Source: Gracilimonas sp. | GTDB lineage: Bacteria; Bacteroidota; Rhodothermia; Balneolales; Balneolaceae | Assembly: GCF_017641085.1 (NCBI RefSeq) | Contig: NZ_JAEPPI010000002.1 | Span: 124,001 to 188,000, forward strand | Direction: 5' to 3' | Length of the DNA stretch: 64,000 bases | Shown: piece by piece, positions 1 through 64,000 of the stretch | Position numbering within the stretch: the stretch's first letter is position 1 | Layout: each line of letters starts with the position of its first letter | Made by a program: the position numbers and the translations under genes | Notes under the pieces: model-generated | Seen by the model: only the letters and a program-made list of their open reading frames with translations | The model's database searches: none | Told to the model about the DNA's origin: nothing

Positions 1-1283
1 TCATCGAAAGCCTGACTATCATTTCTTCGGTGGCTATTGCCAACTCACGAATGTTCCAGGAGCTTCGACTGATAAACCGGAAGCTTGATCGCAAAGTACA
101 CGATCTGAACACCCTTCTGGAGCTCAGTAAAGATTTCAATATGATGGTGGACCGGGATGAAATTGCCCGAACGTTCAAGTTTGCCATGCTGGGGCAAATG
201 TTGATCCGAACGTTCTTTTTTGTACTGGATGTTGACGGAGAAAAATCTATTGTAGCCAGCAGCGGGTTAAAGGAACAGCCTACTGATAAAGAACTGAATA
301 CACTTTTTGAACTCGAAGATGTTTTCTATTGTGATGAAGAACATGACTGTCCCTTTTTGGAGAAAAATGGCATCAAACTGCTAATCGCGCTCCGCTTTCA
401 AAATGAAAAAATTGGTGTTGTAGGGGTTGGAGCTCCCGCCAATAAAGAGCCTTATGGTAAAGAGCAGGTCAACTTTTTACAGTCGCTGGGAAACCTGGCT
501 TTGCTTACCATCCAAAAGACATTATTGCTCGAAGAGCAGATAGAAAAGCAGCGAATGGAAGAGGAGCTCAACCTTGCCAAAACCATTCAGCAAGGGCTGC
601 TTCCATCCCCAATTCCAACCATCGAAGGTTTTGATTTAGAGGCTACTAACATTTCCTCCCGTCAGGTGGGTGGCGACTATTTCGATGTGCTTGAAACTCC
701 CGACAACGGGCATATACTCGCCATTGCCGATGTTACCGGAAAGGGAGTGCCGGCTTCGTTGTTGATGGCCAACCTGCAATCGATGTTACATGCCTTAGCC
801 CCGATTGACATAACCCTGTCGGAGGCTACCGGAAGCATTAATGATATCATTCATAAAAATACACCGGCTGACAAATTCATCACTTTCTTCTGGGGAAAAA
901 TATCGGCCGACGGCAAGCAATTTGATTATGTGAACGCGGGCCATAACAACCCAATGCTATTCAAAAAAGGCAGCAAAGAACCGGTTGAACTTGATGCGGG
1001 TGGCGTGATTTTAGGCGCCATGCCTTCCATGATGCCTTATGATTCAGCCTCCATTAACCTGGAAACCGGCGATACGTTGATTTTTTATACCGATGGCGTT
1101 ACCGAAGCGATGAACCCAGAACAAACCGAAGAGTACGAGGAAGAAAGGCTTGTTCAATGCATTCAATCCCATCTTGAAAAATCATCAAGCGAAATAATGA
1201 ATGCTGTTATCGATGACATTATGGACTTTTCGGATGGCATTCAGTACGATGACATCACCCTACTGGTGCTGAAGGTTAATTAA
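1..1283 (+). CDS. GAF-SpoIIE PP2C-type serine/threonine phosphatase (5' partial)
   Basis: Protein phosphatase of the SpoIIE/RsbU class, expected to dephosphorylate an anti-sigma-factor antagonist or another regulator in response to a GAF-sensed signal. A GTG at 30 opens a frame, but the same frame runs without a stop to the window edge, and the residues before it (LTIISS) continue the helix that ends a GAF domain. The gene therefore starts outside the window. Counting from the GTG, a second GAF-like region spans about residues 25-165 and a linker helix (EEELNLAKTIQQGLLP) leads into the SpoIIE domain. PP2C metal-binding motifs are visible: VGGDYFD near residue 212, ADVTGKG near 235, FYTDGVTEA near 350 and YDDITLL at the end. 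The stop overlaps the convergent mltF gene by 8 bp. The phosphatase assignment is strong; the target is unknown. Confidence 0.88.
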   Translation, partial: IESLTIISSVAIANSRMFQELRLINRKLDRKVHDLNTLLELSKDFNMMVDRDEIARTFKFAMLGQMLIRTFFFVLDVDGEKSIVASSGLKEQPTDKELNTLFELEDVFYCDEEHDCPFLEKNGIKLLIALRFQNEKIGVVGVGAPANKEPYGKEQVNFLQSLGNLALLTIQKTLLLEEQIEKQRMEEELNLAKTIQQGLLPSPIPTIEGFDLEATNISSRQVGGDYFDVLETPDNGHILAIADVTGKGVPASLLMANLQSMLHALAPIDITLSEATGSINDIIHKNTPADKFITFFWGKISADGKQFDYVNAGHNNPMLFKKGSKEPVELDAGGVILGAMPSMMPYDSASINLETGDTLIFYTDGVTEAMNPEQTEEYEEERLVQCIQSHLEKSSSEIMNAVIDDIMDFSDGIQYDDITLLVLKVN

Positions 1284-2781
1284 AGGTTTTTAAACCCAGC
1301 ACTCCGGTTCCCGTTGCGGTCTTCTCTCTGTTATGCGCTAATATAGTCTGATACGTGCTGTACCGGTTCATAATTTCATTTACATACCGGACCGTCTCAA
1401 TACCCCTGCAAAAACCGTAGCGTGCATGCTGGTAGTATTTACGCTGCATCAGCTTTAATAAAGACTCCGACACATCCTCCCATTCATTGGGGTTTTTATT
1501 GTGATCGATAGTGAGCCGGCGGGCATCAGCAAGGTGGCCGGAACCGGCATTGTATGCAGCCAGGGCAAACGACCATTTATTGGTAGAGTCCATATAGGCG
1601 TAATGGTCAAGATGAGAAGCCAGAATTTTAGCACCCTCACGAATATTCACTTCCGGGATATACAATGAGTCAGATGAGATTTCTGAGAACCTTGGTAACA
1701 CCTGCATAATCCCTACGGCTCCTGCCCAACTCACCGAGCTTGGATTAAATTTCGATTCCTGCGCAGCTATAGCGGTAAGCATCACCCAGTCGACATCCAT
1801 TTCATCGGCTACCTCACGAATCATATTATCATAGGGAGAAATAGTGCCGTATTGCTCTCCCTGATAAGTAGGGCTGTAGTAATCAGCTATTTGGTTGCCC
1901 GACTCAAAGTATTTTTTCCGTAATACATTCAGAAATGCAGAGCGTTTGGGAACCCCATCCTCATCAAAACGAAAATGCTTGTACAGAAAACGGTTTAGCT
2001 GATACTCAAGATCGGGAGCATTTTTGCGGACTGCCCAGGCAATGGTATCACTTTCGGCAATTAGTGGTCCTTTTATAAGTCCATTCATGTATTTATCGGC
2101 TGCATCAAAAATATTGTCGTCAGCAACGGTAGCTTCATACGTGCCATCGGCTACCTGAAATAATACCGACTCGGTGTCCATATCTTCAGGGATAATGTTG
2201 ATGTTCACCGGGAAGCCTTCATCTTTTAGCTCTTTTAAGCGAACGTAGTATGAACTATTCCGGCGAACACTGATGGGAATTCCCTCCATATCCGAAATAC
2301 TTTCCGGTTTAAAACCCAGGTCATCCGAAACTACAATAAGCTGATCAACCATGTTGTACGGACGGGTAAACTCTACCACCTGCTTTCTTTCGGGGGTGAT
2401 GGTGTAATTGGCCGCTATAATATCACCGCGACCGCTATTGAGCAGGTCATAGGGACTTTCATCAGGGCCGGTAATCACAACCTCAAGGGCAAGGTCATTT
2501 TCTTTTGTGAAGGCTTTCAGCAGCTCGTATTCAAAACCAACCTGAACTCCTTTATACAGAAAATAGGAGCCCGAACTGTAGCTGGTAATCATACGGAGTA
2601 CGCCGTTCCTTTTAATCTCTGCAAAGTCTCTTTCAACGGGTTCACTTACAGAAACAGGGAGGGTTTCGCTGTTCTCGCGTGTGTCTGAAGATTGCGAACA
2701 GCTTAAGAAAAGCATAGCTCCACAGCCGGTGAGGAGCAAATACTTAGACACTCCAATAATGTTGTCTCTTTCAAATAGCAT
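1276..2781 (-). CDS. mltF: MltF-type membrane-bound lytic murein transglycosylase
   Basis: Cleaves the MurNAc-GlcNAc bond of peptidoglycan to form 1,6-anhydro ends at the outer membrane. The start at 2781 gives a lipoprotein signal with lipobox LFLSC near residue 28. Residues about 55-285 form a solute-binding-protein family 3 module (GVLRMITSYSS, GFEYELLKAF), which is the regulatory half of MltF. Residues about 320-460 form the SLT catalytic domain, with catalytic Glu342 in AAQESKFNP, followed by GAVGIMQVLPR and AYNAGSGHL. At 501 aa it is close to E. coli MltF (about 518 aa). It stands alone on the minus strand and overlaps the convergent phosphatase gene by 8 bp. Domain order and lipobox make the call firm. 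Confidence 0.92.
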   Translation of the reverse strand: MLFERDNIIGVSKYLLLTGCGAMLFLSCSQSSDTRENSETLPVSVSEPVERDFAEIKRNGVLRMITSYSSGSYFLYKGVQVGFEYELLKAFTKENDLALEVVITGPDESPYDLLNSGRGDIIAANYTITPERKQVVEFTRPYNMVDQLIVVSDDLGFKPESISDMEGIPISVRRNSSYYVRLKELKDEGFPVNINIIPEDMDTESVLFQVADGTYEATVADDNIFDAADKYMNGLIKGPLIAESDTIAWAVRKNAPDLEYQLNRFLYKHFRFDEDGVPKRSAFLNVLRKKYFESGNQIADYYSPTYQGEQYGTISPYDNMIREVADEMDVDWVMLTAIAAQESKFNPSSVSWAGAVGIMQVLPRFSEISSDSLYIPEVNIREGAKILASHLDHYAYMDSTNKWSFALAAYNAGSGHLADARRLTIDHNKNPNEWEDVSESLLKLMQRKYYQHARYGFCRGIETVRYVNEIMNRYSTYQTILAHNREKTATGTGVLGLKTFN

Positions 2782-3050
2782 TAAGTGATGTTGGTTTCAT
2801 TATTGTTTGAAATCAATTCTATAATGAAGTCACAATTCCATCTGCCGGAAGTAATGATACACCTATTTAAGCTGAATTCCTGAATTCTTAGTAATGTTTA
2901 ATCTAATTCAGCATTTCTAACGTTGAAATAACCGAAAAGGTTCGCGAAATGCCTTTTACCCCTGATTTGTATTGACTTACCGATATTCTCTATATCAAAT
3001 TCCTATACACTAACCCTTTTTATTGGATAAATTGAGTCGAAATACCCGGG
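2782..3050. other. Intergenic region upstream of mltF
   Basis: A 269-bp AT-rich stretch between the mltF start and the end of the next minus-strand gene. It should hold the mltF promoter and a terminator region for transcription from the left. No hairpin followed by a T-tract, tRNA or convincing ORF was seen. Confidence 0.4.
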
Positions 3051-3968
3051 TTATTCATCGATCTCTCTCTTATGCTTCGGCTTCTTTTTCCAGGTAAGCA
3101 CAACCCCTACTAAGGTCACAAAAATGGCCACAAAGGAAAGAATCGCCGGAAGTTCTCCGAGGATAAAAAACGCAAGCACGGTCGCAAACACGGGTTCAGT
3201 CAGAATTAAGGTGGAAAGTAATGTGGGTGAAACGAATTTAACGGCGTAGTTTAGAGAACCGTGGCCCATCAGCTGCGGACCTATGGCCAATCCCAGCCCT
3301 ACCCAAATCACCACCGGGGAAATGTGCTGGGGCATTCCTTCCACAATCAGCAAAATAGTAACACAGGTTGCTGCCGCATAGCCATAAACCGGGAATACAT
3401 ACCCGAGCCAGGATCGGTTTTGCCGGATTTTTCTCCCGATCAGAAAATAAACGGCAAAGATAGCTGCTGCTCCGAAAGCCATCGCATTTCCAAGCAAGGG
3501 GTTGGCAAAGGTTGACTCCGTATTGTAATCAGAGATTCCTAAAAGGACGGATCCGGCAAAAGCGATAAACACTCCAATCCATACGGTGGGAGCAAACTCC
3601 ATTTTGTACAACACCCGTTCGGCTACAATCAACATAATGGGGTGAATGGTAACCAGCACCGAAGCTGAAGCCACCGAGGTGTAATAAAGTGAACTGATCC
3701 AAAGTATGAAGTGAAGCCCTAAGGCAATCCCGGCAAAGGCCATCCATTTGGTTTCATTACCCACCGGCTTTACATCGTATTTGTCGCTCTTTTTTTGATA
3801 GATATAAAAAGGCAGCAGCATCAGAAAAGCGCCTACCGTACGTATGGCCACTAACAAAAGGGCCGAATGTTCGGTAGCAAACTTCACTAAAATGGGGGCA
3901 AAGCCAAAGGTGGTGAGCCCAACTATAAGGATCAGATAAACTTTAGCTTTTGAATAATCCTGACTCAA
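3051..3968 (-). CDS. EamA/DMT-family transporter
   Basis: Inner-membrane drug/metabolite transporter family protein, 305 aa. About ten hydrophobic segments form two EamA repeats; the first includes FAPILVKFATEHSALLLVAIRT and the second GPQLMGHGSLNYAVKFVSPT. The C-terminus is basic (KKKPKHKREIDE), as expected for the cytoplasmic side. Seven bases separate it from the DUF4293-type gene upstream, so the two are probably co-transcribed. Substrate cannot be predicted; family members export amino acids, nucleotides or other small metabolites. A second EamA protein is encoded at 11479 but is not a close copy by eye. Confidence 0.88.
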   Translation of the reverse strand: MSQDYSKAKVYLILIVGLTTFGFAPILVKFATEHSALLLVAIRTVGAFLMLLPFYIYQKKSDKYDVKPVGNETKWMAFAGIALGLHFILWISSLYYTSVASASVLVTIHPIMLIVAERVLYKMEFAPTVWIGVFIAFAGSVLLGISDYNTESTFANPLLGNAMAFGAAAIFAVYFLIGRKIRQNRSWLGYVFPVYGYAAATCVTILLIVEGMPQHISPVVIWVGLGLAIGPQLMGHGSLNYAVKFVSPTLLSTLILTEPVFATVLAFFILGELPAILSFVAIFVTLVGVVLTWKKKPKHKREIDE

Positions 3969-3975
3969 AATACTC

Positions 3976-4383
3976 CTATCGGATTCGATCCATTGAACGG
4001 ACTAATTCCTCATCTTTTTTTATAAAACGAAGTGCTAAAATCTGAAACAGGAGTCCTGCAATTACAAGCCCGGTTCCAAGCGCTTCATCCCAAAGGTAGG
4101 TTCCGATTCCTCCCAGTGAAAATAAAACACCCACACAAAACCCAAGACCGATTACCTGAAACAGCGCAGCTCTTTTCACCCAAGCTATCTGATTTTTCCG
4201 GTTATTATAGAGGAAGATGGAAAAGACGTTTATGATTAAAGCCACTAACAACGAACTTGCCAGGCCAATGCCAATCCAGAGCTGAGGATCGTTCATGGCT
4301 TTCTCGTAAATGGGGGTAAAGTAAACCGAAAGATTAAGTATGGATGCCAGTGCCAGAAATACCGTTTGTAGTCGTTGTATCAC
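3976..4383 (-). CDS. DUF4293-type four-helix membrane protein
   Basis: A 135-aa integral membrane protein with four predicted transmembrane helices. It begins MIQRLQTVFLALASI and has YNNRKNQ in a middle loop, features I associate with the DUF4293 family found mainly in Bacteroidota. The charged tail (KKDEELVRSMDRIR) follows the last helix. No enzymatic motif is present and the function is unknown. It lies 7 bp upstream of the EamA transporter on the same strand and may be its operon partner. Confidence 0.7.
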   Translation of the reverse strand: MIQRLQTVFLALASILNLSVYFTPIYEKAMNDPQLWIGIGLASSLLVALIINVFSIFLYNNRKNQIAWVKRAALFQVIGLGFCVGVLFSLGGIGTYLWDEALGTGLVIAGLLFQILALRFIKKDEELVRSMDRIR

Positions 4384-4434
4384 AGAATGTTGTTTTTAAT
4401 TTTTCTTATAAGATAAAAGTTTTCGTAAACAAAA

Positions 4435-4468
4435 AAGCCCGTCTTCCTTTTAAAAAGATGACGGGCTT
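4435..4468 (-). terminator. Intrinsic terminator of the RND efflux operon
   Basis: A hairpin with 12-bp arms (AAGCCCGTCTTC / GATGACGGGCTT, one mismatch) around a short AT-rich loop. On the minus strand it is followed by a run of six T (4431-4436 read in reverse). It sits 21 bp after the stop codon of the RND pump gene, so it fits termination of that operon. Confidence 0.85.
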
Positions 4469-4489
4469 TAACTATTCTTTATTCGAGCT

Positions 4490-7400
4490 TTAGCCGGCTG
4501 AAGGTTCTAAAGCAGGCTTGCCTTTAGACTCACCATTCAACTCACTTTGGTCTTTTATAATACCCGGCTCTGTAGTTCCGAACATAATGGTATTCACTTT
4601 TCTTCTGCCTCGCTCAATGACGCTATAAAGTACAGGGACAAGGATAAGCGTTAAGGCAGTGGCAAAAATCAACCCAACAATAACGGCGATTGCCATCGGG
4701 CCCCACCAGGCTGCCTGTTCACCACCCCAGAAAATATATTCACTGAGATTTGAGAAGAAGGTAATCGGGCTGCTGACTAAAGTTATGAAGTCAAAGTTGA
4801 AACCGATTGCCAGCGGTACTAAACCAAGAGTTGTTGTGATAGCCGTTAAAATTACCGGCCGGAAACGAACTTTCCCGCCTTCAATCAAGGCGCTACGTAA
4901 GTCGAGTCCGTCCCGGGTTCGCAGAATATCAACATAGTCAATAAGTACAATGGCGTTATTCACCACTACCCCGGCCAGCGATATAATTCCAAGTATAGCC
5001 ATCAGACCAAGAGCCATCTGGAAGGTCACCAATCCATAAAATACTCCGGCGGTGGACATAATCACCGAACTTAAAATAATGACCGGCTTGGCTACTGAAT
5101 TGAACTGTGAAACCAGAATAAACGCAATAAGGAATAAAGCTATCAGAAAGGCTTTGCCCAGGAACTCAAACGACTCCTGTTGATCCTGTTGCTGCCCTGT
5201 CCATTCGTACGAGTAGCCGCCGGGAAGTCCATCCAGGTAATCCTGTAACAGCACCTGCGCTTCGGCTAGCACGGCATTTGACTGGTAACCGGAGCGAACA
5301 TCCGCACTAACGGTAATAACCCGCTCTGACTCTTTATGACGGATTCCGCCGAAGCCATCACTCACTTCCCAGGTGGCCACTTCTGAAAGAGGGACCTGAA
5401 TTCCTTCCTGGAATATAGTCAGGTCTGCCAGGGTGCTGAGATCATCTCTGTACTCATCCGATAGGCGGACGATAATTTCGTATTCTTCTTTTCCATCCCG
5501 GAACTTTGAAGCCTCTACACCGTTGATGGCCTGTCGCACCGTCATCCCAACTTCATTGGTATTTAAATCGAAAAGTGCTGCTTTTTCACGGTCCACTTCG
5601 ACTTTCACTTCTGGTCTGGCTTCCGGTAAATCGGTTTCAAGTCCATCCAATTTAGCGAAGATGGAATCTTCTTCCATAATCTCCAGCACACGGTTTGAGA
5701 TGCGTGTTAGCTGATCCATTTGAGGACCGGAGATTTCGAGGTTAATCGGAGGTCCGGTGGGCGGGCCGTCCTGTGGTTTTTCTACGGTGATTTTTGCGCC
5801 GGCAACAAGCCCGGACAAATCATTCCGCATGTATTCCATGGCTTCAAACACGCCTTTCTGGCGTTCTTCATAATCCACAAAATTAATGGCAACCGTTCCG
5901 AGATGGGTTGAATTCCCTCCCGAGGCGGCCGGGTCGCTGGTAATTGCCGCACCCGATGTTGCCAGAATAGTATTGTAATCCACGTTGTAGGGCATTTGCT
6001 CAACACGGGCGGCTACTTTATCCACTACGCTTTTTGTGAACTCCACATCCGAACCAACAGGTGTTTCAATTTGAACGTAGATGTCTCTTGGCGGGATGTC
6101 TTCCGGGAAGAATTCTGATCCCGGGAAAAACACACCAAACACAACGAAACTGGAAATCAATACAGCTACTGAAATTCCAATGGTTGAAAGGCGATGGTTT
6201 AATGCCCACTCGAGGGTGTCTTCATATTTATCGAGCACTTTATTTAGCCCTTTAAGCTGCCACCAGTTTCCGATTGGCTCCAGGAAGTATTTGTTAGTAG
6301 CCCAAAGTATCACCCCAAGAATGATGAGCATGGTCCAGGTAACAAAGCTTGAAACCACCAATGCCACCCCAATCACTCCAAGGAAGCCATAAAGAATTCG
6401 CTTCCCTTTTTTAGTCATCACCGCTTTACCCTGCTCGGTATCTACCCGCATAAATAGAGCACAAATTACCGGGTTGATAATCAGCCCGACAAACAATGAA
6501 CTACCTAAGGTGATAATCAAAGTTTTAGGAAGGTATCCCATGAATTCACCGACAATACCCGGCCAGAAAATCATAGGGGCAAAAGCTGCGATAGTGGTTG
6601 TGGTTCCTGTAATAATGGGCAGCGCTACCTCACCGGTTCCTTTCTTGGCGGCCTCAAAGTTATCAAAACCTTCCTCCAGGTAACGGTAAATATTTTCCAC
6701 CACTACAATGGCATTATCCACCAACATCCCCAGTGCCAGTATCAGGGAAAACAGCACAATCATATTCATGGTGATTCCCAACGCGCTCAGTATAATAAAC
6801 GATAAAAACATGGAAAGCGGAATGGATACCCCTACAAATGAGGCATTCCTCACCCCAAGGAAAAAGAGCAAGACACCTACTACCAGGATCAGGCCCGAGA
6901 TGATGTTATTCTCCAGGTTTGACACCATGCTTACCACGTCTTTACTCTGATCGTTGGTTATTTTATAAACGGTACTTGGCGGCAGATTTGGCAGTGCCTC
7001 TTCGAGGATAGACTTCACTTCGGTGGAAGTATCCAGAATATTTTGCCCGGTTCGTTTTTTGATCCCGAGTGTGATTACCGGCGACCCATCGAGGGTGGAA
7101 TAGGTTTCCCGCTCCTTATATCCAAAAGTAACGGTAGCTACATCCCGGATGTAAACCGGTTTGTCGTCATCCGCATTAACCACAATATCTTCAAGCGGAG
7201 CTGTTGTTTCGTACTGCCCGGGCACTCGTAACAGGAAGTTCTTTGTACCTACGGTAATATCGCCGCCGGGTACCGTTACGTTTTCCTGCTGTATGGCCGC
7301 GATGATGTCGGTGAAGCTGAGGTTGTAATACTTCATCTTGGGCAGATCCACATCTACCTGAACCTCGCGCTCCAAACCACCGGTTAAATCAACTCCTAAA

Positions 7401-7978
7401 ACGGAAGGCACGGCTTCAATGTCTTCCTGTAAATCCTCGGCAATTTCTTTAAGGATGTCGAGGCTGTAATCGCCCGACAGGTTCACCTGCATAATGGGAA
7501 ACTCGGAGAGGTTTACCTCCTGAATAGTCGGGTCTTCGGCATCTTCCGGAAGCTCCGGTTTTGCCAGGTCAACTTTTTCCCGCACTTTCTGCAGGGCTTC
7601 ATCGATATCAATCCCGGTGTTAAACTCCAGGTTGATATTCGAATACCCTTCCGAAGAGGTGGACGTCATCGTTTTCACATCACTGATATTGCTCAGTTCA
7701 TCCTCAAGCTTACGGGTAATCAGGCTTTCCATATCCTCGGGAGATACTCCGGGATAGATCGTAACCACAAAAATATTCGGAACTGTAATATTCGGGAAAG
7801 ACTCCTTAGGAATGGTGATATAAGACACAATCCCTAAAACGGCAACCAACATAATCAACACCAACACGCTGATGCGGTTGTTTATCGAAAATGAGGAAAG
7901 CCAAAACTCTTTCCGGTTTGAACTGTCCGGAATAGATCGTTTTGCGCCGGCACCATTTGTTATATCGTCGGTACTCAT
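4490..7978 (-). CDS. RND-family efflux pump inner-membrane subunit (AcrB-like)
   Basis: Proton-driven multidrug or solute exporter that forms a tripartite complex with the adaptor and TolC-like protein encoded immediately upstream. It begins with a cytoplasmic lead, then the classic SINNRISVLVLIMLVAVLGI first helix and the SFPNITVPNIFV porter entry. The TM4 proton-relay region is LALGMLVDNAIVVVENIYR, with Asp followed by Asn rather than the Asp-Asp pair of E. coli AcrB. At 1162 aa it is about 110 residues longer than AcrB. An extra hydrophobic stretch lies in the central cytoplasmic loop (RILYGFLGVIGVALVV and following), and another insert precedes the last helix (SEYIFWGGEQAAWWG). It starts 33 bp after the adaptor stop. 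Substrate unknown. Confidence 0.93.
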   Translation of the reverse strand: MSTDDITNGAGAKRSIPDSSNRKEFWLSSFSINNRISVLVLIMLVAVLGIVSYITIPKESFPNITVPNIFVVTIYPGVSPEDMESLITRKLEDELSNISDVKTMTSTSSEGYSNINLEFNTGIDIDEALQKVREKVDLAKPELPEDAEDPTIQEVNLSEFPIMQVNLSGDYSLDILKEIAEDLQEDIEAVPSVLGVDLTGGLEREVQVDVDLPKMKYYNLSFTDIIAAIQQENVTVPGGDITVGTKNFLLRVPGQYETTAPLEDIVVNADDDKPVYIRDVATVTFGYKERETYSTLDGSPVITLGIKKRTGQNILDTSTEVKSILEEALPNLPPSTVYKITNDQSKDVVSMVSNLENNIISGLILVVGVLLFFLGVRNASFVGVSIPLSMFLSFIILSALGITMNMIVLFSLILALGMLVDNAIVVVENIYRYLEEGFDNFEAAKKGTGEVALPIITGTTTTIAAFAPMIFWPGIVGEFMGYLPKTLIITLGSSLFVGLIINPVICALFMRVDTEQGKAVMTKKGKRILYGFLGVIGVALVVSSFVTWTMLIILGVILWATNKYFLEPIGNWWQLKGLNKVLDKYEDTLEWALNHRLSTIGISVAVLISSFVVFGVFFPGSEFFPEDIPPRDIYVQIETPVGSDVEFTKSVVDKVAARVEQMPYNVDYNTILATSGAAITSDPAASGGNSTHLGTVAINFVDYEERQKGVFEAMEYMRNDLSGLVAGAKITVEKPQDGPPTGPPINLEISGPQMDQLTRISNRVLEIMEEDSIFAKLDGLETDLPEARPEVKVEVDREKAALFDLNTNEVGMTVRQAINGVEASKFRDGKEEYEIIVRLSDEYRDDLSTLADLTIFQEGIQVPLSEVATWEVSDGFGGIRHKESERVITVSADVRSGYQSNAVLAEAQVLLQDYLDGLPGGYSYEWTGQQQDQQESFEFLGKAFLIALFLIAFILVSQFNSVAKPVIILSSVIMSTAGVFYGLVTFQMALGLMAILGIISLAGVVVNNAIVLIDYVDILRTRDGLDLRSALIEGGKVRFRPVILTAITTTLGLVPLAIGFNFDFITLVSSPITFFSNLSEYIFWGGEQAAWWGPMAIAVIVGLIFATALTLILVPVLYSVIERGRRKVNTIMFGTTEPGIIKDQSELNGESKGKPALEPSAG

Positions 7979-8011
7979 CGTACTATTTCTCCAAAATCGT
8001 TTTTAAAATCA

Positions 8012-9094
8012 TTAATTGGATGCAAGATCGCTCTCACGAGATTCCACAATATTCAGTCTCACACCATCATTAAGAAAGGCCGACCCGATGGTAATCAACT
8101 CTTCACCGGGAGCAAGTCCGCTTCTTATAATTACATCCGACCGGTAAGACGGCCCTAATTCCACAACTCTCCTTTCTGCAACCGGAGCGCCGGACTCATT
8201 CTCTGTTTTTACATATGTAATGAACTCGTCTTCTTCTTTATAGATGAATTCTTCGCTTACAATCAGCACGTTTTCTTCCATCAGTGTATTCAGGCGCAGG
8301 TTGGCAATCATATCTACCTTATAGCTTTTTTGCTGAACCGGAAGCAGAACTTCGATTCGGAATGTGCGGCTTTGCGGGTCAATACTGTTTCCAACAAAAG
8401 AAATTTCTCCCTGAAGGGTATCTGCATTCTGAGTGTCGAACCATACTTCAACATCGTCACCTGACTGCACCACATCTGCATAGCGGGCAGGCACACCGGC
8501 CGTCACAATGTACTTGTTGGTACCGATCAGCCTAACCACAGGTGTTCCGGGACTTGCCATTTCGCCTTCTTCCAGCATGAACTGCTCTACCGTGCCGGCA
8601 AAAGGAGCTGAAATAGTGGTGTTTTCCAGATCAACCTTAATCGACTCCAGCGCGGATTTGTTCTGTTGATAATTGAATTTCGCATTCAACACATCAATTT
8701 CCGAGCCGATTTCACTTTCCTCATACACACGCTGCAGGCGCTCGTAATTTTCACGGGCTTGCTCGGTTGCAGCCTCAAGGCGGGCTTTTTCCTGCTTCAG
8801 TTTAGCGTCATCAATCCTCAGGATGGTTTGGCCTTTTTTAACGATAGCACCTTCCGGAACTGACTGCTCCATGATACGCCCGGTCACTTCAGCGGAAATC
8901 ATGATGTCGTTTTTGGTTTCCACATTTCCCACTACCCGAAGCTGACTTCTGAATGTCTCCGGCTGAAGCGTTCTTGTTTCTACGTTCACCGTTTTCCCCA
9001 CAACTTCATCATTGGCAATTTCAGGGGCTTCTCCCGAACAGGCAGCAATAAGGGCTGCAAAAACAGTTATTAAAATCAGATTAAATTTTTTCAT
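8012..9094 (-). CDS. RND efflux periplasmic adaptor (membrane fusion protein), lipoprotein
   Basis: Periplasmic adaptor linking the RND pump to the TolC-like channel. I chose the ATG at 9094 because it opens directly on a lipoprotein signal (MKKFNLILITVFAALIAAC, lipobox LIAAC). The frame extends to an ATG at 9130 that overlaps the tolC stop (ATGA) and has a purine-rich GGAAG upstream, so translation from 9130 is not excluded. Order: a barrel-sandwich/lipoyl half (GRIMEQSVPEGAIVKKGQTIL), an alpha-hairpin (about residues 95-150), the second lipoyl half (ISAPFAGTVEQFMLEEGEM), a beta-barrel, and a membrane-proximal domain (ELGPSYRSDVIIRSGL). The length is typical of the family. Confidence 0.92.
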   Translation of the reverse strand: MKKFNLILITVFAALIAACSGEAPEIANDEVVGKTVNVETRTLQPETFRSQLRVVGNVETKNDIMISAEVTGRIMEQSVPEGAIVKKGQTILRIDDAKLKQEKARLEAATEQARENYERLQRVYEESEIGSEIDVLNAKFNYQQNKSALESIKVDLENTTISAPFAGTVEQFMLEEGEMASPGTPVVRLIGTNKYIVTAGVPARYADVVQSGDDVEVWFDTQNADTLQGEISFVGNSIDPQSRTFRIEVLLPVQQKSYKVDMIANLRLNTLMEENVLIVSEEFIYKEEDEFITYVKTENESGAPVAERRVVELGPSYRSDVIIRSGLAPGEELITIGSAFLNDGVRLNIVESRESDLASN

Positions 9095-9126
9095 TTCGAT
9101 TGAGTTCGTGTCTTTATTGTTAAAAA

Positions 9127-10581
9127 TCATTCTACTTCCATTTCCATAGTATCAACATAAGGTACCTGACCGGTTGCCAGATCGTATTGAGCTTTGGCAC
9201 TCAGATATTCAAAAACCATCAGCGCATAGTTTACTTCCGCCTGACGGACCTGTACTTCGGCATCTGTAACTTCTAATTGTGAACCGATACCATTCTCCAG
9301 TCTTGCAAGCGCCCGCTGATATCCTTCCTCGGCTTGCTCAAGAGCTTGTTTGCGAGCTTCTGCCGTCTCAAAACTTTTGTTCAGCTCTTCAGCTGCAGAT
9401 GCAACCTCATTTTCAGCAGACAACTCAGCTGCGCGAATTTGTTCTTCGATATCCTTCCGGGCAATCTGGGCGCGTTGAACGTCAGCCATTCTTTTGAAGC
9501 CTTCAAATATGGGCAGGCTTACATTAATCCCGAGTGTCTGAAATCTTGTGTTGTTTTCGAAAAAGGTGGGGCTGCCCGGTTCGGCTGCGCTCCATTGCAA
9601 GTTGTAGGATGCTGTGATGGTTGGCAGAAACCGGCTCTTCACCGCCTGAATTTCTTTTTCATTCAGGTTTAGTCGTGCATCCAGAATACGAAGATCGCCG
9701 CGCTCATCCACAAACGAGCTCATGGGTTCCTCTTCTCTCTGATAAATAAAGGGGTTCATCTGGTCGATTCTTTTGATCTGGGCATTCTCCTCAGCACCTG
9801 CATCTTCTGATACGATATCAAAAGCGTTGAAATTTCCCTTCACTTCAAAATCAACCTGTAGTGGTAATCCCAGCGCCAACTTCAGCCCCCGGTAAGCTTC
9901 ATCAACCGCATACTTAGCTTCGATTAACTGTGGACGCTGATTGCTCAGCTGCACTTCAAGTTGAAGCACGGCGTATTCATCAACAAGTCCGGCCTGCTGA
10001 CGGGCACGGTTTTCTTTCAGGTTCTGCTCAATTCGCCTGATCTGAGCTTCCTGCAGCCTTAGCTGCTCTTTAGCAACCAACACCTGATAGTAAGCTACCC
10101 GGGCTTGTGTTATAATCTGCTGAGTTGTGGCCCGGAGGTTTTCCTGCTGAACAGTCTTGAAAATTTCTGAAGTGGAAAGTCCTACAAAAACCTCGCCCCG
10201 GAAAATGTTTTGGGTAACCGTAAATCCACCCTGCCAGTTATTATCCGTTCCGAATGCTACGGGCACCAATTCATCGGGATCTGCATTCTGATCAAATATG
10301 ATGGCCGGAATAAAGTTTACAGGCACTTCAAAGTTCCGGGTGTAGCTCATGCTTGAAGAGATATTCGGATACACTTCGCTGTACGCAATATCAACGAGTT
10401 CATCCGCATCTTTTACGGAAAGCAGTGCCCGATTAACCTGTGGATTGTTGGCAACGGCCACCTTGATGGCATCTTCCAGTGTTAGTTCTGCATCAGCAAA
10501 TAGTGAGTCGCCTTTTACCTGTCCAAATGCCGTTGATTGTAAGAGCAAAAGCAATCCTGTTACAAGGAAAGTAAATCTCAT
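9127..10581 (-). CDS. TolC-family outer-membrane efflux channel
   Basis: Outer-membrane trimeric channel subunit of the RND system. The frame is open from 10629, but the Met at 10581 starts a clean signal peptide (MRFTFLVTGLLLLLQSTAFG, cleaved after GQ), so I place the start there. The mature protein shows the two OEP repeats: LTLEDAIKVAVANNPQVNRA at the N-terminus, long coiled-coil stretches (LRLQEAQIRRIEQNLKENRA), a second repeat around LGINVSLPIFEGFKR, and GIGSQLEVTDAEVQ near the end. It is the first structural gene after tetR, whose stop lies about 70 bp upstream, and its stop overlaps the longer possible adaptor start. Confidence 0.92.
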   Translation of the reverse strand: MRFTFLVTGLLLLLQSTAFGQVKGDSLFADAELTLEDAIKVAVANNPQVNRALLSVKDADELVDIAYSEVYPNISSSMSYTRNFEVPVNFIPAIIFDQNADPDELVPVAFGTDNNWQGGFTVTQNIFRGEVFVGLSTSEIFKTVQQENLRATTQQIITQARVAYYQVLVAKEQLRLQEAQIRRIEQNLKENRARQQAGLVDEYAVLQLEVQLSNQRPQLIEAKYAVDEAYRGLKLALGLPLQVDFEVKGNFNAFDIVSEDAGAEENAQIKRIDQMNPFIYQREEEPMSSFVDERGDLRILDARLNLNEKEIQAVKSRFLPTITASYNLQWSAAEPGSPTFFENNTRFQTLGINVSLPIFEGFKRMADVQRAQIARKDIEEQIRAAELSAENEVASAAEELNKSFETAEARKQALEQAEEGYQRALARLENGIGSQLEVTDAEVQVRQAEVNYALMVFEYLSAKAQYDLATGQVPYVDTMEMEVE

Positions 10582-10652
10582 GGGTGAGTGAGTTGTCATT
10601 AGTTTAAGTGGTTCTGAAAATTGGTTCAAAAAAAGCGGGAGCTTCTACGGTT

Positions 10653-11357
10653 CTATTTAGATTCTGTTTCAAAAATTGACTTCGAGTCAATATCTTTTTT
10701 ACTCTCATCCGTTGCAATTCCGCAACCGATGAGTTTCATATAGCCTTCGAACAAAGAATTCATCTCTACTTTGTTCTTTTCCAAAAGATGAAAATGCGGA
10801 GTATTCTGATGTAAATAAGCCAGGTTTACCATTCCATGAGAGGTGCTCCACAAAAGAACAGCCAGCTCTTTTGCATCATAAGAATCATTTATAGATCCGT
10901 CTTGCATACCTATCTGAATAGCGCGAACCATGCTTGTAAAAGAAGTATCCATATTGGATTGACACATTTCGATGTATTCACTTTCACCAAGCTGATCAGT
11001 GTCTTTCAGGTTATCAAAAAAGCGCATAGACCGGAAAAACTCCGGATGAGATCGTACAAAATTCAGGAAGGTTGCCCCGATGGTATATACCATTTCAATT
11101 CCGGGAAGGTCTCGGATTAATACATCCGAAATCTGCCCGGAAAGCATATTGGTGGCTTTATTACAAATACCCAGTACCAGGTCGGTCTTATTTTTGAAAT
11201 AATGATACAGCGAGCCTTTGCTAACCTCTGCCCGCTCAGCCACTTCATCCATATTGAGATGGTCAAGTCCCTTCTCAAGGATCAACTCCTCGGCCGACTC
11301 CAGGATCAGCAGCTTTTTCTGTTCTTTTTCGCGCTCTTTGCGCTCCGATGTTCCCAT
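10653..11357 (-). CDS. TetR-family repressor of the adjacent efflux operon
   Basis: DNA-binding regulator, 234 aa, with the TetR N-terminal helix-turn-helix at about residues 14-60 (ILESAEELILEKGLDHLNM, then VAERAEVSKGSLYHYFKNKT). The C-terminal ligand-binding half shows no recognised family signature. The first gene of a minus-strand tetR-tolC-adaptor-RND array, it almost certainly represses its own operon and is released by a pump substrate. Two matching palindromes support this: one 5 bp upstream of its ATG and one inside its own 3' end just before tolC. The ligand is unknown. Confidence 0.9.
   Translation of the reverse strand: MGTSERKEREKEQKKLLILESAEELILEKGLDHLNMDEVAERAEVSKGSLYHYFKNKTDLVLGICNKATNMLSGQISDVLIRDLPGIEMVYTIGATFLNFVRSHPEFFRSMRFFDNLKDTDQLGESEYIEMCQSNMDTSFTSMVRAIQIGMQDGSINDSYDAKELAVLLWSTSHGMVNLAYLHQNTPHFHLLEKNKVEMNSLFEGYMKLIGCGIATDESKKDIDSKSIFETESK
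10676..10690. promoter_or_regulatory. Candidate TetR operator upstream of tolC (inside the 3' end of tetR)
   Basis: Perfect 6-3-6 palindrome TTGACTTCGAGTCAA, located within the last codons of tetR and about 95 bp upstream of the tolC start. It matches the palindrome at 11361-11375 at 13 of 15 positions. Two copies flanking a TetR gene and its target operon are the expected layout for operators, but binding is inferred. Confidence 0.65.
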
Positions 11358-11361
11358 ATAT

Positions 11362-11374
11362 TGACTTCAAGTCA
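11362..11374. promoter_or_regulatory. Candidate TetR operator at the tetR start / divergent promoter region
   Basis: Perfect palindrome TGACTTCAAGTCA (arms TGACTT/AAGTCA, central C), ending 5 bp before the tetR start codon on the minus strand. It shares its core with the second palindrome at 10676. Its position would block tetR translation initiation or transcription, and it lies 104 bp from the divergent EamA gene, which might also be controlled. Confidence 0.65.
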
Positions 11375-11478
11375 TTTTTTGAATTGAGGTCACAAAACTA
11401 CAGACATTCTGAAATAGTTCCTAACTTTTTCGGGTAAAAAAATTATGACCACGAATTCGTTACTCAGATCCCGATTCA

Positions 11479-12477
11479 TTGGGTGTAACAGTGTTGGGGT
11501 TCAATAAAAAGTTCGGTTTAAAACTGCTTAACCCTTACCTTTTGCCTCACCAAAAAAATCAGTCTTTGAAGCGACCGTATTTAATTGACCTCAGCCTGAT
11601 CCTTGTAGCCATTATATGGGCATTGAACTTCAGCATTGTAAAAGTTTCTCTGCGCGAGATGGATCCTTACAGCTTCAATGCACTGCGGTTTATCTTCGCC
11701 ACCGCCTTGTTATGGTATGTAGCCCGCAAAAGAGGACATTCTCTAAAAGTAAAGAAAGAGCATTTTTGGAAATTAGTGGGCATCGGGATAGTCGGCAACC
11801 TGTTTTACCAGCTGTTCTTCATCATCGGGGTGAATTACACCTATGCAGCAAATGCCGCCGTGATGCTGGGCACCATTCCTATTTGGGTAGCTTTGCTTTC
11901 TCAGTTTTTTACGGATGAAAAACTTACGCTACTGAAAGGTCTCGGCGTTTTATTTGCCTTTGCCGGAGTGACACTCATCATTATGGGCGGACAGGATACC
12001 CTTTCCTTTGAATCCGAAACATTCCTTGGAAATATCATCACTCTTGTTGCCGCCGTGTGCTGGGCTACCTACACCATCCTTTCCAGAAAATACCTGGCTA
12101 TTTACAGCCCTATACAGTATTCGGCATTTATGTCGGTTGTCGGGCTTATTGCCTTGCTGATCGTTGGACTGCCCTTTCTGATCAAACTGAACTGGAGTGA
12201 AATTTCATACATTGGCTATGGCGGGATTTTCTATAGCGGGGCCTTATCGATCGGCCTGGCTTACATTATATGGAATAACGGCGTAAAAATGATCGGCGCG
12301 GTTCGCACAGCCGCTTACCAAAACCTGGTGCCGGTATTAGGGCTGATATTCGGACTGGTTTTATTAGGTGAAGAACTCTCCGTTCTTCAATATATTGGGG
12401 CCGGATTAGTTATTACCGGAATAGTGTTAGCACGATTAACTGTAACTTCCTTTAAGAAATCTGTAAAAACAAAGTGA
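11479..12477 (+). CDS. EamA/DMT-family transporter
   Basis: Inner-membrane drug/metabolite transporter, up to 332 aa, with ten hydrophobic segments in two EamA repeats. The first runs from LILVAIIWALNFSIVKVSL, the second from LVAAVCWATYTILSRKYL and ends with LGEELSVLQYIGAGLVITG. The start is uncertain: the frame opens with TTG at 11479, a GTG follows at 11491, and no in-frame ATG precedes the first membrane helix. It is divergent from tetR and its last codons overlap the GTG start of the SLBB export gene by 4 bp, so the two are probably translationally coupled. Export of a sugar precursor or other metabolite is possible but not shown. Confidence 0.85.
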   Translation: MGVTVLGFNKKFGLKLLNPYLLPHQKNQSLKRPYLIDLSLILVAIIWALNFSIVKVSLREMDPYSFNALRFIFATALLWYVARKRGHSLKVKKEHFWKLVGIGIVGNLFYQLFFIIGVNYTYAANAAVMLGTIPIWVALLSQFFTDEKLTLLKGLGVLFAFAGVTLIIMGGQDTLSFESETFLGNIITLVAAVCWATYTILSRKYLAIYSPIQYSAFMSVVGLIALLIVGLPFLIKLNWSEISYIGYGGIFYSGALSIGLAYIIWNNGVKMIGAVRTAAYQNLVPVLGLIFGLVLLGEELSVLQYIGAGLVITGIVLARLTVTSFKKSVKTK

Positions 12478-14210
12478 GAACCAATTTGAAATCGATTACA
12501 AAACGACTGTTCAGCGCTCTTCTTTTTCTAAGTTTAATACTAGGCGCGATGCATCCTGCCATTGGGCAAAATAATCAAAGCAACAACCAAAGCGGGACCG
12601 GACTAAACCTGAATTTCGATATTTTTGACGGAAGTTATTATTCAGATCCGCTTGGCATTCAATTGGCTGCACGGCAGCTTCCTTATGATGGCACCATCGA
12701 CAAAAGCACTTATGAGCTGGGAGTAAATGATCTGCTTTCGATAAGAGTAGAAGCTTCTAAAAACTTTTTTATCCGGGGCGTAATGGTTAACCCCGCCGGT
12801 GATGTCATTATTCCATCTATCGGACCGGTAAATGTAGACGGGCTCACCATCACCGAAGCCGAACAAAAGATTAAAGAGGAATCAGAAGGTTATGTGAAAA
12901 ATGCCTCCGTGGTTATCACACTTGAAAGTCCCCGACCGATTTACATTCAGGTTACCGGTGGTGTACCATATCCGGGGAAGTATATGATTCCTTCCCAATC
13001 GCGGGTTGATCAAGCCATTTATTCATCCGTTACGGACGGAAGTCGCGACCTGAGAAATGCCTCCCTTTCCAATTCCAGTGATTTTTTAACAAAGGGTAAT
13101 TATGCCTACCGGAACATCAAAATCGAACGGGAAGACGGTTCTGTAGAGTATGCAGACTTGGTATCCTATTTCAGGATCGGGGATGCTGAATTCAACCCAA
13201 AAGTTAAAGACGGGGATATCATCACCCTGAAAAAACAGAATATTGAAACTCCGAAAGTCAGTATTTCCGGTGCTGTGAAAGCAGATTATGAGTTCCAGTT
13301 TATTAAAGGGGACACTCCGGAAAAGCTGTTACAAATAGGCGGCGGTTTTGAAGTAATTGCCGACACCAGCTACCTGATGGTATTCCGAAGAACGGATACC
13401 GGAGCTGAGAAAATTATCGTAGAACCTGAAAACTGGGACACTTTCAAACTACAGCCCAATGACCGGGTAGTAGCTCCATTCAGTGACGAAAAAAATACTT
13501 CCGCCTCGGCCTGGGTATATGGTGAAGTTGAAATTCCCGGTAACTTCCCGGTCTATTCCGGAGAAACTACCGCACTTGAACTGCTGGAACTCTCCGGTGG
13601 CTTGACGAACAATGCCCTCCCCCAAGCAGCCTACCTGATGAGAAGTGGCGGCTTTAGAAATGAAATTCCGAATAAGTTCAACGCAGACCTGATGCGCCGA
13701 ACTTCCGATCAGGTAATTCAAGGGTTGGAATACCTGGAAGCGGAAACCAAGCTCAGCCAAAACAAAGTGTATATCGACCTGAAAGACGAAAGTCAGCTTG
13801 CAGGCCTGAAGATTTTTGATGGAGACCGTTTGTACATCCCAAGAGACGAGAATACGCTTTTTGTATTTGGTCAGGTAAACAATCCTGGTTACTTCCCTTA
13901 CACGCCGGGAGCCAATGCCATGGATTATGTGAGCCGCGCCGGTGGATTTGCCCTGTCGGCCGACAAAGACCGTGTATTCGTGATCAAAGCAGGCAATGCC
14001 ACCTGGTACCGACCGGGCGAAACGGAAATCCAGTCCGGCGACCGCATATTTGTTGACCGCCAGCCGGTAGAAGAACTGAATGCGTTACGAAGCTATCAAA
14101 TTCAGAAAGAGAGCATCAAAAACACCCGCATACAGCTGATTATGACCGGTATCAGCACCATTACCGGAATTATAACTACGTATGTAGCTATTCAGAATAT
14201 CAGGAATTAA
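12474..14210 (+). CDS. Polysaccharide export outer-membrane protein (Wza-like, multiple SLBB domains)
   Basis: Outer-membrane secretin-like channel component for capsule or exopolysaccharide. The GTG at 12474 opens a signal peptide (LFSALLFLSLILGAMHPAIG). A Poly_export domain follows at about residues 75-150 (YELGVNDLLSIRVEASKNF, GDVIIPSIGPVNVDGLTI). At least three SLBB-type beta-grasp repeats come next (IYIQVTGGVPYPGKY, AWVYGEVEIPGNFPVYSGET, LFVFGQVNNPGYFPYTPG). A C-terminal hydrophobic helix (IQLIMTGISTITGIITTYVA) could correspond to the Wza membrane helix. At 578 aa it is longer than Wza because of the extra SLBB repeats. It overlaps the EamA stop by 4 bp and faces the rest of the locus, encoded on the opposite strand. 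Confidence 0.9.
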   Translation: MRTNLKSITKRLFSALLFLSLILGAMHPAIGQNNQSNNQSGTGLNLNFDIFDGSYYSDPLGIQLAARQLPYDGTIDKSTYELGVNDLLSIRVEASKNFFIRGVMVNPAGDVIIPSIGPVNVDGLTITEAEQKIKEESEGYVKNASVVITLESPRPIYIQVTGGVPYPGKYMIPSQSRVDQAIYSSVTDGSRDLRNASLSNSSDFLTKGNYAYRNIKIEREDGSVEYADLVSYFRIGDAEFNPKVKDGDIITLKKQNIETPKVSISGAVKADYEFQFIKGDTPEKLLQIGGGFEVIADTSYLMVFRRTDTGAEKIIVEPENWDTFKLQPNDRVVAPFSDEKNTSASAWVYGEVEIPGNFPVYSGETTALELLELSGGLTNNALPQAAYLMRSGGFRNEIPNKFNADLMRRTSDQVIQGLEYLEAETKLSQNKVYIDLKDESQLAGLKIFDGDRLYIPRDENTLFVFGQVNNPGYFPYTPGANAMDYVSRAGGFALSADKDRVFVIKAGNATWYRPGETEIQSGDRIFVDRQPVEELNALRSYQIQKESIKNTRIQLIMTGISTITGIITTYVAIQNIRN

Positions 14211-14245
14211 GACCGAGTTAGGTTGTTTTCCCTTTGAATAGATTT

Positions 14246-15181
14246 TTAATCAGGGGCTGGGTAGTCATTTTCCAACGAGTCAGCCATCGTTTTAAAATAT
14301 TGCTCCCCTGTAATCTTGTGTAGAGTATTAAGTTGTGAAATGTGCACTCCATGGTAGAACTCTTTTGTAGGCTTATTATTTAAATCATAAAAGCTAATCC
14401 CACCAGGATTACGGTAATCACTTATGTACCGCTCTATAGTTGTAATAGAGGCCTGAAGCAACTTTAATACTTCTTCATCCTGCGTCATTAGGTAATAATC
14501 ATAAAGCCCAAATGTTGCAAAGATAAATCCATTTAGTACATGTACAGGTTTTTCTATTATGTATTCCTCAATCCAAAAATAACCTTCAACATCAATAAGC
14601 GAAATCCATTGCTCTTCCTGGCTTTTAAGCAGCTTAAGAGATTCAAAAGTTTTAGAAGCCCACTCTGAATATTTAGGATCACCGGTTACATTATATAGGC
14701 GGGTAAAAAAAGTTAAAATCCGGCCCTGTGCCATCCCTGAATACCACGGGCTTTTTAGGAAATCTCCGCTCGAATAGGTGTAATCAAAGTTATAAGGGAA
14801 AAGGAACTTATCGTTTGCTTGATTAGCATTTTCGACCAGCCTATTTGCGATGCGCTTGGAAAGTTTGAGGTAATCCGGATCACCGGTTCGTACATATCCG
14901 TCTACAAAGCTAATTCCTAAAGCAGATATATATACCGGGTGGTAATAGGGCGTACCATCGTACACATACATCGGTACTGAATCCTGGTCAAAAGCATCCA
15001 TTGTCATGGAGCGAACATATTCTCTTATATATGGCATTTCATGATAGGGGAGCTCTTGAATTGAATAAGCTTTTAGGTTTACCTCCGACAAATCTTTTAC
15101 TTTTTCAGATTTCTCAGAAAGTAGGTTACACCCTGAAATAATCAAGATAATGGGTATTATATATTGCCATCTAAACATCAC
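14246..15181 (-). CDS. Lipoprotein with D-glucuronyl C5-epimerase C-terminal domain
   Basis: Predicted to convert glucuronic acid to iduronic acid within a polysaccharide chain. The 311-aa protein starts with a lipoprotein signal (YIIPIILIISGC). The rest resembles the C5-epim_C alpha/alpha-barrel: YHPVYISALGISFVDGYV, SPWYSGMAQGRILTFFTRLY near residue 140, ISLIDVEGYFWIEEY near 200 and HVLNGFIFATFGLYDYYLM near 220. The usual N-terminal beta-domain of animal GLCE is absent. Its start overlaps the flippase stop by 4 bp, so it belongs to the same transcript. The lipobox implies a periplasmic, membrane-anchored enzyme acting after polymerisation, as AlgG does for alginate. Activity on a heparosan-like polymer is inferred. 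Confidence 0.8.
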   Translation of the reverse strand: MMFRWQYIIPIILIISGCNLLSEKSEKVKDLSEVNLKAYSIQELPYHEMPYIREYVRSMTMDAFDQDSVPMYVYDGTPYYHPVYISALGISFVDGYVRTGDPDYLKLSKRIANRLVENANQANDKFLFPYNFDYTYSSGDFLKSPWYSGMAQGRILTFFTRLYNVTGDPKYSEWASKTFESLKLLKSQEEQWISLIDVEGYFWIEEYIIEKPVHVLNGFIFATFGLYDYYLMTQDEEVLKLLQASITTIERYISDYRNPGGISFYDLNNKPTKEFYHGVHISQLNTLHKITGEQYFKTMADSLENDYPAPD

Positions 15182-16449
15182 TCAACCTTATATTTTTTTG
15201 TTAAATTAATTATCCAAATTAAGTTTATTACCTGTATTAATATGCTGACTCCACTGAATAATCCAATAGCAAGGTAAATACCACCCATATTTGCTCCTGC
15301 AATTATAGCTACCACTCTTATAATGAAGAGAGCTATCTCAAAATAAAACGATTTATTATGCTCGTTATAAATCAAAGGAATATAGGTTACAGGAGAAATT
15401 AGGAAGACAACAAATAAAAAAGGCGCCAATAATTGAACCAACTCACCTGACACTAACCATTCTACCCCAAAAACAAACTGAAAAATTTCCGGCCCGAAAA
15501 AAGTAAGAATACCGAATGGAATCACTGATAACATAAAAAGTTGTTTAAGTGTTTTTTTGGTATAACCTCTTAAACTAATTTTATCGTTATACATTTCAGA
15601 TACTTTTTGACTGAATACCTGATAAAAAGCACTGGCTATTAATTGTACAGGTACAATACAGACCATATAGGCCAGACCGTAATAACCAACCGTTTTTTCA
15701 TTAAAAAAATAACTCAGAAGTATTGGTATTACACTTAATGAGAGGGCGTTTACAAATGCATGGGGAGCATTTACTTTCAAAAACTTCTCATACTTTTTCA
15801 TCAAATAAGAAGCCCTTTTTAATGAAAAAGAAGAGGTTAAATAATTATCTACTTTATTCAATTTTCTTAAAAGGTATCCTGAAGAAAATAGATCCCCGGA
15901 TAGCTTGCCAATAATTAACCCTCCACTTAAAAACCCCATTGCCCCAAGAATTACCTGGAAGCCCCCCACTAAAACTGACCTGATCGTTTTGCTAACTGAT
16001 ATAGGACTATACTCTTTTTCTCTGTTTAGCCCATTCTGTGAAGCTTTTATAACAGCAAATAAAAGAATGTTTATAGGTACTAAAAATAAATATGCCCCCA
16101 TAGAGGGACTATTGAATATCTGGAGAATCTCTTTCCAAAATACCAAAGTAATCAACATTACAACCATTGCAACGCCAATGGTTAATAGCATAGCAACTTT
16201 AAACAAATGCTGCGCATTATAGCGACTCTTGGTTATTAAAATCGCAAAGTCATACCTCCCGGTTGCAAAAGAACTAATTAGAGAAAGCATGGCCAAATAA
16301 ATAGTAAATACTCCAAAATCAGTAGCATCATACATCCTGCTTATTATCGGAGAAACTATCACAGGGACAAATAGCGCAAAACCATTTCCAACAACCAAAG
16401 TAAAAATATCCCTCAACTCACTGGGGATTTTTTTATAAAGCTTTTTCAT
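15178..16449 (-). CDS. Wzx-type polysaccharide flippase (MOP/RfbX family)
   Basis: Inner-membrane protein of 423 aa with about 12 hydrophobic helices, expected to flip lipid-linked oligosaccharide repeat units to the periplasm. The N-terminus is typical of the family: LVVGNGFALFVPVIVSPIISRMYDATDFGVF, split here over helix one and the conserved DFGVF turn. Long hydrophobic stretches continue to the end (ILIQVINLIWIINL). It precedes the C5-epimerase gene with a 4-bp overlap. Local sequence is clearly AT-rich relative to the housekeeping genes outside the locus, which is common in polysaccharide loci subject to transfer. Confidence 0.85.
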   Translation of the reverse strand: MKKLYKKIPSELRDIFTLVVGNGFALFVPVIVSPIISRMYDATDFGVFTIYLAMLSLISSFATGRYDFAILITKSRYNAQHLFKVAMLLTIGVAMVVMLITLVFWKEILQIFNSPSMGAYLFLVPINILLFAVIKASQNGLNREKEYSPISVSKTIRSVLVGGFQVILGAMGFLSGGLIIGKLSGDLFSSGYLLRKLNKVDNYLTSSFSLKRASYLMKKYEKFLKVNAPHAFVNALSLSVIPILLSYFFNEKTVGYYGLAYMVCIVPVQLIASAFYQVFSQKVSEMYNDKISLRGYTKKTLKQLFMLSVIPFGILTFFGPEIFQFVFGVEWLVSGELVQLLAPFLFVVFLISPVTYIPLIYNEHNKSFYFEIALFIIRVVAIIAGANMGGIYLAIGLFSGVSILIQVINLIWIINLTKKYKVE

Positions 16450-16524
16450 ATGTTGAAAAGAAATTTCATTTTTAATCGAATCGTATAAACTTTTGTCCTC
16501 ATTCTCACTTAGACCAAATAATTC

Positions 16525-17706
16525 TTGAAAATAGCTTTAATTAGTCACCTTTTCCCAACAGAACTTCACCCTTTTTCAGGAAAGTTCATAAAAGACCAAT
16601 TGACCATGCTCAATAGTGAGCCGGGAATTGAGGCGGATTTAATTGTACCAACCCCTTTTTCCATTCCATTTACCAAGCGAAAAAGGAAGAACCATTCTGA
16701 TTTACTTGTTAACTGTGAAGCTAATCGCCTTCGATATTTATCATTTCCACGTAAAAGATTCCCGACACTCATTTCAGCAAGCCTTTCTAAAGTCGTTGGG
16801 AATTACTTTAAGAATCAAACTTATGATGTCATTAATGTCCACTGGATTTATCCGGATGCACTGTGTATACCTGAACTGAAGCAGTTGGGCTTTAAAACAG
16901 TACTTACTGTACATGGAAGTGATTGGTATCAAAGTAAAAATAATAGAACGTTGAGCAAGCTGTTTGGAGAGGTTCTTCATCACGTAGATAGGGTTTTATA
17001 TTCTGGCCCAAAGCTTAAAGAAGACATGGAATCTCACTTTCCATTTCTGTCTCGAAAATCTGAAATCATTTACAATATGGTGGATGAACATCTATATGAT
17101 GTCCCGGCTGTAGAAGAAAAGGATTCTGCGAAAAAGGAGTTGAACTGGGACACAGAAAAAACCCATAGCTTAACAGTAGCAAATATTCGTCATGAAAAAG
17201 GGATTGACCTCTTACTCAAATCCATAAATGAAGAAATGGGATTAAAAAATACCCACTTCCATATTATTGGAGCGGCAGGGCCGGAAAGTTATATGACCGA
17301 AATCCATTCGCTTCTTAAAGCCAATTCATTTGATAATATCACCATTCATCAACCTGTTCTTCCTGGCCAGCTTATTAAGTATTATCATGCCGCAGATTTC
17401 TTTACCCAGCCAAGCCGGCGAGAGGGTTTTAGCGTGGCCATATTAGAGGCAATGGCTTGTGGACTTCCTGTGATCTGCACTGATGTTGGAGGCAACAGGT
17501 TTCTCATTGATGACCAAACCGGCCTATTAATCAATAATGGCACTTCCGGAAAACTCAGCGATGAACTCCGGAAAATGGCTGAGCAATATAAATCTTACGA
17601 TAGAAATGTTATCCATAGTAAAGTAACATCTAAATATGGACGTGAAGCATTCAAAAAAAGATTACTTGGCAACTTTACTGAAGTATTAGCAGATTATACT
17701 GTATAA
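16525..17706 (+). CDS. GT4-family glycosyltransferase
   Basis: Retaining glycosyltransferase of the GT-B fold, 393 aa, adding a sugar to the growing repeat unit on the cytoplasmic side. The TTG at 16525 gives the expected N-terminus (MKIALISHLFPTELHPFSG). The acceptor half carries VLTVHGSDWY near residue 130. The donor-binding half carries VANIRHEKGIDLLLKSI near 215 and the E-x7-E signature in PSRREGFSVAILEAMACGLP near 305. It is the only plus-strand gene in this part of the locus and runs tail-to-tail into the next GT4 gene, with a 21-bp overlap of the 3' ends. Sugar specificity cannot be read from sequence. Confidence 0.87.
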   Translation: MKIALISHLFPTELHPFSGKFIKDQLTMLNSEPGIEADLIVPTPFSIPFTKRKRKNHSDLLVNCEANRLRYLSFPRKRFPTLISASLSKVVGNYFKNQTYDVINVHWIYPDALCIPELKQLGFKTVLTVHGSDWYQSKNNRTLSKLFGEVLHHVDRVLYSGPKLKEDMESHFPFLSRKSEIIYNMVDEHLYDVPAVEEKDSAKKELNWDTEKTHSLTVANIRHEKGIDLLLKSINEEMGLKNTHFHIIGAAGPESYMTEIHSLLKANSFDNITIHQPVLPGQLIKYYHAADFFTQPSRREGFSVAILEAMACGLPVICTDVGGNRFLIDDQTGLLINNGTSGKLSDELRKMAEQYKSYDRNVIHSKVTSKYGREAFKKRLLGNFTEVLADYTV

Positions 17707-18804
17707 ATTTAACAACTTCTTTTCCTCAATCGACCAATTATACTTTTTAAGCACCATTTTCTTTCCATTTTCTCCCATCTTATTCGCCTCTTCAGGATGA
17801 CTGTCTAACCATAATATAGCCTTAGATATTTCTTCGGCTTTTTCCGGGTCAACTAAAAGACCACAATGGTTTTCCGTCACTATTTCTCGCCAAAGAGGAA
17901 AGTCCGAGCCTATAATCGGCAACCCCTGAGCCATATATTCGAATAGCTTGTTAGGCTGAGCGTTTATGTGATTTGCGACCGGTTTAAATAGAACCAGGCC
18001 CGCAAATGAGTTTTGCGCATATTTAGAAAGTTCTTTTCGGTTAATCAGCCCTTTAAAATCAGTGAACTTCCAGCCCTTTCTATTTTCTATTGATTCTCTC
18101 AGCTCATTGTCATCAAATGCTCCGGCCAGCAGAAAAGTAATCTCTCTTTCGGCATTAGTTCTTTCAATCGCCTCAATCATTTCAACAATACATCGCTGTT
18201 TTGAAATCCGGCCAACATAAAATACCTGAGGTGATTCTAACCGGGCTTCTCGTTGTGATGTCATTTCAAGCTCAGATAACTGTGGAAAGTTCTGAATCAA
18301 ATAAGTGGATTCCTTAAATCGGTCTCTTATTGATTTCGTAACTACGACTGTAGCATCTAACTTGGAGTTAGCAAGCTTTTCTAATTTATCTGCAATTCTG
18401 GAAAAAAGGTTACGGAGAGGCTTATAAATCCATTCCTTATCGAGTATACTGGCCGGTACATCTTCATGCACATCATAAATTACCCTGTAACCACAACTTT
18501 TCAAGAAAAGTCCGATCGGTATAAGTTCCGGATCATGGAAATGAAAAATTGTACCCTGAGGATACTGAATAACCTTTCTGAATAAAGCCGGTATTGTTTT
18601 CAGAAATCGATCCCATTTCTTTTCAGCAACAGGAAGCCCTAAAACCTTTATACCATCCAACACTTCATTTCCGGGATTCTGCACTAAAAGATCCACGTTA
18701 TACCCGGCATCTACCAAAGAACGGCAGATCTTATAAAATATCCGGGTGTCATACAGGGTATGAACCGAACTTAACTGAACGATTTTAGGAAACGAACTAT
18801 CCAT
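17686..18804 (-). CDS. GT4-family glycosyltransferase
   Basis: A second GT-B glycosyltransferase, 372 aa. The N-terminal half reads KIVQLSSVHTLYDTRIFYKI and IFHFHDPELIPIG. The donor half carries VFYVGRISKQRCIVEMIEAI near residue 185 and a conserved FEYMAQGLPIIGSDFPLW motif near 290, in place of the more usual E-x7-E segment. The start follows the wecB stop by only 4 bp, so it is the last gene of the minus-strand wzz-to-glycosyltransferase series. Specificity is unknown. Confidence 0.85.
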   Translation of the reverse strand: MDSSFPKIVQLSSVHTLYDTRIFYKICRSLVDAGYNVDLLVQNPGNEVLDGIKVLGLPVAEKKWDRFLKTIPALFRKVIQYPQGTIFHFHDPELIPIGLFLKSCGYRVIYDVHEDVPASILDKEWIYKPLRNLFSRIADKLEKLANSKLDATVVVTKSIRDRFKESTYLIQNFPQLSELEMTSQREARLESPQVFYVGRISKQRCIVEMIEAIERTNAEREITFLLAGAFDDNELRESIENRKGWKFTDFKGLINRKELSKYAQNSFAGLVLFKPVANHINAQPNKLFEYMAQGLPIIGSDFPLWREIVTENHCGLLVDPEKAEEISKAILWLDSHPEEANKMGENGKKMVLKKYNWSIEEKKLLNLYSIIC

Positions 18805-18808
18805 TTAT

Positions 18809-19873
18809 CTAAGATAGTATGTTTTCAATTTCTCTTGCCATCCTGCTCCCTACATTAATTCCATAAAGGTCAGGATGATACTCTTTGGGACTAAAACCGA
18901 TTATTTGACGGTGAAAATCACTGGTTTCTGCAATATTAATTAACAAATTCCAACCGGCATCAACTGTTTCTGTCCATTCGGTTTCAGATCTTAGCGTGAT
19001 ACAAGGTTTTTCAAGAATGTATGCTTCTTTTTGAATCCCCCCCGAATCAGTAATAATCTTATAACTGTTGCTCATCAGTTGCAAAAAGTCTAAATAACCC
19101 GCCGGCTCAATAATTTCTATGTTATCACCTACTGAAATAATAGAATCGCTGATAGACTTTTGCGTCCTTGGATGCATCGGAAACAGAACCTTTTTATCTA
19201 ATAGGTTCAGCTGTTCTAAAGTCAATGAGAGTATTTGGGGATCATCCACATTGTATGGCCGATGCAGGGTGGCAAGGTAGTAACCGCTGGAGTGTAAATT
19301 ATACTTTTCAATAATATTCGAAGTTTCCGCAGCTATTTTAACATTATTCAATACCGTATCTACCATAATATCCCCGGTAAGAACCGTCTTTTCGCCCAAA
19401 CCTTCTCTTTCAAGATGGCTAACTGCTTCTTGAGTGGGCGCAAACAAATAGTCTGACGCATGATCGGTCAGCACTCGGTTGATTTCTTCAGGCATAGCCT
19501 TATTGAAACTTCTCAATCCGGCTTCTATATGTATCGTTACTACTCCAAGTTTTGCCGCTACTATAGCACCGGCCAGGGTTGAATTAGTATCCCCAAAGGT
19601 AATAACCAGGTCGGGCTCCTCTTTATGAATAACCTCTTCAATAGCGCCCATCATTTTCCCTGTCTGTTCACCATGCAAGCCAGAGCCGATATTCAGATTA
19701 TACTTAGGCACTTGAATACCTAATTCTTCAAAAAATACTTCAGACATATTGTTGTCATAATGCTGACCTGTATGGACTATGACTTCATTATACTTTTTGT
19801 TCAGCTCTTTGGTTAAAGCCGAAAGCTTGATAAACTGCGGACGAGCTCCAACTATGGAAATGATTTTCTTCAA
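18809..19873 (-). CDS. wecB: UDP-N-acetylglucosamine 2-epimerase (non-hydrolysing)
   Basis: Interconverts UDP-GlcNAc and UDP-ManNAc in the cytoplasm, supplying ManNAc or ManNAcA for the repeat unit. The 354-aa protein starts MKKIISIVGARPQFIK and carries the family signature HTGQHYDNNMS, ITFGDTNSTLAGAIVAAKL, HIEAGLRSFNKAMPEEINR and DSGGIQKEAYILEKPCITLR. The length is normal. It sits between the GT2 gene (24 bp upstream) and a GT4 gene (4 bp downstream) on the same strand. Its presence suggests the polysaccharide contains ManNAc or a derivative, although no UDP-ManNAc dehydrogenase is encoded in the window. Confidence 0.93.
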   Translation of the reverse strand: MKKIISIVGARPQFIKLSALTKELNKKYNEVIVHTGQHYDNNMSEVFFEELGIQVPKYNLNIGSGLHGEQTGKMMGAIEEVIHKEEPDLVITFGDTNSTLAGAIVAAKLGVVTIHIEAGLRSFNKAMPEEINRVLTDHASDYLFAPTQEAVSHLEREGLGEKTVLTGDIMVDTVLNNVKIAAETSNIIEKYNLHSSGYYLATLHRPYNVDDPQILSLTLEQLNLLDKKVLFPMHPRTQKSISDSIISVGDNIEIIEPAGYLDFLQLMSNSYKIITDSGGIQKEAYILEKPCITLRSETEWTETVDAGWNLLINIAETSDFHRQIIGFSPKEYHPDLYGINVGSRMAREIENILS

Positions 19874-19897
19874 CGATTCCTGATTAGTGATTGTAGT

Positions 19898-20989
19898 TTA
19901 CCAGCCCTTGACTCGAAATAAGAATTTGCGGATCAATTGATATAGAAACCCGCTAAAATGACCTACCTGCATTACTAATATGCTGCCCATAGAGTGTAAC
20001 CATAAAGACAGCAGTCCCGGCGAGGGGGATTCTCCGGTCCAATTTTCCTTAATAAAATTGTCTTTGTGCTTAGTTACCACTCTCATTGACTCTCCCAACA
20101 GTACAACGATGAGAAACAAAAGGAAAATGAAAAAATATAGATCTTGTTCTAAAAAAAAGTCTAACAAACCATAAATCATCAAACCACAGATAAACATAAA
20201 GGGGATCAATCCACGGATAGGAGAGCTCTTAGGATGTAACAGCTTTGTAAGTAGTCGTCCCCTTCCATACCTAAAGTATTGTTTAAATAAACCCAAATAT
20301 GTACTTCTCGGATAATACCAGCTTTTTATTTCCGGACTTATATAGATACTCTCTTCTCCATACTTTTCAATAAACCTAAGATTAAGCTCCGAGTCCTGAT
20401 TGGTAATGTTTTTAGTGCTAAACCCACCAATTTGCCTGAGGTCTTTTGTCCAAAAACATCCAAGAAAAACAGTATCAGCATATCCTGTATAATTTTCATT
20501 CATATACTTTGCCCCACCATTCCCCAAAAAACTTTTCACTGCCAGCGTAGTACCGGCCTGTGCTCTATTGGAAGCTACATATCGCTGGGAGCCCCCCACA
20601 TTTTTTGACTTGGTAGTTAGAAATACCTTGATGTTTTTTTCAAGATAATCTTCCTGATATAAACAGTGACCATCAGCACGAACAAAAATATCTCCTTTTG
20701 CTTCCTCAATCATTCTATTAAGAGCAAAAGATTGATACTTTTCTGGATTCTGCATCAATTTTATTCTACTGTCGCCTTCCGACATTTTATTAACAATTTC
20801 CTGTGTTCGGTCGGAACTCCCTCCATCGGCGACTAATATTTCAATCAAATTAGGATATTCGGTTGATTGGAAACCTGATATGACTCTCTCGATATGATCT
20901 TCTTCATTCAGTACCGGTATTCCTACCGTTACCGATGGTAGCTCACCAGAGATTGTGTAATCTTCAGTATGATTCTTTTCTTCTTCGAT
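19898..20989 (-). CDS. GT2-family glycosyltransferase with non-canonical start
   Basis: Inverting GT-A glycosyltransferase with a membrane-associated C-terminus. A TTG at 20848 would begin at IEILVADGGSSDRTQEIV, but that cuts off the first beta-strand. Reading the same frame upstream gives SVTVGIPVLNEEDHIERV, a textbook GT2 N-terminus, and the frame stays open to a TAA at 21056-21058. No ATG, GTG or TTG occurs in that extension. I set the start at an ATC (20989), which has AAGGA about 10 bases upstream just after the ligase stop; this choice is tentative. DGGSSD is the DXD-like region, ADGHCLYQEDY and TNQDSELNLRF are conserved core motifs, and two or three membrane helices follow (LIPFMFICGLMIYGLL). 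Spacing to wecB is 24 bp. Confidence 0.75.
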   Translation of the reverse strand: MEEEKNHTEDYTISGELPSVTVGIPVLNEEDHIERVISGFQSTEYPNLIEILVADGGSSDRTQEIVNKMSEGDSRIKLMQNPEKYQSFALNRMIEEAKGDIFVRADGHCLYQEDYLEKNIKVFLTTKSKNVGGSQRYVASNRAQAGTTLAVKSFLGNGGAKYMNENYTGYADTVFLGCFWTKDLRQIGGFSTKNITNQDSELNLRFIEKYGEESIYISPEIKSWYYPRSTYLGLFKQYFRYGRGRLLTKLLHPKSSPIRGLIPFMFICGLMIYGLLDFFLEQDLYFFIFLLFLIVVLLGESMRVVTKHKDNFIKENWTGESPSPGLLSLWLHSMGSILVMQVGHFSGFLYQLIRKFLFRVKGW

Positions 20990-21006
20990 AAGGGCCTCTG
21001 ATCCTT

Positions 21007-22290
21007 CTAAGTTGTTTCTAAATTCGTTTGTGTGCTTGCCGAAGTTTCGATGAATTTATTTGATACAAATATTAATCCAATTACTATAAAAAGGATACTG
21101 TTATAATACATACCCCCCAAAAAGTTGTAAAAGACAAGATAAGCAATGAAAGTAGCAAAAAGTGAAACTGATATAATCCTTTTACTTGACCCTTTTGGCA
21201 TATCATTTATTGTTTGAGTCGATGTCTTCCATATCACATAAAGAATGCCAATAAATAGTATAAATCCAATGATCCCAAGTTCTGCAAAAACTGAATAAAA
21301 TTGATTATGTGGCTGATAAATACCTAATGTTGTTTCTGGCGGATGATAAGTTTTGAAAACGGTTGAAAATCCCTGAAAACCAACCCCCATTAAATAACTG
21401 TCCAAAATCATATAAATCGCTGTTACACCAAGTAAGATTCTGTATTTTGAAGAGTCTTCAGAAGAACCGGCAAAAATATTTATAAATCTTTCTAAAAAAC
21501 TGAAAGCCAACTGTCGCACTGTCTCGCTTACTGCTATTGCAATTAAAAACGCTACCATCATATACACTAAAATGCGGTAGTTCTTTGTGTAATAAATTAT
21601 CACAAACGTCCCGATAGCAATGGCTACCCAAGAACTTCTTGAATAGGTTAGTAATACAGAGCCTATCAATAAACCTATGAACCCGAATAGAACCAATCTT
21701 TTAAAAAATGATTTTTCTTTACTAAAAAAGCCCATCAAAATCATTATAGGCAGGAAGTAGTTGCTTGCAAAAATATTAGGGTCCAGTGCACCGCCAGAAG
21801 AACGCATTAATTTCTGCCCCTGACCGGCATAATTAAAGGCTGCTATTTCAGGGTTTATATAGACTTGTAATAGATTATAGGCTCCAACCAATAAAGCCGC
21901 TCCTATAATTATGAAGCATATTTTCTTAAGCTGTTCAAAGGAGTTGATGCTTCCATAAACTATGTATGTCATTATTATCAACGCAATAAACCTGAAAACG
22001 TAAAACAGTGCTTCTTCCCGATCAGGGGTATAAACTATAGATAAAAAAATCAGACCGACAAAAAGCGCATACAGAACCTCAAGACCATAAACATCTATAG
22101 TAACGTCTCCATGAATAAGCTTTTTTGCCAAAAAAATTACCAATGAAAAGATGAGAGCAATTTGAAAAAACGTAATGGGTAACACAGAACTACCGTCCTC
22201 TGCCACAAGAAAAACGCCGGTAAATAAAGCCCCTACAACAAGCGGCGCTACAAGTACCACCCCGTTAAATAACCGATCAATGGTCAGCAT
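21007..22290 (-). CDS. O-antigen ligase/polymerase-family protein (Wzy/WaaL)
   Basis: Polytopic inner-membrane protein of 427 aa with about 11-12 hydrophobic helices, either polymerising repeat units (Wzy) or ligating the chain to an acceptor (WaaL). The Wzy_C-type region contains LLTYSRSSWVAIAIGTFVII near residue 215. A large periplasmic loop follows with GVGFQGFSTVFKTYHPP and IYQPHNQFYSVFAELGIIG, which includes the conserved H-N-x-F/Y found in this family. It overlaps the Wzz stop by 14 bp and its stop lies just before the extended GT2 N-terminus. Sequence alone does not separate polymerase from ligase. Confidence 0.85.
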   Translation of the reverse strand: MLTIDRLFNGVVLVAPLVVGALFTGVFLVAEDGSSVLPITFFQIALIFSLVIFLAKKLIHGDVTIDVYGLEVLYALFVGLIFLSIVYTPDREEALFYVFRFIALIIMTYIVYGSINSFEQLKKICFIIIGAALLVGAYNLLQVYINPEIAAFNYAGQGQKLMRSSGGALDPNIFASNYFLPIMILMGFFSKEKSFFKRLVLFGFIGLLIGSVLLTYSRSSWVAIAIGTFVIIYYTKNYRILVYMMVAFLIAIAVSETVRQLAFSFLERFINIFAGSSEDSSKYRILLGVTAIYMILDSYLMGVGFQGFSTVFKTYHPPETTLGIYQPHNQFYSVFAELGIIGFILFIGILYVIWKTSTQTINDMPKGSSKRIISVSLFATFIAYLVFYNFLGGMYYNSILFIVIGLIFVSNKFIETSASTQTNLETT

Positions 22291-23485
22291 TTCTAAAACT
22301 TAAAGCCGAAGTAAATTTTTGGTACCGCTCATAATCTTCGGGATTCTCTTCTTTCCATTTATCAAAGTAAACTTTTATGAATGCTACTATACAGCCAAAT
22401 AGGAAAGCCGCAATCATGATATATGCTCGCTTGGGGCTGTGCTTATAGGTTGGCTTCACGGCATTATCAATCACCATCAGTCCGGATGTGGCTTCTTCAA
22501 AACTGAGCTTTTGCTGCTCGTACTGCGGATAAAGCACCTTATAAATCTCTTCCTGAACCATGACCTCACGATATCTCCTTAAGTACTCAACAAATAGGGC
22601 CGGCATTTTTTCCACGGGCTGGAAAATATCAAATTGCCCGTCGGTCGTTTCCAATCCTTCACCCGAGCCTTTAATGAGGTTATTATAGCGTCGTTCAAGG
22701 GCTCTTTTCTGAGTTCTTAAATCGGTAAGCTTTGAACTGTTTTCACCCAGAACATCCTGCAGGTAGTTGATTTGAATTTCCAACTTCACCAGCTCGGTTC
22801 TTACTTCTGCGATCGCACCAATCTGAGCTGCCGCCTGTTCTTCCACTTCCAGAATTCCATACCGGCTTTGAAAAGCAACCAGACTGTCTTCAGCTTCTTC
22901 CATGTCGGCCAGGTTTTGCTCCAGCCGGTTTTTGATCAGCAGATAACCGTCTTCAACATTCTTTTTGTTGAGCTTTTGAACCGTGGAATCAACCACTTCA
23001 TAGTACCTTTTAACCAGATTATAGACGCGCTCAGGATCATCCCCGAGGTGAGCCAATTTTAAAGCAATAATGGAGTTAAAACCAATTCCTCCCTCACGGA
23101 TGTCTTCAATTTCAATGCTGTTATCAAACATTTTTCGCTGGGCTTCGGGGATGTCATTTCCATAAACTTCCCCGAGGTTAAACTCATCAATCAGTTGATC
23201 CTGAATTTCCGTGCTTCTCAGCAAAACCAGAACTTGCTCGGCAGAAATACTGCTTCCACCCATCTGAATATCTGCCAAGCCGCTGAGTAAACCACCGCCT
23301 GAGAGGTTAATCGAATTCCCGTCTGTAACTACAAACGACACTTCTGACCGATAGGTCTTCGGCCAGGCAAAAGCTAAAATAGTGCCGATAACGGTCGCCG
23401 TCAGCACGATTATCGCTATTGTCTTCTTTCTTAAAGCCAGCGTTGTGGCTACATCTAAAATATCTACTTTTCTGTCTTCGCTCAT
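22277..23485 (-). CDS. Wzz/GumC-type polysaccharide chain-length regulator
   Basis: Polysaccharide co-polymerase that sets chain length, 402 aa. An N-terminal helix (TIAIIVLTATVIGTILAFAW, about residues 22-42) and a C-terminal helix (AYIMIAAFLFGCIVAFIKVYF near 355) flank a periplasmic domain. That domain contains long coiled coils (EEAEDSLVAFQSRYG, ELVKLEIQINYLQDVLG). The proline-rich segment before the last helix (KPTYKHSPKRAY) matches the Wzz/GNVR family. There is no C-terminal tyrosine-kinase domain. It starts 7 bp after the pyrB stop and overlaps the ligase gene by 14 bp, so it probably shares a transcript with the pyrimidine genes. Confidence 0.88.
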   Translation of the reverse strand: MSEDRKVDILDVATTLALRKKTIAIIVLTATVIGTILAFAWPKTYRSEVSFVVTDGNSINLSGGGLLSGLADIQMGGSSISAEQVLVLLRSTEIQDQLIDEFNLGEVYGNDIPEAQRKMFDNSIEIEDIREGGIGFNSIIALKLAHLGDDPERVYNLVKRYYEVVDSTVQKLNKKNVEDGYLLIKNRLEQNLADMEEAEDSLVAFQSRYGILEVEEQAAAQIGAIAEVRTELVKLEIQINYLQDVLGENSSKLTDLRTQKRALERRYNNLIKGSGEGLETTDGQFDIFQPVEKMPALFVEYLRRYREVMVQEEIYKVLYPQYEQQKLSFEEATSGLMVIDNAVKPTYKHSPKRAYIMIAAFLFGCIVAFIKVYFDKWKEENPEDYERYQKFTSALSFRNADH

Positions 23486-23492
23486 TGTTTAA

Positions 23493-24443
23493 TTAAACTC
23501 GGTTCCCACCACTTAATAAATATAAAATTGCCATCCGCACCGCTACTCCGTTGGTTACCTGATCCAGTATAACCGCACGGTCGCTGTCGGCGACATCACT
23601 TTCCATTTCCACTCCGCGGTTAACAGGACCGGGGTGCATGATTTTAAACTCGGGATATTTTTCCAGATGAGAAAGTTTAATTCCAAACCGCTCATGGTAC
23701 TCTCTTGTGGACGGGAAAAACTCCGTACCTGATCCCTGCCGCTCCAGCTGTATGCGCAAGGCCATGGCTATGTCACACCAGGCCAGGGTTTCTTCCAGGT
23801 CGTAAGAAACCTCAACGCCCATGTCTCTTACAAATACCGGCATCAGTGTTTTCGGCCCGCATAAAACCACATCGGCTCCCAATTTTTTCAGTCCGATGAT
23901 ATTTGACCTCACCACCCGGCTGTGAGCGATATCCCCGATTATAGCAATTTTCTTGCCTGTCAGATCGGGGTGAATGGTTTGCATGGTGAACATATCCAGC
24001 AAAGCCTGGGTGGGATGTTCGTGAGCTCCGTCCCCGGCATTCAATATTGCTGCATCCACACACTTTGTTAGAAAGTGGGGCACTCCCGGACTCTCATGCC
24101 GAACCACAACCATATCAATCTTCATGGAGCTGATGTTGCGGATGGTATCTTTTAGCGACTCACCCTTTTTGGTGCTGGATGAACTGGTTGAGAAGTTCAC
24201 CACATCTGCACCCATTCGTTTTTGGGCAAGCTCAAAAGAAAGACGGGTTCGGGTACTGTTTTCATAGAACAGGTTTACAATAGTCTTATCCCGAAGGGTT
24301 GGCACTTTAGGCACCGGGCGATCTAAAATTTCTCTGAAATATTTGGCCTGTTCCAATACATAGCGGATGTCATCTGCTGAGTAGTCGGTAAGCCCCAGCA
24401 AGTGCTTTTGTTTGAAGGGATATTCTCCGGAAGGTTTATCCAT
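23493..24443 (-). CDS. pyrB: Aspartate carbamoyltransferase catalytic subunit
   Basis: Condenses carbamoyl phosphate with aspartate to N-carbamoyl-aspartate, the committed step of pyrimidine synthesis. The 316-aa protein shows the carbamoyl-phosphate site STRTR at residues 63-67 (ENSTRTRLSFE), the loop SSSSTKKGESLKD, HPTQALLDMFT, and HPGPVNRGVEMESDVADS at the aspartate site. The length is that of a class B/C ATCase without fused regulatory chain, and no pyrI is adjacent. It overlaps pyrR by 8 bp and precedes wzz by 7 bp. Confidence 0.97.
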   Translation of the reverse strand: MDKPSGEYPFKQKHLLGLTDYSADDIRYVLEQAKYFREILDRPVPKVPTLRDKTIVNLFYENSTRTRLSFELAQKRMGADVVNFSTSSSSTKKGESLKDTIRNISSMKIDMVVVRHESPGVPHFLTKCVDAAILNAGDGAHEHPTQALLDMFTMQTIHPDLTGKKIAIIGDIAHSRVVRSNIIGLKKLGADVVLCGPKTLMPVFVRDMGVEVSYDLEETLAWCDIAMALRIQLERQGSGTEFFPSTREYHERFGIKLSHLEKYPEFKIMHPGPVNRGVEMESDVADSDRAVILDQVTNGVAVRMAILYLLSGGNRV

Positions 24444-24987
24444 TCTCAGTTACCTCCACCTCTACTACATACACAGCATCTTCACCGTCTAACTCATTTA
24501 CTTTTACTCGTACTTCTTCGTTTTCATAGGTGGGAACGTACATTCCCATATAGTCTGCGGCTACCGGCAGCTCCCGATGCCCGCGGTCAATCATACAGCA
24601 AAACTTGATGCTTCTCGGGCGTCCATAGGCCATGAGGGCATCCATTGCCGAGCGTACCGTTCGTCCCGTGTATAGCACATCATCAACCAACACAATGTCA
24701 CGGTCGTATAAATCGAAGGGAATTTCGGTGACTTTAACCTCGGGCATTTTCAGTTTGGAGCGGTAATCATCCCGGTAAAAGGTTACATCCAGCACCCCAA
24801 AATCGATGGTTGTATTGAAGGATTTCCTGATTTCTTCCACGATGCGTTTCCCCATGTGGACACCGCGCGTCTGCATTCCTACTATGGCAAGGCGCCCAAC
24901 ATCATCATAGCCTTCCAAAAATTGATGGGCAAACCGCAGGTAAATGCGATCCAGATCTTCGGCCGTCATGATTTGTGCTTTCTTCAA
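24436..24987 (-). CDS. pyrR: PyrR bifunctional regulator / uracil phosphoribosyltransferase
   Basis: Uridine-nucleotide-responsive regulator of pyr genes that also has UPRTase activity. The frame opens at 25083, but family members begin shortly before a K-A-x-I-hydrophobic segment. The TTG at 24987 (then KKAQIMTAEDLDR) matches this and has AGAAGG about 10 bases upstream, so I prefer it; an ATG at 24969 is the alternative. The PRPP-binding signature is DIVLVDDVLYTGRTVRSAM, preceded by AIVGMQTRGVHMG. The C-terminal MIDRGHRELPVAADYMG is typical. It leads a probable pyrR-pyrB-wzz transcript. No anti-terminator structure was confirmed upstream. Confidence 0.92.
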   Translation of the reverse strand: MKKAQIMTAEDLDRIYLRFAHQFLEGYDDVGRLAIVGMQTRGVHMGKRIVEEIRKSFNTTIDFGVLDVTFYRDDYRSKLKMPEVKVTEIPFDLYDRDIVLVDDVLYTGRTVRSAMDALMAYGRPRSIKFCCMIDRGHRELPVAADYMGMYVPTYENEEVRVKVNELDGEDAVYVVEVEVTENG

Positions 24988-25252
24988 GCGGGGATACCTT
25001 CTTTTTTTGAACGCTAAAGTTAGCGTTTGTATGCTGTAAATGCCAAAGGAAAGTATAGAAAGCTCAAATAGGAATATCCGCAATGAAACGCTTTCAATCG
25101 GTTACAGCGTTATGATTTAACAATTTTGAAATAAAGTGTAATGTAAAAGGATATCTAATAATACCGGTCGGCTAAAGTCACCTTTCTTTTAGCTCCTAAT
25201 CTCGGTATTATTGGCACCCGAAAAATCGCTTTTAATACTTAAAAATGTATCC

Positions 25253-26458
25253 ATGAAAATACACGAGTATCAGGCCAAAGAAATTCTTGAAAAATACAAT
25301 GTCGCCGTTCCGGCCGGAATTGCAACAACTACCGTAGAAGAAACGGTTGAGGCTGCCAAAAAACTGAAAGAAGACGGAGCCTCACTTTTTGTCGTGAAGG
25401 CTCAGATCCATGCCGGTGGTCGAGGCAAAGGCCGAACCAAAAAGAATAACGCCAAAGGAGTTGTCCTCTGTAAAAGCATTGATGAGGTTAAAGAAGCAGC
25501 TGAATCTTTACTGGGTGATGTGCTCGTGACTATCCAAACCGGTGAAGAAGGGCAGCTGGTGCAGCGCCTGTACGTAACCGATGGTGTTGATATCAAATCC
25601 GAGTTCTATCTGGGTATTTTGATGGATCGCGCAGTGAGCAAAAACGTAATCATGGCCTCTACCGAGGGTGGCGTTGAAATTGAAAAGGTAGCCGAAGAAA
25701 CTCCAGAAAAAATTGTTAAGGAATGGGTTGAGCCGGGAATGGATCTCCAGCCAAATCAGGCACGTCGTATTGCTTTTGCATTAGGGCTTGAAGGAGATGC
25801 GCTCAAAAAAGGTATTAAGTTTGTACAGGCATTATACAAGGCCTACGAAGAGACCGATGCCAATATGTTCGAGATTAATCCATTGATTGTAACTCCGGAC
25901 AACGAGGTTTACGCACTGGATGCCAAGGTGACTTTTGATGACAATGCGCTTTACCGTCATAAGGATCTTGCGGAGCTTAAAGATGAAGCTGAAGAAGATC
26001 CTTCGGAACTTGAAGCACAAAAATATGACCTTAACTACATCAAACTGGATGGTAATGTTGGGTGTATGGTAAACGGCGCCGGACTTGCGATGGCAACCAT
26101 GGATATCATCAAGCTTTCAGGTGGCGAGCCGGCTAACTTCCTGGATGTAGGCGGTGGCGCAAATGTTGAAACCGTTAAGAATGGATTTCGCATTATTCTT
26201 GAAGATAAAAATGTGAAGGCGATCCTGATCAATATTTTTGGTGGAATTGTACGTTGTGATCGTGTCGCAAACGGTGTTATCGAAGCGGTAAAAGACCCTG
26301 AGATTGCCGAAAAAGTGAAAAATGTACCGATTATTGTACGTCTTCAGGGAACCAATGCAAAAGAAGCCAAAGAAATCATCGACAACAGTGATTTGAATGT
26401 GATTTCTGCTGTACTGCTTAAGGAAGCTGCTGAAGAAGTTTCGAAAGTGCTGGCTTAA
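25253..26458 (+). CDS. sucC: Succinyl-CoA synthetase beta subunit (ADP-forming)
   Basis: TCA-cycle enzyme subunit that binds nucleotide and succinate, acting with SucD to interconvert succinyl-CoA and succinate. The ATG at 25253 gives the canonical MKIHEYQAKEILEKYNVAVP start; the upstream TTG-initiated extension of 14 residues is not family-like. An ATP-grasp domain covers the first 240 residues (IHAGGRGKGRTKKNNAKGV, LYVTDGVDIKSEFYL, ANMFEINPLIV). The ligase domain follows (LNYIKLDGNVGCMVNGAGLA, FLDVGGGANVE, NIFGGIVRCD). The length of 401 aa is normal. No sucD is adjacent. A strong terminator follows. Confidence 0.96.
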   Translation: MKIHEYQAKEILEKYNVAVPAGIATTTVEETVEAAKKLKEDGASLFVVKAQIHAGGRGKGRTKKNNAKGVVLCKSIDEVKEAAESLLGDVLVTIQTGEEGQLVQRLYVTDGVDIKSEFYLGILMDRAVSKNVIMASTEGGVEIEKVAEETPEKIVKEWVEPGMDLQPNQARRIAFALGLEGDALKKGIKFVQALYKAYEETDANMFEINPLIVTPDNEVYALDAKVTFDDNALYRHKDLAELKDEAEEDPSELEAQKYDLNYIKLDGNVGCMVNGAGLAMATMDIIKLSGGEPANFLDVGGGANVETVKNGFRIILEDKNVKAILINIFGGIVRCDRVANGVIEAVKDPEIAEKVKNVPIIVRLQGTNAKEAKEIIDNSDLNVISAVLLKEAAEEVSKVLA

Positions 26459-26489
26459 CAGTAGCAGCCGTCAAGAATTAAACAATTCT

Positions 26490-26522
26490 AAGCCTGATCT
26501 GTAAAAAGATCAGGCTTTTTTT
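26490..26522 (+). terminator. Intrinsic terminator after sucC
   Basis: Hairpin with perfect 11-bp arms (AAGCCTGATCT / AGATCAGGCTT) followed by a run of seven T, 31 bp downstream of the sucC stop. It explains why sucC is a single-gene unit. Confidence 0.92.
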
Positions 26523-26559
26523 ATTTATAATGGTTTAACTATCATCTCATACACCGCCT

Positions 26560-26931
26560 ATGAAACCATTTGATATAGAAATAACATCCATTTCAAAAGG
26601 ACCTGAAGAGCTTACCTATCAGCTTCCGATAAATGCTACCGTTCAGAAGCAGGTGCCCGCTAAAAACCGCTCCGATTATTTTATAGCCGAATTGGAGAAC
26701 AATGTGTTTTGGGTTGATAAGAAGAAAGACATCAACACGGAAATAAGCCATATTGTAATCTGTACAAAGAAAAAGAGCCAGTTTATAGAGAAGGATATGA
26801 AAGAGGTAATCATTGCCATTGCCTACGTTCTGGATGATTCGGTTACCTCAGATAAGACCTTAAATCTTCAAAAGATAAAATATGTAGCGGATGGCACTTG
26901 CTCTGCCACCAAAAAGTGGGGGATCTTCTAA
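26560..26931 (+). CDS. Conserved-looking small cytoplasmic protein of unknown function
   Basis: A 123-aa protein without signal peptide or membrane helix. It begins MKPFDIEITSISKGPEELTY and is rich in Lys, Asp and Ile with alternating beta-strand-like segments (ELENNVFWVDKKK, EISHIVICTKKKSQF). I do not recognise the family and see no catalytic motif. It lies between the sucC terminator and the convergent bshA gene, whose stop is 4 bp away, so it is a single-gene unit. Codon use resembles its neighbours, which supports a real gene. Confidence 0.6.
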   Translation: MKPFDIEITSISKGPEELTYQLPINATVQKQVPAKNRSDYFIAELENNVFWVDKKKDINTEISHIVICTKKKSQFIEKDMKEVIIAIAYVLDDSVTSDKTLNLQKIKYVADGTCSATKKWGIF

Positions 26932-26935
26932 TTAC

Positions 26936-28078
26936 TTACACGCTATGCAATAGTTTTGCGCTTACGTCTTCGTAGAACCTCTCGTACTCCTCAACCACTA
27001 CATCCTGATTATATCTCTCGGCTTGCTTTCTGGCGTTGGCAGCCATCCTAGCATGAAGGTCTGCATCAGAAAGAATTTTGACTCCATACTCGGCCATACA
27101 GTCCACATCATCCAGGTCACACAGATATCCGGTTTCTCCATGAATATTTACTTCCGGTAGTCCGCCAATATTGGAACTGATTACCGGTACGCTGCAGCTC
27201 ATGGCTTCCAGTGCGGCAAGTCCAAAGGTTTCCGAGCCGGATGGAATCAAAAACAGGTCAGCGATAGATAGCACATCTTCTACTTGCTCCAGCTTCCCCA
27301 GAAAGCGAACATGTTCACAAATTCCCAGGTCACGACATTGTTGTTCGGCTTTTTGCCGGTCAGGGCCATCTCCAACGAGTAATAATTTGGATTCAATACC
27401 GGATTCTAAAATCTTGGCAAAAACCGTGATTACCTCCGGTACCCGTTTCACTTTTCTGAAGTTGGAAACATGAACGATTACTTTTTCATCATTCGGACAA
27501 ATCGCTTTCTTAAAGTGACTTTTATTAGATTTCTTGAAGCGATCCAGGTCAATGAAGTTGGGAATCACTTTTATATCCTGCTTTATGTTGAACCGTTCAT
27601 AGGTTTCTTTTTTCAGATATTCCGAAACGGCCGTAACGCCATCACTTTTATCAATCGAAAATTCTACTACATGTTTATAACTTGGATCGCTGCCAACCAA
27701 TGTGATATCCGTTCCGTGAAGAGTGGTAATCACCGGAACATGGCGGGCTTTTTCGGCCATAATTTGCTTGGCTAAATACGCGCTGGTTGCGTGAGGCAGA
27801 GCATAATGAACATGCAATAAGTCCAGATCCTGGTACTCAATCAGGTTTACCATTTGCGTTGCCAGGGCAAGATCGTAAGGAGGGTATTCAAATAACGGAT
27901 AAGAATTGATGGACACCTCGTGGTAGGTAATACCGGTTTCGAAGGTATCGAGTCGGGCCGGCTTGGCATAACTCATCATATGGATATTATGGCCTTTTTT
28001 AGCCAGTGTTTTCGCCAATTCAGTAGCTACAACACCACTTCCGCCAAAAGTAGGATAACAGACAATTCCTATATTCAT
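26936..28078 (-). CDS. bshA: N-acetyl-alpha-D-glucosaminyl L-malate synthase
   Basis: First enzyme of bacillithiol synthesis, a GT4 glycosyltransferase that joins GlcNAc from UDP-GlcNAc to L-malate. The 380-aa protein carries BshA-specific features: MNIGIVCYPTFGGSGVVATE at the N-terminus, LLHVHYALPHATSAYLAKQI, and TTLHGTDITLVGSDPSYK. The donor-site segment GSETFGLAALEAMSCSVPV lies near residue 290. The length matches the family. bshB and bshC are not in the window. Bacillithiol is the expected low-molecular-weight thiol of this lineage. Confidence 0.94.
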   Translation of the reverse strand: MNIGIVCYPTFGGSGVVATELAKTLAKKGHNIHMMSYAKPARLDTFETGITYHEVSINSYPLFEYPPYDLALATQMVNLIEYQDLDLLHVHYALPHATSAYLAKQIMAEKARHVPVITTLHGTDITLVGSDPSYKHVVEFSIDKSDGVTAVSEYLKKETYERFNIKQDIKVIPNFIDLDRFKKSNKSHFKKAICPNDEKVIVHVSNFRKVKRVPEVITVFAKILESGIESKLLLVGDGPDRQKAEQQCRDLGICEHVRFLGKLEQVEDVLSIADLFLIPSGSETFGLAALEAMSCSVPVISSNIGGLPEVNIHGETGYLCDLDDVDCMAEYGVKILSDADLHARMAANARKQAERYNQDVVVEEYERFYEDVSAKLLHSV

Positions 28079-28295
28079 TCCAACAATTAAGGTTACTGGG
28101 TTAGATGTATTGAACTCAAAAATACATAAACTATTGCAGTGATTAGCAGCTCAACACAAGGTTTAACAGTTTGGTTTCAAACAAATTGATTTCCCTGTCG
28201 CCCAAAAGAAAAAACTATGCAAGCATTTCTTATACAAGCATTCATTTTTGTATATTTATGGATTGTAACAGCATAAAAAACGGCACACAATTCCT

Positions 28296-29051
28296 ATGGC
28301 AGGACATTCGAAATGGGCGAACATTCGCCACAAAAAAGCTAAAGAAGACGCTAAGCGTTCTAAGATTTTTACCAAGCACATCAAGGAAATTACCGTAGCT
28401 GCCCGCGAAGGCGGCGGTGATGTGGATGGCAACCCCCGCTTATCCCTTGCCATCGAAAATGCCAAAGCCGATAACGTCCCTAAAGACAATATTGAAAGAG
28501 CCATTAAACGCGGTACCGGTGAGGATACCGGCGGAGCCAGCTATGAAGAAACCACTTTTGAGGGATACGGCCCCGGAGGCATTGCCTATTTTATCGAAGT
28601 CACTACCGATAATAACAACCGAACGGTAAGCGACATCCGCCACATTTTTACCAAACACGGAGGTAATATGGGCACCAATGGTTCCGTTGGTTATATGTTT
28701 GAACAAAAAGGTATGATTCAGGTACCTTCTGAAGGACTCGATGATGAGGAGTTTATGCTTGAAGCCATAGACGCCGGTGCTACCGATGTTGATACCGACG
28801 ATGAAATGTTTGTGGTTTACACAACCCGTGAAGAACTTTTTGAGGTGCGTAATCGTCTTGAAGAGTCCGGGTTTGAAATAGAAAATGCTTCGTTAATACG
28901 GGAAGCCGTAACCGAAACTAAAGTAGATGAAGACACGGCCATCTCGAACTTAAAAATGATGGAAAAATTTGAAGAGAATGACGACGTCAACAACGTATTC
29001 ACCAATATGTTGATGGATGATGAAACCGTTGCTCTCGCTGAAAACCTGTAA
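28296..29051 (+). CDS. yebC: YebC/PmpR-family protein
   Basis: YebC-family protein, regarded as a transcriptional regulator and, in more recent work on the family, as a factor helping ribosomes through proline-rich stretches. The 251-aa sequence has the signature MAGHSKWANIRHKKAKEDAK, then AAREGGGDVDGNPRLSLAI, IERAIKRGTGE and YEGYGP-like FEGYGPGGIAYFIE. The family's usual neighbours ruvC/ruvA are not here; instead it sits 6 bp upstream of the bat genes and is probably co-transcribed with them. Confidence 0.95.
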   Translation: MAGHSKWANIRHKKAKEDAKRSKIFTKHIKEITVAAREGGGDVDGNPRLSLAIENAKADNVPKDNIERAIKRGTGEDTGGASYEETTFEGYGPGGIAYFIEVTTDNNNRTVSDIRHIFTKHGGNMGTNGSVGYMFEQKGMIQVPSEGLDDEEFMLEAIDAGATDVDTDDEMFVVYTTREELFEVRNRLEESGFEIENASLIREAVTETKVDEDTAISNLKMMEKFEENDDVNNVFTNMLMDDETVALAENL

Positions 29052-29057
29052 TATAGA

Positions 29058-29702
29058 ATGATCCGAACGTTTTCATACATAGCGCTTTTATTTTTGCTGA
29101 CCGCTTCTGCGGTAACAGATGGCCGGGAAGCCAACAAAGCCTATGAGAACGGTGATTATAAGCAAGCGGAACAACTTTATCTTTCTGCGATTGAACAAGA
29201 CCCTGATAACGCAAAGTTGTATTTCAACCTTGGAAATGCTCAGGCAAAACAAGGAAAAGTGGAAGATGCCATTCAATCTTATATGGAATTCAGAGGTTTG
29301 GCGGAATCGCCTGAAGATAAAGCCAAAGCAGAGTATAACATTGGCACCCTGCTTACTCAAGGGCAAAAATGGAAGCCTGCTGCTGCTCATTTCAAAAATG
29401 CCCTGAAGTTGAATCCGGATGATTTAGATGCAAAACATAATTACGAACAAGCTCTTGCCAAACAACAAGAGCAGGAAGAAGAACAGGAAGGGCAGGATCA
29501 GAATCAACAAAACCAGCCACCACCGGAACCGAGCGAATATGCCTTAGCCATGAAAGAACAAGCTGAGAAACTGGTGGCACAGCGCAAGTATTCCGAGGCG
29601 TATAATTTAATGCAACGCGCCCTCGATGCTGATGATACCGTTCGGGCTTTTAACGATTTCATCGAACGAATTAAGAATGTTTCAGATATAGACTCGAATT
29701 AA
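29058..29702 (+). CDS. batC: BatC-like TPR protein (aerotolerance cluster)
   Basis: Secreted or periplasmic TPR protein, 214 aa. A signal peptide (IRTFSYIALLFLLTASAV) precedes about three TPR units (ANKAYENGDYKQAEQLYLSA, LYFNLGNAQAKQGKVEDAI, AEYNIGTLLTQGQKW). An acidic Gln/Glu-rich linker follows (QQEQEEEQEGQDQNQQNQPP), then another helical repeat (EKLVAQRKYSEAYNLMQRAL). TPR plus acidic tail upstream of batD and batE is the usual BatC position. Function in the Bat complex is known only by association with oxidative-stress tolerance. Confidence 0.8.
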   Translation: MIRTFSYIALLFLLTASAVTDGREANKAYENGDYKQAEQLYLSAIEQDPDNAKLYFNLGNAQAKQGKVEDAIQSYMEFRGLAESPEDKAKAEYNIGTLLTQGQKWKPAAAHFKNALKLNPDDLDAKHNYEQALAKQQEQEEEQEGQDQNQQNQPPPEPSEYALAMKEQAEKLVAQRKYSEAYNLMQRALDADDTVRAFNDFIERIKNVSDIDSN

Positions 29703-29704
29703 CC

Positions 29705-30235
29705 ATGAAGAAACTGATTGCTTTTATTTTTTCCCTTTTGGTTACAACCGCTGTTTTTGCACAATCTCAAACGGCTGAGGATTACTTCCACGGCGGTGCT
29801 CAGTCGTTCATACAGTCTGATTTGCAAGCTGCAATCGATCAGGTTCAAACCGGACTTAACCAATATCCGAATAACCCAAAGCTGAATGCCCTGATGCAAA
29901 AACTTCAGGAAGAACAGAAAAAGCAGCAACAACAGCAGAACCAGGATCAGCAGCAACAACAAAACCAGCAGAATCAACAACAGCAGGAACAAGAGCAGCA
30001 AAATCAGGAAGAGCAGCAGGAACAGGAAAATCAGGAGCAAGAGCAAAGTGAAGGGGAAGAACAGCAGGATCAAGATCCTCAGGAAATGAACCCCGAAGAC
30101 CTGAACTCTCAGCAAATCAGTAAGGAAGATGCGGAGAAAATCCTGCAGGCCCTGGCCCAGAAAGAGAAAGAATTACTGAAAGAATTCAAGAAGAAAAAAT
30201 CGGACGGAAGCGCCAAGCATGACAAAGATTGGTAA
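29705..30235 (+). CDS. Second BatC-like protein with long Gln/Glu-rich tract
   Basis: Secreted 176-aa protein: signal peptide (KKLIAFIFSLLVTTAVFA), a short TPR-like region (FIQSDLQAAIDQVQTGLNQY), then about 55 residues composed almost only of Gln, Glu and Asn. The C-terminus (QQISKEDAEKILQALAQKEK) matches the tail found in many BatC proteins, which binds or orders partners. It follows the first TPR gene by 2 bp and overlaps batD by 17 bp. Together the two genes may represent a duplicated or divided batC. The tract is encoded by mixed CAG/CAA/GAA codons rather than a pure triplet repeat. Confidence 0.75.
   Translation: MKKLIAFIFSLLVTTAVFAQSQTAEDYFHGGAQSFIQSDLQAAIDQVQTGLNQYPNNPKLNALMQKLQEEQKKQQQQQNQDQQQQQNQQNQQQQEQEQQNQEEQQEQENQEQEQSEGEEQQDQDPQEMNPEDLNSQQISKEDAEKILQALAQKEKELLKEFKKKKSDGSAKHDKDW
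29917..30075 (+). repeat. Low-complexity CAG/CAA/GAA-rich coding tract
   Basis: Purine- and C-rich triplet run encoding the Gln/Glu/Asn tract of the second BatC-like protein. Codons alternate irregularly among CAG, CAA, GAG, GAA and AAT/AAC, so slippage is less likely than for a perfect repeat. Confidence 0.8.
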
Positions 30236-31967
30236 ACGAACTCTTCTTCAATCCTTATTGATGGTTTTTGCCCTGGCTTGTTTTGCCACAAGTCAGGCAC
30301 AGGATATAAATGTTGAAGCTTCACTCTCTGAGGTCAACATCTATTCCGGTGAACAGGTTAGATTACAGATTACCATTTCAGGTACCAGCATGGGATCGGT
30401 TGAGCAACCGGTACTTCCTGAAATTGACGGCCTTCGCTGGCTCAGAGGCAGTACTTCCCGTGGTCAAAAATATTCTCTCGTTAATGGAAGTCCCACCGTT
30501 ACCTACACGTTCGGATATGCCCTGATTGCCCAAACAGCCGGCAGCTATACCGTTCCGGCCATAACGGTAAACGTAAATAATGAGACCTTTCAAACGGCTC
30601 CTATTGATTTTAAAGTACTGGATCCTTCAACCATCAACTCCGGCGATGCAGAACGGGCTCCCAATATTTATGTGCGACTGGAACCGAGCACCATGAACCC
30701 CGTTGTGGGGCAGCAAGTGATTGCCGATGTGGTGCTGTACTTCAAAAATGATATTGAGGTTTCTTCCTATCAACCAACACCGGGATGGAAGGCAGAGGGA
30801 TTCTGGAAAGAAGAACTTGAATACCCACAGCGAGCTCAAACTACTTCGACCATTGTAAATGGCATTCGTTATCAACGAGCGCGATTGATTCAGTATGCTC
30901 TTTTCCCTACAAAATCTGGAGAACTGACACTGAGTCCGTTTGAGATTTCCGTGTCGGTTCGAAAACAGCGCAACTCCGATCCTTTTGGCCTGGGCTTTGG
31001 GCAGGAGCGGCTTAACATTGAATCTATCCCGGTAACTCTTGATGTACGGCCTCTTCCTGAAGCCCAAAACGCAGAATTTATCGGAGCTGTTGGTGATTTT
31101 GAAATCAGCAGGGAAATCTCTCCGAAAAACGCTTTTGTCGGGGAGACCATTGAAATCACTACCCGCATCACCGGAGCCGGGAATGTGCCTCTTGTAAATA
31201 AACCGGAATATGCTTTTCCCGAAGAACTTGAAAAGTATAATCCGCAGGAAGGTTCTACTATAGACCGAAGGAATCGCCAAATTTCCGGCACACGGACCTT
31301 TACGGATATCATCATTGCGCGGAATGAAGGCACCTTCACTATCCCCGAAACGCGAATTGCCCATTTTAACCCCAACTCCAACCGCTACGAAATTACCCGC
31401 TTGCCTGCATTAACCTTTACCGCCAAGCGCGATCCCAATGCAAGCACCGTTGCTCAAAATGATTTACGATTAGACGTTCAACCTATCACTGGTCTGGCCC
31501 AGTGGACAACGAGTTCCGGCACCCCACTGCATCAGAAGAGCTGGGTGTGGACGCTCATATTCTTCCCGATATTGCTAACGGCAGCGGCTTATGGATATAA
31601 GCAATATCACACTCGCATGAACACAGACACTGCTTTTGCCAGGTCCCGAACGGCTTCTGATACAGCCGCCAAAACCTTAACCAAGGCTGAACAAGCAACA
31701 GACATCAAAGAAGGGTATCACCTGATTGAAAAAGCTTTGGTACAGTTTATCACAGATAAACTGAATCTGCCCCCGGCCGGACTTTCACATAAGGATATCA
31801 CCCGGGAAACAGAGCAGATTGCTGATGCAGAAATCACCGCTGAGCTGAAGCGGTTACTTACCAAGTGCGAAACCATTGCCTACGCTCCCAATGCCACTCA
31901 GGAAACCCTCGACTCTGACATTGAAAAGACAAAAGCATTAATCAAAAAAATAGGTAAGCTGGCATGA
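30219..31967 (+). CDS. batD: BatD, oxygen-tolerance protein
   Basis: Large periplasmic protein anchored in the inner membrane, 582 aa. Signal peptide (LQSLLMVFALACFATSQA), then several Ig-like beta domains typical of BatD: NIYSGEQVRLQITISG, TYTFGYALIAQTAGSYTVPA, ISPKNAFVGETIEITTRITG, TFTIPETRIAHFNPNSNRYE. A membrane helix lies near residue 440 (WVWTLIFFPILLTAAAYGY), followed by a cytoplasmic alpha-helical domain (ADAEITAELKRLLTKCETIA). It overlaps the preceding gene by 17 bp and batE by 4 bp. In Bacteroidota, batD follows batA/batB/batC and a moxR ATPase; those are absent here. Confidence 0.9.
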   Translation: MTKIGKRTLLQSLLMVFALACFATSQAQDINVEASLSEVNIYSGEQVRLQITISGTSMGSVEQPVLPEIDGLRWLRGSTSRGQKYSLVNGSPTVTYTFGYALIAQTAGSYTVPAITVNVNNETFQTAPIDFKVLDPSTINSGDAERAPNIYVRLEPSTMNPVVGQQVIADVVLYFKNDIEVSSYQPTPGWKAEGFWKEELEYPQRAQTTSTIVNGIRYQRARLIQYALFPTKSGELTLSPFEISVSVRKQRNSDPFGLGFGQERLNIESIPVTLDVRPLPEAQNAEFIGAVGDFEISREISPKNAFVGETIEITTRITGAGNVPLVNKPEYAFPEELEKYNPQEGSTIDRRNRQISGTRTFTDIIIARNEGTFTIPETRIAHFNPNSNRYEITRLPALTFTAKRDPNASTVAQNDLRLDVQPITGLAQWTTSSGTPLHQKSWVWTLIFFPILLTAAAYGYKQYHTRMNTDTAFARSRTASDTAAKTLTKAEQATDIKEGYHLIEKALVQFITDKLNLPPAGLSHKDITRETEQIADAEITAELKRLLTKCETIAYAPNATQETLDSDIEKTKALIKKIGKLA

Positions 31968-32731
31968 AGAAACTTTTGCTCTGCTCGGTTTGGCTTTTGT
32001 TTTCCTTTACGGCTTCGGTTGCACAGCAATCGCCTCAGGCCACGTTCGATGAAGCCAATACCCTTTTTGAAAATGGGAATCTCACTGAGGCCTTAACACT
32101 TTATCGGTCCATCGAACAATTGGGCCATGTTTCAGGAGCCCTTTACCTGAATATGGGGATTGCAGCCGTACAACTCGACTCCCTTGGCCTTGCCAAATTC
32201 TATTTCCTGAAAGCAACCGATTTCAATACCACGGCATCACGGGCAGAAACCGCCCTGGATTATGTGAACAGTCAGTTCAGCAGGCAATCAGCTATGCTGC
32301 CTAAGTTACCCTGGGATCGGGCGGTACAGTGGATCAATGAGGTGCCAACCGCTGCCGGGTTATTTCTCATAGGATTTATTATCACAACCGCCGGGTTGAT
32401 CTTGCTATACCTAACCTGGTTCAACAAATTGAGCTTTCAGAATATTTCAAGCTACGTCATCGCATTAGTGATAGCGGGATCAACTTTAGCCGGATTGGCT
32501 TTCTATGCCGATTACGTTAATCAGCGGTACGATGCCGCCGTTTTGATTTCTAACTCCCAACGCGTATTGCAGGCCCCAAACCCAGATTCAACGCTGGAAA
32601 GTATCGCTTACGAGGGGTACGACCTGACCGTTGATCACTGGAAAAGCGAAGAACAACCTGACTGGCTTTATGTACGGCTCGGCAACGGCCAATACGGCTG
32701 GATTCAGGATAACGGAGTAAAAATATTATAA
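31964..32731 (+). CDS. batE: BatE, TPR and SH3-like membrane protein
   Basis: A 255-aa protein with signal peptide (LLLCSVWLLFSFTASVA) and TPR repeats (ATFDEANTLFENGNLTEALTLY, split over one repeat; GALYLNMGIAAVQLDSLG). Two membrane helices lie at about residues 130-190 (AAGLFLIGFIITTAGLILLY, SSYVIALVIAGSTLAGLAFY). A C-terminal SH3-like domain ends WLYVRLGNGQYGWIQDNGV. This order is diagnostic of BatE. Its ATG overlaps the batD stop (ATGA), so the two are translationally coupled. It ends the yebC-bat unit. Confidence 0.9.
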   Translation: MKKLLLCSVWLLFSFTASVAQQSPQATFDEANTLFENGNLTEALTLYRSIEQLGHVSGALYLNMGIAAVQLDSLGLAKFYFLKATDFNTTASRAETALDYVNSQFSRQSAMLPKLPWDRAVQWINEVPTAAGLFLIGFIITTAGLILLYLTWFNKLSFQNISSYVIALVIAGSTLAGLAFYADYVNQRYDAAVLISNSQRVLQAPNPDSTLESIAYEGYDLTVDHWKSEEQPDWLYVRLGNGQYGWIQDNGVKIL

Positions 32732-32834
32732 GCCCTCAATCCTCGCAGAAGTTTATACTACGCTTGATTATTTTTACGTATATAGGGGCTTCAAAATTCA
32801 CACAGACAAAACACAAAATAATTCCTATTTATTA

Positions 32835-34208
32835 ATGAGTACTACTCAAGAGTATATTGATCAGAATAAAGACAAATTTGTTGAAGAGTTATTTGATTTA
32901 CTGAGAATACCCAGCGTCAGCACCGACTCCAGCAGAAAAGAGGAGATTAAGAAAGCGGCCGGATTTTTAGTCAGCCAGCTCAATAATCTGAACCTTGACA
33001 CGGTAAAGACCTATGAGACTCCCGGCAACCCGATTGTGTATGCCGAGCACTGCCCTCATGATGATCGACCCACCGTATTAATTTATGGCCACTACGATGT
33101 TCAGCCTTCTGATCCTGAAGAGCTCTGGGATACCCCGCCATTTGAACCAACCATTAAAGACGGACTGATTTACGCCCGCGGAGCCAGCGACGATAAAGGC
33201 CAGGCTTTTACGCACGTGAAAGCAGTAGAATCTTTTGTAAAAACCGGACAGGAACTTCCTGTGAATGTGAAATTTATTCTGGAAGGAGAAGAAGAAATCG
33301 GCTCTCCCAACCTTGTTCCTTTTCTGGAAGAGCACCAGGAGTTACTGGCCTGCGACATGGTCCTTATTTCTGATACGGCCATGTTTGGGGAAGATCAGCC
33401 TTCCATTACCTATGGTCTGCGCGGACTGGCATACATGGAAATTGAAGTGGTTGGACCCAACCGCGATCTTCACTCCGGCGTATATGGCGGTGCCGTTGAA
33501 AACCCGGCGAATGTATTGTGTGAAATTATTGCCAAACTGAAGGATGAAGATGGAGTAATCCAGATTCCCGGTTTTTATGATGACGTAGTTCCCCTGACAG
33601 AAGCGGACCGTGAGGCTTTTGCTCAGCTCCCCTTCGATGAAGAAGAGTACAAGAAGACGCTGGATGTAGAAGCCCTACACGGCGAGAAGGGATATACAAC
33701 GCTTGAACGATCTTCAGCCCGCCCGACCCTGGATGTAAACGGAATTTGGGGCGGTTACACCAAAGAAGGAGCTAAAACGGTGCTTCCCTCCAAAGCGAAC
33801 GCCAAAGTTAGCATGCGCCTTGTGCCGGATCAGGATCCGCATAAGATTGCACAGTTGTTCAAAAAGCACGTGGAGTCGCTTGCACCCGATACCGTTAAAG
33901 TTACAGTTAATGAGCACCACGGTGGGTTTGCCTCCGTCACCGATCTTGACTTCTATGGCCTCAAAGCCGGGGCGCAGGCATTTGAAGATGTATATGAAAC
34001 CGAAGCGCTGTTCTCACGCGAAGGTGGGTCCATTCCTATTGTAGCCGACTTCAAACGTGTTCTTGGGGTTGAATCTATCCTGATGGGCTTCGGGCTCACC
34101 AGCAATGCTATTCATTCTCCTAATGAGAATTTCTCGCTGAAAGACTTCCATCGGGGAATCAAAACCTCAGCCAGATTTTTAGAATTGCTGCCTGATTACG
34201 CTTCGTAA
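32835..34208 (+). CDS. M20-family dipeptidase
   Basis: Zinc metallopeptidase of 457 aa, most like the cytoplasmic dipeptidases (CNDP/PepV-like group) of family M20. First metal ligand His86 lies in LIYGHYDVQPSDPEELWDT, the bridging Asp is in YARGASDDKGQAFTHV, and the general-base Glu is at about 152-153 in LEGEEEIGSPN. The lid domain spans about residues 190-350 and includes RDLHSGVYGGAVENPANVL. No signal peptide is visible, so it is intracellular. It is a single gene, 103 bp after batE. Confidence 0.92.
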   Translation: MSTTQEYIDQNKDKFVEELFDLLRIPSVSTDSSRKEEIKKAAGFLVSQLNNLNLDTVKTYETPGNPIVYAEHCPHDDRPTVLIYGHYDVQPSDPEELWDTPPFEPTIKDGLIYARGASDDKGQAFTHVKAVESFVKTGQELPVNVKFILEGEEEIGSPNLVPFLEEHQELLACDMVLISDTAMFGEDQPSITYGLRGLAYMEIEVVGPNRDLHSGVYGGAVENPANVLCEIIAKLKDEDGVIQIPGFYDDVVPLTEADREAFAQLPFDEEEYKKTLDVEALHGEKGYTTLERSSARPTLDVNGIWGGYTKEGAKTVLPSKANAKVSMRLVPDQDPHKIAQLFKKHVESLAPDTVKVTVNEHHGGFASVTDLDFYGLKAGAQAFEDVYETEALFSREGGSIPIVADFKRVLGVESILMGFGLTSNAIHSPNENFSLKDFHRGIKTSARFLELLPDYAS

Positions 34209-34243
34209 ATAAGAAGTTCTTGGTAGCATTTATATTCTCAATG

Positions 34244-34330
34244 GAACACGGATAACATCGATATAACGGATTAAGGTAATCAATCACTTTATATCCGTGA
34301 TTATCTGACCTATCCCTATCATCCGTGTTC
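34244..34330. repeat. Intergenic inverted repeat with ACGGAT motifs
   Basis: Perfect 10-bp outer arms GAACACGGAT (34244-34253) and ATCCGTGTTC (34321-34330) enclose further ACGGAT (34266-34271) and ATCCGT (34293-34298) copies. It lies between the convergent M20 and TolC genes. It could fold as a nested stem in RNA, but no T-tract follows directly. A dispersed intergenic repeat is possible. Confidence 0.55.
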
Positions 34331-34384
34331 TATTCCAATTTCTTTTTAGGTAAAAAAGAGTTGGCGAACCGCCATTTTTATGTC

Positions 34385-35869
34385 CTAAATATCCGTATCT
34401 AATACGATGGGCCGGCCTTGCTCAAAGTTATAGAGGGTGAGTCGGCGAAGGTTGTAGTAGCCTGTCCAGTAGTTCCTGAGGGCCTGAATGTAGCTTCGTC
34501 GGGCACTGTCCTTTTCATTTTGGGCAATAAACAGGTTTGTTACATCAATCTTACCAATCAGGTAGCGATTCTTGGCTACTTCATACCGCCGGTCAGCAAT
34601 TACATCTGAAGTCTCTGCCAACTCAACCTGACTGCGAAGCTGTGAAAATTCCCGGACCGTACTGCGAACACTCAGATCAAACTGCAGCTTTTGGTAGGCA
34701 ATGGTATTAGCCGTTGCTGCCTGCTGATTTCGGGCGGCCTGAATCTCGGCCGTGTTCTTTCCCCAGTTAAAAATGGGAATCTGAAATCCCACAGTAAAAA
34801 ATTGGCGATTCTGCGGGTCGCTGTACACGTCACTGAAATCTTCCGCCGTTTGGTTCAACCCATAACTTGCCTGTAAAGAAGCTGAAAAACCGGCTTCTTT
34901 GCGGGCCTGGTCGTATGATTGATTGGCCTGAATTTCACTCAGCTCAAACTCCAGCGATGTACTGTTATTTTCCCGGGCCAGCTCCAGAGCCTTGTCTACA
35001 TCAATGTTCAGATTGGGGGCTTCTTCCGGGATAATTACTTCCACTTCAGTTTCATCCGGGATTCCCAGTAACGCCTTGAAGTTTTCTTCTGCTCGCTGAA
35101 AGTTCAGGTTGGCTGTGGTTAGGGAGGTCTCTGCATTTCGAAGGGCAAGTTCACTTTGAAGAAGATCGTTTTCTGCAATACTGCCCACCTGGTAACGTCC
35201 CTGCGAAATATTATAAATAGAATCGTTGACGGTAACGTTGAACTCGGCCACCTCAACATTAATTTTTGCCAGCAGAAAATCGAAGAAGCTTTGTGTTACA
35301 TTGAAGGCGAGGTCTTCCATGTCTTCCACATACTGTTTCTGCGCAATTTGATACCGAAGCGGTTCAATCTTATTTCTCCATTTCAGGCTATTGAACTGAA
35401 ATAACGGCTGGAAGTAGGTTGCTACCAGCGGAGTACTTTGCCAGCGATAAATATTCTCTCCGTTAATTCCCCCATCAAACAAAATAAGCCGGTTGATACC
35501 ACTCGACAGTGATAAGCGCCCCCCGGTAGGCATGATGTTTTGGTTGATGGAAAGATTCACCGAAGACTGTGACTGGCTTTCTTCCTGATAGGTCGTGGAA
35601 CCGTCATCCAATCTGTTTGCGGTAATTGCCCGGCTATAGCTTGGGATGTCGCCATCTAAATCGAGGCTGGGAAGTAAATCAGCCCGAAAGGATTTATATC
35701 TCCATTTGGCCGAAACCAGCTCGAACGTAGCTGCACGTGCTAATGGACTGTTTTGCTTGGCAATTTCAATGCTTTCTTCAAGGGTTAATGTTCGCTGAGA
35801 TTGAGCTTCCAGGTCCGAAGAAAAGAAAGCAAGGGCAATAATCAGAAATCCGAAAAAACGTTTATTCAT
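34385..35869 (-). CDS. TolC-family outer-membrane channel of an ABC exporter
   Basis: Outer-membrane efflux protein of 494 aa, last gene of an adaptor-permease-channel set. It has a signal peptide (FFGFLIIALAFFSSDLEA), the OEP start LTLEESIEIAKQNSPLARAA, and the second repeat region (FTVGFQIPIFNWGKNTAEIQ). A tail (RNYWTGYYNLRRLTLYNFEQ) follows that I associate with the TolC partners of MacA/MacB-type exporters. The start overlaps the permease stop by 8 bp. Confidence 0.9.
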   Translation of the reverse strand: MNKRFFGFLIIALAFFSSDLEAQSQRTLTLEESIEIAKQNSPLARAATFELVSAKWRYKSFRADLLPSLDLDGDIPSYSRAITANRLDDGSTTYQEESQSQSSVNLSINQNIMPTGGRLSLSSGINRLILFDGGINGENIYRWQSTPLVATYFQPLFQFNSLKWRNKIEPLRYQIAQKQYVEDMEDLAFNVTQSFFDFLLAKINVEVAEFNVTVNDSIYNISQGRYQVGSIAENDLLQSELALRNAETSLTTANLNFQRAEENFKALLGIPDETEVEVIIPEEAPNLNIDVDKALELARENNSTSLEFELSEIQANQSYDQARKEAGFSASLQASYGLNQTAEDFSDVYSDPQNRQFFTVGFQIPIFNWGKNTAEIQAARNQQAATANTIAYQKLQFDLSVRSTVREFSQLRSQVELAETSDVIADRRYEVAKNRYLIGKIDVTNLFIAQNEKDSARRSYIQALRNYWTGYYNLRRLTLYNFEQGRPIVLDTDI

Positions 35870-37232
35870 GTCGTAATGCGTGTACAGGGTCGTGTTGAGC
35901 GGCTCGTTTGGCGGGGTAGTATCCGAAAACTACACCGATAACAAGTGCTACGCCGAATGAGATGAAAATGGAAATTGGGGTTACAATAGTGGCGATATCT
36001 GCGGTTGCTTCGATGGCATAACTGAAAGCCATCCCCAGAATAATTCCGATAAAACCACCGGTAATACTGATCGTCAGAGCCTCAGTGAGAAACTGAAGTT
36101 CAATGTCTTTTTTCTGAGCTCCAACGGCCATGCGCACTCCGATCTCACGGTAACGCTCCACCACCGAAGCGAGCATGATATTCATAATGCCAATACCTCC
36201 TACAATCAGTGAAATGGATGCAATGGAGGAAAGCACGATGTTAAAAATACGTTTGGTTCGCTGCTCCTGCTGCAATAGCTGTTCAGGAACAATAATCTCG
36301 AAATCGACCACATCATTATGCCGGCGCTGTAGCATTCTTGAAATTACATCTGCGATGGTAGCACTATATTTCGTATCCGTAACTTTCACAATGAGTTTAT
36401 CCAGCTGATTGTAATTTCCATCGCCGGAGTTATTATTCCCTCCTCCTGAGCTGCTGATCATAGCGCCGCCCATAAATATTACAGACCTTCCCCCACTGCT
36501 TTGCAGGTCCTTACCAGTAAGTACAGCCCGGTTTTTAAACCTCAGCAGAACTGTTGTTGCCGGAGAATAAATATCCAGGTTAAAATTTCGGATGCCCAGG
36601 TTCTCGATGTTTTCTGTAGATACTTCTTTCTTCTCGATAACCCCAACCACGGTGAGCCATAGATGGCCTACCTTAATTTTCTTTCCAATCGGACTTTCAC
36701 CGGCAAAAAACCGGGTTTTCACATCGTAGCCAATCACACAAACCGGGTCCGCATTCTTGATTTGAAGGTCGCTGAAGTTGCTTCCCTCAACAATGCCCAG
36801 GTTCGAGATGCCAAAATAATCTTTATTCACCCCAATGAGTTTCCCCGTCCGAATGCGAGCATCACGGATAAATGTTGTTTCGTACATGATTTCCGGGCTG
36901 AGCTTTTCAACCTGGGGGACCAGCTGCTTAATACTTTCAAGGTCTTCCAGGTTTAAGCCCGGAGAGAATTTTTTCTTCTCTTGTTTGGCTGAATTTTCAT
37001 CACCCACATTTCCTTCGCGCTGCTCTACCACCGGTTGTACGATGACGTTATTAGTCCCCAAAAGCTCCATCTGCTGAAGCACTTCCTGCTGAGCGCCGGT
37101 ACCTATGGCCAGCATCGCGATTACCGACGAAACGCCAAAAATAATGCCTAATGAAGTTAGAAAAGCCCGCAGTTTATTGCGTTGAATAGCCTCAAGGGCA
37201 ATATCAAGATTGTAGAGTATTTTCTGCAGCAC
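35862..37232 (-). CDS. MacB/FtsX-type ABC transporter permease without ATPase domain
   Basis: Inner-membrane permease of 456 aa. Topology is that of MacB: one N-terminal helix (RAFLTSLGIIFGVSSVIAML), a MacB_PCD periplasmic domain (about residues 45-320) and three C-terminal helices of the FtsX domain (GGIGIMNIMLASVVERYREI, then GGFIGIILGMAFSYAIEA, then VALVIGVVFGYYPAKRAA). The fused N-terminal ATPase of E. coli MacB is missing, and no ATPase gene is adjacent. A low-complexity GGGNNNSGDGN segment lies in the periplasmic domain near residue 265. It starts 14 bp after the adaptor stop. Confidence 0.9.
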   Translation of the reverse strand: MLQKILYNLDIALEAIQRNKLRAFLTSLGIIFGVSSVIAMLAIGTGAQQEVLQQMELLGTNNVIVQPVVEQREGNVGDENSAKQEKKKFSPGLNLEDLESIKQLVPQVEKLSPEIMYETTFIRDARIRTGKLIGVNKDYFGISNLGIVEGSNFSDLQIKNADPVCVIGYDVKTRFFAGESPIGKKIKVGHLWLTVVGVIEKKEVSTENIENLGIRNFNLDIYSPATTVLLRFKNRAVLTGKDLQSSGGRSVIFMGGAMISSSGGGNNNSGDGNYNQLDKLIVKVTDTKYSATIADVISRMLQRRHNDVVDFEIIVPEQLLQQEQRTKRIFNIVLSSIASISLIVGGIGIMNIMLASVVERYREIGVRMAVGAQKKDIELQFLTEALTISITGGFIGIILGMAFSYAIEATADIATIVTPISIFISFGVALVIGVVFGYYPAKRAAQHDPVHALRHE

Positions 37233-37246
37233 CGCTCAGTCCTTCT

Positions 37247-38506
37247 TTAGTTGGATGTGATTTCTTCTTCCAGGTATAATCGCTCAATGCCGGCTGTGTC
37301 TTGGGGAACCGACAAATAGATCACATCATCTATGGAAAGCCCGCGATGAACAATCACTTCATTTTCGTTCATAAGTCCGAGCTCAACTTCCTGCATTACC
37401 GGAGACAATCCGTCTTTTTTGAAGACAAAACTGGTTGAATCCTGCACGTGAATAGTTTCCAGCGGGATATACATGGCATCAGGCACGCGGTTTACAATTA
37501 CCCGGTTGCTTGTGGTCATAGCCGGGCGCAAAACACTGTCGGTTTCTGCAATTTCGATGATAACCTCATACACTTTCGAGTCCGAATTGGGTCGTTGTTC
37601 CCCGATGTTGGCTACGCTGGTCACGGTTCCGTAAAGATTTTTATCGGGAATGGCATCCAGGCCTATTTCCACGTTTTGGTCTTTCGCTATTTTCTGAACA
37701 TCGACTTCATTCACATAGGTAATAGACTCCATTACGGAAAAATCAGGAAGTTCAGCAACTGTTGGGTTCCAGGCACTGATATCACTACCCTCCGTCACTT
37801 TGCTGCCATCATAGTTTCGTTTGTAGATCACCATTCCCTGGGCCGGGGCTTTTACCGTAAACTGCTGTAGAAGCGACCTGATTTTATTTACTTCGTTTTG
37901 CTCTTCCTGCAAATCAGCTTCCACTTCACTCATCTGAGCTTCCGCTTGTTTTACCTTGGTGATGTAATTCTTTTTTTCCTGTGCCAGCTGTCGGCGGGCT
38001 TTATCAAGATCAATTTCAGCCTGACGCTGAACGGCCGGGGATTCATATTTGGATTGATCCACAGCAATCTGTCGCTCTTCCAGTGCATATTCCAGGTTAA
38101 TGAGATTATCACGTGCTTGCGAAAGGGTAAGCGTACTATCCAGAGATACCTGGGTAACCTGAGACTGAGCCTGCTGAAGCTCAAGCATGGCATCCTGTAG
38201 GCGACCCGTAATTTCGGATCGGTCCAGCTCGGCCACAAAATCTCCCTCCTTTACGATGGTGCCTTCGGGTATCAGGCGCTGAATTTTCATATTGAATAAA
38301 CGAATCTCACGTACTCCCTGTGGACCCTTAATTTCAACGGATTGCTTGGCTCGCAACTCCCCGGTAGTGGTAACATCTACTACAAATTCCCCTTTCTTCG
38401 GGGTGGTGGTAAGCTCTACGGTTTCGGATGATTCTCCTCCAAAAACAAACCAGGCGATCATGGAAAGCCCAATAATGATACCCGGAATCAAATACTTTTT
38501 CTTCAT
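37247..38506 (-). CDS. MacA/HlyD-type periplasmic adaptor
   Basis: Adaptor of 419 aa, first gene of the exporter operon. It has an N-terminal signal anchor (KYLIPGIIIGLSMIAWFVFG), a lipoyl half-domain (LIPEGTIVKEGDFVAELDRS), and a long alpha-hairpin at about residues 105-215 (QRQAEIDLDKARRQLAQEKK). The second lipoyl half follows (VKAPAQGMVIYKRNYDG), then a beta-barrel and a C-terminal domain (VELGLMNENEVIVHRGLS). Together with the downstream permease and TolC protein it would span the envelope. No regulator is adjacent. Confidence 0.9.
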   Translation of the reverse strand: MKKKYLIPGIIIGLSMIAWFVFGGESSETVELTTTPKKGEFVVDVTTTGELRAKQSVEIKGPQGVREIRLFNMKIQRLIPEGTIVKEGDFVAELDRSEITGRLQDAMLELQQAQSQVTQVSLDSTLTLSQARDNLINLEYALEERQIAVDQSKYESPAVQRQAEIDLDKARRQLAQEKKNYITKVKQAEAQMSEVEADLQEEQNEVNKIRSLLQQFTVKAPAQGMVIYKRNYDGSKVTEGSDISAWNPTVAELPDFSVMESITYVNEVDVQKIAKDQNVEIGLDAIPDKNLYGTVTSVANIGEQRPNSDSKVYEVIIEIAETDSVLRPAMTTSNRVIVNRVPDAMYIPLETIHVQDSTSFVFKKDGLSPVMQEVELGLMNENEVIVHRGLSIDDVIYLSVPQDTAGIERLYLEEEITSN

Positions 38507-38726
38507 GTGATAACTAATTTAGAAATGAGCACGAATATACCCTTTTTACCTATTGACGAATATACTATGTAAATAGTTTTACAAGTACGCTAATGTATTG
38601 ATTTTATTATCCTATTTCCTAAATAAAATCTATGATCCGGCTCTCATGCTTCAAAAAGCATCAAAGAAATGGGAAGGAGACGGTTGTAAAGATTGGCTCT
38701 CTTGAACAGGTAAATGTAAGCAGAAG

Positions 38727-39152
38727 CTATTCTTCTACCAGGGTGTTATCAACCAAACCTGTTTCCAGGTCATAGCTTTTCCCCGGCTGGGTGTTATCTA
38801 AAATCTCTTTGGGATCATTATTTTCATCTACGATAACAACCCGCGGCTTATGGTCTTTGGCTTCTTCGGGTGTCATTTCTGCATAGCTGATAACGATGAT
38901 ACGATCTCCAACCTGGGTCATTCTTGCAGCAGCTCCGTTCAGGCAGCAAACACGACTTCCTCTTTCGCCAGGAATGGTGTAAGTCTCCAGGCGCGAACCG
39001 TTAGTGATATTCAACACCTGCACCTTTTCGTAAGGCAACAGGTTGGCTGCATCCAATAAATCCTGATCGATGGTAATGCTACCTTCGTACATCAGGTTGG
39101 CTTCGGTTACCGCCATTTGGTGCAATTTTGATTTAAACATCGTGATTTTCAT
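38727..39152 (-). CDS. panD: Aspartate 1-decarboxylase proenzyme
   Basis: Makes beta-alanine for pantothenate. The proenzyme self-cleaves between Gly24 and Ser25 (MYEGSITID) to form the pyruvoyl group, and this site is intact. Other family motifs: [36 protein letters not shown] and IISYAEM-like [12 protein letters not shown]. At 141 aa it is slightly longer than E. coli PanD owing to the C-terminal tail. It follows panC by 10 bp on the same strand, forming a panC-panD operon. Confidence 0.96.
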
Positions 39153-39162
39153 CGTACTTCAC

Positions 39163-40020
39163 TCAGAGATCTAAAATTATATTATCAATCAGGCGCGTTT
39201 TACCTAAATAAGCAGCGCCGGCAAGGATATATGTTGTGCCGGACTCCAATTTTTGAACCGGTTGCATATTATCCATGGAAAACACATTAAGATAATCATT
39301 TTTGAAGCCTTTCGCTTCCAGTTCATCCTGTTGATGTTTTAACAATAACTTTGGCTGATCCACTCCATCGCGGATTTGCTTTTCCAAATATTGCAGTGCC
39401 CGGTATAAGCCCGGAGCAATTTTCCGCTCCTCATCGCTCAGATAGGCATTTCGGCTGCTGAGGGCAAGCCCGTCGTTTGCGCGTGCTATGGGTGCCGCCA
39501 CCAATTCAATATCATGATTAAACTCTTCTACCATTCGTGAAAGGATCTGGAACTGCTGAATATCCTTTTGGCCAAAAACAGCAACATCCGGCTCTATGAT
39601 GTTGAAGAACTTATTTACCACCAGTGCGATTCCTTCAAAAAAACCGGGGCGACTTCCACCATCCATATGTTCATTCAGCTCATCAATGGTGATGCCAAAA
39701 TACCGTTTCCCGGAACCGTACATGATTTCGTCGTTTGGGGTGAAGACCACTGAAACCCCTTCCTCTTCACAAGCTTTCAGGTCTTTCTCCATTTGACGCG
39801 GGTAGCTGTCAAAATCCTCATTCGGACCAAACTGAGTCGGGTTCACATAAATTGAAACGACTACTTCATCGGCTTTTTTCTTGGCGAGGCGCATTAAGGA
39901 CAGATGCCCTTCATGCAGTGCACCCATGGTAGGTACAAAAGCAATGGTTTTGCCGGCAGCTTTCAATTCAGCTACACCGGAACGAATATCCGATATGGAA
40001 GAAACTTGTTTCATATTCAA
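39163..40020 (-). CDS. panC: Pantothenate synthetase
   Basis: ATP-dependent ligase that joins pantoate and beta-alanine. The 285-aa protein shows the HIGH-like nucleotide motif in PTMGALHEGHLSLM (residues 30-43), VVSIYVNPTQFGPNEDFDSY, VFGQKDIQQFQILSRMV, and the KMSKS-like LALSSRNAYLS. An alternative ATG two codons in (MKQVSS) is equally plausible. It is followed after 10 bp by panD, while a terminator of the E2 gene lies just upstream, so panC should have its own promoter within that short gap. Confidence 0.96.
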   Translation of the reverse strand: MNMKQVSSISDIRSGVAELKAAGKTIAFVPTMGALHEGHLSLMRLAKKKADEVVVSIYVNPTQFGPNEDFDSYPRQMEKDLKACEEEGVSVVFTPNDEIMYGSGKRYFGITIDELNEHMDGGSRPGFFEGIALVVNKFFNIIEPDVAVFGQKDIQQFQILSRMVEEFNHDIELVAAPIARANDGLALSSRNAYLSDEERKIAPGLYRALQYLEKQIRDGVDQPKLLLKHQQDELEAKGFKNDYLNVFSMDNMQPVQKLESGTTYILAGAAYLGKTRLIDNIILDL

Positions 40021-40027
40021 ATAAAAA

Positions 40028-40051
40028 GAGACGCCTGTGTGGGGGCGTCTC
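40028..40051 (-). terminator. Intrinsic terminator after the E2 acyltransferase gene
   Basis: Perfect 8-bp stem GAGACGCC / GGCGTCTC with an 8-base loop. On the minus strand it is followed by TTTTTAT. It sits 26 bp after the stop of the E2 gene and only 8 bp before the panC start codon. Confidence 0.8.
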
Positions 40052-40077
40052 CGAATGTAGGAAATGAAAAATACATG

Positions 40078-41847
40078 CTATACAGTACGGTCGGTGTCGA
40101 AGTCTTCCAGAATCTCTTTAATACGATTCAGGAAAGCACCACCATGGGCACCGTCAATTATACGGTGATCGTAACTCATAGAGAGGTACATCATATGGCG
40201 GATTGCGATTACATCCCCGGCATCGGTTTCCATTACAACCGGTCGCTTCTCAATTGCTCCCGTTCCGATAATGGCTACCTGAGGCTGGTTAATAATGGGC
40301 GTTCCCATCAGGTTACCCACACTTCCGTAGTTAGTGAGGGTGATGGTTCCGCCCACTAAATCATCCGGACTTAATTTCTTGCTTCGGGCTTTTTCAGCTA
40401 CCTCATTTACAGAGTTCGCCAGGCCAACCAGGTTTTTCTCCTGTGCTTTTTTGATGACAGGCACAATTAACCCGCCTTCGCCGCCGGTTCCAAGCGCTAC
40501 CGCCAGGCCAAAGTTGATGTCTTTTTTAAGGTGAATTTCATCATCTACAACCGAGCTGTTAATAAGCGGAAACTCCAGCATAGCATTAATAATAGACTCT
40601 ACAAAAAGTGGAGTGAAGGTAAGCTTGGTTCCTGTTTTCTCCTGGAACTTAACTTTATTCGCATTTCTCCATCTTACCATGTTGGTTACATCCACTTCAG
40701 CAAAAGTGGTTACATGCGCCGAAGTTTGCTTGGATCGAACCATGTGTTCGGCAATCATCTTGCGCATTCGGTCCATCTTGATCACTTCTACATCACCGGA
40801 TGGAGAATGCTTCACGTCCAGCTGGCCGGCAGAAATAGAACCATCGGAAGATTTTGAACCTGATGAAGGCTTGCTGAGTCCTGCAGAAGCAGCTTGTTTC
40901 TGCTGAGCCGGCGCGGACACTTTCCCGGCTTTTCGGTCTTCAACATATGCGAGAATATCTTTCTTGGAAACGCGTCCGCCCTGACCGGAACCATCGATGT
41001 TTTCCAGCTCTTCCTGGCTGATTCCTTCCTCTTTGGCGATGGAGCGAACCAGTGGAGAATAAAAACGTCCGTCACTGCCCACACGCTGTGGCTCAGAGCC
41101 GCCGGAGGTACCATTTGTTGCCGCTGCCGGTTGAGCTTCCTGCTTCTGTTCAGCTTTAGTTTCTTTTTTCTCTTCCTTCTTAGGAGCGGACTTACTTGAA
41201 CCGGAACTTGCGGATGCTCCTTCTCCGGTTGCGATAACAGCTATTGTCTGCCCCACTTCGATCGTATCATTTTCTTCAGCGAAAATTTCGACGAGGGTGC
41301 CTGCTGCCGGGGAAGGGACTTCACTGTCAACTTTATCAGTAGAAATCTCAAGCAGGGTTTCATCTTCCTCAACTTTGTCGCCAACCTGCTTAGACCATCC
41401 GATTACAGTGGCTTCTACAACCGACTCTCCCATTTGAGGCATCTGCACTTCGATGCGCTCACCTTCGTCACCACCGCCGGATGAAGCAGCGGGAGTTTCT
41501 TCCTGAGTTTCCGTTTCTTCCTGGGCTTCGGCTTCCTGCGTTTCTTCCTGTGCCGTTTCTTCGGCTTCATCAGATCCACCCGAGGATACGTCGCCGGCAG
41601 CATCTTTATCCGTTTCGATAATGGCGATCGGTTTGCCTACTTCAATTACATCTCCTTCTTCAGCAAGTACTTCCACAAGTACGCCTGCTTCGGGTGAGGG
41701 CACTTCTGTATCCACCTTATCGGTGGCTACTTCCAGCAGAGTTTCGTCCACTTCAACCGTGTCGCCAACGCTCTTGGCCCACTCTATAACTGTGCCTTCC
41801 ATTACCGATTCGCCCATTTGGGGCATAACCACTTCTACCTTCGCCAT
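40078..41847 (-). CDS. 2-oxo acid dehydrogenase E2 (dihydrolipoamide acyltransferase) with two lipoyl domains
   Basis: Core subunit of a 2-oxo acid dehydrogenase complex. Order: lipoyl domain 1 (residues 3-78, lipoylated Lys44 in ATDKVDTEV), Glu/Ala-rich linker, lipoyl domain 2 (about 132-205, Lys172 in STDKVDSEV), a Lys/Ala linker, and an E1/E3-binding domain (YSPLVRSIAKEEGISQEEL, about 265-305). The catalytic domain ends in SYDHRIIDGAHGG with His561 and Asp565. At 589 aa it is long because of the doubled lipoyl domain. The RHMMYLSMSYDHR end favours a branched-chain-type E2 over succinyltransferase, but the substrate is not certain. E1 and E3 genes are not adjacent. Confidence 0.92.
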   Translation of the reverse strand: MAKVEVVMPQMGESVMEGTVIEWAKSVGDTVEVDETLLEVATDKVDTEVPSPEAGVLVEVLAEEGDVIEVGKPIAIIETDKDAAGDVSSGGSDEAEETAQEETQEAEAQEETETQEETPAASSGGGDEGERIEVQMPQMGESVVEATVIGWSKQVGDKVEEDETLLEISTDKVDSEVPSPAAGTLVEIFAEENDTIEVGQTIAVIATGEGASASSGSSKSAPKKEEKKETKAEQKQEAQPAAATNGTSGGSEPQRVGSDGRFYSPLVRSIAKEEGISQEELENIDGSGQGGRVSKKDILAYVEDRKAGKVSAPAQQKQAASAGLSKPSSGSKSSDGSISAGQLDVKHSPSGDVEVIKMDRMRKMIAEHMVRSKQTSAHVTTFAEVDVTNMVRWRNANKVKFQEKTGTKLTFTPLFVESIINAMLEFPLINSSVVDDEIHLKKDINFGLAVALGTGGEGGLIVPVIKKAQEKNLVGLANSVNEVAEKARSKKLSPDDLVGGTITLTNYGSVGNLMGTPIINQPQVAIIGTGAIEKRPVVMETDAGDVIAIRHMMYLSMSYDHRIIDGAHGGAFLNRIKEILEDFDTDRTV

Positions 41848-42148
41848 AAATTCTTTTGTTTTACTGCCTGTAAGGCGGTTTTAAGGAAAATTAAACGGAC
41901 TCTAAAGTTCAGGATAATTCCAATTAGTTCAAAATAAGTATCGTTCATTTAAAAATGAGAAAAGCGCTTTTTCAGCAGCTGCATACATCTTGATTATTTT
42001 ATACCTGTTATATTTTACTTCACCCTGAGAATATTTCATCATTGAAAGTTCGTTATTCACTGTTCAATGTTCTTTCGGTTTGTCCTCAGTTCTGATTTTA
42101 TTAACTTCGCAAAGTTAGTCAATCAGCATAAATAAAAGTCTTGGCCTT
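41848..42148. other. Divergent intergenic region between E2 and frr
   Basis: A 301-bp AT-rich region holding the promoters of two divergent genes. A candidate Bacteroidota-type promoter for frr lies at 42079-42109 and an 11-bp element GTTCAATGTTC at 42062-42072 recurs inverted at 46695. No RNA gene or ORF was recognised. Confidence 0.5.
42079..42109 (+). promoter_or_regulatory. Candidate Bacteroidota-type promoter for frr
   Basis: TTTG at 42079-42082 and TAACTTCG at 42102-42109, separated by 19 bases. This resembles the TTTG / TAnnTTTG promoter pair known in Bacteroidota, with one mismatch in the second element, and lies 39 bp upstream of the frr start. Assignment by pattern only. Confidence 0.35.
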
Positions 42149-42718
42149 ATGATATCGGAAGAATTACAGGAAATCATCGATGAAGCTGAAATCAACATGG
42201 ATGAAGCCACCGCTTACTTCAAAAAGGAACTTTCTCACGTACGTGCCGGAAAAGCCAATCCTGCTCTGCTTGAAGGCATTAAAGTTGAATATTACGGTTC
42301 ACAAACACCACTTCAGCAGCTGGCCAATGTAAGCGCCCCGGAAGCCCGGCTTCTGGTTGTTCAGCCTTATGATAAATCCAGCATGGAAGACATCGAGAAA
42401 GCCATTATGTCGGCCGGACTCGGGCTGAACCCCAACAATGACGGCGAACGCATTTTGATTCCGCTTCCTGTACTCACTGAAGAACGACGTAAAGAGCTGG
42501 TTAAGCACTCTAAAGATATTGCTGAAAAAGCGAAAATCAGTATCCGTAACACCCGCCGGGACGCCAACGACGCCATCAAGAAAAAAGTAGAGAGCGAATC
42601 CCTTTCCGAAGACTCCAAGTACGAGGCCGAAGATGAAGTGCAAAGCCTCACCGATAAATACACCGCCAAAGTTGACGAACTCCTCGAGAAAAAAGAAAAA
42701 GAAATAATGACGGTTTAA
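42149..42718 (+). CDS. frr: Ribosome recycling factor
   Basis: Splits post-termination ribosomes together with EF-G in the cytoplasm. The 189-aa protein is close to the standard 185 aa. Motifs: AYFKKELSHVRAGKANPALLEG, YYGSQTPLQQLANVSAPEAR, LVVQPYDKSSMEDIEKAI, IRIPLP-like ILIPLPVLTEERRKELVK and the terminal KYTAKVDELLEKKEKEIM. The commonly linked pyrH/tsf genes are not next to it here. Its stop is followed at once by the repeat flanking the four-helix-bundle gene. Confidence 0.97.
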   Translation: MISEELQEIIDEAEINMDEATAYFKKELSHVRAGKANPALLEGIKVEYYGSQTPLQQLANVSAPEARLLVVQPYDKSSMEDIEKAIMSAGLGLNPNNDGERILIPLPVLTEERRKELVKHSKDIAEKAKISIRNTRRDANDAIKKKVESESLSEDSKYEAEDEVQSLTDKYTAKVDELLEKKEKEIMTV

Positions 42719-42721
42719 CGA

Positions 42722-42751
42722 GACTCGGGATGCGAGTTTCGCGTTGCGGGA
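42722..42751 (+). repeat. GC-rich flanking repeat, left side of the four-helix-bundle gene
   Basis: Sequence of the type GACTCGGGATGCGAG then GCGTTGCGGG, between the frr stop and the start of the 121-aa gene. Its GTTGCGGG end is the inverse of CCCGCAAC at 43151-43158 on the other side, and the similarity extends a little further (ATTTATG / CATAAAT). Confidence 0.6.
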
Positions 42752-42754
42752 TTT

Positions 42755-43120
42755 ATGAAAAGTTATACAGACTTAGAGGTTTATCAGCTTGCTTATGAAT
42801 TAGCTATTGAAATTCATAAGATGTCTATGAAGTTACCTAAGTACGAGCTTTACGAACAGGGAAGCCAAATAAGAAGATCATCAAAAAGCATAAAAGACAA
42901 CATAGCTGAAGGTTTCGGAAGAAGGCGTTATAAAGATGAATTTGTTCGATTCTTGATTTTTGCTCATTCTTCCTGCGATGAAACCATTTCACAACTAAAC
43001 ATGATCAGTGACATACACTTTTCTAAAGAACCATTGACTGGTTTGATTAATAAATATGATACTTTAGGCCGAAAATTGAACAGCTTTATCAAATATGTTG
43101 AAACAAGCTGGCAAACTTAA
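42755..43120 (+). CDS. Four-helix-bundle protein (23S rRNA intervening-sequence protein family)
   Basis: A 121-aa all-helical protein of the TIGR02436/S23-type four-helix-bundle family: DLEVYQLAYELAIEIHKMS, EQGSQIRRSSKSIKDNIAEG and GFGRRRYKDEFVRFLIFAHS are characteristic. Members were first seen inside 23S rRNA intervening sequences, but most occur elsewhere and their function is unknown; one relative is the bAvd accessory protein of diversity-generating retroelements. No reverse transcriptase or variable repeat is near. It lies between frr and smc, framed by short inverted GC-rich repeats, which suggests insertion as a small unit. Confidence 0.88.
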   Translation: MKSYTDLEVYQLAYELAIEIHKMSMKLPKYELYEQGSQIRRSSKSIKDNIAEGFGRRRYKDEFVRFLIFAHSSCDETISQLNMISDIHFSKEPLTGLINKYDTLGRKLNSFIKYVETSWQT

Positions 43121-43130
43121 AACATACAAT

Positions 43131-43160
43131 CCGCAACTCGTAACACACAGCCCGCAACCC
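43131..43160 (+). repeat. GC-rich flanking repeat, right side of the four-helix-bundle gene
   Basis: Contains CCGCAACTCG and CCCGCAACCC just before the smc start. It is the partial inverse of the repeat at 42722-42751. The pair encloses the whole four-helix-bundle gene and nothing else. Confidence 0.6.
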
Positions 43161-43164
43161 ATAA

Positions 43165-46100
43165 ATGTATATATCCGAACTTGATCTTCAGGGATTTAAA
43201 AGCTTTGCTCACAAAACAAAAGTGAAGTTTGACAGTGGGATTACCTCTATCGTAGGCCCCAATGGCTGTGGTAAATCCAATATTGTAGATGCCCTGAGAT
43301 GGGTTCTGGGTGAGCAGCGCCCTTCTTTGCTGCGTTCCTCGGCCATGTCGAATGTGATTTTTAACGGAACCGCTCAAAAGAAAGCTCTGGGGATGGCTGA
43401 GGTTTCGCTGACTTTTGTAAATGACAAAGGCATCCTCCCTATCGAATACAGTGAGGTAACCATTACCCGAAGGTTGTATCGCTCGGGAGACAGTGAGTAC
43501 CTGATCAACAATACCTCCTGCCGGCTTAAGGATATTATGGAGTTGTTCATGGATACCGGGATGGGCTCAGATGCCTATTCGGTGATTGAGTTGAAGATGG
43601 TTGAGGAAATCCTGAACGACAAGAACAACGACCGCCGCCGCTTGTTTGAAGAGGCCGCCGGAGTTACCAAATACAAAGATCAGCGTAAAAAGACGATTCG
43701 AAAGCTGGAATCGACCCGCAAGGATTTACAGCGGGTTGATGACCTGCTGGTTGAGCTCCGCAAAAAAGCCCGCTCGCTCGAAATTCAGGCCGAAAAGGCA
43801 GAGAAAGCCAAGGTTTATAAGGATGAACTCGAGATTAAAGACAAAGCGGTAACGCTGCACGAGTTCAACAAAATTAAAACTGAGCTGGAGCCTCTGCAGG
43901 AACGCATTACCAATGCGGATAAGGAAAAGAAGGATATCAATAAGTCGATGGAGGAGCTGGAAGAGGCTGATGAAAAAGCCCGGGCAGAACTCATCGAAAA
44001 GGAAAAACAGCAAGCCGAAGCCCAGCGCCGGGTTAGCCAGTTGCATAATGCCATTCGCGAGGCAGACACTAACCTTCGCATCACCAAAGAGAAAATTGAG
44101 AACGAAAAGAAGGTGATAGCCGAATATGCCAAAGACATTGAGCAGGGCAAAAAGGACTTAAAGGAACTGAATGAGCTGCTTGATTCGAGCCGGAAGAAGC
44201 TGGAATCGTTTGATGATGACCTGGAGAAGTCGGAGAAGGCCCTCGAGGATTCCAAAAAGAAATACGGTCAGATTCAGCAGCAGTACAATCGCGAACGGTC
44301 TGAGTTGTATGAAATTGAGGTTCAGATCAGCGCCACAAATAATGAGCTGAATCAGCTTCAAACCAAGCGCATCAAAATTGAAAGCCGCCTGGAAAATACC
44401 GAAGGTGACCTGGAGCGCATCAACGATGAGATTGTGGATCTGAATGATGAGATCGACAACATGAACGGCGAGCAGGGACTGATTGAGAAAAAGCTTGAGA
44501 CGCTGGTTGTTGAACGGGATGAGCTGGAAGAGGAATTAGAATCGGCCCGTGAGAAACGAGAGCAATTTGCCGAAAAGCAGAACGAGATTAAAGACGAGCT
44601 CCGTACCCTTCAGAGTAAAAAAGAGTCGCTGGAGTCTGAGATCCGGCTGATGAACGACCTCGCCAGCTCGAACGAAGCTTTTCCGGGAAGTGTAAAATAC
44701 CTGATTGAAAATCACCGGTTCGACTTTAAGGATATGACCACGGTCTCTGAGATTTTCAATACCGATGAAAAACACGCTGTTGCCCTTGAAGCCGTTTTGG
44801 GTGATGTACTGAATTTCGTGGTTGTTAAAACCCTGGATGAAGCCAGGCGAGCGGCTAAAATCCTGAAAGAAAATGATAAAGGACGCGCCACCTTCATTCC
44901 GCTCGACCAGCTTTCAGCCACTTACCCTGTTAAAGATGGTAGCTTGTTTGATGAGGTGAAGTCTAAACGGGAATACTCGGCGCTGAAGCAACTACTGTTG
45001 GGTAATGCCAAAGTTTTTGATTCAGTTGAAGACGCTTATTCCGCCACCAAAAAAGATAATGAACTGGTAGGGGTTACTTTTGAGGGTGAAGTGGTTACCA
45101 ATTCCCGCTTTTTCCAGAGTGGAAGCAAGAGCAAAAATGCCGGAATTCGTGTTGGGCTGAAAGACAAAATTGAGAAGCTCGAAAAAGAAGAGGCCAAGAC
45201 CACCAAAGAAATCTCCAAGCTGGAAGATTACCTGCAACAGATTGTTGAGAAATACGAGAAGCTGGATATAGGCGAGCTCAGCAAATCATTGAAGGAAAAA
45301 GAGCAGGAAGTCCGCCGGCTGGAACAGCAGCAACACAGCCTGAGCTCAAAAATTCAGGTATATCAGAAGAATATCGGGGAGTTGGTTAACCGTAAAGACA
45401 ACCTGAAAAGCAGCGAAGGCACCGCCCAAGAAGAACTCGATTCCATTCAGCCCAAGCAAAAGGAACTGCAGCAGAAAATGCTGGAGCTGGATGAACAACA
45501 GCAGGAAAAGAAAGACCTGCTCGAAACGCTGGAAGACGAGCGGTCAATTGCTCAAAGCCGTTATAACGACACGCAGCTTAAACATCAGGACCTTCGCAAC
45601 AAAGTGGAGAACCTGGAAAAAGAAGTTCAGCGGGCAGAGACCGGAATTGAGAATGTAGAGAAGCGGATCAAAAACCGAACCTCTATGACCGAAGAGAGTA
45701 AGGAGGAAATCGATACGCTGAGTGCCCGCATTAAAGAGCTGCAATCCAGCATTGAAAAGAATGCCGAGGCTAAGAAAAAAGCTGATGAAGAGTTGGAGAA
45801 AGCGGAAGAGGCAGCCGCCAAACAGCGCGGAAAAATCAACGAAATTGAGAAAGAGCTGAAGGAAGTCCGCCGCCGCAAAGAGGTGAACATGGAGCTGGTG
45901 CATCACCTGGATATGGCCCGGGAAAAAATGGAAATGCAAAGCCAGGCTTTATCAGACCATATCTGGGAAACCTATGGCATCCTGATGAAGCAGATTGAAC
46001 GTGCTGAAATGCCTGAAGACAAGACCCCCGAGGAAGTGAAGGAGCGAATCAGCTGGCTTAAGCAGAAGCTGAATAGTATAGGGGAAGTGAACCCACTGGC

Positions 46101-46695
46101 GATTGAAGAATATAAAGAGGAGAAAGAGCGGCTGGATTTCTACGAAGAACAAATTCAGGATTTGGAAGAAGCCGAAGAACAGCTGCTCGAAACCATCGAT
46201 GAGATTAACGAAACGGCTACCGAGCGCTTCAATAAGACCTTTGAACGAATACGGGTAAACTTTCAGAAAGTATTCAAAACCCTGTTTGAAGCCGATGATT
46301 ATTGTGATCTTCTTATTGAGCAGGATGTGGAAGATCCGCTGGAAGCCCGTATCGAAATTAAGGCACAGCCTCGCGGTAAGCGACCATCCGGTATTTCACA
46401 GCTCTCCGGTGGGGAGAAAACGCTGACCGCCATCGCCCTACTTTTTGCCATTTACCTGGTGAAGCCTTCGCCGTTTTGTGTATTGGATGAGGTGGACGCT
46501 CCGCTTGATGACGCCAACATCGAACGTTTTGCCAAAATGATCAAAGAATTCAGTGAAGACACTCAGTTTATCATCATTACCCACAACAAAAAGACGATGA
46601 GCAAAGCCGAGATGATGTACGGGGTTACGATGCCAACTACAGGTGTCAGTCGTTTGGTGGGTGTGAAGCTGGACGAAGTGGAAGATGTGCTATAG
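43165..46695 (+). CDS. smc: Chromosome segregation protein SMC
   Basis: Condensin ATPase that organises the chromosome, working as a homodimer with ScpA and ScpB. The 1176-aa protein shows Walker A GPNGCGKSN at residues 31-39, followed by IVDALRWVLGEQ. Long coiled coils (about 170-500 and 670-1000) flank a hinge (about 510-650; FPGSVKYLIENH, AVALEAVLGDVLNFVVV). The C-terminal ABC signature LSGGEKTLTAIALLFAIYL is at about residue 1080 and Walker B FCVLDEVDAPLDDANI near 1105. The length is typical. scpA, scpB and ftsY are not adjacent. Its start lies directly after the right repeat of the four-helix-bundle unit. Confidence 0.97.
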   Translation: MYISELDLQGFKSFAHKTKVKFDSGITSIVGPNGCGKSNIVDALRWVLGEQRPSLLRSSAMSNVIFNGTAQKKALGMAEVSLTFVNDKGILPIEYSEVTITRRLYRSGDSEYLINNTSCRLKDIMELFMDTGMGSDAYSVIELKMVEEILNDKNNDRRRLFEEAAGVTKYKDQRKKTIRKLESTRKDLQRVDDLLVELRKKARSLEIQAEKAEKAKVYKDELEIKDKAVTLHEFNKIKTELEPLQERITNADKEKKDINKSMEELEEADEKARAELIEKEKQQAEAQRRVSQLHNAIREADTNLRITKEKIENEKKVIAEYAKDIEQGKKDLKELNELLDSSRKKLESFDDDLEKSEKALEDSKKKYGQIQQQYNRERSELYEIEVQISATNNELNQLQTKRIKIESRLENTEGDLERINDEIVDLNDEIDNMNGEQGLIEKKLETLVVERDELEEELESAREKREQFAEKQNEIKDELRTLQSKKESLESEIRLMNDLASSNEAFPGSVKYLIENHRFDFKDMTTVSEIFNTDEKHAVALEAVLGDVLNFVVVKTLDEARRAAKILKENDKGRATFIPLDQLSATYPVKDGSLFDEVKSKREYSALKQLLLGNAKVFDSVEDAYSATKKDNELVGVTFEGEVVTNSRFFQSGSKSKNAGIRVGLKDKIEKLEKEEAKTTKEISKLEDYLQQIVEKYEKLDIGELSKSLKEKEQEVRRLEQQQHSLSSKIQVYQKNIGELVNRKDNLKSSEGTAQEELDSIQPKQKELQQKMLELDEQQQEKKDLLETLEDERSIAQSRYNDTQLKHQDLRNKVENLEKEVQRAETGIENVEKRIKNRTSMTEESKEEIDTLSARIKELQSSIEKNAEAKKKADEELEKAEEAAAKQRGKINEIEKELKEVRRRKEVNMELVHHLDMAREKMEMQSQALSDHIWETYGILMKQIERAEMPEDKTPEEVKERISWLKQKLNSIGEVNPLAIEEYKEEKERLDFYEEQIQDLEEAEEQLLETIDEINETATERFNKTFERIRVNFQKVFKTLFEADDYCDLLIEQDVEDPLEARIEIKAQPRGKRPSGISQLSGGEKTLTAIALLFAIYLVKPSPFCVLDEVDAPLDDANIERFAKMIKEFSEDTQFIIITHNKKTMSKAEMMYGVTMPTTGVSRLVGVKLDEVEDVL

Positions 46696-46729
46696 AACAT
46701 TGAACAAGGAACATTCAACATTGAATGTT
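46695..46729. repeat. Intergenic GAACATTGAAC / AACATTCAA repeat and small palindrome
   Basis: GAACATTGAAC at 46695-46705 is the exact inverse of GTTCAATGTTC at 42062-42072. Next to it, AACATTCAA-CA-TTGAATGTT (46710-46729) is a 9-bp-arm palindrome. This looks like a dispersed intergenic repeat family rather than a terminator, because no T-run follows. Confidence 0.5.
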
Positions 46730-46807
46730 GAAGTTTAGTTGGTTTGCAGCAGATTGCTGATCCTAATTCCAAACCTAACTCCGATCACTAATTCTAACTC
46801 CATGCCT

Positions 46808-46833
46808 CGCTCCGATCGCTCTGCGTCGGAGCG
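46808..46833 (+). terminator. Possible weak terminator or repeat hairpin after smc
   Basis: Perfect 8-bp stem CGCTCCGA / TCGGAGCG with a 10-base loop, followed only by AATTTTC. It shares the GCTCCGA / TCGGAGC core with the hairpin at 55622-55644, so it may be a dispersed element that also acts as terminator. Confidence 0.45.
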
Positions 46834-46913
46834 AATTTTCGCCAGGTTCTTTAAAAATGCTTCCAAAACAATATATTCCCGTCATCATCATTTCCTGAAT
46901 TAACCAAATAGTT

Positions 46914-47849
46914 ATGAAGTCTCTCATTCCGGTTTTTCTGATTTTATCATTTCTTCTAATTTCCTGTCAGCCCGAAAAAAAGCAACCGGATTTTGAGTCT
47001 CTCCCAATTTCGGTTCAAACCATTTCTTTATTGGGCGATACATTGAAGACCGACATTCAGGCTATTCCCCAGCGATATTTAATTCGGATTGATTCGCTGA
47101 GTAAGTTGACTTATCAGGAAGACCGGATGGTGGATCACATGATTGGGGAAGCCCGAAAAACTGCCTATGCCGGAGATTACCGCCAGGCCGTTCAGCTTTT
47201 TACCGATGCCATTAACCAATTTCCTGATAAACCGAGATTGTACCGGCACCGCGGGCACAGATACATCACTCTCCGGGCTTTTGACTTAGCCATCGATGAT
47301 TTTCAGCGAGCTGCAAAACTTTTTGAAGGTCAGCCCGATATCACTGAAAAAGATGGCTTACCCAATGAGCAAAACATTCCGCTCAGCACTCTTCAAACCA
47401 ATACCTGGTATCACTTAGGGTTAGCTCATTATCTGAAAGGAGAATACGATCAGGCTAACCTGGCTTACGAAAATGGACTTCAGGTTTCCGATAATACAGA
47501 TATGCGTGTGGCTTTTTTATACTGGAAGTATATGACCCTAAGGAAATTAGGCCGGGATGCGAAAGCCGGGGCATTACTCGAGCAAGTTTCACCGGATATG
47601 GAACTGATTGAAAACACCAGTTATCACGAATTGTTGATGGTATTCAAAGGTGTGTTTTCTCCGGATGAAATCATCACCGAAGAGAACTCCGAACTTGATA
47701 ATGCTACATTGGGTTACGGGCTTGGTTTCTGGCACCATATTAACGGCAGGGGAGAAAGAGCCAAAGAAATCTGGCAGGGAGTATATGAAGTCGGCAACTG
47801 GGCTGCCTTCGGGTACATTGCCAGCGAGGCTGAGTTGGCGCAAAGTTAA
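46914..47849 (+). CDS. TPR-repeat lipoprotein
   Basis: A 311-aa lipoprotein (lipobox LLISC after IPVFLILSFLLIS). TPR-like units at about residues 80-215 include AGDYRQAVQLFTDAINQFP, RAFDLAIDDFQRAAKLF, and YHLGLAHYLKGEYDQANLAY. The C-terminal part (GYGLGFWHHINGRGERAKEI) is another helical repeat. I do not recognise an enzyme. The stop overlaps the start of the asparagine-synthetase-like gene by one base (TAATG), so the two are translationally coupled and probably act together, although one is exported and the other looks cytoplasmic. Confidence 0.75.
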   Translation: MKSLIPVFLILSFLLISCQPEKKQPDFESLPISVQTISLLGDTLKTDIQAIPQRYLIRIDSLSKLTYQEDRMVDHMIGEARKTAYAGDYRQAVQLFTDAINQFPDKPRLYRHRGHRYITLRAFDLAIDDFQRAAKLFEGQPDITEKDGLPNEQNIPLSTLQTNTWYHLGLAHYLKGEYDQANLAYENGLQVSDNTDMRVAFLYWKYMTLRKLGRDAKAGALLEQVSPDMELIENTSYHELLMVFKGVFSPDEIITEENSELDNATLGYGLGFWHHINGRGERAKEIWQGVYEVGNWAAFGYIASEAELAQS

Positions 47850-49558
47850 TGGGTTGGTTTATTGGCATAGCAGGTCGTAACCAATCACTAAAGAATTCTA
47901 TTCTTTCTCTTACTTCAAGCAATGACTTTAATGTAGAGTCTGAGTCCTTTTTCTTGCTTGCCGGAGGTCATCATCAAACCACTCATTACCAATTGGATGA
48001 AGATCAGAAGGCAGGATGGGTAGCATCCGGTATCGGCATTTCGACCTGTGAAGAGCCTAAGTTGTACGATTTAGATGATTGGGATCAGGCCATTGGGAAA
48101 GGAGTTAATCATCTTCATCAAATTAATGGTCATTTTTCGGTCTGCCGGTGGAATGATCAGACGGCCGAATTGATCACCGACCAGCTGGGAATCCGGAATG
48201 TGTTTATTCACCCGGCAAATGATTTTGTCCTGTTTTCTACCAGGCTCGACTGGATTAAAAAACTTATTCCACACACCACCATCGATTGGGAAAAATTTGG
48301 AAGCCGCTGGCTGGCCATTAACCAGTTTTCTAACGGTAGTTTTATACAGGGTGTTGAACGTATTTCTCAGGGTGGGCATGCAACCATAACCCCAGAAGGA
48401 GTATCGGTTTCAAATCAAAGGTGGAATTATAATCAAAGGGAAGTCGGACCTCAAAGCTTCATGAATGCTTTGTCGAATTTTAGCACTCTGCCTTTAAAAC
48501 ATGGGCAACCTCTCTCTTTAGGACTTTCAGGTGGGCTGGACTCACGAACCCTTTTTGCTATCCTTCTTCAGCAATCAAATTCAAATTGGACCACACATAC
48601 CTTTGGCGAAGCAAGCCACCCGGATTTAAAAACCGCAACTTTATTAAACGGTTTTTATAACAAAGAACATTACGTTTTTGAGGAAAGGATTCCTGAAGCC
48701 AAAGAAATCGAAGACCTACTTCCTGATTTTATCGGGCAAACTATGTTAACATCAACCCCTTCACATTTTGTAGGATTTCAAGCATATAAGAAAATTCAGG
48801 ATTTAGGTTTTTCAGTAATAGATGGAGGTTTTGGAGAAATAGCCAGGCGCCGCTTCATGAACAACATTCTCTTAAGATCCAAAACCGCCTTACTAAAAAA
48901 AGACATATCGGCCTTGATTCCCTTTTTGCGGCTGGATCGGTCTGACATCTTTACTGAAGAATGCAATAACTCGATGATTTCAGGTTTGGGAGAGGAACTT
49001 GAGGAAGAAATCGATGCCATGCCGGATATCACTGAAATCGGTATAGAAAACTGGCTGGACTTATTTACTGTTAGGACCCGAGTACCAAATGCGGCAGGTC
49101 CTGAGCAAGCTCGCTCTGATAATGAGCTGCTTAATTACATGCCTTTTTTACAGCCCGATTTAATCGAGTTGGCTCTTAGTTTACCCGTTAAGGACCGTAA
49201 GAATGCACGAATTTTTCGAACTTTTATTAAAAGAAACACTCCAAAACTCCAGAGCGCCCCTCTCATAAAAGGAGATTACTCCTATCCATATTGGATGAAA
49301 GACTATACCTCAGCAATTTGGATGAGGTTAAAACAAAAGTTTGGGATGAAGTATGAAAGCCCGCAAACCATTGACTTCCTGATGACTATGGAAGAATACA
49401 TCCGAGACCTTCATAACTCTAAATCAGCTAAAGAGTTTTCAGCCTACGACCATAGAAAAATCGATCAATTGATAACCGGCTTTTATGATAATAAGAATAA
49501 TGACTTAGCCCATCAGCTTAATTGGTGGCTGGCATTTGAGGTTTTTCGCCAGATTTAG
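47849..49558 (+). CDS. Asparagine-synthetase-like protein lacking the glutaminase cysteine
   Basis: A 569-aa protein with the two-domain layout of AsnB-type enzymes. The N-terminal region resembles a class II glutaminase fold (INGHFSVCRWNDQTAELITD, DQLGIRNVFIH), but it begins MGWFIGIAG where active enzymes begin Met-Cys-Gly. The nucleophile Cys2 is therefore absent. The C-terminal ATP-pyrophosphatase domain has an intact PP-loop LGLSGGLDSR at about residues 227-233, and YMPFLQPDLIELALSLP near 430. It could amidate or activate a carboxylate using free ammonia or another amine donor. It is coupled to the TPR lipoprotein gene upstream. No recognisable peptide-precursor gene is seen nearby. Confidence 0.8.
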   Translation: MGWFIGIAGRNQSLKNSILSLTSSNDFNVESESFFLLAGGHHQTTHYQLDEDQKAGWVASGIGISTCEEPKLYDLDDWDQAIGKGVNHLHQINGHFSVCRWNDQTAELITDQLGIRNVFIHPANDFVLFSTRLDWIKKLIPHTTIDWEKFGSRWLAINQFSNGSFIQGVERISQGGHATITPEGVSVSNQRWNYNQREVGPQSFMNALSNFSTLPLKHGQPLSLGLSGGLDSRTLFAILLQQSNSNWTTHTFGEASHPDLKTATLLNGFYNKEHYVFEERIPEAKEIEDLLPDFIGQTMLTSTPSHFVGFQAYKKIQDLGFSVIDGGFGEIARRRFMNNILLRSKTALLKKDISALIPFLRLDRSDIFTEECNNSMISGLGEELEEEIDAMPDITEIGIENWLDLFTVRTRVPNAAGPEQARSDNELLNYMPFLQPDLIELALSLPVKDRKNARIFRTFIKRNTPKLQSAPLIKGDYSYPYWMKDYTSAIWMRLKQKFGMKYESPQTIDFLMTMEEYIRDLHNSKSAKEFSAYDHRKIDQLITGFYDNKNNDLAHQLNWWLAFEVFRQI

Positions 49559-49573
49559 AACTCCCATCATGCC

Positions 49574-49646
49574 CTTAAAGTGTGAACATATTTAGGTGCT
49601 AACGTAAATCAAAGCGTACTTCACGTTAACACCTTCGCACTTTAAG
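49574..49646. repeat. Long imperfect inverted repeat between convergent genes
   Basis: Outer arms CTTAAAGTG (49574-49582) and CACTTTAAG (49638-49646) are perfect. Inner arms GGTGCTAACGT and ACGTTAACACC pair with one mismatch. It fills most of the gap between the plus-strand AsnB-like gene and the minus-strand M14 peptidase gene. It may be a bidirectional transcription barrier, but no T-tract adjoins the stem. Confidence 0.5.
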
Positions 49647-49654
49647 ACGTTATT

Positions 49655-52156
49655 CTAATTCCCCACAAAGAAAACAGCATTCCCAAACAGCAGTTTACCG
49701 TTGTGCCAGAAACCGCGGAACAGGGGATTGTCAATCATATACACTACATGACCTGCCCCCATATCCTGAACACCGAAAGCAAGCGTGTGCTCCAGAGATT
49801 CCTTCGCTTTATTTCCCACAAAACCGCTGCGGTGAGCTCCCGGCTTGGCCGCCCCAACATTCCACCCGTTTGCAAGATAATCAAAAGCAGAAGAACCCAA
49901 TTTCAGTGACATGTAATCTTCATCATACCCGAAAGCTAAAGGGTGTGAGGTATCCATCGAAATCTGGAATATGCTGCCGGGATTAAAGTACTGTGCCCGT
50001 TCGCGAGAAGCTTCTCCATACTTTTGAAGCTTGTCTTCAGGGTCTTCACTTTCCTCATTGTCTCGCTCTTTTCTTTTGAGGCTGAAGCCATCCTTTCCGG
50101 CTAAGTCATTATTGGCACTTCCAACGGCAATTAAGGTTCCGCCCGAACTTACCCATTCTTTAATAGCATCCAGTTCTCCACTTCCGATAGCACTGCCATA
50201 GGTATCCGGCAAAATTAGCACGTGATAATCATCCCAGTTTACAGAACCCACATCATCTGCATTAATCAGATTTACCGGGTAGTTGATTTGCTGATCGAAG
50301 TAGTTCCAGATATGCCCCACCATGTTAGAATTGGTTCCTTCACCGGAAAGCAAAGCCACTTTAGGCTTCTCAATATAGCGGACCGAAGATGACCCAAAAT
50401 CTTTGCCGGAATCCACAAATCCTGTAGTAACAGGAGTCACAATCCGGTTCAGCAAATTCGCTTCATCCTTCACAATTTCGTCAAACTTATCTCCCAGTTT
50501 TTCATTGCCATTACGCGTGATGATTAAGGTGCCGGGAGCATACTCTTTTCCGTTCAGAGTGAAGGCCTTTTCAGCATACCGGACCGCAACACCTTCATCC
50601 AGCAGACGCGCCAGGTATCTCAAGTCTTCAATAGAATTCCATTTTGCGAGATAAGCATACGGCTTGTCGATAACCGGAGTGAGCTCGTCTTCCATACTCA
50701 TTGAAAGGGGCTCGGTATCAAGCTGACCTTTGATTGCATAGCCATCCACTCCATAGGCATAATGCATTTCCCAGGCGGTGATATCATAAGTGAGTGAATC
50801 TGCAAGCTCCGGCTTTGGTTCAAACAACACCCGAACCAGCGTCCCCTTGGGTTGATACGTGCTAATCACATAATCACCTCCCTCGATGGAAACCCGACCC
50901 GTTTCACCCGTGCTGTAATCGTATCCGTTTGCATTGGAAGAACGGCTTGCCACTCCAAAATCGATGCGCTGATTTACCAGGTATCTCAACAGCCGGGATA
51001 CTTTATCCAGGTTGCTGCTCTTTTTCACTACAAAGGTTTTGTATTCGCCGGCTCCATTTCGGTTTGTATTGGTGAAATAATCCGAAAACTCCTGAATCAC
51101 CCGTTTCGAATTTTGAGCGGTAATTTCCACTGTAGAAAGTCCGCTTACGGTATGATGGGTTAGCCGATCAAGTAAAGTAAGCGTATCCCCTTCAGCGGTG
51201 ATTACTCCGCGCCCGGCAGCACTGTGGCCGGCCTGCTCGTAGGTCATCCCGATAGCCCCATTGAATGTAGGCCAGGTATCCCCGTAGCTTGGATAGAACA
51301 GGTCAAAAACCTCGCGGGTAAAGTACAGCCAGTTTTCTTCGTCAAAATATTTGGTGTGGTTTTTACCAATCATGGTCTGAAACTGCCGCTGCCAGTCTGT
51401 GATCGCCATATGAAACGGCTCGGCTGCCGGAGCGAAATAATACGGTGAATTGTATCCCTGCTCATGGAAGTCGACATGTACATGAGGCATCCACTCGTTA
51501 TAAACGCGGATTCGCTGCTGACTCTCAACCTGCGTTTGCCATGCCCAATCCCGGTTCAGATCAAAATAATAGTGATTGGTTCTGCCGCCCGGCCACGGTT
51601 CATCATGTTCACGCGTTTCAGGATGTACATTCTTTTTCTCCCCAACCACACTTCTGTACCAGTTCACATAACGATCACGACCGTCCGGATTTACCATCGG
51701 GTCCATAACTACCACGGTGTTTTCCAGCCAATTAGCATGCTCCGTAACCAGTTTATAAACGGTATTCAGGGCAGCTTCACTGGATGAGGTTTCATTTCCA
51801 TGCACGTTATAACTCAGCCATACAATCGCCTTTTGATTGGGACTCGGAGTACCGGCTTCAAGGTCAGCCAGTTTTAAATTATTAGTACGGATTTCATCCA
51901 GATTTTGGTGATTAGCCTCGGTTGTAACCACCGCATACATCAGCTCACGCCCTTCGTTGGTGGTTCCGTATTGGGTAAGTGAAACCATGGGGGATTCATC
52001 AGCTACGTGCCGGAAATAATTCATCACTTTATAATGGGGCGTCCACTTTTCACCCAATTCATACCCTAAAAATTCAGCCGGTGACTGAAGCTGGGCAAGC
52101 ACACTTCCGGTAACTAAAAAACAAGCTGCAACAGCTGTAAAAACAAATTTCTTCAT
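49655..52156 (-). CDS. Secreted M14-family zinc carboxypeptidase
   Basis: Exported metallopeptidase of 833 aa. A signal peptide (KKFVFTAVAACFLVTGSVLA) precedes the M14 domain at about residues 40-350. Zinc ligands His119 and Glu122 are in NVHGNETSSSEAAL, the third ligand is probably His231 in HVDFHEQGYNSPYYF, and the catalytic Glu is probably Glu307 in MTYEQAGHSA. The long C-terminal half includes a ThuA/GATase-like region (HVLILPDTYGSAIGSGELDAI) and ends in an antiparallel beta segment. This large M14 architecture is common in marine Bacteroidota-type bacteria and likely serves extracellular peptide use. It is a single gene. Confidence 0.9.
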   Translation of the reverse strand: MKKFVFTAVAACFLVTGSVLAQLQSPAEFLGYELGEKWTPHYKVMNYFRHVADESPMVSLTQYGTTNEGRELMYAVVTTEANHQNLDEIRTNNLKLADLEAGTPSPNQKAIVWLSYNVHGNETSSSEAALNTVYKLVTEHANWLENTVVVMDPMVNPDGRDRYVNWYRSVVGEKKNVHPETREHDEPWPGGRTNHYYFDLNRDWAWQTQVESQQRIRVYNEWMPHVHVDFHEQGYNSPYYFAPAAEPFHMAITDWQRQFQTMIGKNHTKYFDEENWLYFTREVFDLFYPSYGDTWPTFNGAIGMTYEQAGHSAAGRGVITAEGDTLTLLDRLTHHTVSGLSTVEITAQNSKRVIQEFSDYFTNTNRNGAGEYKTFVVKKSSNLDKVSRLLRYLVNQRIDFGVASRSSNANGYDYSTGETGRVSIEGGDYVISTYQPKGTLVRVLFEPKPELADSLTYDITAWEMHYAYGVDGYAIKGQLDTEPLSMSMEDELTPVIDKPYAYLAKWNSIEDLRYLARLLDEGVAVRYAEKAFTLNGKEYAPGTLIITRNGNEKLGDKFDEIVKDEANLLNRIVTPVTTGFVDSGKDFGSSSVRYIEKPKVALLSGEGTNSNMVGHIWNYFDQQINYPVNLINADDVGSVNWDDYHVLILPDTYGSAIGSGELDAIKEWVSSGGTLIAVGSANNDLAGKDGFSLKRKERDNEESEDPEDKLQKYGEASRERAQYFNPGSIFQISMDTSHPLAFGYDEDYMSLKLGSSAFDYLANGWNVGAAKPGAHRSGFVGNKAKESLEHTLAFGVQDMGAGHVVYMIDNPLFRGFWHNGKLLFGNAVFFVGN

Positions 52157-52237
52157 ACTTACGAGGTAATTATTCCTTTTTAAATGTTGGTTAATGGTAG
52201 GTATTCAAAACCGAGTGCACAAGTAAATTTTGGTAAG

Positions 52238-53164
52238 TCAGTTCAGAGCCTGAAACCGTTGTTCCAGAATTTCAAAGTAGGCTTCTTTTTTTTCGTCGCT
52301 TAAAAAACTGATTTTAATTAGCCTTTCCCATTCCTGGCGTGCATCCCAAAGATCTTTTTTAATAGTTGTGAGCACTTTATTATTCAACTCCATTCGTTCT
52401 TCTCCAAAATACTTGAAAAAAATAGCCTGAGTGAAGTTGGACTTCTTCCCCTTCAGTGGAAGTGCCATCTCTTCCACGGGGTTTGACATTACGATCGTTG
52501 TATTTAAAAGGTCATAAGCCGGAGAAAGCTCTGTTTTTTGATCTCTGTATATAAAGGAGAAGTTTTTTAAGTGCATGTCTTCGTTTCCGCATAAGAAACA
52601 AAACAAAGTCCTTCGAAATAGCCTCATTTTCTCCACCATGGGAAAAGTACAGTACTTATCAATTAGTGAAATTACTTTCTCCATCGAGTAATTGTATTTT
52701 GTTTCCCGGCTCATTCCTGCTACCTGAGCAAAATCTTCAACATGAACTTTACCTGCTTGCCCGAATCTGTCGAACCGCTTAATGAAGTAAAGCAGCGACT
52801 GGTCTTTCGCATAGATCAATCCATGTAATGGCACTTCAATACCTGCTGCCTTAGCCATTTTCATCGTTACATCTTCATTTTCAGGAACTTCATCATAGTC
52901 TGATAACTGAGGCTTCAGTATGTAACTTCCCTGCCTGTCCACAATTTTAAACGATTCGTTCTTAATACTTAATTGTGCACTTAGTTTGGGCTGTACTCCG
53001 GCTATCGACATTTTCGTCATTCTCTTTTGGGCTTCCTGAACCTGCTCCTTTCGGTCAAAAGGCAAAGGTTTTAACTCCTTTAGTGCAGGGTTGAGCTTAT
53101 TAAGACCGGTTTTACTGTACCGTCCCGAGGCGATTCTCTCGTAGGTTATCGGACATCGATTCAT
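52238..53164 (-). CDS. hipT: HipT-like serine/threonine kinase toxin (HipA C-terminal and N-subdomain-2 part)
   Basis: Kinase toxin of a split HipA system, 308 aa. The start (ATGA overlap with hipS) has a perfect AAGGAGGT 7 bases upstream. The phosphate-binding loop is MSIAGVQPKLSA around residues 52-63. E. coli O127 HipT has a Ser-Ile-Ser pair here, whereas this protein has Ser53-Ile54-Ala55. The ATP-site Lys is likely in SYILKPQ (Lys84). The catalytic motif is GNEDMHLKNFSF with Asp196 and Asn201, and the metal-binding Asp is in AYDLLNT (Asp218). Full-length HipA is about 440 aa; the missing first subdomain is the separate hipS product. In E. coli O127 HipT targets tryptophanyl-tRNA synthetase; the target here is unknown. 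Confidence 0.88.
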   Translation of the reverse strand: MNRCPITYERIASGRYSKTGLNKLNPALKELKPLPFDRKEQVQEAQKRMTKMSIAGVQPKLSAQLSIKNESFKIVDRQGSYILKPQLSDYDEVPENEDVTMKMAKAAGIEVPLHGLIYAKDQSLLYFIKRFDRFGQAGKVHVEDFAQVAGMSRETKYNYSMEKVISLIDKYCTFPMVEKMRLFRRTLFCFLCGNEDMHLKNFSFIYRDQKTELSPAYDLLNTTIVMSNPVEEMALPLKGKKSNFTQAIFFKYFGEERMELNNKVLTTIKKDLWDARQEWERLIKISFLSDEKKEAYFEILEQRFQALN

Positions 53165-53475
53165 GCTTTAACCTCCTTAACAGTTACTGCCCCAACGGTA
53201 TCCTCACCTACCGCCATCAATTGTGCAAACCGATCGTTTCTGTCAATTTTTTTACTTCTTAAAAGAGCCTCCAGGTTTACGCCTTCCGGAAGCAGTCCCT
53301 CAAAAAAAGGCGGGAAGTGTTCAAATTTAAACTCTTTGTCTTCAACAGGCATCGTTACTGATATAGCTTTCCCTTTGTATGAATCATCGTAAATGAATCG
53401 ATATTTTTGGTTTAGCTCATCCTCAATTAGCAAACCGGCTTCATTATTATGCATATAAACCTTAGCCTTTCTCAT
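53161..53475 (-). CDS. hipS: HipS-like antitoxin (HipA N-subdomain-1)
   Basis: A 104-aa protein equal to the first subdomain of HipA: AKVYMHNNEAGLLIEDE, FPPFFEGLLPEGVNLEALLR, KIDRNDRFAQLMAVGEDTVG and GAVTVKEV. In the E. coli O127 HipBST system this small protein, not HipB, neutralises the kinase. It overlaps the hipB stop by 14 bp and the hipT start by 4 bp, so the three genes form a tight operon. It has its own stop codon and a perfect AAGGAGGT upstream of its start, which argues against a simple frameshift in hipA. Confidence 0.87.
   Translation of the reverse strand: MRKAKVYMHNNEAGLLIEDELNQKYRFIYDDSYKGKAISVTMPVEDKEFKFEHFPPFFEGLLPEGVNLEALLRSKKIDRNDRFAQLMAVGEDTVGAVTVKEVKA
53171..53178 (-). 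promoter_or_regulatory. Perfect ribosome binding site for hipT
   Basis: AAGGAGGT on the minus strand, inside the last codons of hipS and 6-7 bases before the hipT ATG. It confirms that hipT is translated from its own start. Confidence 0.85.
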
Positions 53476-53698
53476 TTGACACCTCCTTCACACAGTATTC
53501 CATCAACGGACTCTCTAATTTTATATGAATATTGAGTACGCTGCATACTTTTTGAAAGCTCTCAAATTGAACTGTTTCTTTGCCATGCTCGATATCGAAT
53601 ACTACCGTCTTACCTACACCTGCTAAATCAGCTAATTGTACTTGTGTTAAATTACTCTGTTTTCTATGACAGCGAATAAGTTTTGCAAAATAATTCAT
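53462..53698 (-). CDS. hipB: HipB-like XRE-family repressor
   Basis: Small helix-turn-helix protein, 78 aa from the ATG at 53698. The frame extends 22 residues further upstream (to 53764), but that extension would lie across an operator repeat and is not family-like, whereas MNYFAKLIRCHRKQSNLTQVQ is. The HTH is at about residues 15-45 (LTQVQLADLAGVGKTVVFDI, then EHGKETVQFESFQKVCSVL). It should bind the array of palindromes just upstream and autoregulate the operon, with HipS and HipT modulating binding. It is the first gene of the set and overlaps hipS by 14 bp. Confidence 0.9.
   Translation of the reverse strand: MNYFAKLIRCHRKQSNLTQVQLADLAGVGKTVVFDIEHGKETVQFESFQKVCSVLNIHIKLESPLMEYCVKEVSNEKG
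53481..53488 (-). promoter_or_regulatory. Perfect ribosome binding site for hipS
   Basis: AAGGAGGT on the minus strand, 5 bases from the hipS ATG and inside the 3' end of hipB. Fixes the start of hipS. Confidence 0.85.
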
Positions 53699-53709
53699 AA
53701 TAATTTTAT

Positions 53710-53727
53710 TTACCGTTATAGCAGTTA
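53710..53727. promoter_or_regulatory. HipB operator-like repeat 1
   Basis: TTACCGTTATAGCAGTTA, an imperfect palindrome 11 bp upstream of the hipB start. Matches the shared pattern TTAC-N-G-C/T-TT-N3-CAGTAA seen at three other sites. Confidence 0.6.
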
Positions 53728-53780
53728 TTAATCTTATTATACAACTCGAACATCCTAAAAACAATGCAAAATAAAAATAA

Positions 53781-53798
53781 TTACCGCTTAAACAGTAA
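53781..53798. promoter_or_regulatory. HipB operator-like repeat 2
   Basis: TTACCGCTTAAACAGTAA. Directly followed, at a 20-bp period, by repeat 3, so bound dimers would lie on the same face of the helix. Confidence 0.65.
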
Positions 53799-53800
53799 TT

Positions 53801-53818
53801 TTACAACTTGAACAGCAA
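53801..53818. promoter_or_regulatory. HipB operator-like repeat 3
   Basis: TTACAACTTGAACAGCAA, in tandem with repeat 2 at a 20-bp spacing. A still weaker relative (ACAACTCGAACA) occurs at 53741-53752. Confidence 0.55.
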
Positions 53819-53851
53819 TTTGCCCTGAACAATCCCTTAAAAAAGACTTTA

Positions 53852-53869
53852 TCACTGCTAAAGCAGTAA
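53852..53869. promoter_or_regulatory. HipB operator-like repeat 4
   Basis: TCACTGCTAAAGCAGTAA; on the minus strand TTACTGCTTTAGCAGTGA. It contains the best palindromic core, ACTGCT-AA-AGCAGT (53854-53867), which may be the highest-affinity site. Confidence 0.65.
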
Positions 53870-54023
53870 ATAATTGCATGCTAAAAGTGAGCAAATAGTA
53901 AACTCTTCAACACTCATGCAATGTGTTTGCCCGTTTTTTCTACAGAATGGCAGTCATTCCCCATTATCAAAATGGTTATCTTTTGTGTATGATTAATCCA
54001 AAGCTCCAAATCAATTATCTAGC

Positions 54024-55613
54024 GTGATCATCAGTAGTAGTAACAACCAGGTTGCCCCCATCAAACGCATCGCCGCCATCGACATTGGCACCAACTCCTT
54101 CCACGCCATTATAGTTGATGTTTACTCCGACGGCAGCTTCCGAACGCTCGACAAACTCAAGGAAATGGTTCAGCTTGCCAAAGGCGGAATGGGCAAACGC
54201 CTTTCGGATGGAGCTTTCAAGCGCGGGCTAACCGCTCTCCGAAACATCAAGCGACTGGCTGACAGCTACGAGTGTGAAGAAATTCTGGCCTACGCAACCA
54301 GTGCCATTCGGGAAGCAGAAAACGGCGGAGAGTTCATTCAAAAAAGCATTGATGATATTGGTATTAAAATGAATGCCATTCCCGGCCGTGTTGAAGCCGA
54401 GCTGATTGGGCTGGCGGTCCGACATGGAGTGAAGCTCACAGAAGAACCGGTCCTGATGGCTGATGTGGGTGGCGGTAGCGTGGAGTTTCTGATCGGAAAT
54501 GAAAAGGAATTCTTTTTCACGGCCAGTAAGAAAATCGGGGTTTCCCGGATGACAGAAATCTTCAAACCCGCCGACCCTATTACCGATGAAGACATTAAAA
54601 AGCTGGAAGCCCACTATGAAGAACAACTCCGGGATGTGGCCCAGGCATTTGCCCAGCACCGTACGGATACCATTATCGGATCATCGGGTACCATGGAAAA
54701 CATTGCGCAGATGATTGCCGCCCGCAAGGATAAGTCCATCGATGTTACGCTGAACGAGATGGAGTTTTCGGCTGAAGAATTCAAAAAGTTCTATGACTGG
54801 TTTATCACACTCTCCAAAAAAGAACGAAAAAACGTAGCCGGACTCGATACCAAGCGGGTAGGCTTTATCAATACCGGGGTGGTGTTGCTGGACTTTCTGA
54901 TCCGGAAGTTTGGCATTAAAACGGTGAAAATTTCTTCCCAGGCGCTGCGCGAAGGGATTGTAATCCGCTACCTGAAGAAAGACATGATTGGGTTACAGTG
55001 GTCAGGCGCTTTTGCAGATCCGAGGCGACGCAGTGTGTTTGAACTGCTTAGAAAAACTAACTGGCATGAAGCGCATTCCCGCCATGTAGCCAATATGGCA
55101 CTCACTATTTTTGATGCGCTGGAAGATGAACTTGACCTCAGTTTGAACGATCGTGAACTGCTGGAATATGCCAGCTATCTCCATGACATCGGATACTATA
55201 TTTCTCACTCCAAGCACCACAAACACGCTCTATACATCATCCGCCATTCTGATTTGAAGGGTTTTAAGGAAGACGAGATTGAGATCATTGCCAATGTGGC
55301 CCGATACCACCGACGTTCAACCCCCAAAAAACGACATGGTGAGTACTGGAAAATGCCACCGTCTATTCGAAAGCGAATCAAAAAGCTATCAGGCATTCTT
55401 CGGGTGGCAGATGGGCTGGACCGAAGTCACTACCAGAATGTGAAAGACCTGCAGGTTTATTCTGAAAAGGATCAGATCAAGCTGAATATCCGTACCGAGG
55501 GAGAGCCTTACCTGGAGATTTGGGGAGCAGAACGTAAATCTGACTTGCTTAAAGAAGTGACAGGGAAGAAGATCAATATTGAGCGGGTGATTGAACCGGC
55601 CTATATCGGTTAA
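54024..55613 (+). CDS. Ppx/GppA-family phosphatase with C-terminal HD domain
   Basis: Exopolyphosphatase / guanosine pentaphosphate phosphohydrolase family protein, 529 aa. It opens with GTG at 54024. The N-terminal ASKHA fold carries IAAIDIGTNSFHAIIVDVYS (residues 16-35), YATSAIREAENGGEF, the Glu-containing PGRVEAELIGLAV, and the second phosphate loop VLMADVGGGSVEFLIG (about residues 146-160). The C-terminal HD phosphohydrolase-like part contains HSRHVANMALTIFDAL and the metal-binding His387-Asp388 in LHDIGYYISHSKHH. This arrangement matches polyphosphate or (p)ppGpp-linked enzymes of about 500 aa. It is a single gene divergent from hipB. Confidence 0.92.
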   Translation: MIISSSNNQVAPIKRIAAIDIGTNSFHAIIVDVYSDGSFRTLDKLKEMVQLAKGGMGKRLSDGAFKRGLTALRNIKRLADSYECEEILAYATSAIREAENGGEFIQKSIDDIGIKMNAIPGRVEAELIGLAVRHGVKLTEEPVLMADVGGGSVEFLIGNEKEFFFTASKKIGVSRMTEIFKPADPITDEDIKKLEAHYEEQLRDVAQAFAQHRTDTIIGSSGTMENIAQMIAARKDKSIDVTLNEMEFSAEEFKKFYDWFITLSKKERKNVAGLDTKRVGFINTGVVLLDFLIRKFGIKTVKISSQALREGIVIRYLKKDMIGLQWSGAFADPRRRSVFELLRKTNWHEAHSRHVANMALTIFDALEDELDLSLNDRELLEYASYLHDIGYYISHSKHHKHALYIIRHSDLKGFKEDEIEIIANVARYHRRSTPKKRHGEYWKMPPSIRKRIKKLSGILRVADGLDRSHYQNVKDLQVYSEKDQIKLNIRTEGEPYLEIWGAERKSDLLKEVTGKKINIERVIEPAYIG

Positions 55614-55614
55614 T

Positions 55615-55644
55615 AAAAAAAGCTCCAACGCTGAACGTCGGAGC
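55615..55644 (-). terminator. Intrinsic terminator on the minus strand after the M28 peptidase gene
   Basis: Stem GCTCCGACG / CGTTGGAGC (9 bp with one G-U pair on the minus-strand RNA) with a 5-base loop, followed by seven T on the minus strand. It would end transcripts of the M28 peptidase unit, about 125 bp after its stop, and lies directly behind the plus-strand phosphatase stop. Confidence 0.7.
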
Positions 55645-55661
55645 GATATCAAGTTTCTAAT

Positions 55662-55698
55662 AAACCGTAGGTCGGACAGGCTGTCCGACCTACGGTTT
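55662..55698. repeat. Near-perfect 37-bp palindrome (REP-like)
   Basis: Arms of 18 bp (55662-55679 and 55681-55698) with a single central base. The core is GTAGGTCGGACAG / CTGTCCGACCTAC. The plus strand continues with TT, making a possible terminator for the upstream phosphatase gene. Such long GTAGGTCGGACAG palindromes are typical of dispersed extragenic repeats. Confidence 0.8.
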
Positions 55699-55768
55699 TT
55701 GAGACATCATCCCAATGGAAAACTGCACAAGCGGACGCTTGCGCTATTTTCTTATTATTCACAATGAC

Positions 55769-57142
55769 TTAGTCACCGAAAGAGCCGGCAGGACCCGGAA
55801 ATACAACCGGACTTTCAAAGCCGTCTTCTGATACGCTGGCTACCCCAAAGTAGTAATTATCGATAACTACATTCTCCAGCGTGTGCTCGGTTTTATCTGC
55901 GGGTACGAACACGCTTTTTTGCCATTGGTTGGCATCGGTGAGTCGCCAGTAAATTTTATATCCGGCCAGCTGAGGGTTTTGCTCAGGGTCCAATGCTTTC
56001 CATTTAAGGGTGGTACTTGGGCGAACGGCTCCCTCAATTTCTACTTCTGCCGGTGGACTTGGCGCCCAGCTCATCGCTGCCATAACCACGGCATTCAGGC
56101 CGGTTAGTTTGGCTGCGAAATCAAATTCCACTTCGTCCAGTACATCGCCATATTCTACACCATCTTCGGTGCGTAAATCCTGGTGCTGGCGGTTGTAATC
56201 TTCATTGGTTTCCATGATTCGTACTCCCGGAAAGCCGGCTTCATTGAACGGGCGGTGATGTCCTCCACGCCCAAAACGATCAAGCCGATAAATCATCATT
56301 ACATCTAAATTACGGATGTACAAATCGGCCATTTTATCTACATAACGGGCCAGATTTCGTGACGGTGAATCCACTTCTCCCCCGGTATAACGGCGAATGG
56401 TTGCCTCCCGCTCCGTTTCCACATAGCGGGTTCCTTCAGAAAAAACCCGGGCGGTGGTATTATCAATAACCTGGTTAATACCCTGGATGTTTCCAATCAT
56501 ATCGTTGTTTAAAACACCCTTAATATCCCAGCCTTTTTCTTTGGCATGAGCCGCGAGAATCTGACCTCCAAACAAGCCCTGTTCTTCTCCGGAAAGGGCC
56601 GCGTACATGACAGATCCTTCAAACTCATAGTTCGTCAAAACCCGGGCAGACTCCAGCACCCCGGCCACTCCGGAAGCATTATCATTGGCACCGGGAGATT
56701 CTGACTCACCATCCAGCGCATCGGATACACGGGAATCAATATCACCGCTCATCACCACAAATCGGTTAGGATCAGCAGTGCCACGCTGAATGGCTATCAC
56801 GTTAACAACATTGGTAGGCTCCGGGATACGACGCGTTCCCTCAATAACATCACTCACATAAAAAACTTCGAGGCAACCTCCGCAATTTTCGGAGATCCGT
56901 TCGAATTCAGCCTTAATCCAGCGCCGGGCCGCACCAATGCCGCGGGTATCTGAGGTTGTGTCGGAAAGGGTGTGTCGGGTTCCAAAACTAACCAGTTTCG
57001 TGATATCGGCTTCAATCCGGTCGGCAGATGGAGCCGCTCCGATTTCCCTGAGCACTTCCATTTCGGGTGTTTGGGCGTGGGCGAATCCTGAAAAAGCAAT
57101 AATAAAAAGAAGAGAAAGAGCAGTAGCTTTAAATGGTTTCAT
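55769..57142 (-). CDS. Secreted M28-family aminopeptidase with C-terminal fibronectin-III-like domain
   Basis: Exported zinc peptidase. The ATG at 57142 opens a signal peptide (KPFKATALSLLFIIAFSGFA) and leaves a clean 4-bp gap to the upstream gene; the frame also reaches 57169, which would overlap it. The M28 core shows VVMSGDIDSR, PGANDNASGVAGVLESARVL, ALSGEEQGLFGGQIL and GVLNNDMIGNIQG. One oddity is Asp in GDIDSR where many relatives have His (GHxDS); other ligands (Asp in GANDNASG, Glu-Glu in SGEEQG) are intact. After about residue 355 a fibronectin-III-like region follows (TTLKWKALDPEQNPQLAGYK to DNYYFGVASVSEDGFES). Confidence 0.88.
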   Translation of the reverse strand: MKPFKATALSLLFIIAFSGFAHAQTPEMEVLREIGAAPSADRIEADITKLVSFGTRHTLSDTTSDTRGIGAARRWIKAEFERISENCGGCLEVFYVSDVIEGTRRIPEPTNVVNVIAIQRGTADPNRFVVMSGDIDSRVSDALDGESESPGANDNASGVAGVLESARVLTNYEFEGSVMYAALSGEEQGLFGGQILAAHAKEKGWDIKGVLNNDMIGNIQGINQVIDNTTARVFSEGTRYVETEREATIRRYTGGEVDSPSRNLARYVDKMADLYIRNLDVMMIYRLDRFGRGGHHRPFNEAGFPGVRIMETNEDYNRQHQDLRTEDGVEYGDVLDEVEFDFAAKLTGLNAVVMAAMSWAPSPPAEVEIEGAVRPSTTLKWKALDPEQNPQLAGYKIYWRLTDANQWQKSVFVPADKTEHTLENVVIDNYYFGVASVSEDGFESPVVFPGPAGSFGD

Positions 57143-57146
57143 AAAT

Positions 57147-57614
57147 TTAATTTTTGTTGAGGTTATCATGCGAACGCTTTAAATCGTCCGGAGTTTTTTC
57201 GTCCTGATTTAAATATTCTTTCAGGTTTTTCTGGAACTTAGCCTGAGCCTTTAGTCCGGCACGGTGGCCGAAAAAAGCCCCCGATCCACAGGCTACAATC
57301 ACTGTAAACATAAAAGTAAGCCTGGAGTCTCCCAGTCCGGCATCATAAATCTGAACCCATACCAACGGAGCCACAGCAACCAAAAGAGCGAAAACATAAG
57401 GGGCGGGATTCGGTCCCTGTAAACGCCTCATAAATCGGCGGCCTGAGAGAAAGACTAAATTCATATAAACCAGCCCAAAGCCTAAAAGTACAAGCAGGCC
57501 TACATAGGTAGGATTACTGATCATGCTTAAAAACTCAGAAGAGATGAGCGTGAAGGCAGCTGAAATCATTAAAATGCCGGAAGCGTAAAAAATAAACCGT
57601 GGTAAATTATCCAA
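57147..57614 (-). CDS. Small membrane protein of unknown function
   Basis: A 155-aa protein with four hydrophobic helices: FIFYASGILMISAAFTLIS, YVGLLVLLGFGLVYMNLVFL, PYVFALLVAVAPLVWVQIY and LTFMFTVIVACGSGAFFGH. A charged cytoplasmic tail follows (QAKFQKNLKEYLNQDEKTPD). No recognised family. It lies 4 bp upstream of the M28 peptidase gene and is probably co-transcribed with it; the connection may be only positional. Confidence 0.65.
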   Translation of the reverse strand: MDNLPRFIFYASGILMISAAFTLISSEFLSMISNPTYVGLLVLLGFGLVYMNLVFLSGRRFMRRLQGPNPAPYVFALLVAVAPLVWVQIYDAGLGDSRLTFMFTVIVACGSGAFFGHRAGLKAQAKFQKNLKEYLNQDEKTPDDLKRSHDNLNKN

Positions 57615-57728
57615 AACGTTTTGCAGTGGTTGAATTGGGGTTTTTGAGATAAGCTGAAATTCCTAAAAACGCACCCCAAATTCCAATGCTAACATATCTT
57701 TTAACGCCTGAATTACCAGAAGGTAAAA

Positions 57729-59054
57729 CTACTTGGCAGTCAACCAATTTTCAGGATTCAAATTCTCGTTACCACGGCGTACGAGGAAAAAGATAACTTC
57801 ACCTAATTCAGACTGACTGGTCCCAGACAAGCCCAGTTGCTGCCCGCGCTCAAGAATAGACCCCACTTCCACATCGATGCGGCTTAAGTTTCCGTATGCG
57901 GTGTAATAAGAACCGTGCTTCACAAACACCACGTCCCCATAACCGGGTAAGGGCTGGATGCGGAATACATACCCATCAGATACAGACTTTACCGGTGAGG
58001 CGGCATCAGCTACAATATCAATACCGGGGTGTTCGGTAACAGTTCCATAAAGCGGGTTCCGTACACGGCCGAATTTCTTGGCTACCGTCTTGCTGTTTAC
58101 CGGCCACGGAAGATCTCCTTTGGCCTGAGCAAAGGAATTTTCATAGGTCAGCAAAACTTCATCGCTAACAAAGTTTTCACGCACTATCGGGCGGGAGTAT
58201 TTCTCTACTTCATCGGCCCGGCGGGCAGCATCTGCAATATTTCGAGCCTCTTCCAGCCGTCGTAAACGTTCGTTCTCAGCTTCCCTTAGGTCTTCTTCTT
58301 CAGCAATCAGGTTGGTGAACGTGCTTTCCAAGTTCTCTTTTTCCTGCCGGGTTTTGCGAAGTTCCTCAAGCCAGGTGCTTCGTTCCTGTTTAATTTTCTC
58401 TACCGTCTGCTGCTGCTGCTGGCGCTGATCACCCAACTCCTCTTTCTCTTCGCGAATTTCACTGATTACCTGCTGGTTCTTTTTGTAACTGTCCTGCAAA
58501 TCATCTTTTACCTGGTCCAGCTCCTTCTTGTTTTTTCTGATTAGCCCGGCCTGCTTGGTCTTCTGCTCCTCAAATCGCTGCAGGTAATTCGACCGCACCA
58601 CCATTTGGTTAATGGATTCTGACGTCAGTAGCAGCTCCAGGTTTCCTGCCCTACCGTTTTTGTAGGCATACAAAATGATCTGCTTGTAATTATCGATCAG
58701 CTGTTCCAGCTCTTGTTCTCTAAGCTCGATCTCTTTTTCGGTCAGCTCAATTTCAGCTTCAATCTGACTTTGTTCTTGCTGCAGGCTTTGGATTTTATCA
58801 TCCTGAAGGGCTATCAGGTTGTTCAATGACTGAAATTGCTCAAAAGACTTATCAAATCGTTCTTCAGCCTGGCTAACCCGCTGCTGATAGTTCCTGATAC
58901 GGGCCTCCAGCACGTTAATCTCGGCTCGGGTGTTTTCCTGACGCTTCAGCAGCTCCTCTCTTTTCTCCTGATACGTTTGAGCGAAAGACTCAGCACCCAT
59001 CAGCAGGGCCAAAATCAGAATTCCAATAATGCGGATGCAGCTTTTCGCTTTCAT
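57729..59054 (-). CDS. EnvC-like murein hydrolase activator (coiled coil plus degenerate LytM domain)
   Basis: Periplasmic protein of 441 aa with a signal peptide (IIGILILALLMGAESFA) and a coiled coil at about residues 25-270 (EEQKTKQAGLIRKNKKELDQ). A C-terminal M23/LytM domain spans about residues 330-440. The first metal motif HPGIDIVADA survives, but the second reads HGSYYTAYGNL where active LytM enzymes have Y-x-H-L: the catalytic His is replaced. This pattern is that of EnvC, which activates amidases at the division site rather than cutting glycan peptides itself. Last gene of a TPR-DUF4292-EnvC array, overlapping the DUF4292 gene by 4 bp. Confidence 0.87.
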   Translation of the reverse strand: MKAKSCIRIIGILILALLMGAESFAQTYQEKREELLKRQENTRAEINVLEARIRNYQQRVSQAEERFDKSFEQFQSLNNLIALQDDKIQSLQQEQSQIEAEIELTEKEIELREQELEQLIDNYKQIILYAYKNGRAGNLELLLTSESINQMVVRSNYLQRFEEQKTKQAGLIRKNKKELDQVKDDLQDSYKKNQQVISEIREEKEELGDQRQQQQQTVEKIKQERSTWLEELRKTRQEKENLESTFTNLIAEEEDLREAENERLRRLEEARNIADAARRADEVEKYSRPIVRENFVSDEVLLTYENSFAQAKGDLPWPVNSKTVAKKFGRVRNPLYGTVTEHPGIDIVADAASPVKSVSDGYVFRIQPLPGYGDVVFVKHGSYYTAYGNLSRIDVEVGSILERGQQLGLSGTSQSELGEVIFFLVRRGNENLNPENWLTAK

Positions 59055-59812
59055 ATCCTTTGAATGTTAATGTCGTTAGGAATATCGATTTCCAGATTTA
59101 GTTTACCCGGATTTACTTCGAGGCTTCTCACCAAAAACACGACCCGTGAATCTCCGTCTGCGCTAAAGATCGTTATTTTTCTTGGTAAAGTGAATCCATT
59201 CAACTCGCCGTAGCTTTCATAAATAATTCGGGAATAAGGAGCCAGTCCTCTCCGGGTTTGATCTACCTGCTGAACCCAGCCTTTTTCCTTATTCACAAAA
59301 ACCCGGGCTCCGTTTTTTAACCTCAGCTGATAGGAATTATTGCTTTCCCAAACAGACTGCACATCCCCCGCATACACTTTAAAATTCAGCAGATCCAGGA
59401 TGTTAATGGAAGCGAGTTCATTCAGGGTGGTCATTCGCCCATCATAGATAGAAATCTTTTGAGCGATTTTGTCGAGCTTATTATAGATCAGTATAGAATC
59501 GCTGTCCACCAGCATCTGCCCGCCTTCAATCCCGATCCGGTTTTGAAACGTCAGTAAACTCAGCTCCCGATTGGCTTCAAAATCGATGGTCACCCGATCG
59601 CTGTTCCCCGGCTCACTCACCAAAGCCCTTCCCTTGCCTTTTATGGCATCCAGTTCGGTTGCATAGTTTGGTATTTGGGATACCACTTCTTCTTTGGGGA
59701 TTTCAACACGGGTAAAATCCCCTTCGGTAACCGTTCGGGTTGAAGTACACGAGCTTATGATAAACCCAAGGCCCATGACTGCTATAAGTGAAAGACGGGA
59801 TCTAAACTTCAC
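59051..59812 (-). CDS. DUF4292-type lipoprotein
   Basis: A 253-aa lipoprotein (lipobox FIISSC after LIAVMGLGFI). The rest is beta-rich: IKGKGRALVSEPGNSDRVTI, LSLLTFQNRIGIEGGQMLVD, DSILIYNKLDKIAQKISIYD. This LolA/LolB-like layout, with its position between a TPR protein and an EnvC-like protein, fits the DUF4292 family of Bacteroidota. It may carry lipid or act in outer-membrane assembly; the function has not been established. It starts 1 bp after the TPR gene and overlaps the EnvC gene by 4 bp. Confidence 0.8.
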   Translation of the reverse strand: MKFRSRLSLIAVMGLGFIISSCTSTRTVTEGDFTRVEIPKEEVVSQIPNYATELDAIKGKGRALVSEPGNSDRVTIDFEANRELSLLTFQNRIGIEGGQMLVDSDSILIYNKLDKIAQKISIYDGRMTTLNELASINILDLLNFKVYAGDVQSVWESNNSYQLRLKNGARVFVNKEKGWVQQVDQTRRGLAPYSRIIYESYGELNGFTLPRKITIFSADGDSRVVFLVRSLEVNPGKLNLEIDIPNDINIQRI

Positions 59813-59813
59813 G

Positions 59814-61505
59814 CTAATTTATTTTATCCTGCAAATGTGTTCGGGTTGAATCTTTTTCCAATGCTTGCTGCCACCAGTCCCGGGCTTCATCCATATTGCC
59901 GAGCTGCTCTTCCACATCGCCCATATGTTCCAATACTTCTGCGCTGGCCGACCCGGTTTTAATGGAGGCGTCAATGAATCTTTTGGCCCGGTCGTAATCG
60001 CCCAGCTTGAAATAAACCCAGCCTACGGTATCCAGGTAAGCAGCATTTTCCGGAGCTACTTCAATGGCTTTTAGTGCTAATTCCTTGGCTCGTTCCAGGT
60101 TCTCTCCCCGAACCGATAAATTATACGCGTAATTATTCATCGCATTGTCGTTCTCGGGGTCGTAGCGCAGGGCCAGTTCGTAGGCTTCATCCGATGCTTC
60201 ATGATGTTCGAGATTCGCCCTCACATCTCCCAGTGTGCTGTACACAATCGATTTGAATGGGCGGCGAGCCGGGGCGCGGGTTGCATTCTCCAACCACTCT
60301 TCTGCCTTCTGATTTTGACCGTTGAGCATATAGGCACTGCCCACAAAAAATTGGACAAAGGCATCATCCGGAACCGACTCATCTGCTTTTTCACCTACTT
60401 CAATGGCTTCTTCGTACCTTTGCTCACTCATCAACAACTGCAGGCGCTGCCTCCACGCGATGTCATCTTCAGGGAGCAACTCGTTTGCCCGCTCGAGATT
60501 CTCAAGAGCTTTTTCGGGTTGAGCCGTTTGGGCATAAAACTCTCCAGCAAGGGTGAACGCCGGACCGTAACCAGATTCACTTTCGGTAAGGGTATCTAAG
60601 ACACGCTCGGTTTCAATTCTAAGCTGAATGTTCTGGGAATCCTGCTGAACTCTTGAATACAGAAACCGGGCGATGTTCATTTTGTCCACCGGCTCAATAA
60701 GTGGGTCACCGATAAAATCCGTTAACAGGGTGCCGGCACTGTCCCATCGTTGTTCGTCGAGGTAAATGCCGGCCAGGTTTATGAGTGATTGCGGATCACG
60801 GGCATTTCTGTTCAGCGCATCAGACAATACTTTTTTGGCTGAATCGCGCTCACCGTTTCTCACATAATATTCGCCCAGCATATTCAGCATTTCCAGGTTA
60901 TCCGGGTCAATTTCGCGCACCTTTTCCAGCTGAGCCACGGCCGAATCCGGAACCGCCAGCGCTTCAAAATTTCTAAATTTCATCAGCAGCACCTGGATAT
61001 CGGGCCCGGTCAGCTTCAGGATTTGATCCAGTGCCTCATTCGATTTCAGAAACTCACCATAGTCGTTATAGGTGTCGGCGAGCATGTACAGAGCGTCAAA
61101 ATCATCGGGGTGAAAGTCCAGCAGAGTGGTTAGCTCATCCAGCGTAGCCTGGTTTCGGCCTGCTGCTCGATATATCTGGGCCAGCTTGAGGCGGTACCAT
61201 TTGTTTTCCGGCTCGGTTTCTACGGCCTGCTTTCCATAAAGAGCAGCATTAGGAAGGTCATCCAGCTGCAGATAGGTATCAGCCAGTGCGTAATTTACAC
61301 CCGAAGGTGCTTCCAGATTACGCCGCGCCTCCAGGAATAACTCCCTGGCTGTTTCAAACTCCTCGTTTTCAAATGCTTCCATACCCTGAATGTAAGCCGC
61401 CTTGCCGGTAAGCTGGGTATCGGACTGGATCTGGGCAAGCGCCGGAGCGCATCCCAAAAGCAACAGAGAAAATAAGGTGGTCTGGAAAAATTTCATGGCA
61501 TTCAT
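59814..61505 (-). CDS. Large TPR-repeat lipoprotein
   Basis: A 563-aa protein with lipoprotein-type signal (FFQTTLFSLLLLGC), then a solenoid of more than ten TPR units covering the whole chain. Clear examples: AYIQGMEAFENEEFETAREL, ALYMLADTYNDYGEFLKSNE, LEMLNMLGEYYVRNGERDSA and AAYLDTVGWVYFKLGDYDRA. No catalytic motif. It is the first gene of the TPR-DUF4292-EnvC array and should act as an interaction scaffold at the outer membrane. The first Met or Met4 could be the start. Confidence 0.87.
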   Translation of the reverse strand: MNAMKFFQTTLFSLLLLGCAPALAQIQSDTQLTGKAAYIQGMEAFENEEFETARELFLEARRNLEAPSGVNYALADTYLQLDDLPNAALYGKQAVETEPENKWYRLKLAQIYRAAGRNQATLDELTTLLDFHPDDFDALYMLADTYNDYGEFLKSNEALDQILKLTGPDIQVLLMKFRNFEALAVPDSAVAQLEKVREIDPDNLEMLNMLGEYYVRNGERDSAKKVLSDALNRNARDPQSLINLAGIYLDEQRWDSAGTLLTDFIGDPLIEPVDKMNIARFLYSRVQQDSQNIQLRIETERVLDTLTESESGYGPAFTLAGEFYAQTAQPEKALENLERANELLPEDDIAWRQRLQLLMSEQRYEEAIEVGEKADESVPDDAFVQFFVGSAYMLNGQNQKAEEWLENATRAPARRPFKSIVYSTLGDVRANLEHHEASDEAYELALRYDPENDNAMNNYAYNLSVRGENLERAKELALKAIEVAPENAAYLDTVGWVYFKLGDYDRAKRFIDASIKTGSASAEVLEHMGDVEEQLGNMDEARDWWQQALEKDSTRTHLQDKIN

Positions 61506-61565
61506 ATCAACGGTAAGTATAACAGGAAAGTGTGATTTATGCTCACTTGCTTGCTCAACAAAAAA

Positions 61566-61590
61566 AGAGCCGGATGGGATGTCCGGCTCT
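61566..61590 (-). terminator. Orphan minus-strand intrinsic terminator
   Basis: Perfect 9-bp stem AGAGCCGGA / TCCGGCTCT with a 7-base loop. On the minus strand it is followed by a run of seven T. No recognised minus-strand gene lies to its right within the next 200 bp, so it may end a short non-coding RNA or tiny gene between 61590 and 61790. On the plus strand only a weak CTGCTTTTT follows. Confidence 0.7.
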
Positions 61591-61799
61591 TCTGCTTTTT
61601 CTGTTAAAAAGCTGTTGCTCTCTTAATGAATAGTGCATGTAAAATGAAAGTTTAGCAGGTTTTCGTTCCCGTAAGAGTAACCATTCAGGATTCTTTTTAG
61701 CCGACATATCATTCCGGAACAAAAATGATTAACTAAAACTGTAACAAGCCCGTTTGTTTTTCCTCTCTTTAGGTGGGTACTCTAATAAATACGAGCTTT

Positions 61800-63703
61800 A
61801 TGATACAAGTTTATTCAAAAATCGTTCTTTTGGGGTTTACGATCTTTCTTTTCCTTTCTATCCAAAATGCCATGGGACAGGTTGTGATTAAAGATAAACT
61901 TGAGATAAAACCAAACGGTCAGAAAACTCATGATCCCGGGATTGAGTCGGCAGTCTCAGGTCCGTTCTCCTTTTATTATCCGGTTTTCTTTTTGATTTTT
62001 CGTACCGCATGGAGCTCTATGATGTACCCTCTGTAGCCTTATCTAATTCGTCTCAGGAAAAATTTGTTGCACTTTTGGACGGGTATCCCGATGGAAGTGA
62101 GGCCTTGTACGATGACGCAGGGACTGACATTTTGGTACTTAACCGCCCGGAGACCCAAGGCAAAAAATTCAAGCTACGGGTAATGGGGGAATTCAAAAAA
62201 GGGCTTACGCTTGGGAAAGCCAAACCCGAGGGCTATGACACCTCTGAAGTTGAAGAAACCGTGCAAGCAATATTCCCGGGGAAAACAGTAAGCAACATCG
62301 CATCCGATCCTTACTGCGGGTTAACCGAAGCCTATGTTTCCAGGAATGGAGTATTTGTAAATTGCTTTGAGTTTACGATAGGCAGCAGTTCTACTGAAAT
62401 TTTGTTGGGCGAATCAAAATACTTTTATGCTATTCAAGACCCTGATGATAGCACCAACCTGCTGATCAAAGAATTGGAAGTTGATCCACAATCAGAAGAT
62501 CCCCTAACCTTGCCTTCCGATGGTTTAGCAGATGGTTTTTCGGGTGACGATCTAATTGAAGTGATTTCCGGTGGCAAGTCGGGAGTATATTGGGAGCGGA
62601 AGCGGGCTATAATTGATAATAATGGTTCCATAACCGTTCAGGACTTACCTGATGGAATCGTGCGTGTCATAGGGCGGTATTGGGAAAACGGGAAGGCGTA
62701 CAACGTGAGATTGAAAGCCTCTTCTGGAAACCGAGTGGGAGAATTGGAAATTAAAGTGGTGAAGCCGGATAAGCTGGGAGATATGTATGCGAAAGCCAGA
62801 GATGTTTTCGATCAGGTAATCAACGTGGATTCCCTCATCATTGCCAATGCCGGAAAGTATGGGATTCCGCCGCAATTATTGAAAGCTCATATAAGTGGAG
62901 AAGTATATACTGAAGACTTTGGCGCTGGAGTTGGAGAAGGATTTACTCCAGGCTACTTATACGAACCATTTACTGTTGAATGGTGGTTAAGAGACATTCA
63001 AGATGACTACGTCTTAAAAAAGGAATGGGAGGATAATGACTTTAGTGTATCGTCTGGTTCAATGGGATCAGGAGTTGCAGTTCCTGTGCATTTGTATACA
63101 GAAAAACAGACCTATCCTTCTAATCCGGTTACAATTTGGAAAATGGTTAATAAATATTCCTCTATTTCAGGTTCCTCTCCATCTGGAGAATGGAATTCTT
63201 ATTACAAGAAGAAAGATACCTCTAGTCGGTTACAATTTTATTATAGTCAGCCAAGAGAAGTTTATGAGGATATTATTGGAGCCGTAAGGGAAAAGAATAA
63301 AGATCTTGAAGTTGAAGAAGTATACTCCCAGGCAAATGATTCTTTAGTTGCATATTTAAAAAGTGATTGGAGAGGTGGGCTTGATAATTTATATGCACAG
63401 ACAAGAATAGCCAGTTCATATGGTTATTTTCAAGTGTTATATACTACGGGGATTTTATCCATCAAATCTGGAGGAGCAAATTATCCCAGAACTGAACTTC
63501 CTGAAAAACTGAACGAAGTAGAGACTAATTTCAGAGTAGCTATGGTAAAATATAATGAACTCCTAAACGAAATTGCGGATTCCAACTGGGAAAAAGGATA
63601 TGAACAGGTGTGGTTTGAACTTGTTTCAAACTGGAATAGTAAACGTGAATATAGTTCTAGTATCTATAAAAACATCAAGAACTTTTTACCCCAAAACCCA
63701 TGA
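61800..63703 (+). pseudogene. Frameshifted secreted protein with possible lysozyme-like region
   Basis: The ATG at 61800 begins a signal peptide (VYSKIVLLGFTIFLFLSIQN, cleavage near AMGQ) and runs in one frame to a TAA-type stop at 62034-62036. A second, 564-aa frame takes over from about 61947 to 63703. The frames join naturally if one base is added at the T-run 61989-61993, giving FDFSYRMELYDVPSVAL. The long part contains IIANAGKYGIPPQLLKAHIS then GEVYTEDF (near 62850-62930) and RIASSYGYFQVLYTTG (near 63405-63450). These recall the catalytic-Glu and GLMQ-type motifs of lysozyme-like transglycosylases, but the match is weak. The stop overlaps the next gene by 4 bp. It may be a true frameshift, a phase-variable tract or a base-call error. 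Confidence 0.65.
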
Positions 63704-64000
63704 AAAAACAATTTACTCTAAGTTTAATTCTTTCGCTTTTTGTAACAATTGCCAGTTATGGACAAACCATAGATGACATCAAACAACAAGTGAAATCAGA
63801 ACTGGATTCAAAATACGATATTTCCTTTTTGGTAGATGTGGAAGCTTTTGATGGGCGCAATACATACGCTTATCAAGACCCATATAACACCTTGACTGGA
63901 ACCTACTTAGTTATGGCTTCAGGTTCATCTATAAAACATGGGCTGATTGGAGTTTATGAGAATGGAGTTCTTATTTGGAATACAGACCCGATTTTAGCAG
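63700..64000 (+). CDS. Secreted protein of unknown function (3' partial)
   Basis: Starts with ATG at 63700, overlapping the preceding stop as ATGA, and stays open to the window edge (100 codons). It has a clear signal peptide (KKQFTLSLILSLFVTIASYG, cleaved before QT). The mature part begins IDDIKQQVKSELDSKYD, followed by beta-rich sequence (GTYLVMASGSSIKHGLIGVY, ENGVLIWNTD). No family recognised. Coupled to the frameshifted gene upstream, so the two are likely an operon. Confidence 0.7.
   Translation, partial: MKKQFTLSLILSLFVTIASYGQTIDDIKQQVKSELDSKYDISFLVDVEAFDGRNTYAYQDPYNTLTGTYLVMASGSSIKHGLIGVYENGVLIWNTDPILA

Follow-up and report, generated by a model that had tools for sequence, protein, structure and literature searches.

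The DNA 5' of hipB in the window (the whole 64,000-nucleotide stretch of Gracilimonas sp. DNA that was analysed) contains three operators, not four or five, that share the motif TTACYGYYWWRRCRGTAA on the hipB strand and start 71 and 71 bp apart, leaving gaps of 53 and 53 bp. We consider it probable that this array is the autoregulatory promoter of a Legionella-type hipBST operon and that HipB dimers on the three phased operators hold the promoter bent or wrapped. The layout itself is the one already known from Legionella, found here in a new host. New are the occurrence of the three-site geometry in about a dozen phyla despite saturated gap sequences, the quantised spacings (70-73 or 60-62 bp, and 40-41 bp in a distant clade with another operator), the survival of the spacing rule through changes in operator sequence, and a period of about 10 bp in A/T content that is phased with the operators. 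The features of the locus are as follows.

52232..53957, no strand assigned: inserted cassette, hipBST plus operator array, missing at the same site in sister genome L041
52238..53164, minus strand: hipT, HipA_C kinase without N-domain, 308 aa (PF07804, E 4.1e-50), presumed toxin
53161..53475, minus strand: hipS, HipA N-terminal domain alone, 104 aa (PF13657, E 7.4e-24), presumed antitoxin
53462..53698, minus strand: hipB, HTH_3 repressor, 78 aa (HTH_3, E 2.4e-9; TIGR03070 HipB, E 2.7e-18, below the TIGR03070 cut-off)
53710..53727, minus strand: O1, TAACTGCTATAACGGTAA on the hipB strand, 20.6 bits, position matched in orthologs
53728..53780, minus strand: O2-O1 gap, 53 bp, with the likely hipBST promoter inside
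53736-53741, minus strand: predicted -10, TATAAT, placed by eye
53759-53764, minus strand: predicted -35, weak TTGTTT, 17-bp spacer, placed by eye
53781..53798, minus strand: O2, TTACTGTTTAAGCGGTAA, 24.7 bits, 18/18 positions of the degenerate consensus
53799..53851, minus strand: O3-O2 gap, 53 bp, with the phased A/T pattern and including the discarded 53801 site
53852..53869, minus strand: O3, TTACTGCTTTAGCAGTGA, 22.0 bits, position conserved in orthologs

The three genes overlap on the minus strand (53698-52238) and encode, in this order, the hipB HTH protein, the hipS N-domain and the hipT HipA_C kinase. This gene order and domain split are shared with HipBST of E. coli O127:H6, where HipB is a transcriptional repressor (PMC6581861, PMC10627512). 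From its sequence, HipT is presumed to be a toxic kinase that HipS neutralises; the genome has no HipA_C locus besides hipT. The ATG at 53698, which had been preferred as the hipB start in the sequence-only reading, is also the start codon in the closest orthologs. When a profile of 16 HipT orthologs was compared with solved chains, the closest was Legionella HipT(Lp) (8ezr, E 2.5e-144), whereas E. coli HipT (7ab3) was only distant (E 3.2e-42). HipT was thus nearer to HipT(Lp) than to E. coli HipT, as expected for the Legionella-type subclade, which is widespread in the Bacteroidota/Chlorobiota/Fibrobacterota group (PMC10653801). The HipT subclade is therefore shared with Legionella although the phylum is different, and Legionella sequences nest within the HipT tree. 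Legionella also provided the best HipT match on plasmids, and phages gave one weak match only.

The operon and the array lie together in the cassette. In the sister genome L041, homology ends at about 52231 and restarts at about 53958; where the window has 1.73 kb, L041 has about 31 bp. The ppx protein of this cassette-free congener is 95% identical, whereas a closer congener (98% by ppx) carries the same cassette and array, and from this comparison we infer that the operator array arrived with hipBST. A promoter-like sequence for ppx (53964-53993) lies outside the cassette and is present in the empty-site genome, and ppx appears to have its own promoter outside the inserted DNA. No ppx was found beside any other hipBST locus searched.

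To score operators, we used a matrix trained on 55 related arrays, for which shuffled upstream DNA yields scores of 15 bits or more at a rate of about 0.0005 per 260 bp. In the rest of the window no score exceeded 16.6 bits. That score belonged to an operator-like match at 53184-53201, in the 3' end of hipS, which was absent from every other locus and was judged to be due to chance. A consensus-free score of similarity plus symmetry placed the array above 300 of 300 dinucleotide shuffles, and a near-consensus search of the 3.49-Mb genome returned the array as three of the four best matches. The genome's fourth-best site (C3:105890) was rejected as an operator since it falls within an ABC-permease ORF, as was the repeat-rich region at 15521-16005, which is AT-rich and without an operator family. 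All three sites have the form TTACYG-N6-CRGTAA, and 18-bp operators separated by 53-bp gaps begin at 53710, 53781 and 53852, 5' of hipB. O1 lies 12-29 bp 5' of the hipB ATG and is predicted to overlap, or to sit just 3' of, the transcription start; O2 lies 71 bp from O1 and just 5' of the predicted -35 region, and O3 is 71 bp from O2. The TTGTTT element was too weak for a consensus promoter scan to detect, and no fixed position of a -10 or -35 emerged across the loci compared.

This layout closely resembles that of Legionella pneumophila hipBST (lpg2368-2370), for which Lin et al. 2023 described three 18-nt inverted-repeat operators with 53-bp gaps, presenting these as the first operators of any HipBST system (PMC10653801). 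HipB was shown in gel shifts to bind each of those operators, including 50-bp fragments with a single site; the authors stressed intermediate occupancy, not cooperativity, and no wrapping was reported (PMC10653801). The gap periodicity, the 61-bp variant and the operator-sequence switches described below were not found in the searched text of PMC10653801. In Legionella the first operator lies about 24 nt 5' of hipB. The motif of the window recurs in Legionella steelei and L. feeleii, as TTACTGCTATAACAGTAA at spacings of 71/72. A difference is that O1 is the most conserved site in Legionella, whereas it is the lowest-scoring of the three in the window. The E. coli O127:H6 hipBST promoter is reported to lack the Legionella motif. 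The operators of the two-gene E. coli K-12 HipBA system are likewise several palindromes, with another motif (TATCC-N8-GGATA), to which a HipB dimer binds and bends the DNA. None of the sites in the window has the TATCC-N8-GGATA form. The spacers in E. coli HipBA are smaller (as summarised in PMC10653801). A search of the open-licence literature for wrapping or helical phasing of toxin-antitoxin operators yielded nothing on HipBST besides the Legionella and E. coli papers.

The geometry was compared across 80 named contig loci and 16 loci from whole genomes, all oriented on hipB. Among 89 non-redundant loci with 138 adjacent operator spacings, 116 spacings were 70-73 bp (mean 71.2) and 16 were 60-62 bp (mean 61.2); the rest were three at 41, one at 31 and two longer ones (106 and 168), and none of the 138 was near 51 or 66 bp. 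The matrix that located operators in these relatives was partly trained on the same loci, and the pattern search and the alternative motifs are independent of it. In that search, two sites separated by 52-54 bp were matched 12 times, at 9 places in 8 of 394 genomes, all of them hipBST loci, and the reversed control gave no match in the same genomes; the exact pattern misses the window itself, whose sites are slightly too degenerate. The window's nearest named relatives in this comparison point to Balneolaceae. The hosts, as named in the record titles, include Balneolota, Bacteroidota, Ignavibacteriota, Neomarinimicrobiota/Fidelibacterota, KSB1, Latescibacterota, Spirochaetota, Bdellovibrionota, Fermentibacterota, Delongbacteria, Acidobacteriota, Thermodesulfobacteriota and Legionella, and the three-site geometry extends over about a dozen phyla. 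Identity between gaps was 0.36/0.40 compared to 0.34/0.37 after shuffling, so the sequences are saturated, but their length is still 52-55 bp.

At most loci O3-O2 equals O2-O1 within 1-2 bp, and where three sites were seen, both intervals were usually shortened together to 61. This did not hold in two Marinilabiliaceae loci, where O2-O1 is 61 but O3 lies at 106-107. On the HipT tree the 61-bp class requires about three changes, at least two of which are forced by well-supported branches. For the spacings of 31, 40-41, 61 and 71, a fit through the origin gave 10.18 bp per turn. Two related loci, L071 (Ignavibacteriales) and L094 (Bacteroidota), have additional operators interposed among the usual sites, at 31 and 40-41 bp, and these distances too are whole turns.

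Judged from the sequences compared, the spacing outlives changes in the operator itself. In Thermodesulfobacteriota, most hipBST loci carry operators of the form TTCCCY-N6-RGGGAA spaced by 70-72 bp, and within the class to which the window belongs, two GC-rich members use a different, GC-rich motif at 72 bp. A distant HipBST clade (L025-L038, about 40% HipT identity) has TATACCCGN3RGGTATA, usually in three copies at 40-41 bp, an operator for which no description was found in the open-licence literature. In the loci L055-L059, L087, L092, L105, L113, L123 and L127, which have TTCCCY-N6-RGGGAA, residue 31 of HipB, within the recognition region, is N and not T. This correlation (T with TTACYG, N with TTCCCY) is confounded by descent and was not used as evidence.

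The gap DNA, whose sequence is not conserved, showed a periodic composition. A/T maxima occurred at about 1-4, 11-13 and 20-23 bp from the operator edges, with G/C maxima between them, on both sides of the operators. The power near a 10-bp period was 0.144 compared to a maximum of 0.0056 in 2000 shuffles, which treat the loci as independent; as a guard against shared descent, 18 loci in which no gap was 50% alike were analysed separately, and the periodicity again exceeded all 2000 shuffles. It held with the edges trimmed, in either gap alone and in arrays mostly outside Bacteroidia, and was absent from control DNA 87-140 bp 5' of O3. The period and phase were first noticed in the profile and then tested on the same loci. 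Nearest to an independent check are the gaps of the Thermodesulfobacteriota arrays (CCC group), where the periodicity exceeded all 1000 shuffles, and the 61-bp class, where it exceeded all 2000 shuffles with six of the 61-bp loci already included in the first look. With the edges fixed, the 40-bp class was marginal (202 of 5000 shuffles were as high), and a per-locus test went in the right direction in 54 of 55 loci. In the window, when tested for the phase-locked pattern with edges fixed, the O3-O2 gap gave z 2.43 (p 0.009) and the O2-O1 gap gave z 0.75 (p 0.23), which was not significant.

These results suggest the following model. HipB dimers, alone or with HipS and HipT, would bind the three 18-bp operators, whose dyads are 71 bp apart, a distance of seven turns if each is about 10.15 bp. 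Binding of HipB to O1-O3 is predicted from the Legionella case, and repression by HipB in Gracilimonas sp. would follow the precedents of Legionella, where HipB binds each operator (PMC10653801), and of E. coli, where it represses the hipBST promoter (PMC10627512). Because O1 is at the predicted start and O2 is 5' of the predicted -35, bound HipB would stop transcription. Most likely about 160 bp of DNA would be bent, or wrapped superhelically, as one stretch with the three dimers on its inner face, as suggested by the equal spacing, a pitch close to 10.2 bp per turn instead of 10.5 bp, and the A/T steps about every 10 bp in phase with the dyads. When free antitoxin drops, the complex would open and the operon would be re-expressed. 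Counting against the model, only one of the window's two gaps was significantly phased with edges fixed, and the A/T phasing could instead mark contacts of HipT with the backbone or minor groove.

Other explanations of the array were weighed against this model. With a region at 31% GC, palindromes might arise by chance in AT-rich DNA, but that reading is refuted by the conservation across phyla, and together with the matrix scores, the 300 shuffles and the confinement of the 394-genome pattern to hipBST loci this leaves it with practically no weight. The sequence-only reading had proposed four main sites and a weaker fifth copy at 53741, with two of the sites in tandem at 20 bp and a possible effect on the divergent phosphatase gene. 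The sites at 53710, 53781 and 53852 stand (20.6-24.7 bits). The site at 53801, though it matches 14 of 18 degenerate positions, scores below 9 bits, as does 53741 with 9 of 18 matches; neither has an ortholog counterpart at its position, and with 53801 the tandem pair loses its support. The stretches 53736-53752 and 53798-53814 are a direct repeat of each other, the first holding the TATAAT on the hipB strand, and the two discarded sites look like duplicated promoter DNA rather than operators. Control of ppx is also unlikely since the operators came with the cassette, ppx and its promoter-like sequence are kept in the cassette-free genome, and no other hipBST locus has ppx beside it. As a whole, that arrangement is very improbable, and it overlooked the exact 71-bp regularity of the true sites. 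Its proposal that several operators serve HipB autoregulation fared better: in almost every close hipBST relative the operon is preceded by this motif and geometry, gel shifts show that HipB binds the Legionella arrays (PMC10653801), and neither the genome scan nor the 394-genome search found the pattern at many unrelated sites. Cooperative, ratio-dependent control is a plausible hypothesis for the array.

Two further alternatives accept all three operators. Separate dimers might occupy them independently and grade repression by occupancy, with the 71 bp reflecting promoter size or inheritance. The 53-bp gap is indeed about the size of a promoter core, and the binding of Legionella HipB to 50-bp single-site fragments, with gel shifts suggesting intermediate occupancy, fits this idea (PMC10653801). 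However, promoter size cannot make O3-O2 equal to O2-O1 within 1-2 bp, inheritance alone would not keep the gap length because the gap sequences are saturated, and both the joint shrinkage to 61 and the helix-phased A/T in the gaps are left unexplained, so we regard independent operators as unlikely. Alternatively, the dimers on O1, O2 and O3 might be bridged by HipT-HipT or HipS contacts with the gaps looped out. Helical-phase-dependent spacing is also expected from such short-range looping, and Schumacher and co-workers reportedly found in 2015 that HipA dimers bridge neighbouring operators in E. coli HipBA. Loops of 53 bp would be stiff, however, and A/T phasing that extends over the entire gap is explained no less well by contact or wrapping. 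On these data looping and wrapping are not clearly separable, and we give looping roughly a one-in-four place among the readings, below the bent or wrapped complex.

If the bent or wrapped complex is taken further, hipBST promoters in about a dozen phyla might encode a nucleosome-like particle with about 160 bp on three HipB(ST) at a pitch of about 10.15 bp per turn. We put this forward tentatively, as an idea that may well fail. If it is true, both repression and the toxin supply that follows from it may respond to supercoiling as well as to antitoxin level. From the comparison itself a rule emerges: whole helical turns, mostly 4, 6 or 7 of them at about 10.2 bp each, separate the HipB operators of HipBST systems, and the spacer DNA is patterned for bending. 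This rule provides a sequence signature for locating HipBST promoters, and ratio sensing by a tripartite toxin-antitoxin operon becomes a directly testable structural question.

Two observations concern the surroundings of these operons. In the window, hipT ends 82 bp before the next gene on the same strand, an M14-type peptidase ORF (49655-52156, named by eye), and because only these 82 bp (52156-52238) separate the end of hipT from the start of the peptidase ORF, read-through from the hipBST promoter into it is possible. A Flavobacterium-like genome (G324) carries two hipBST loci, on contigs C7 and C10, each with a full array of the same motif, and cross-regulation between the two loci is possible.
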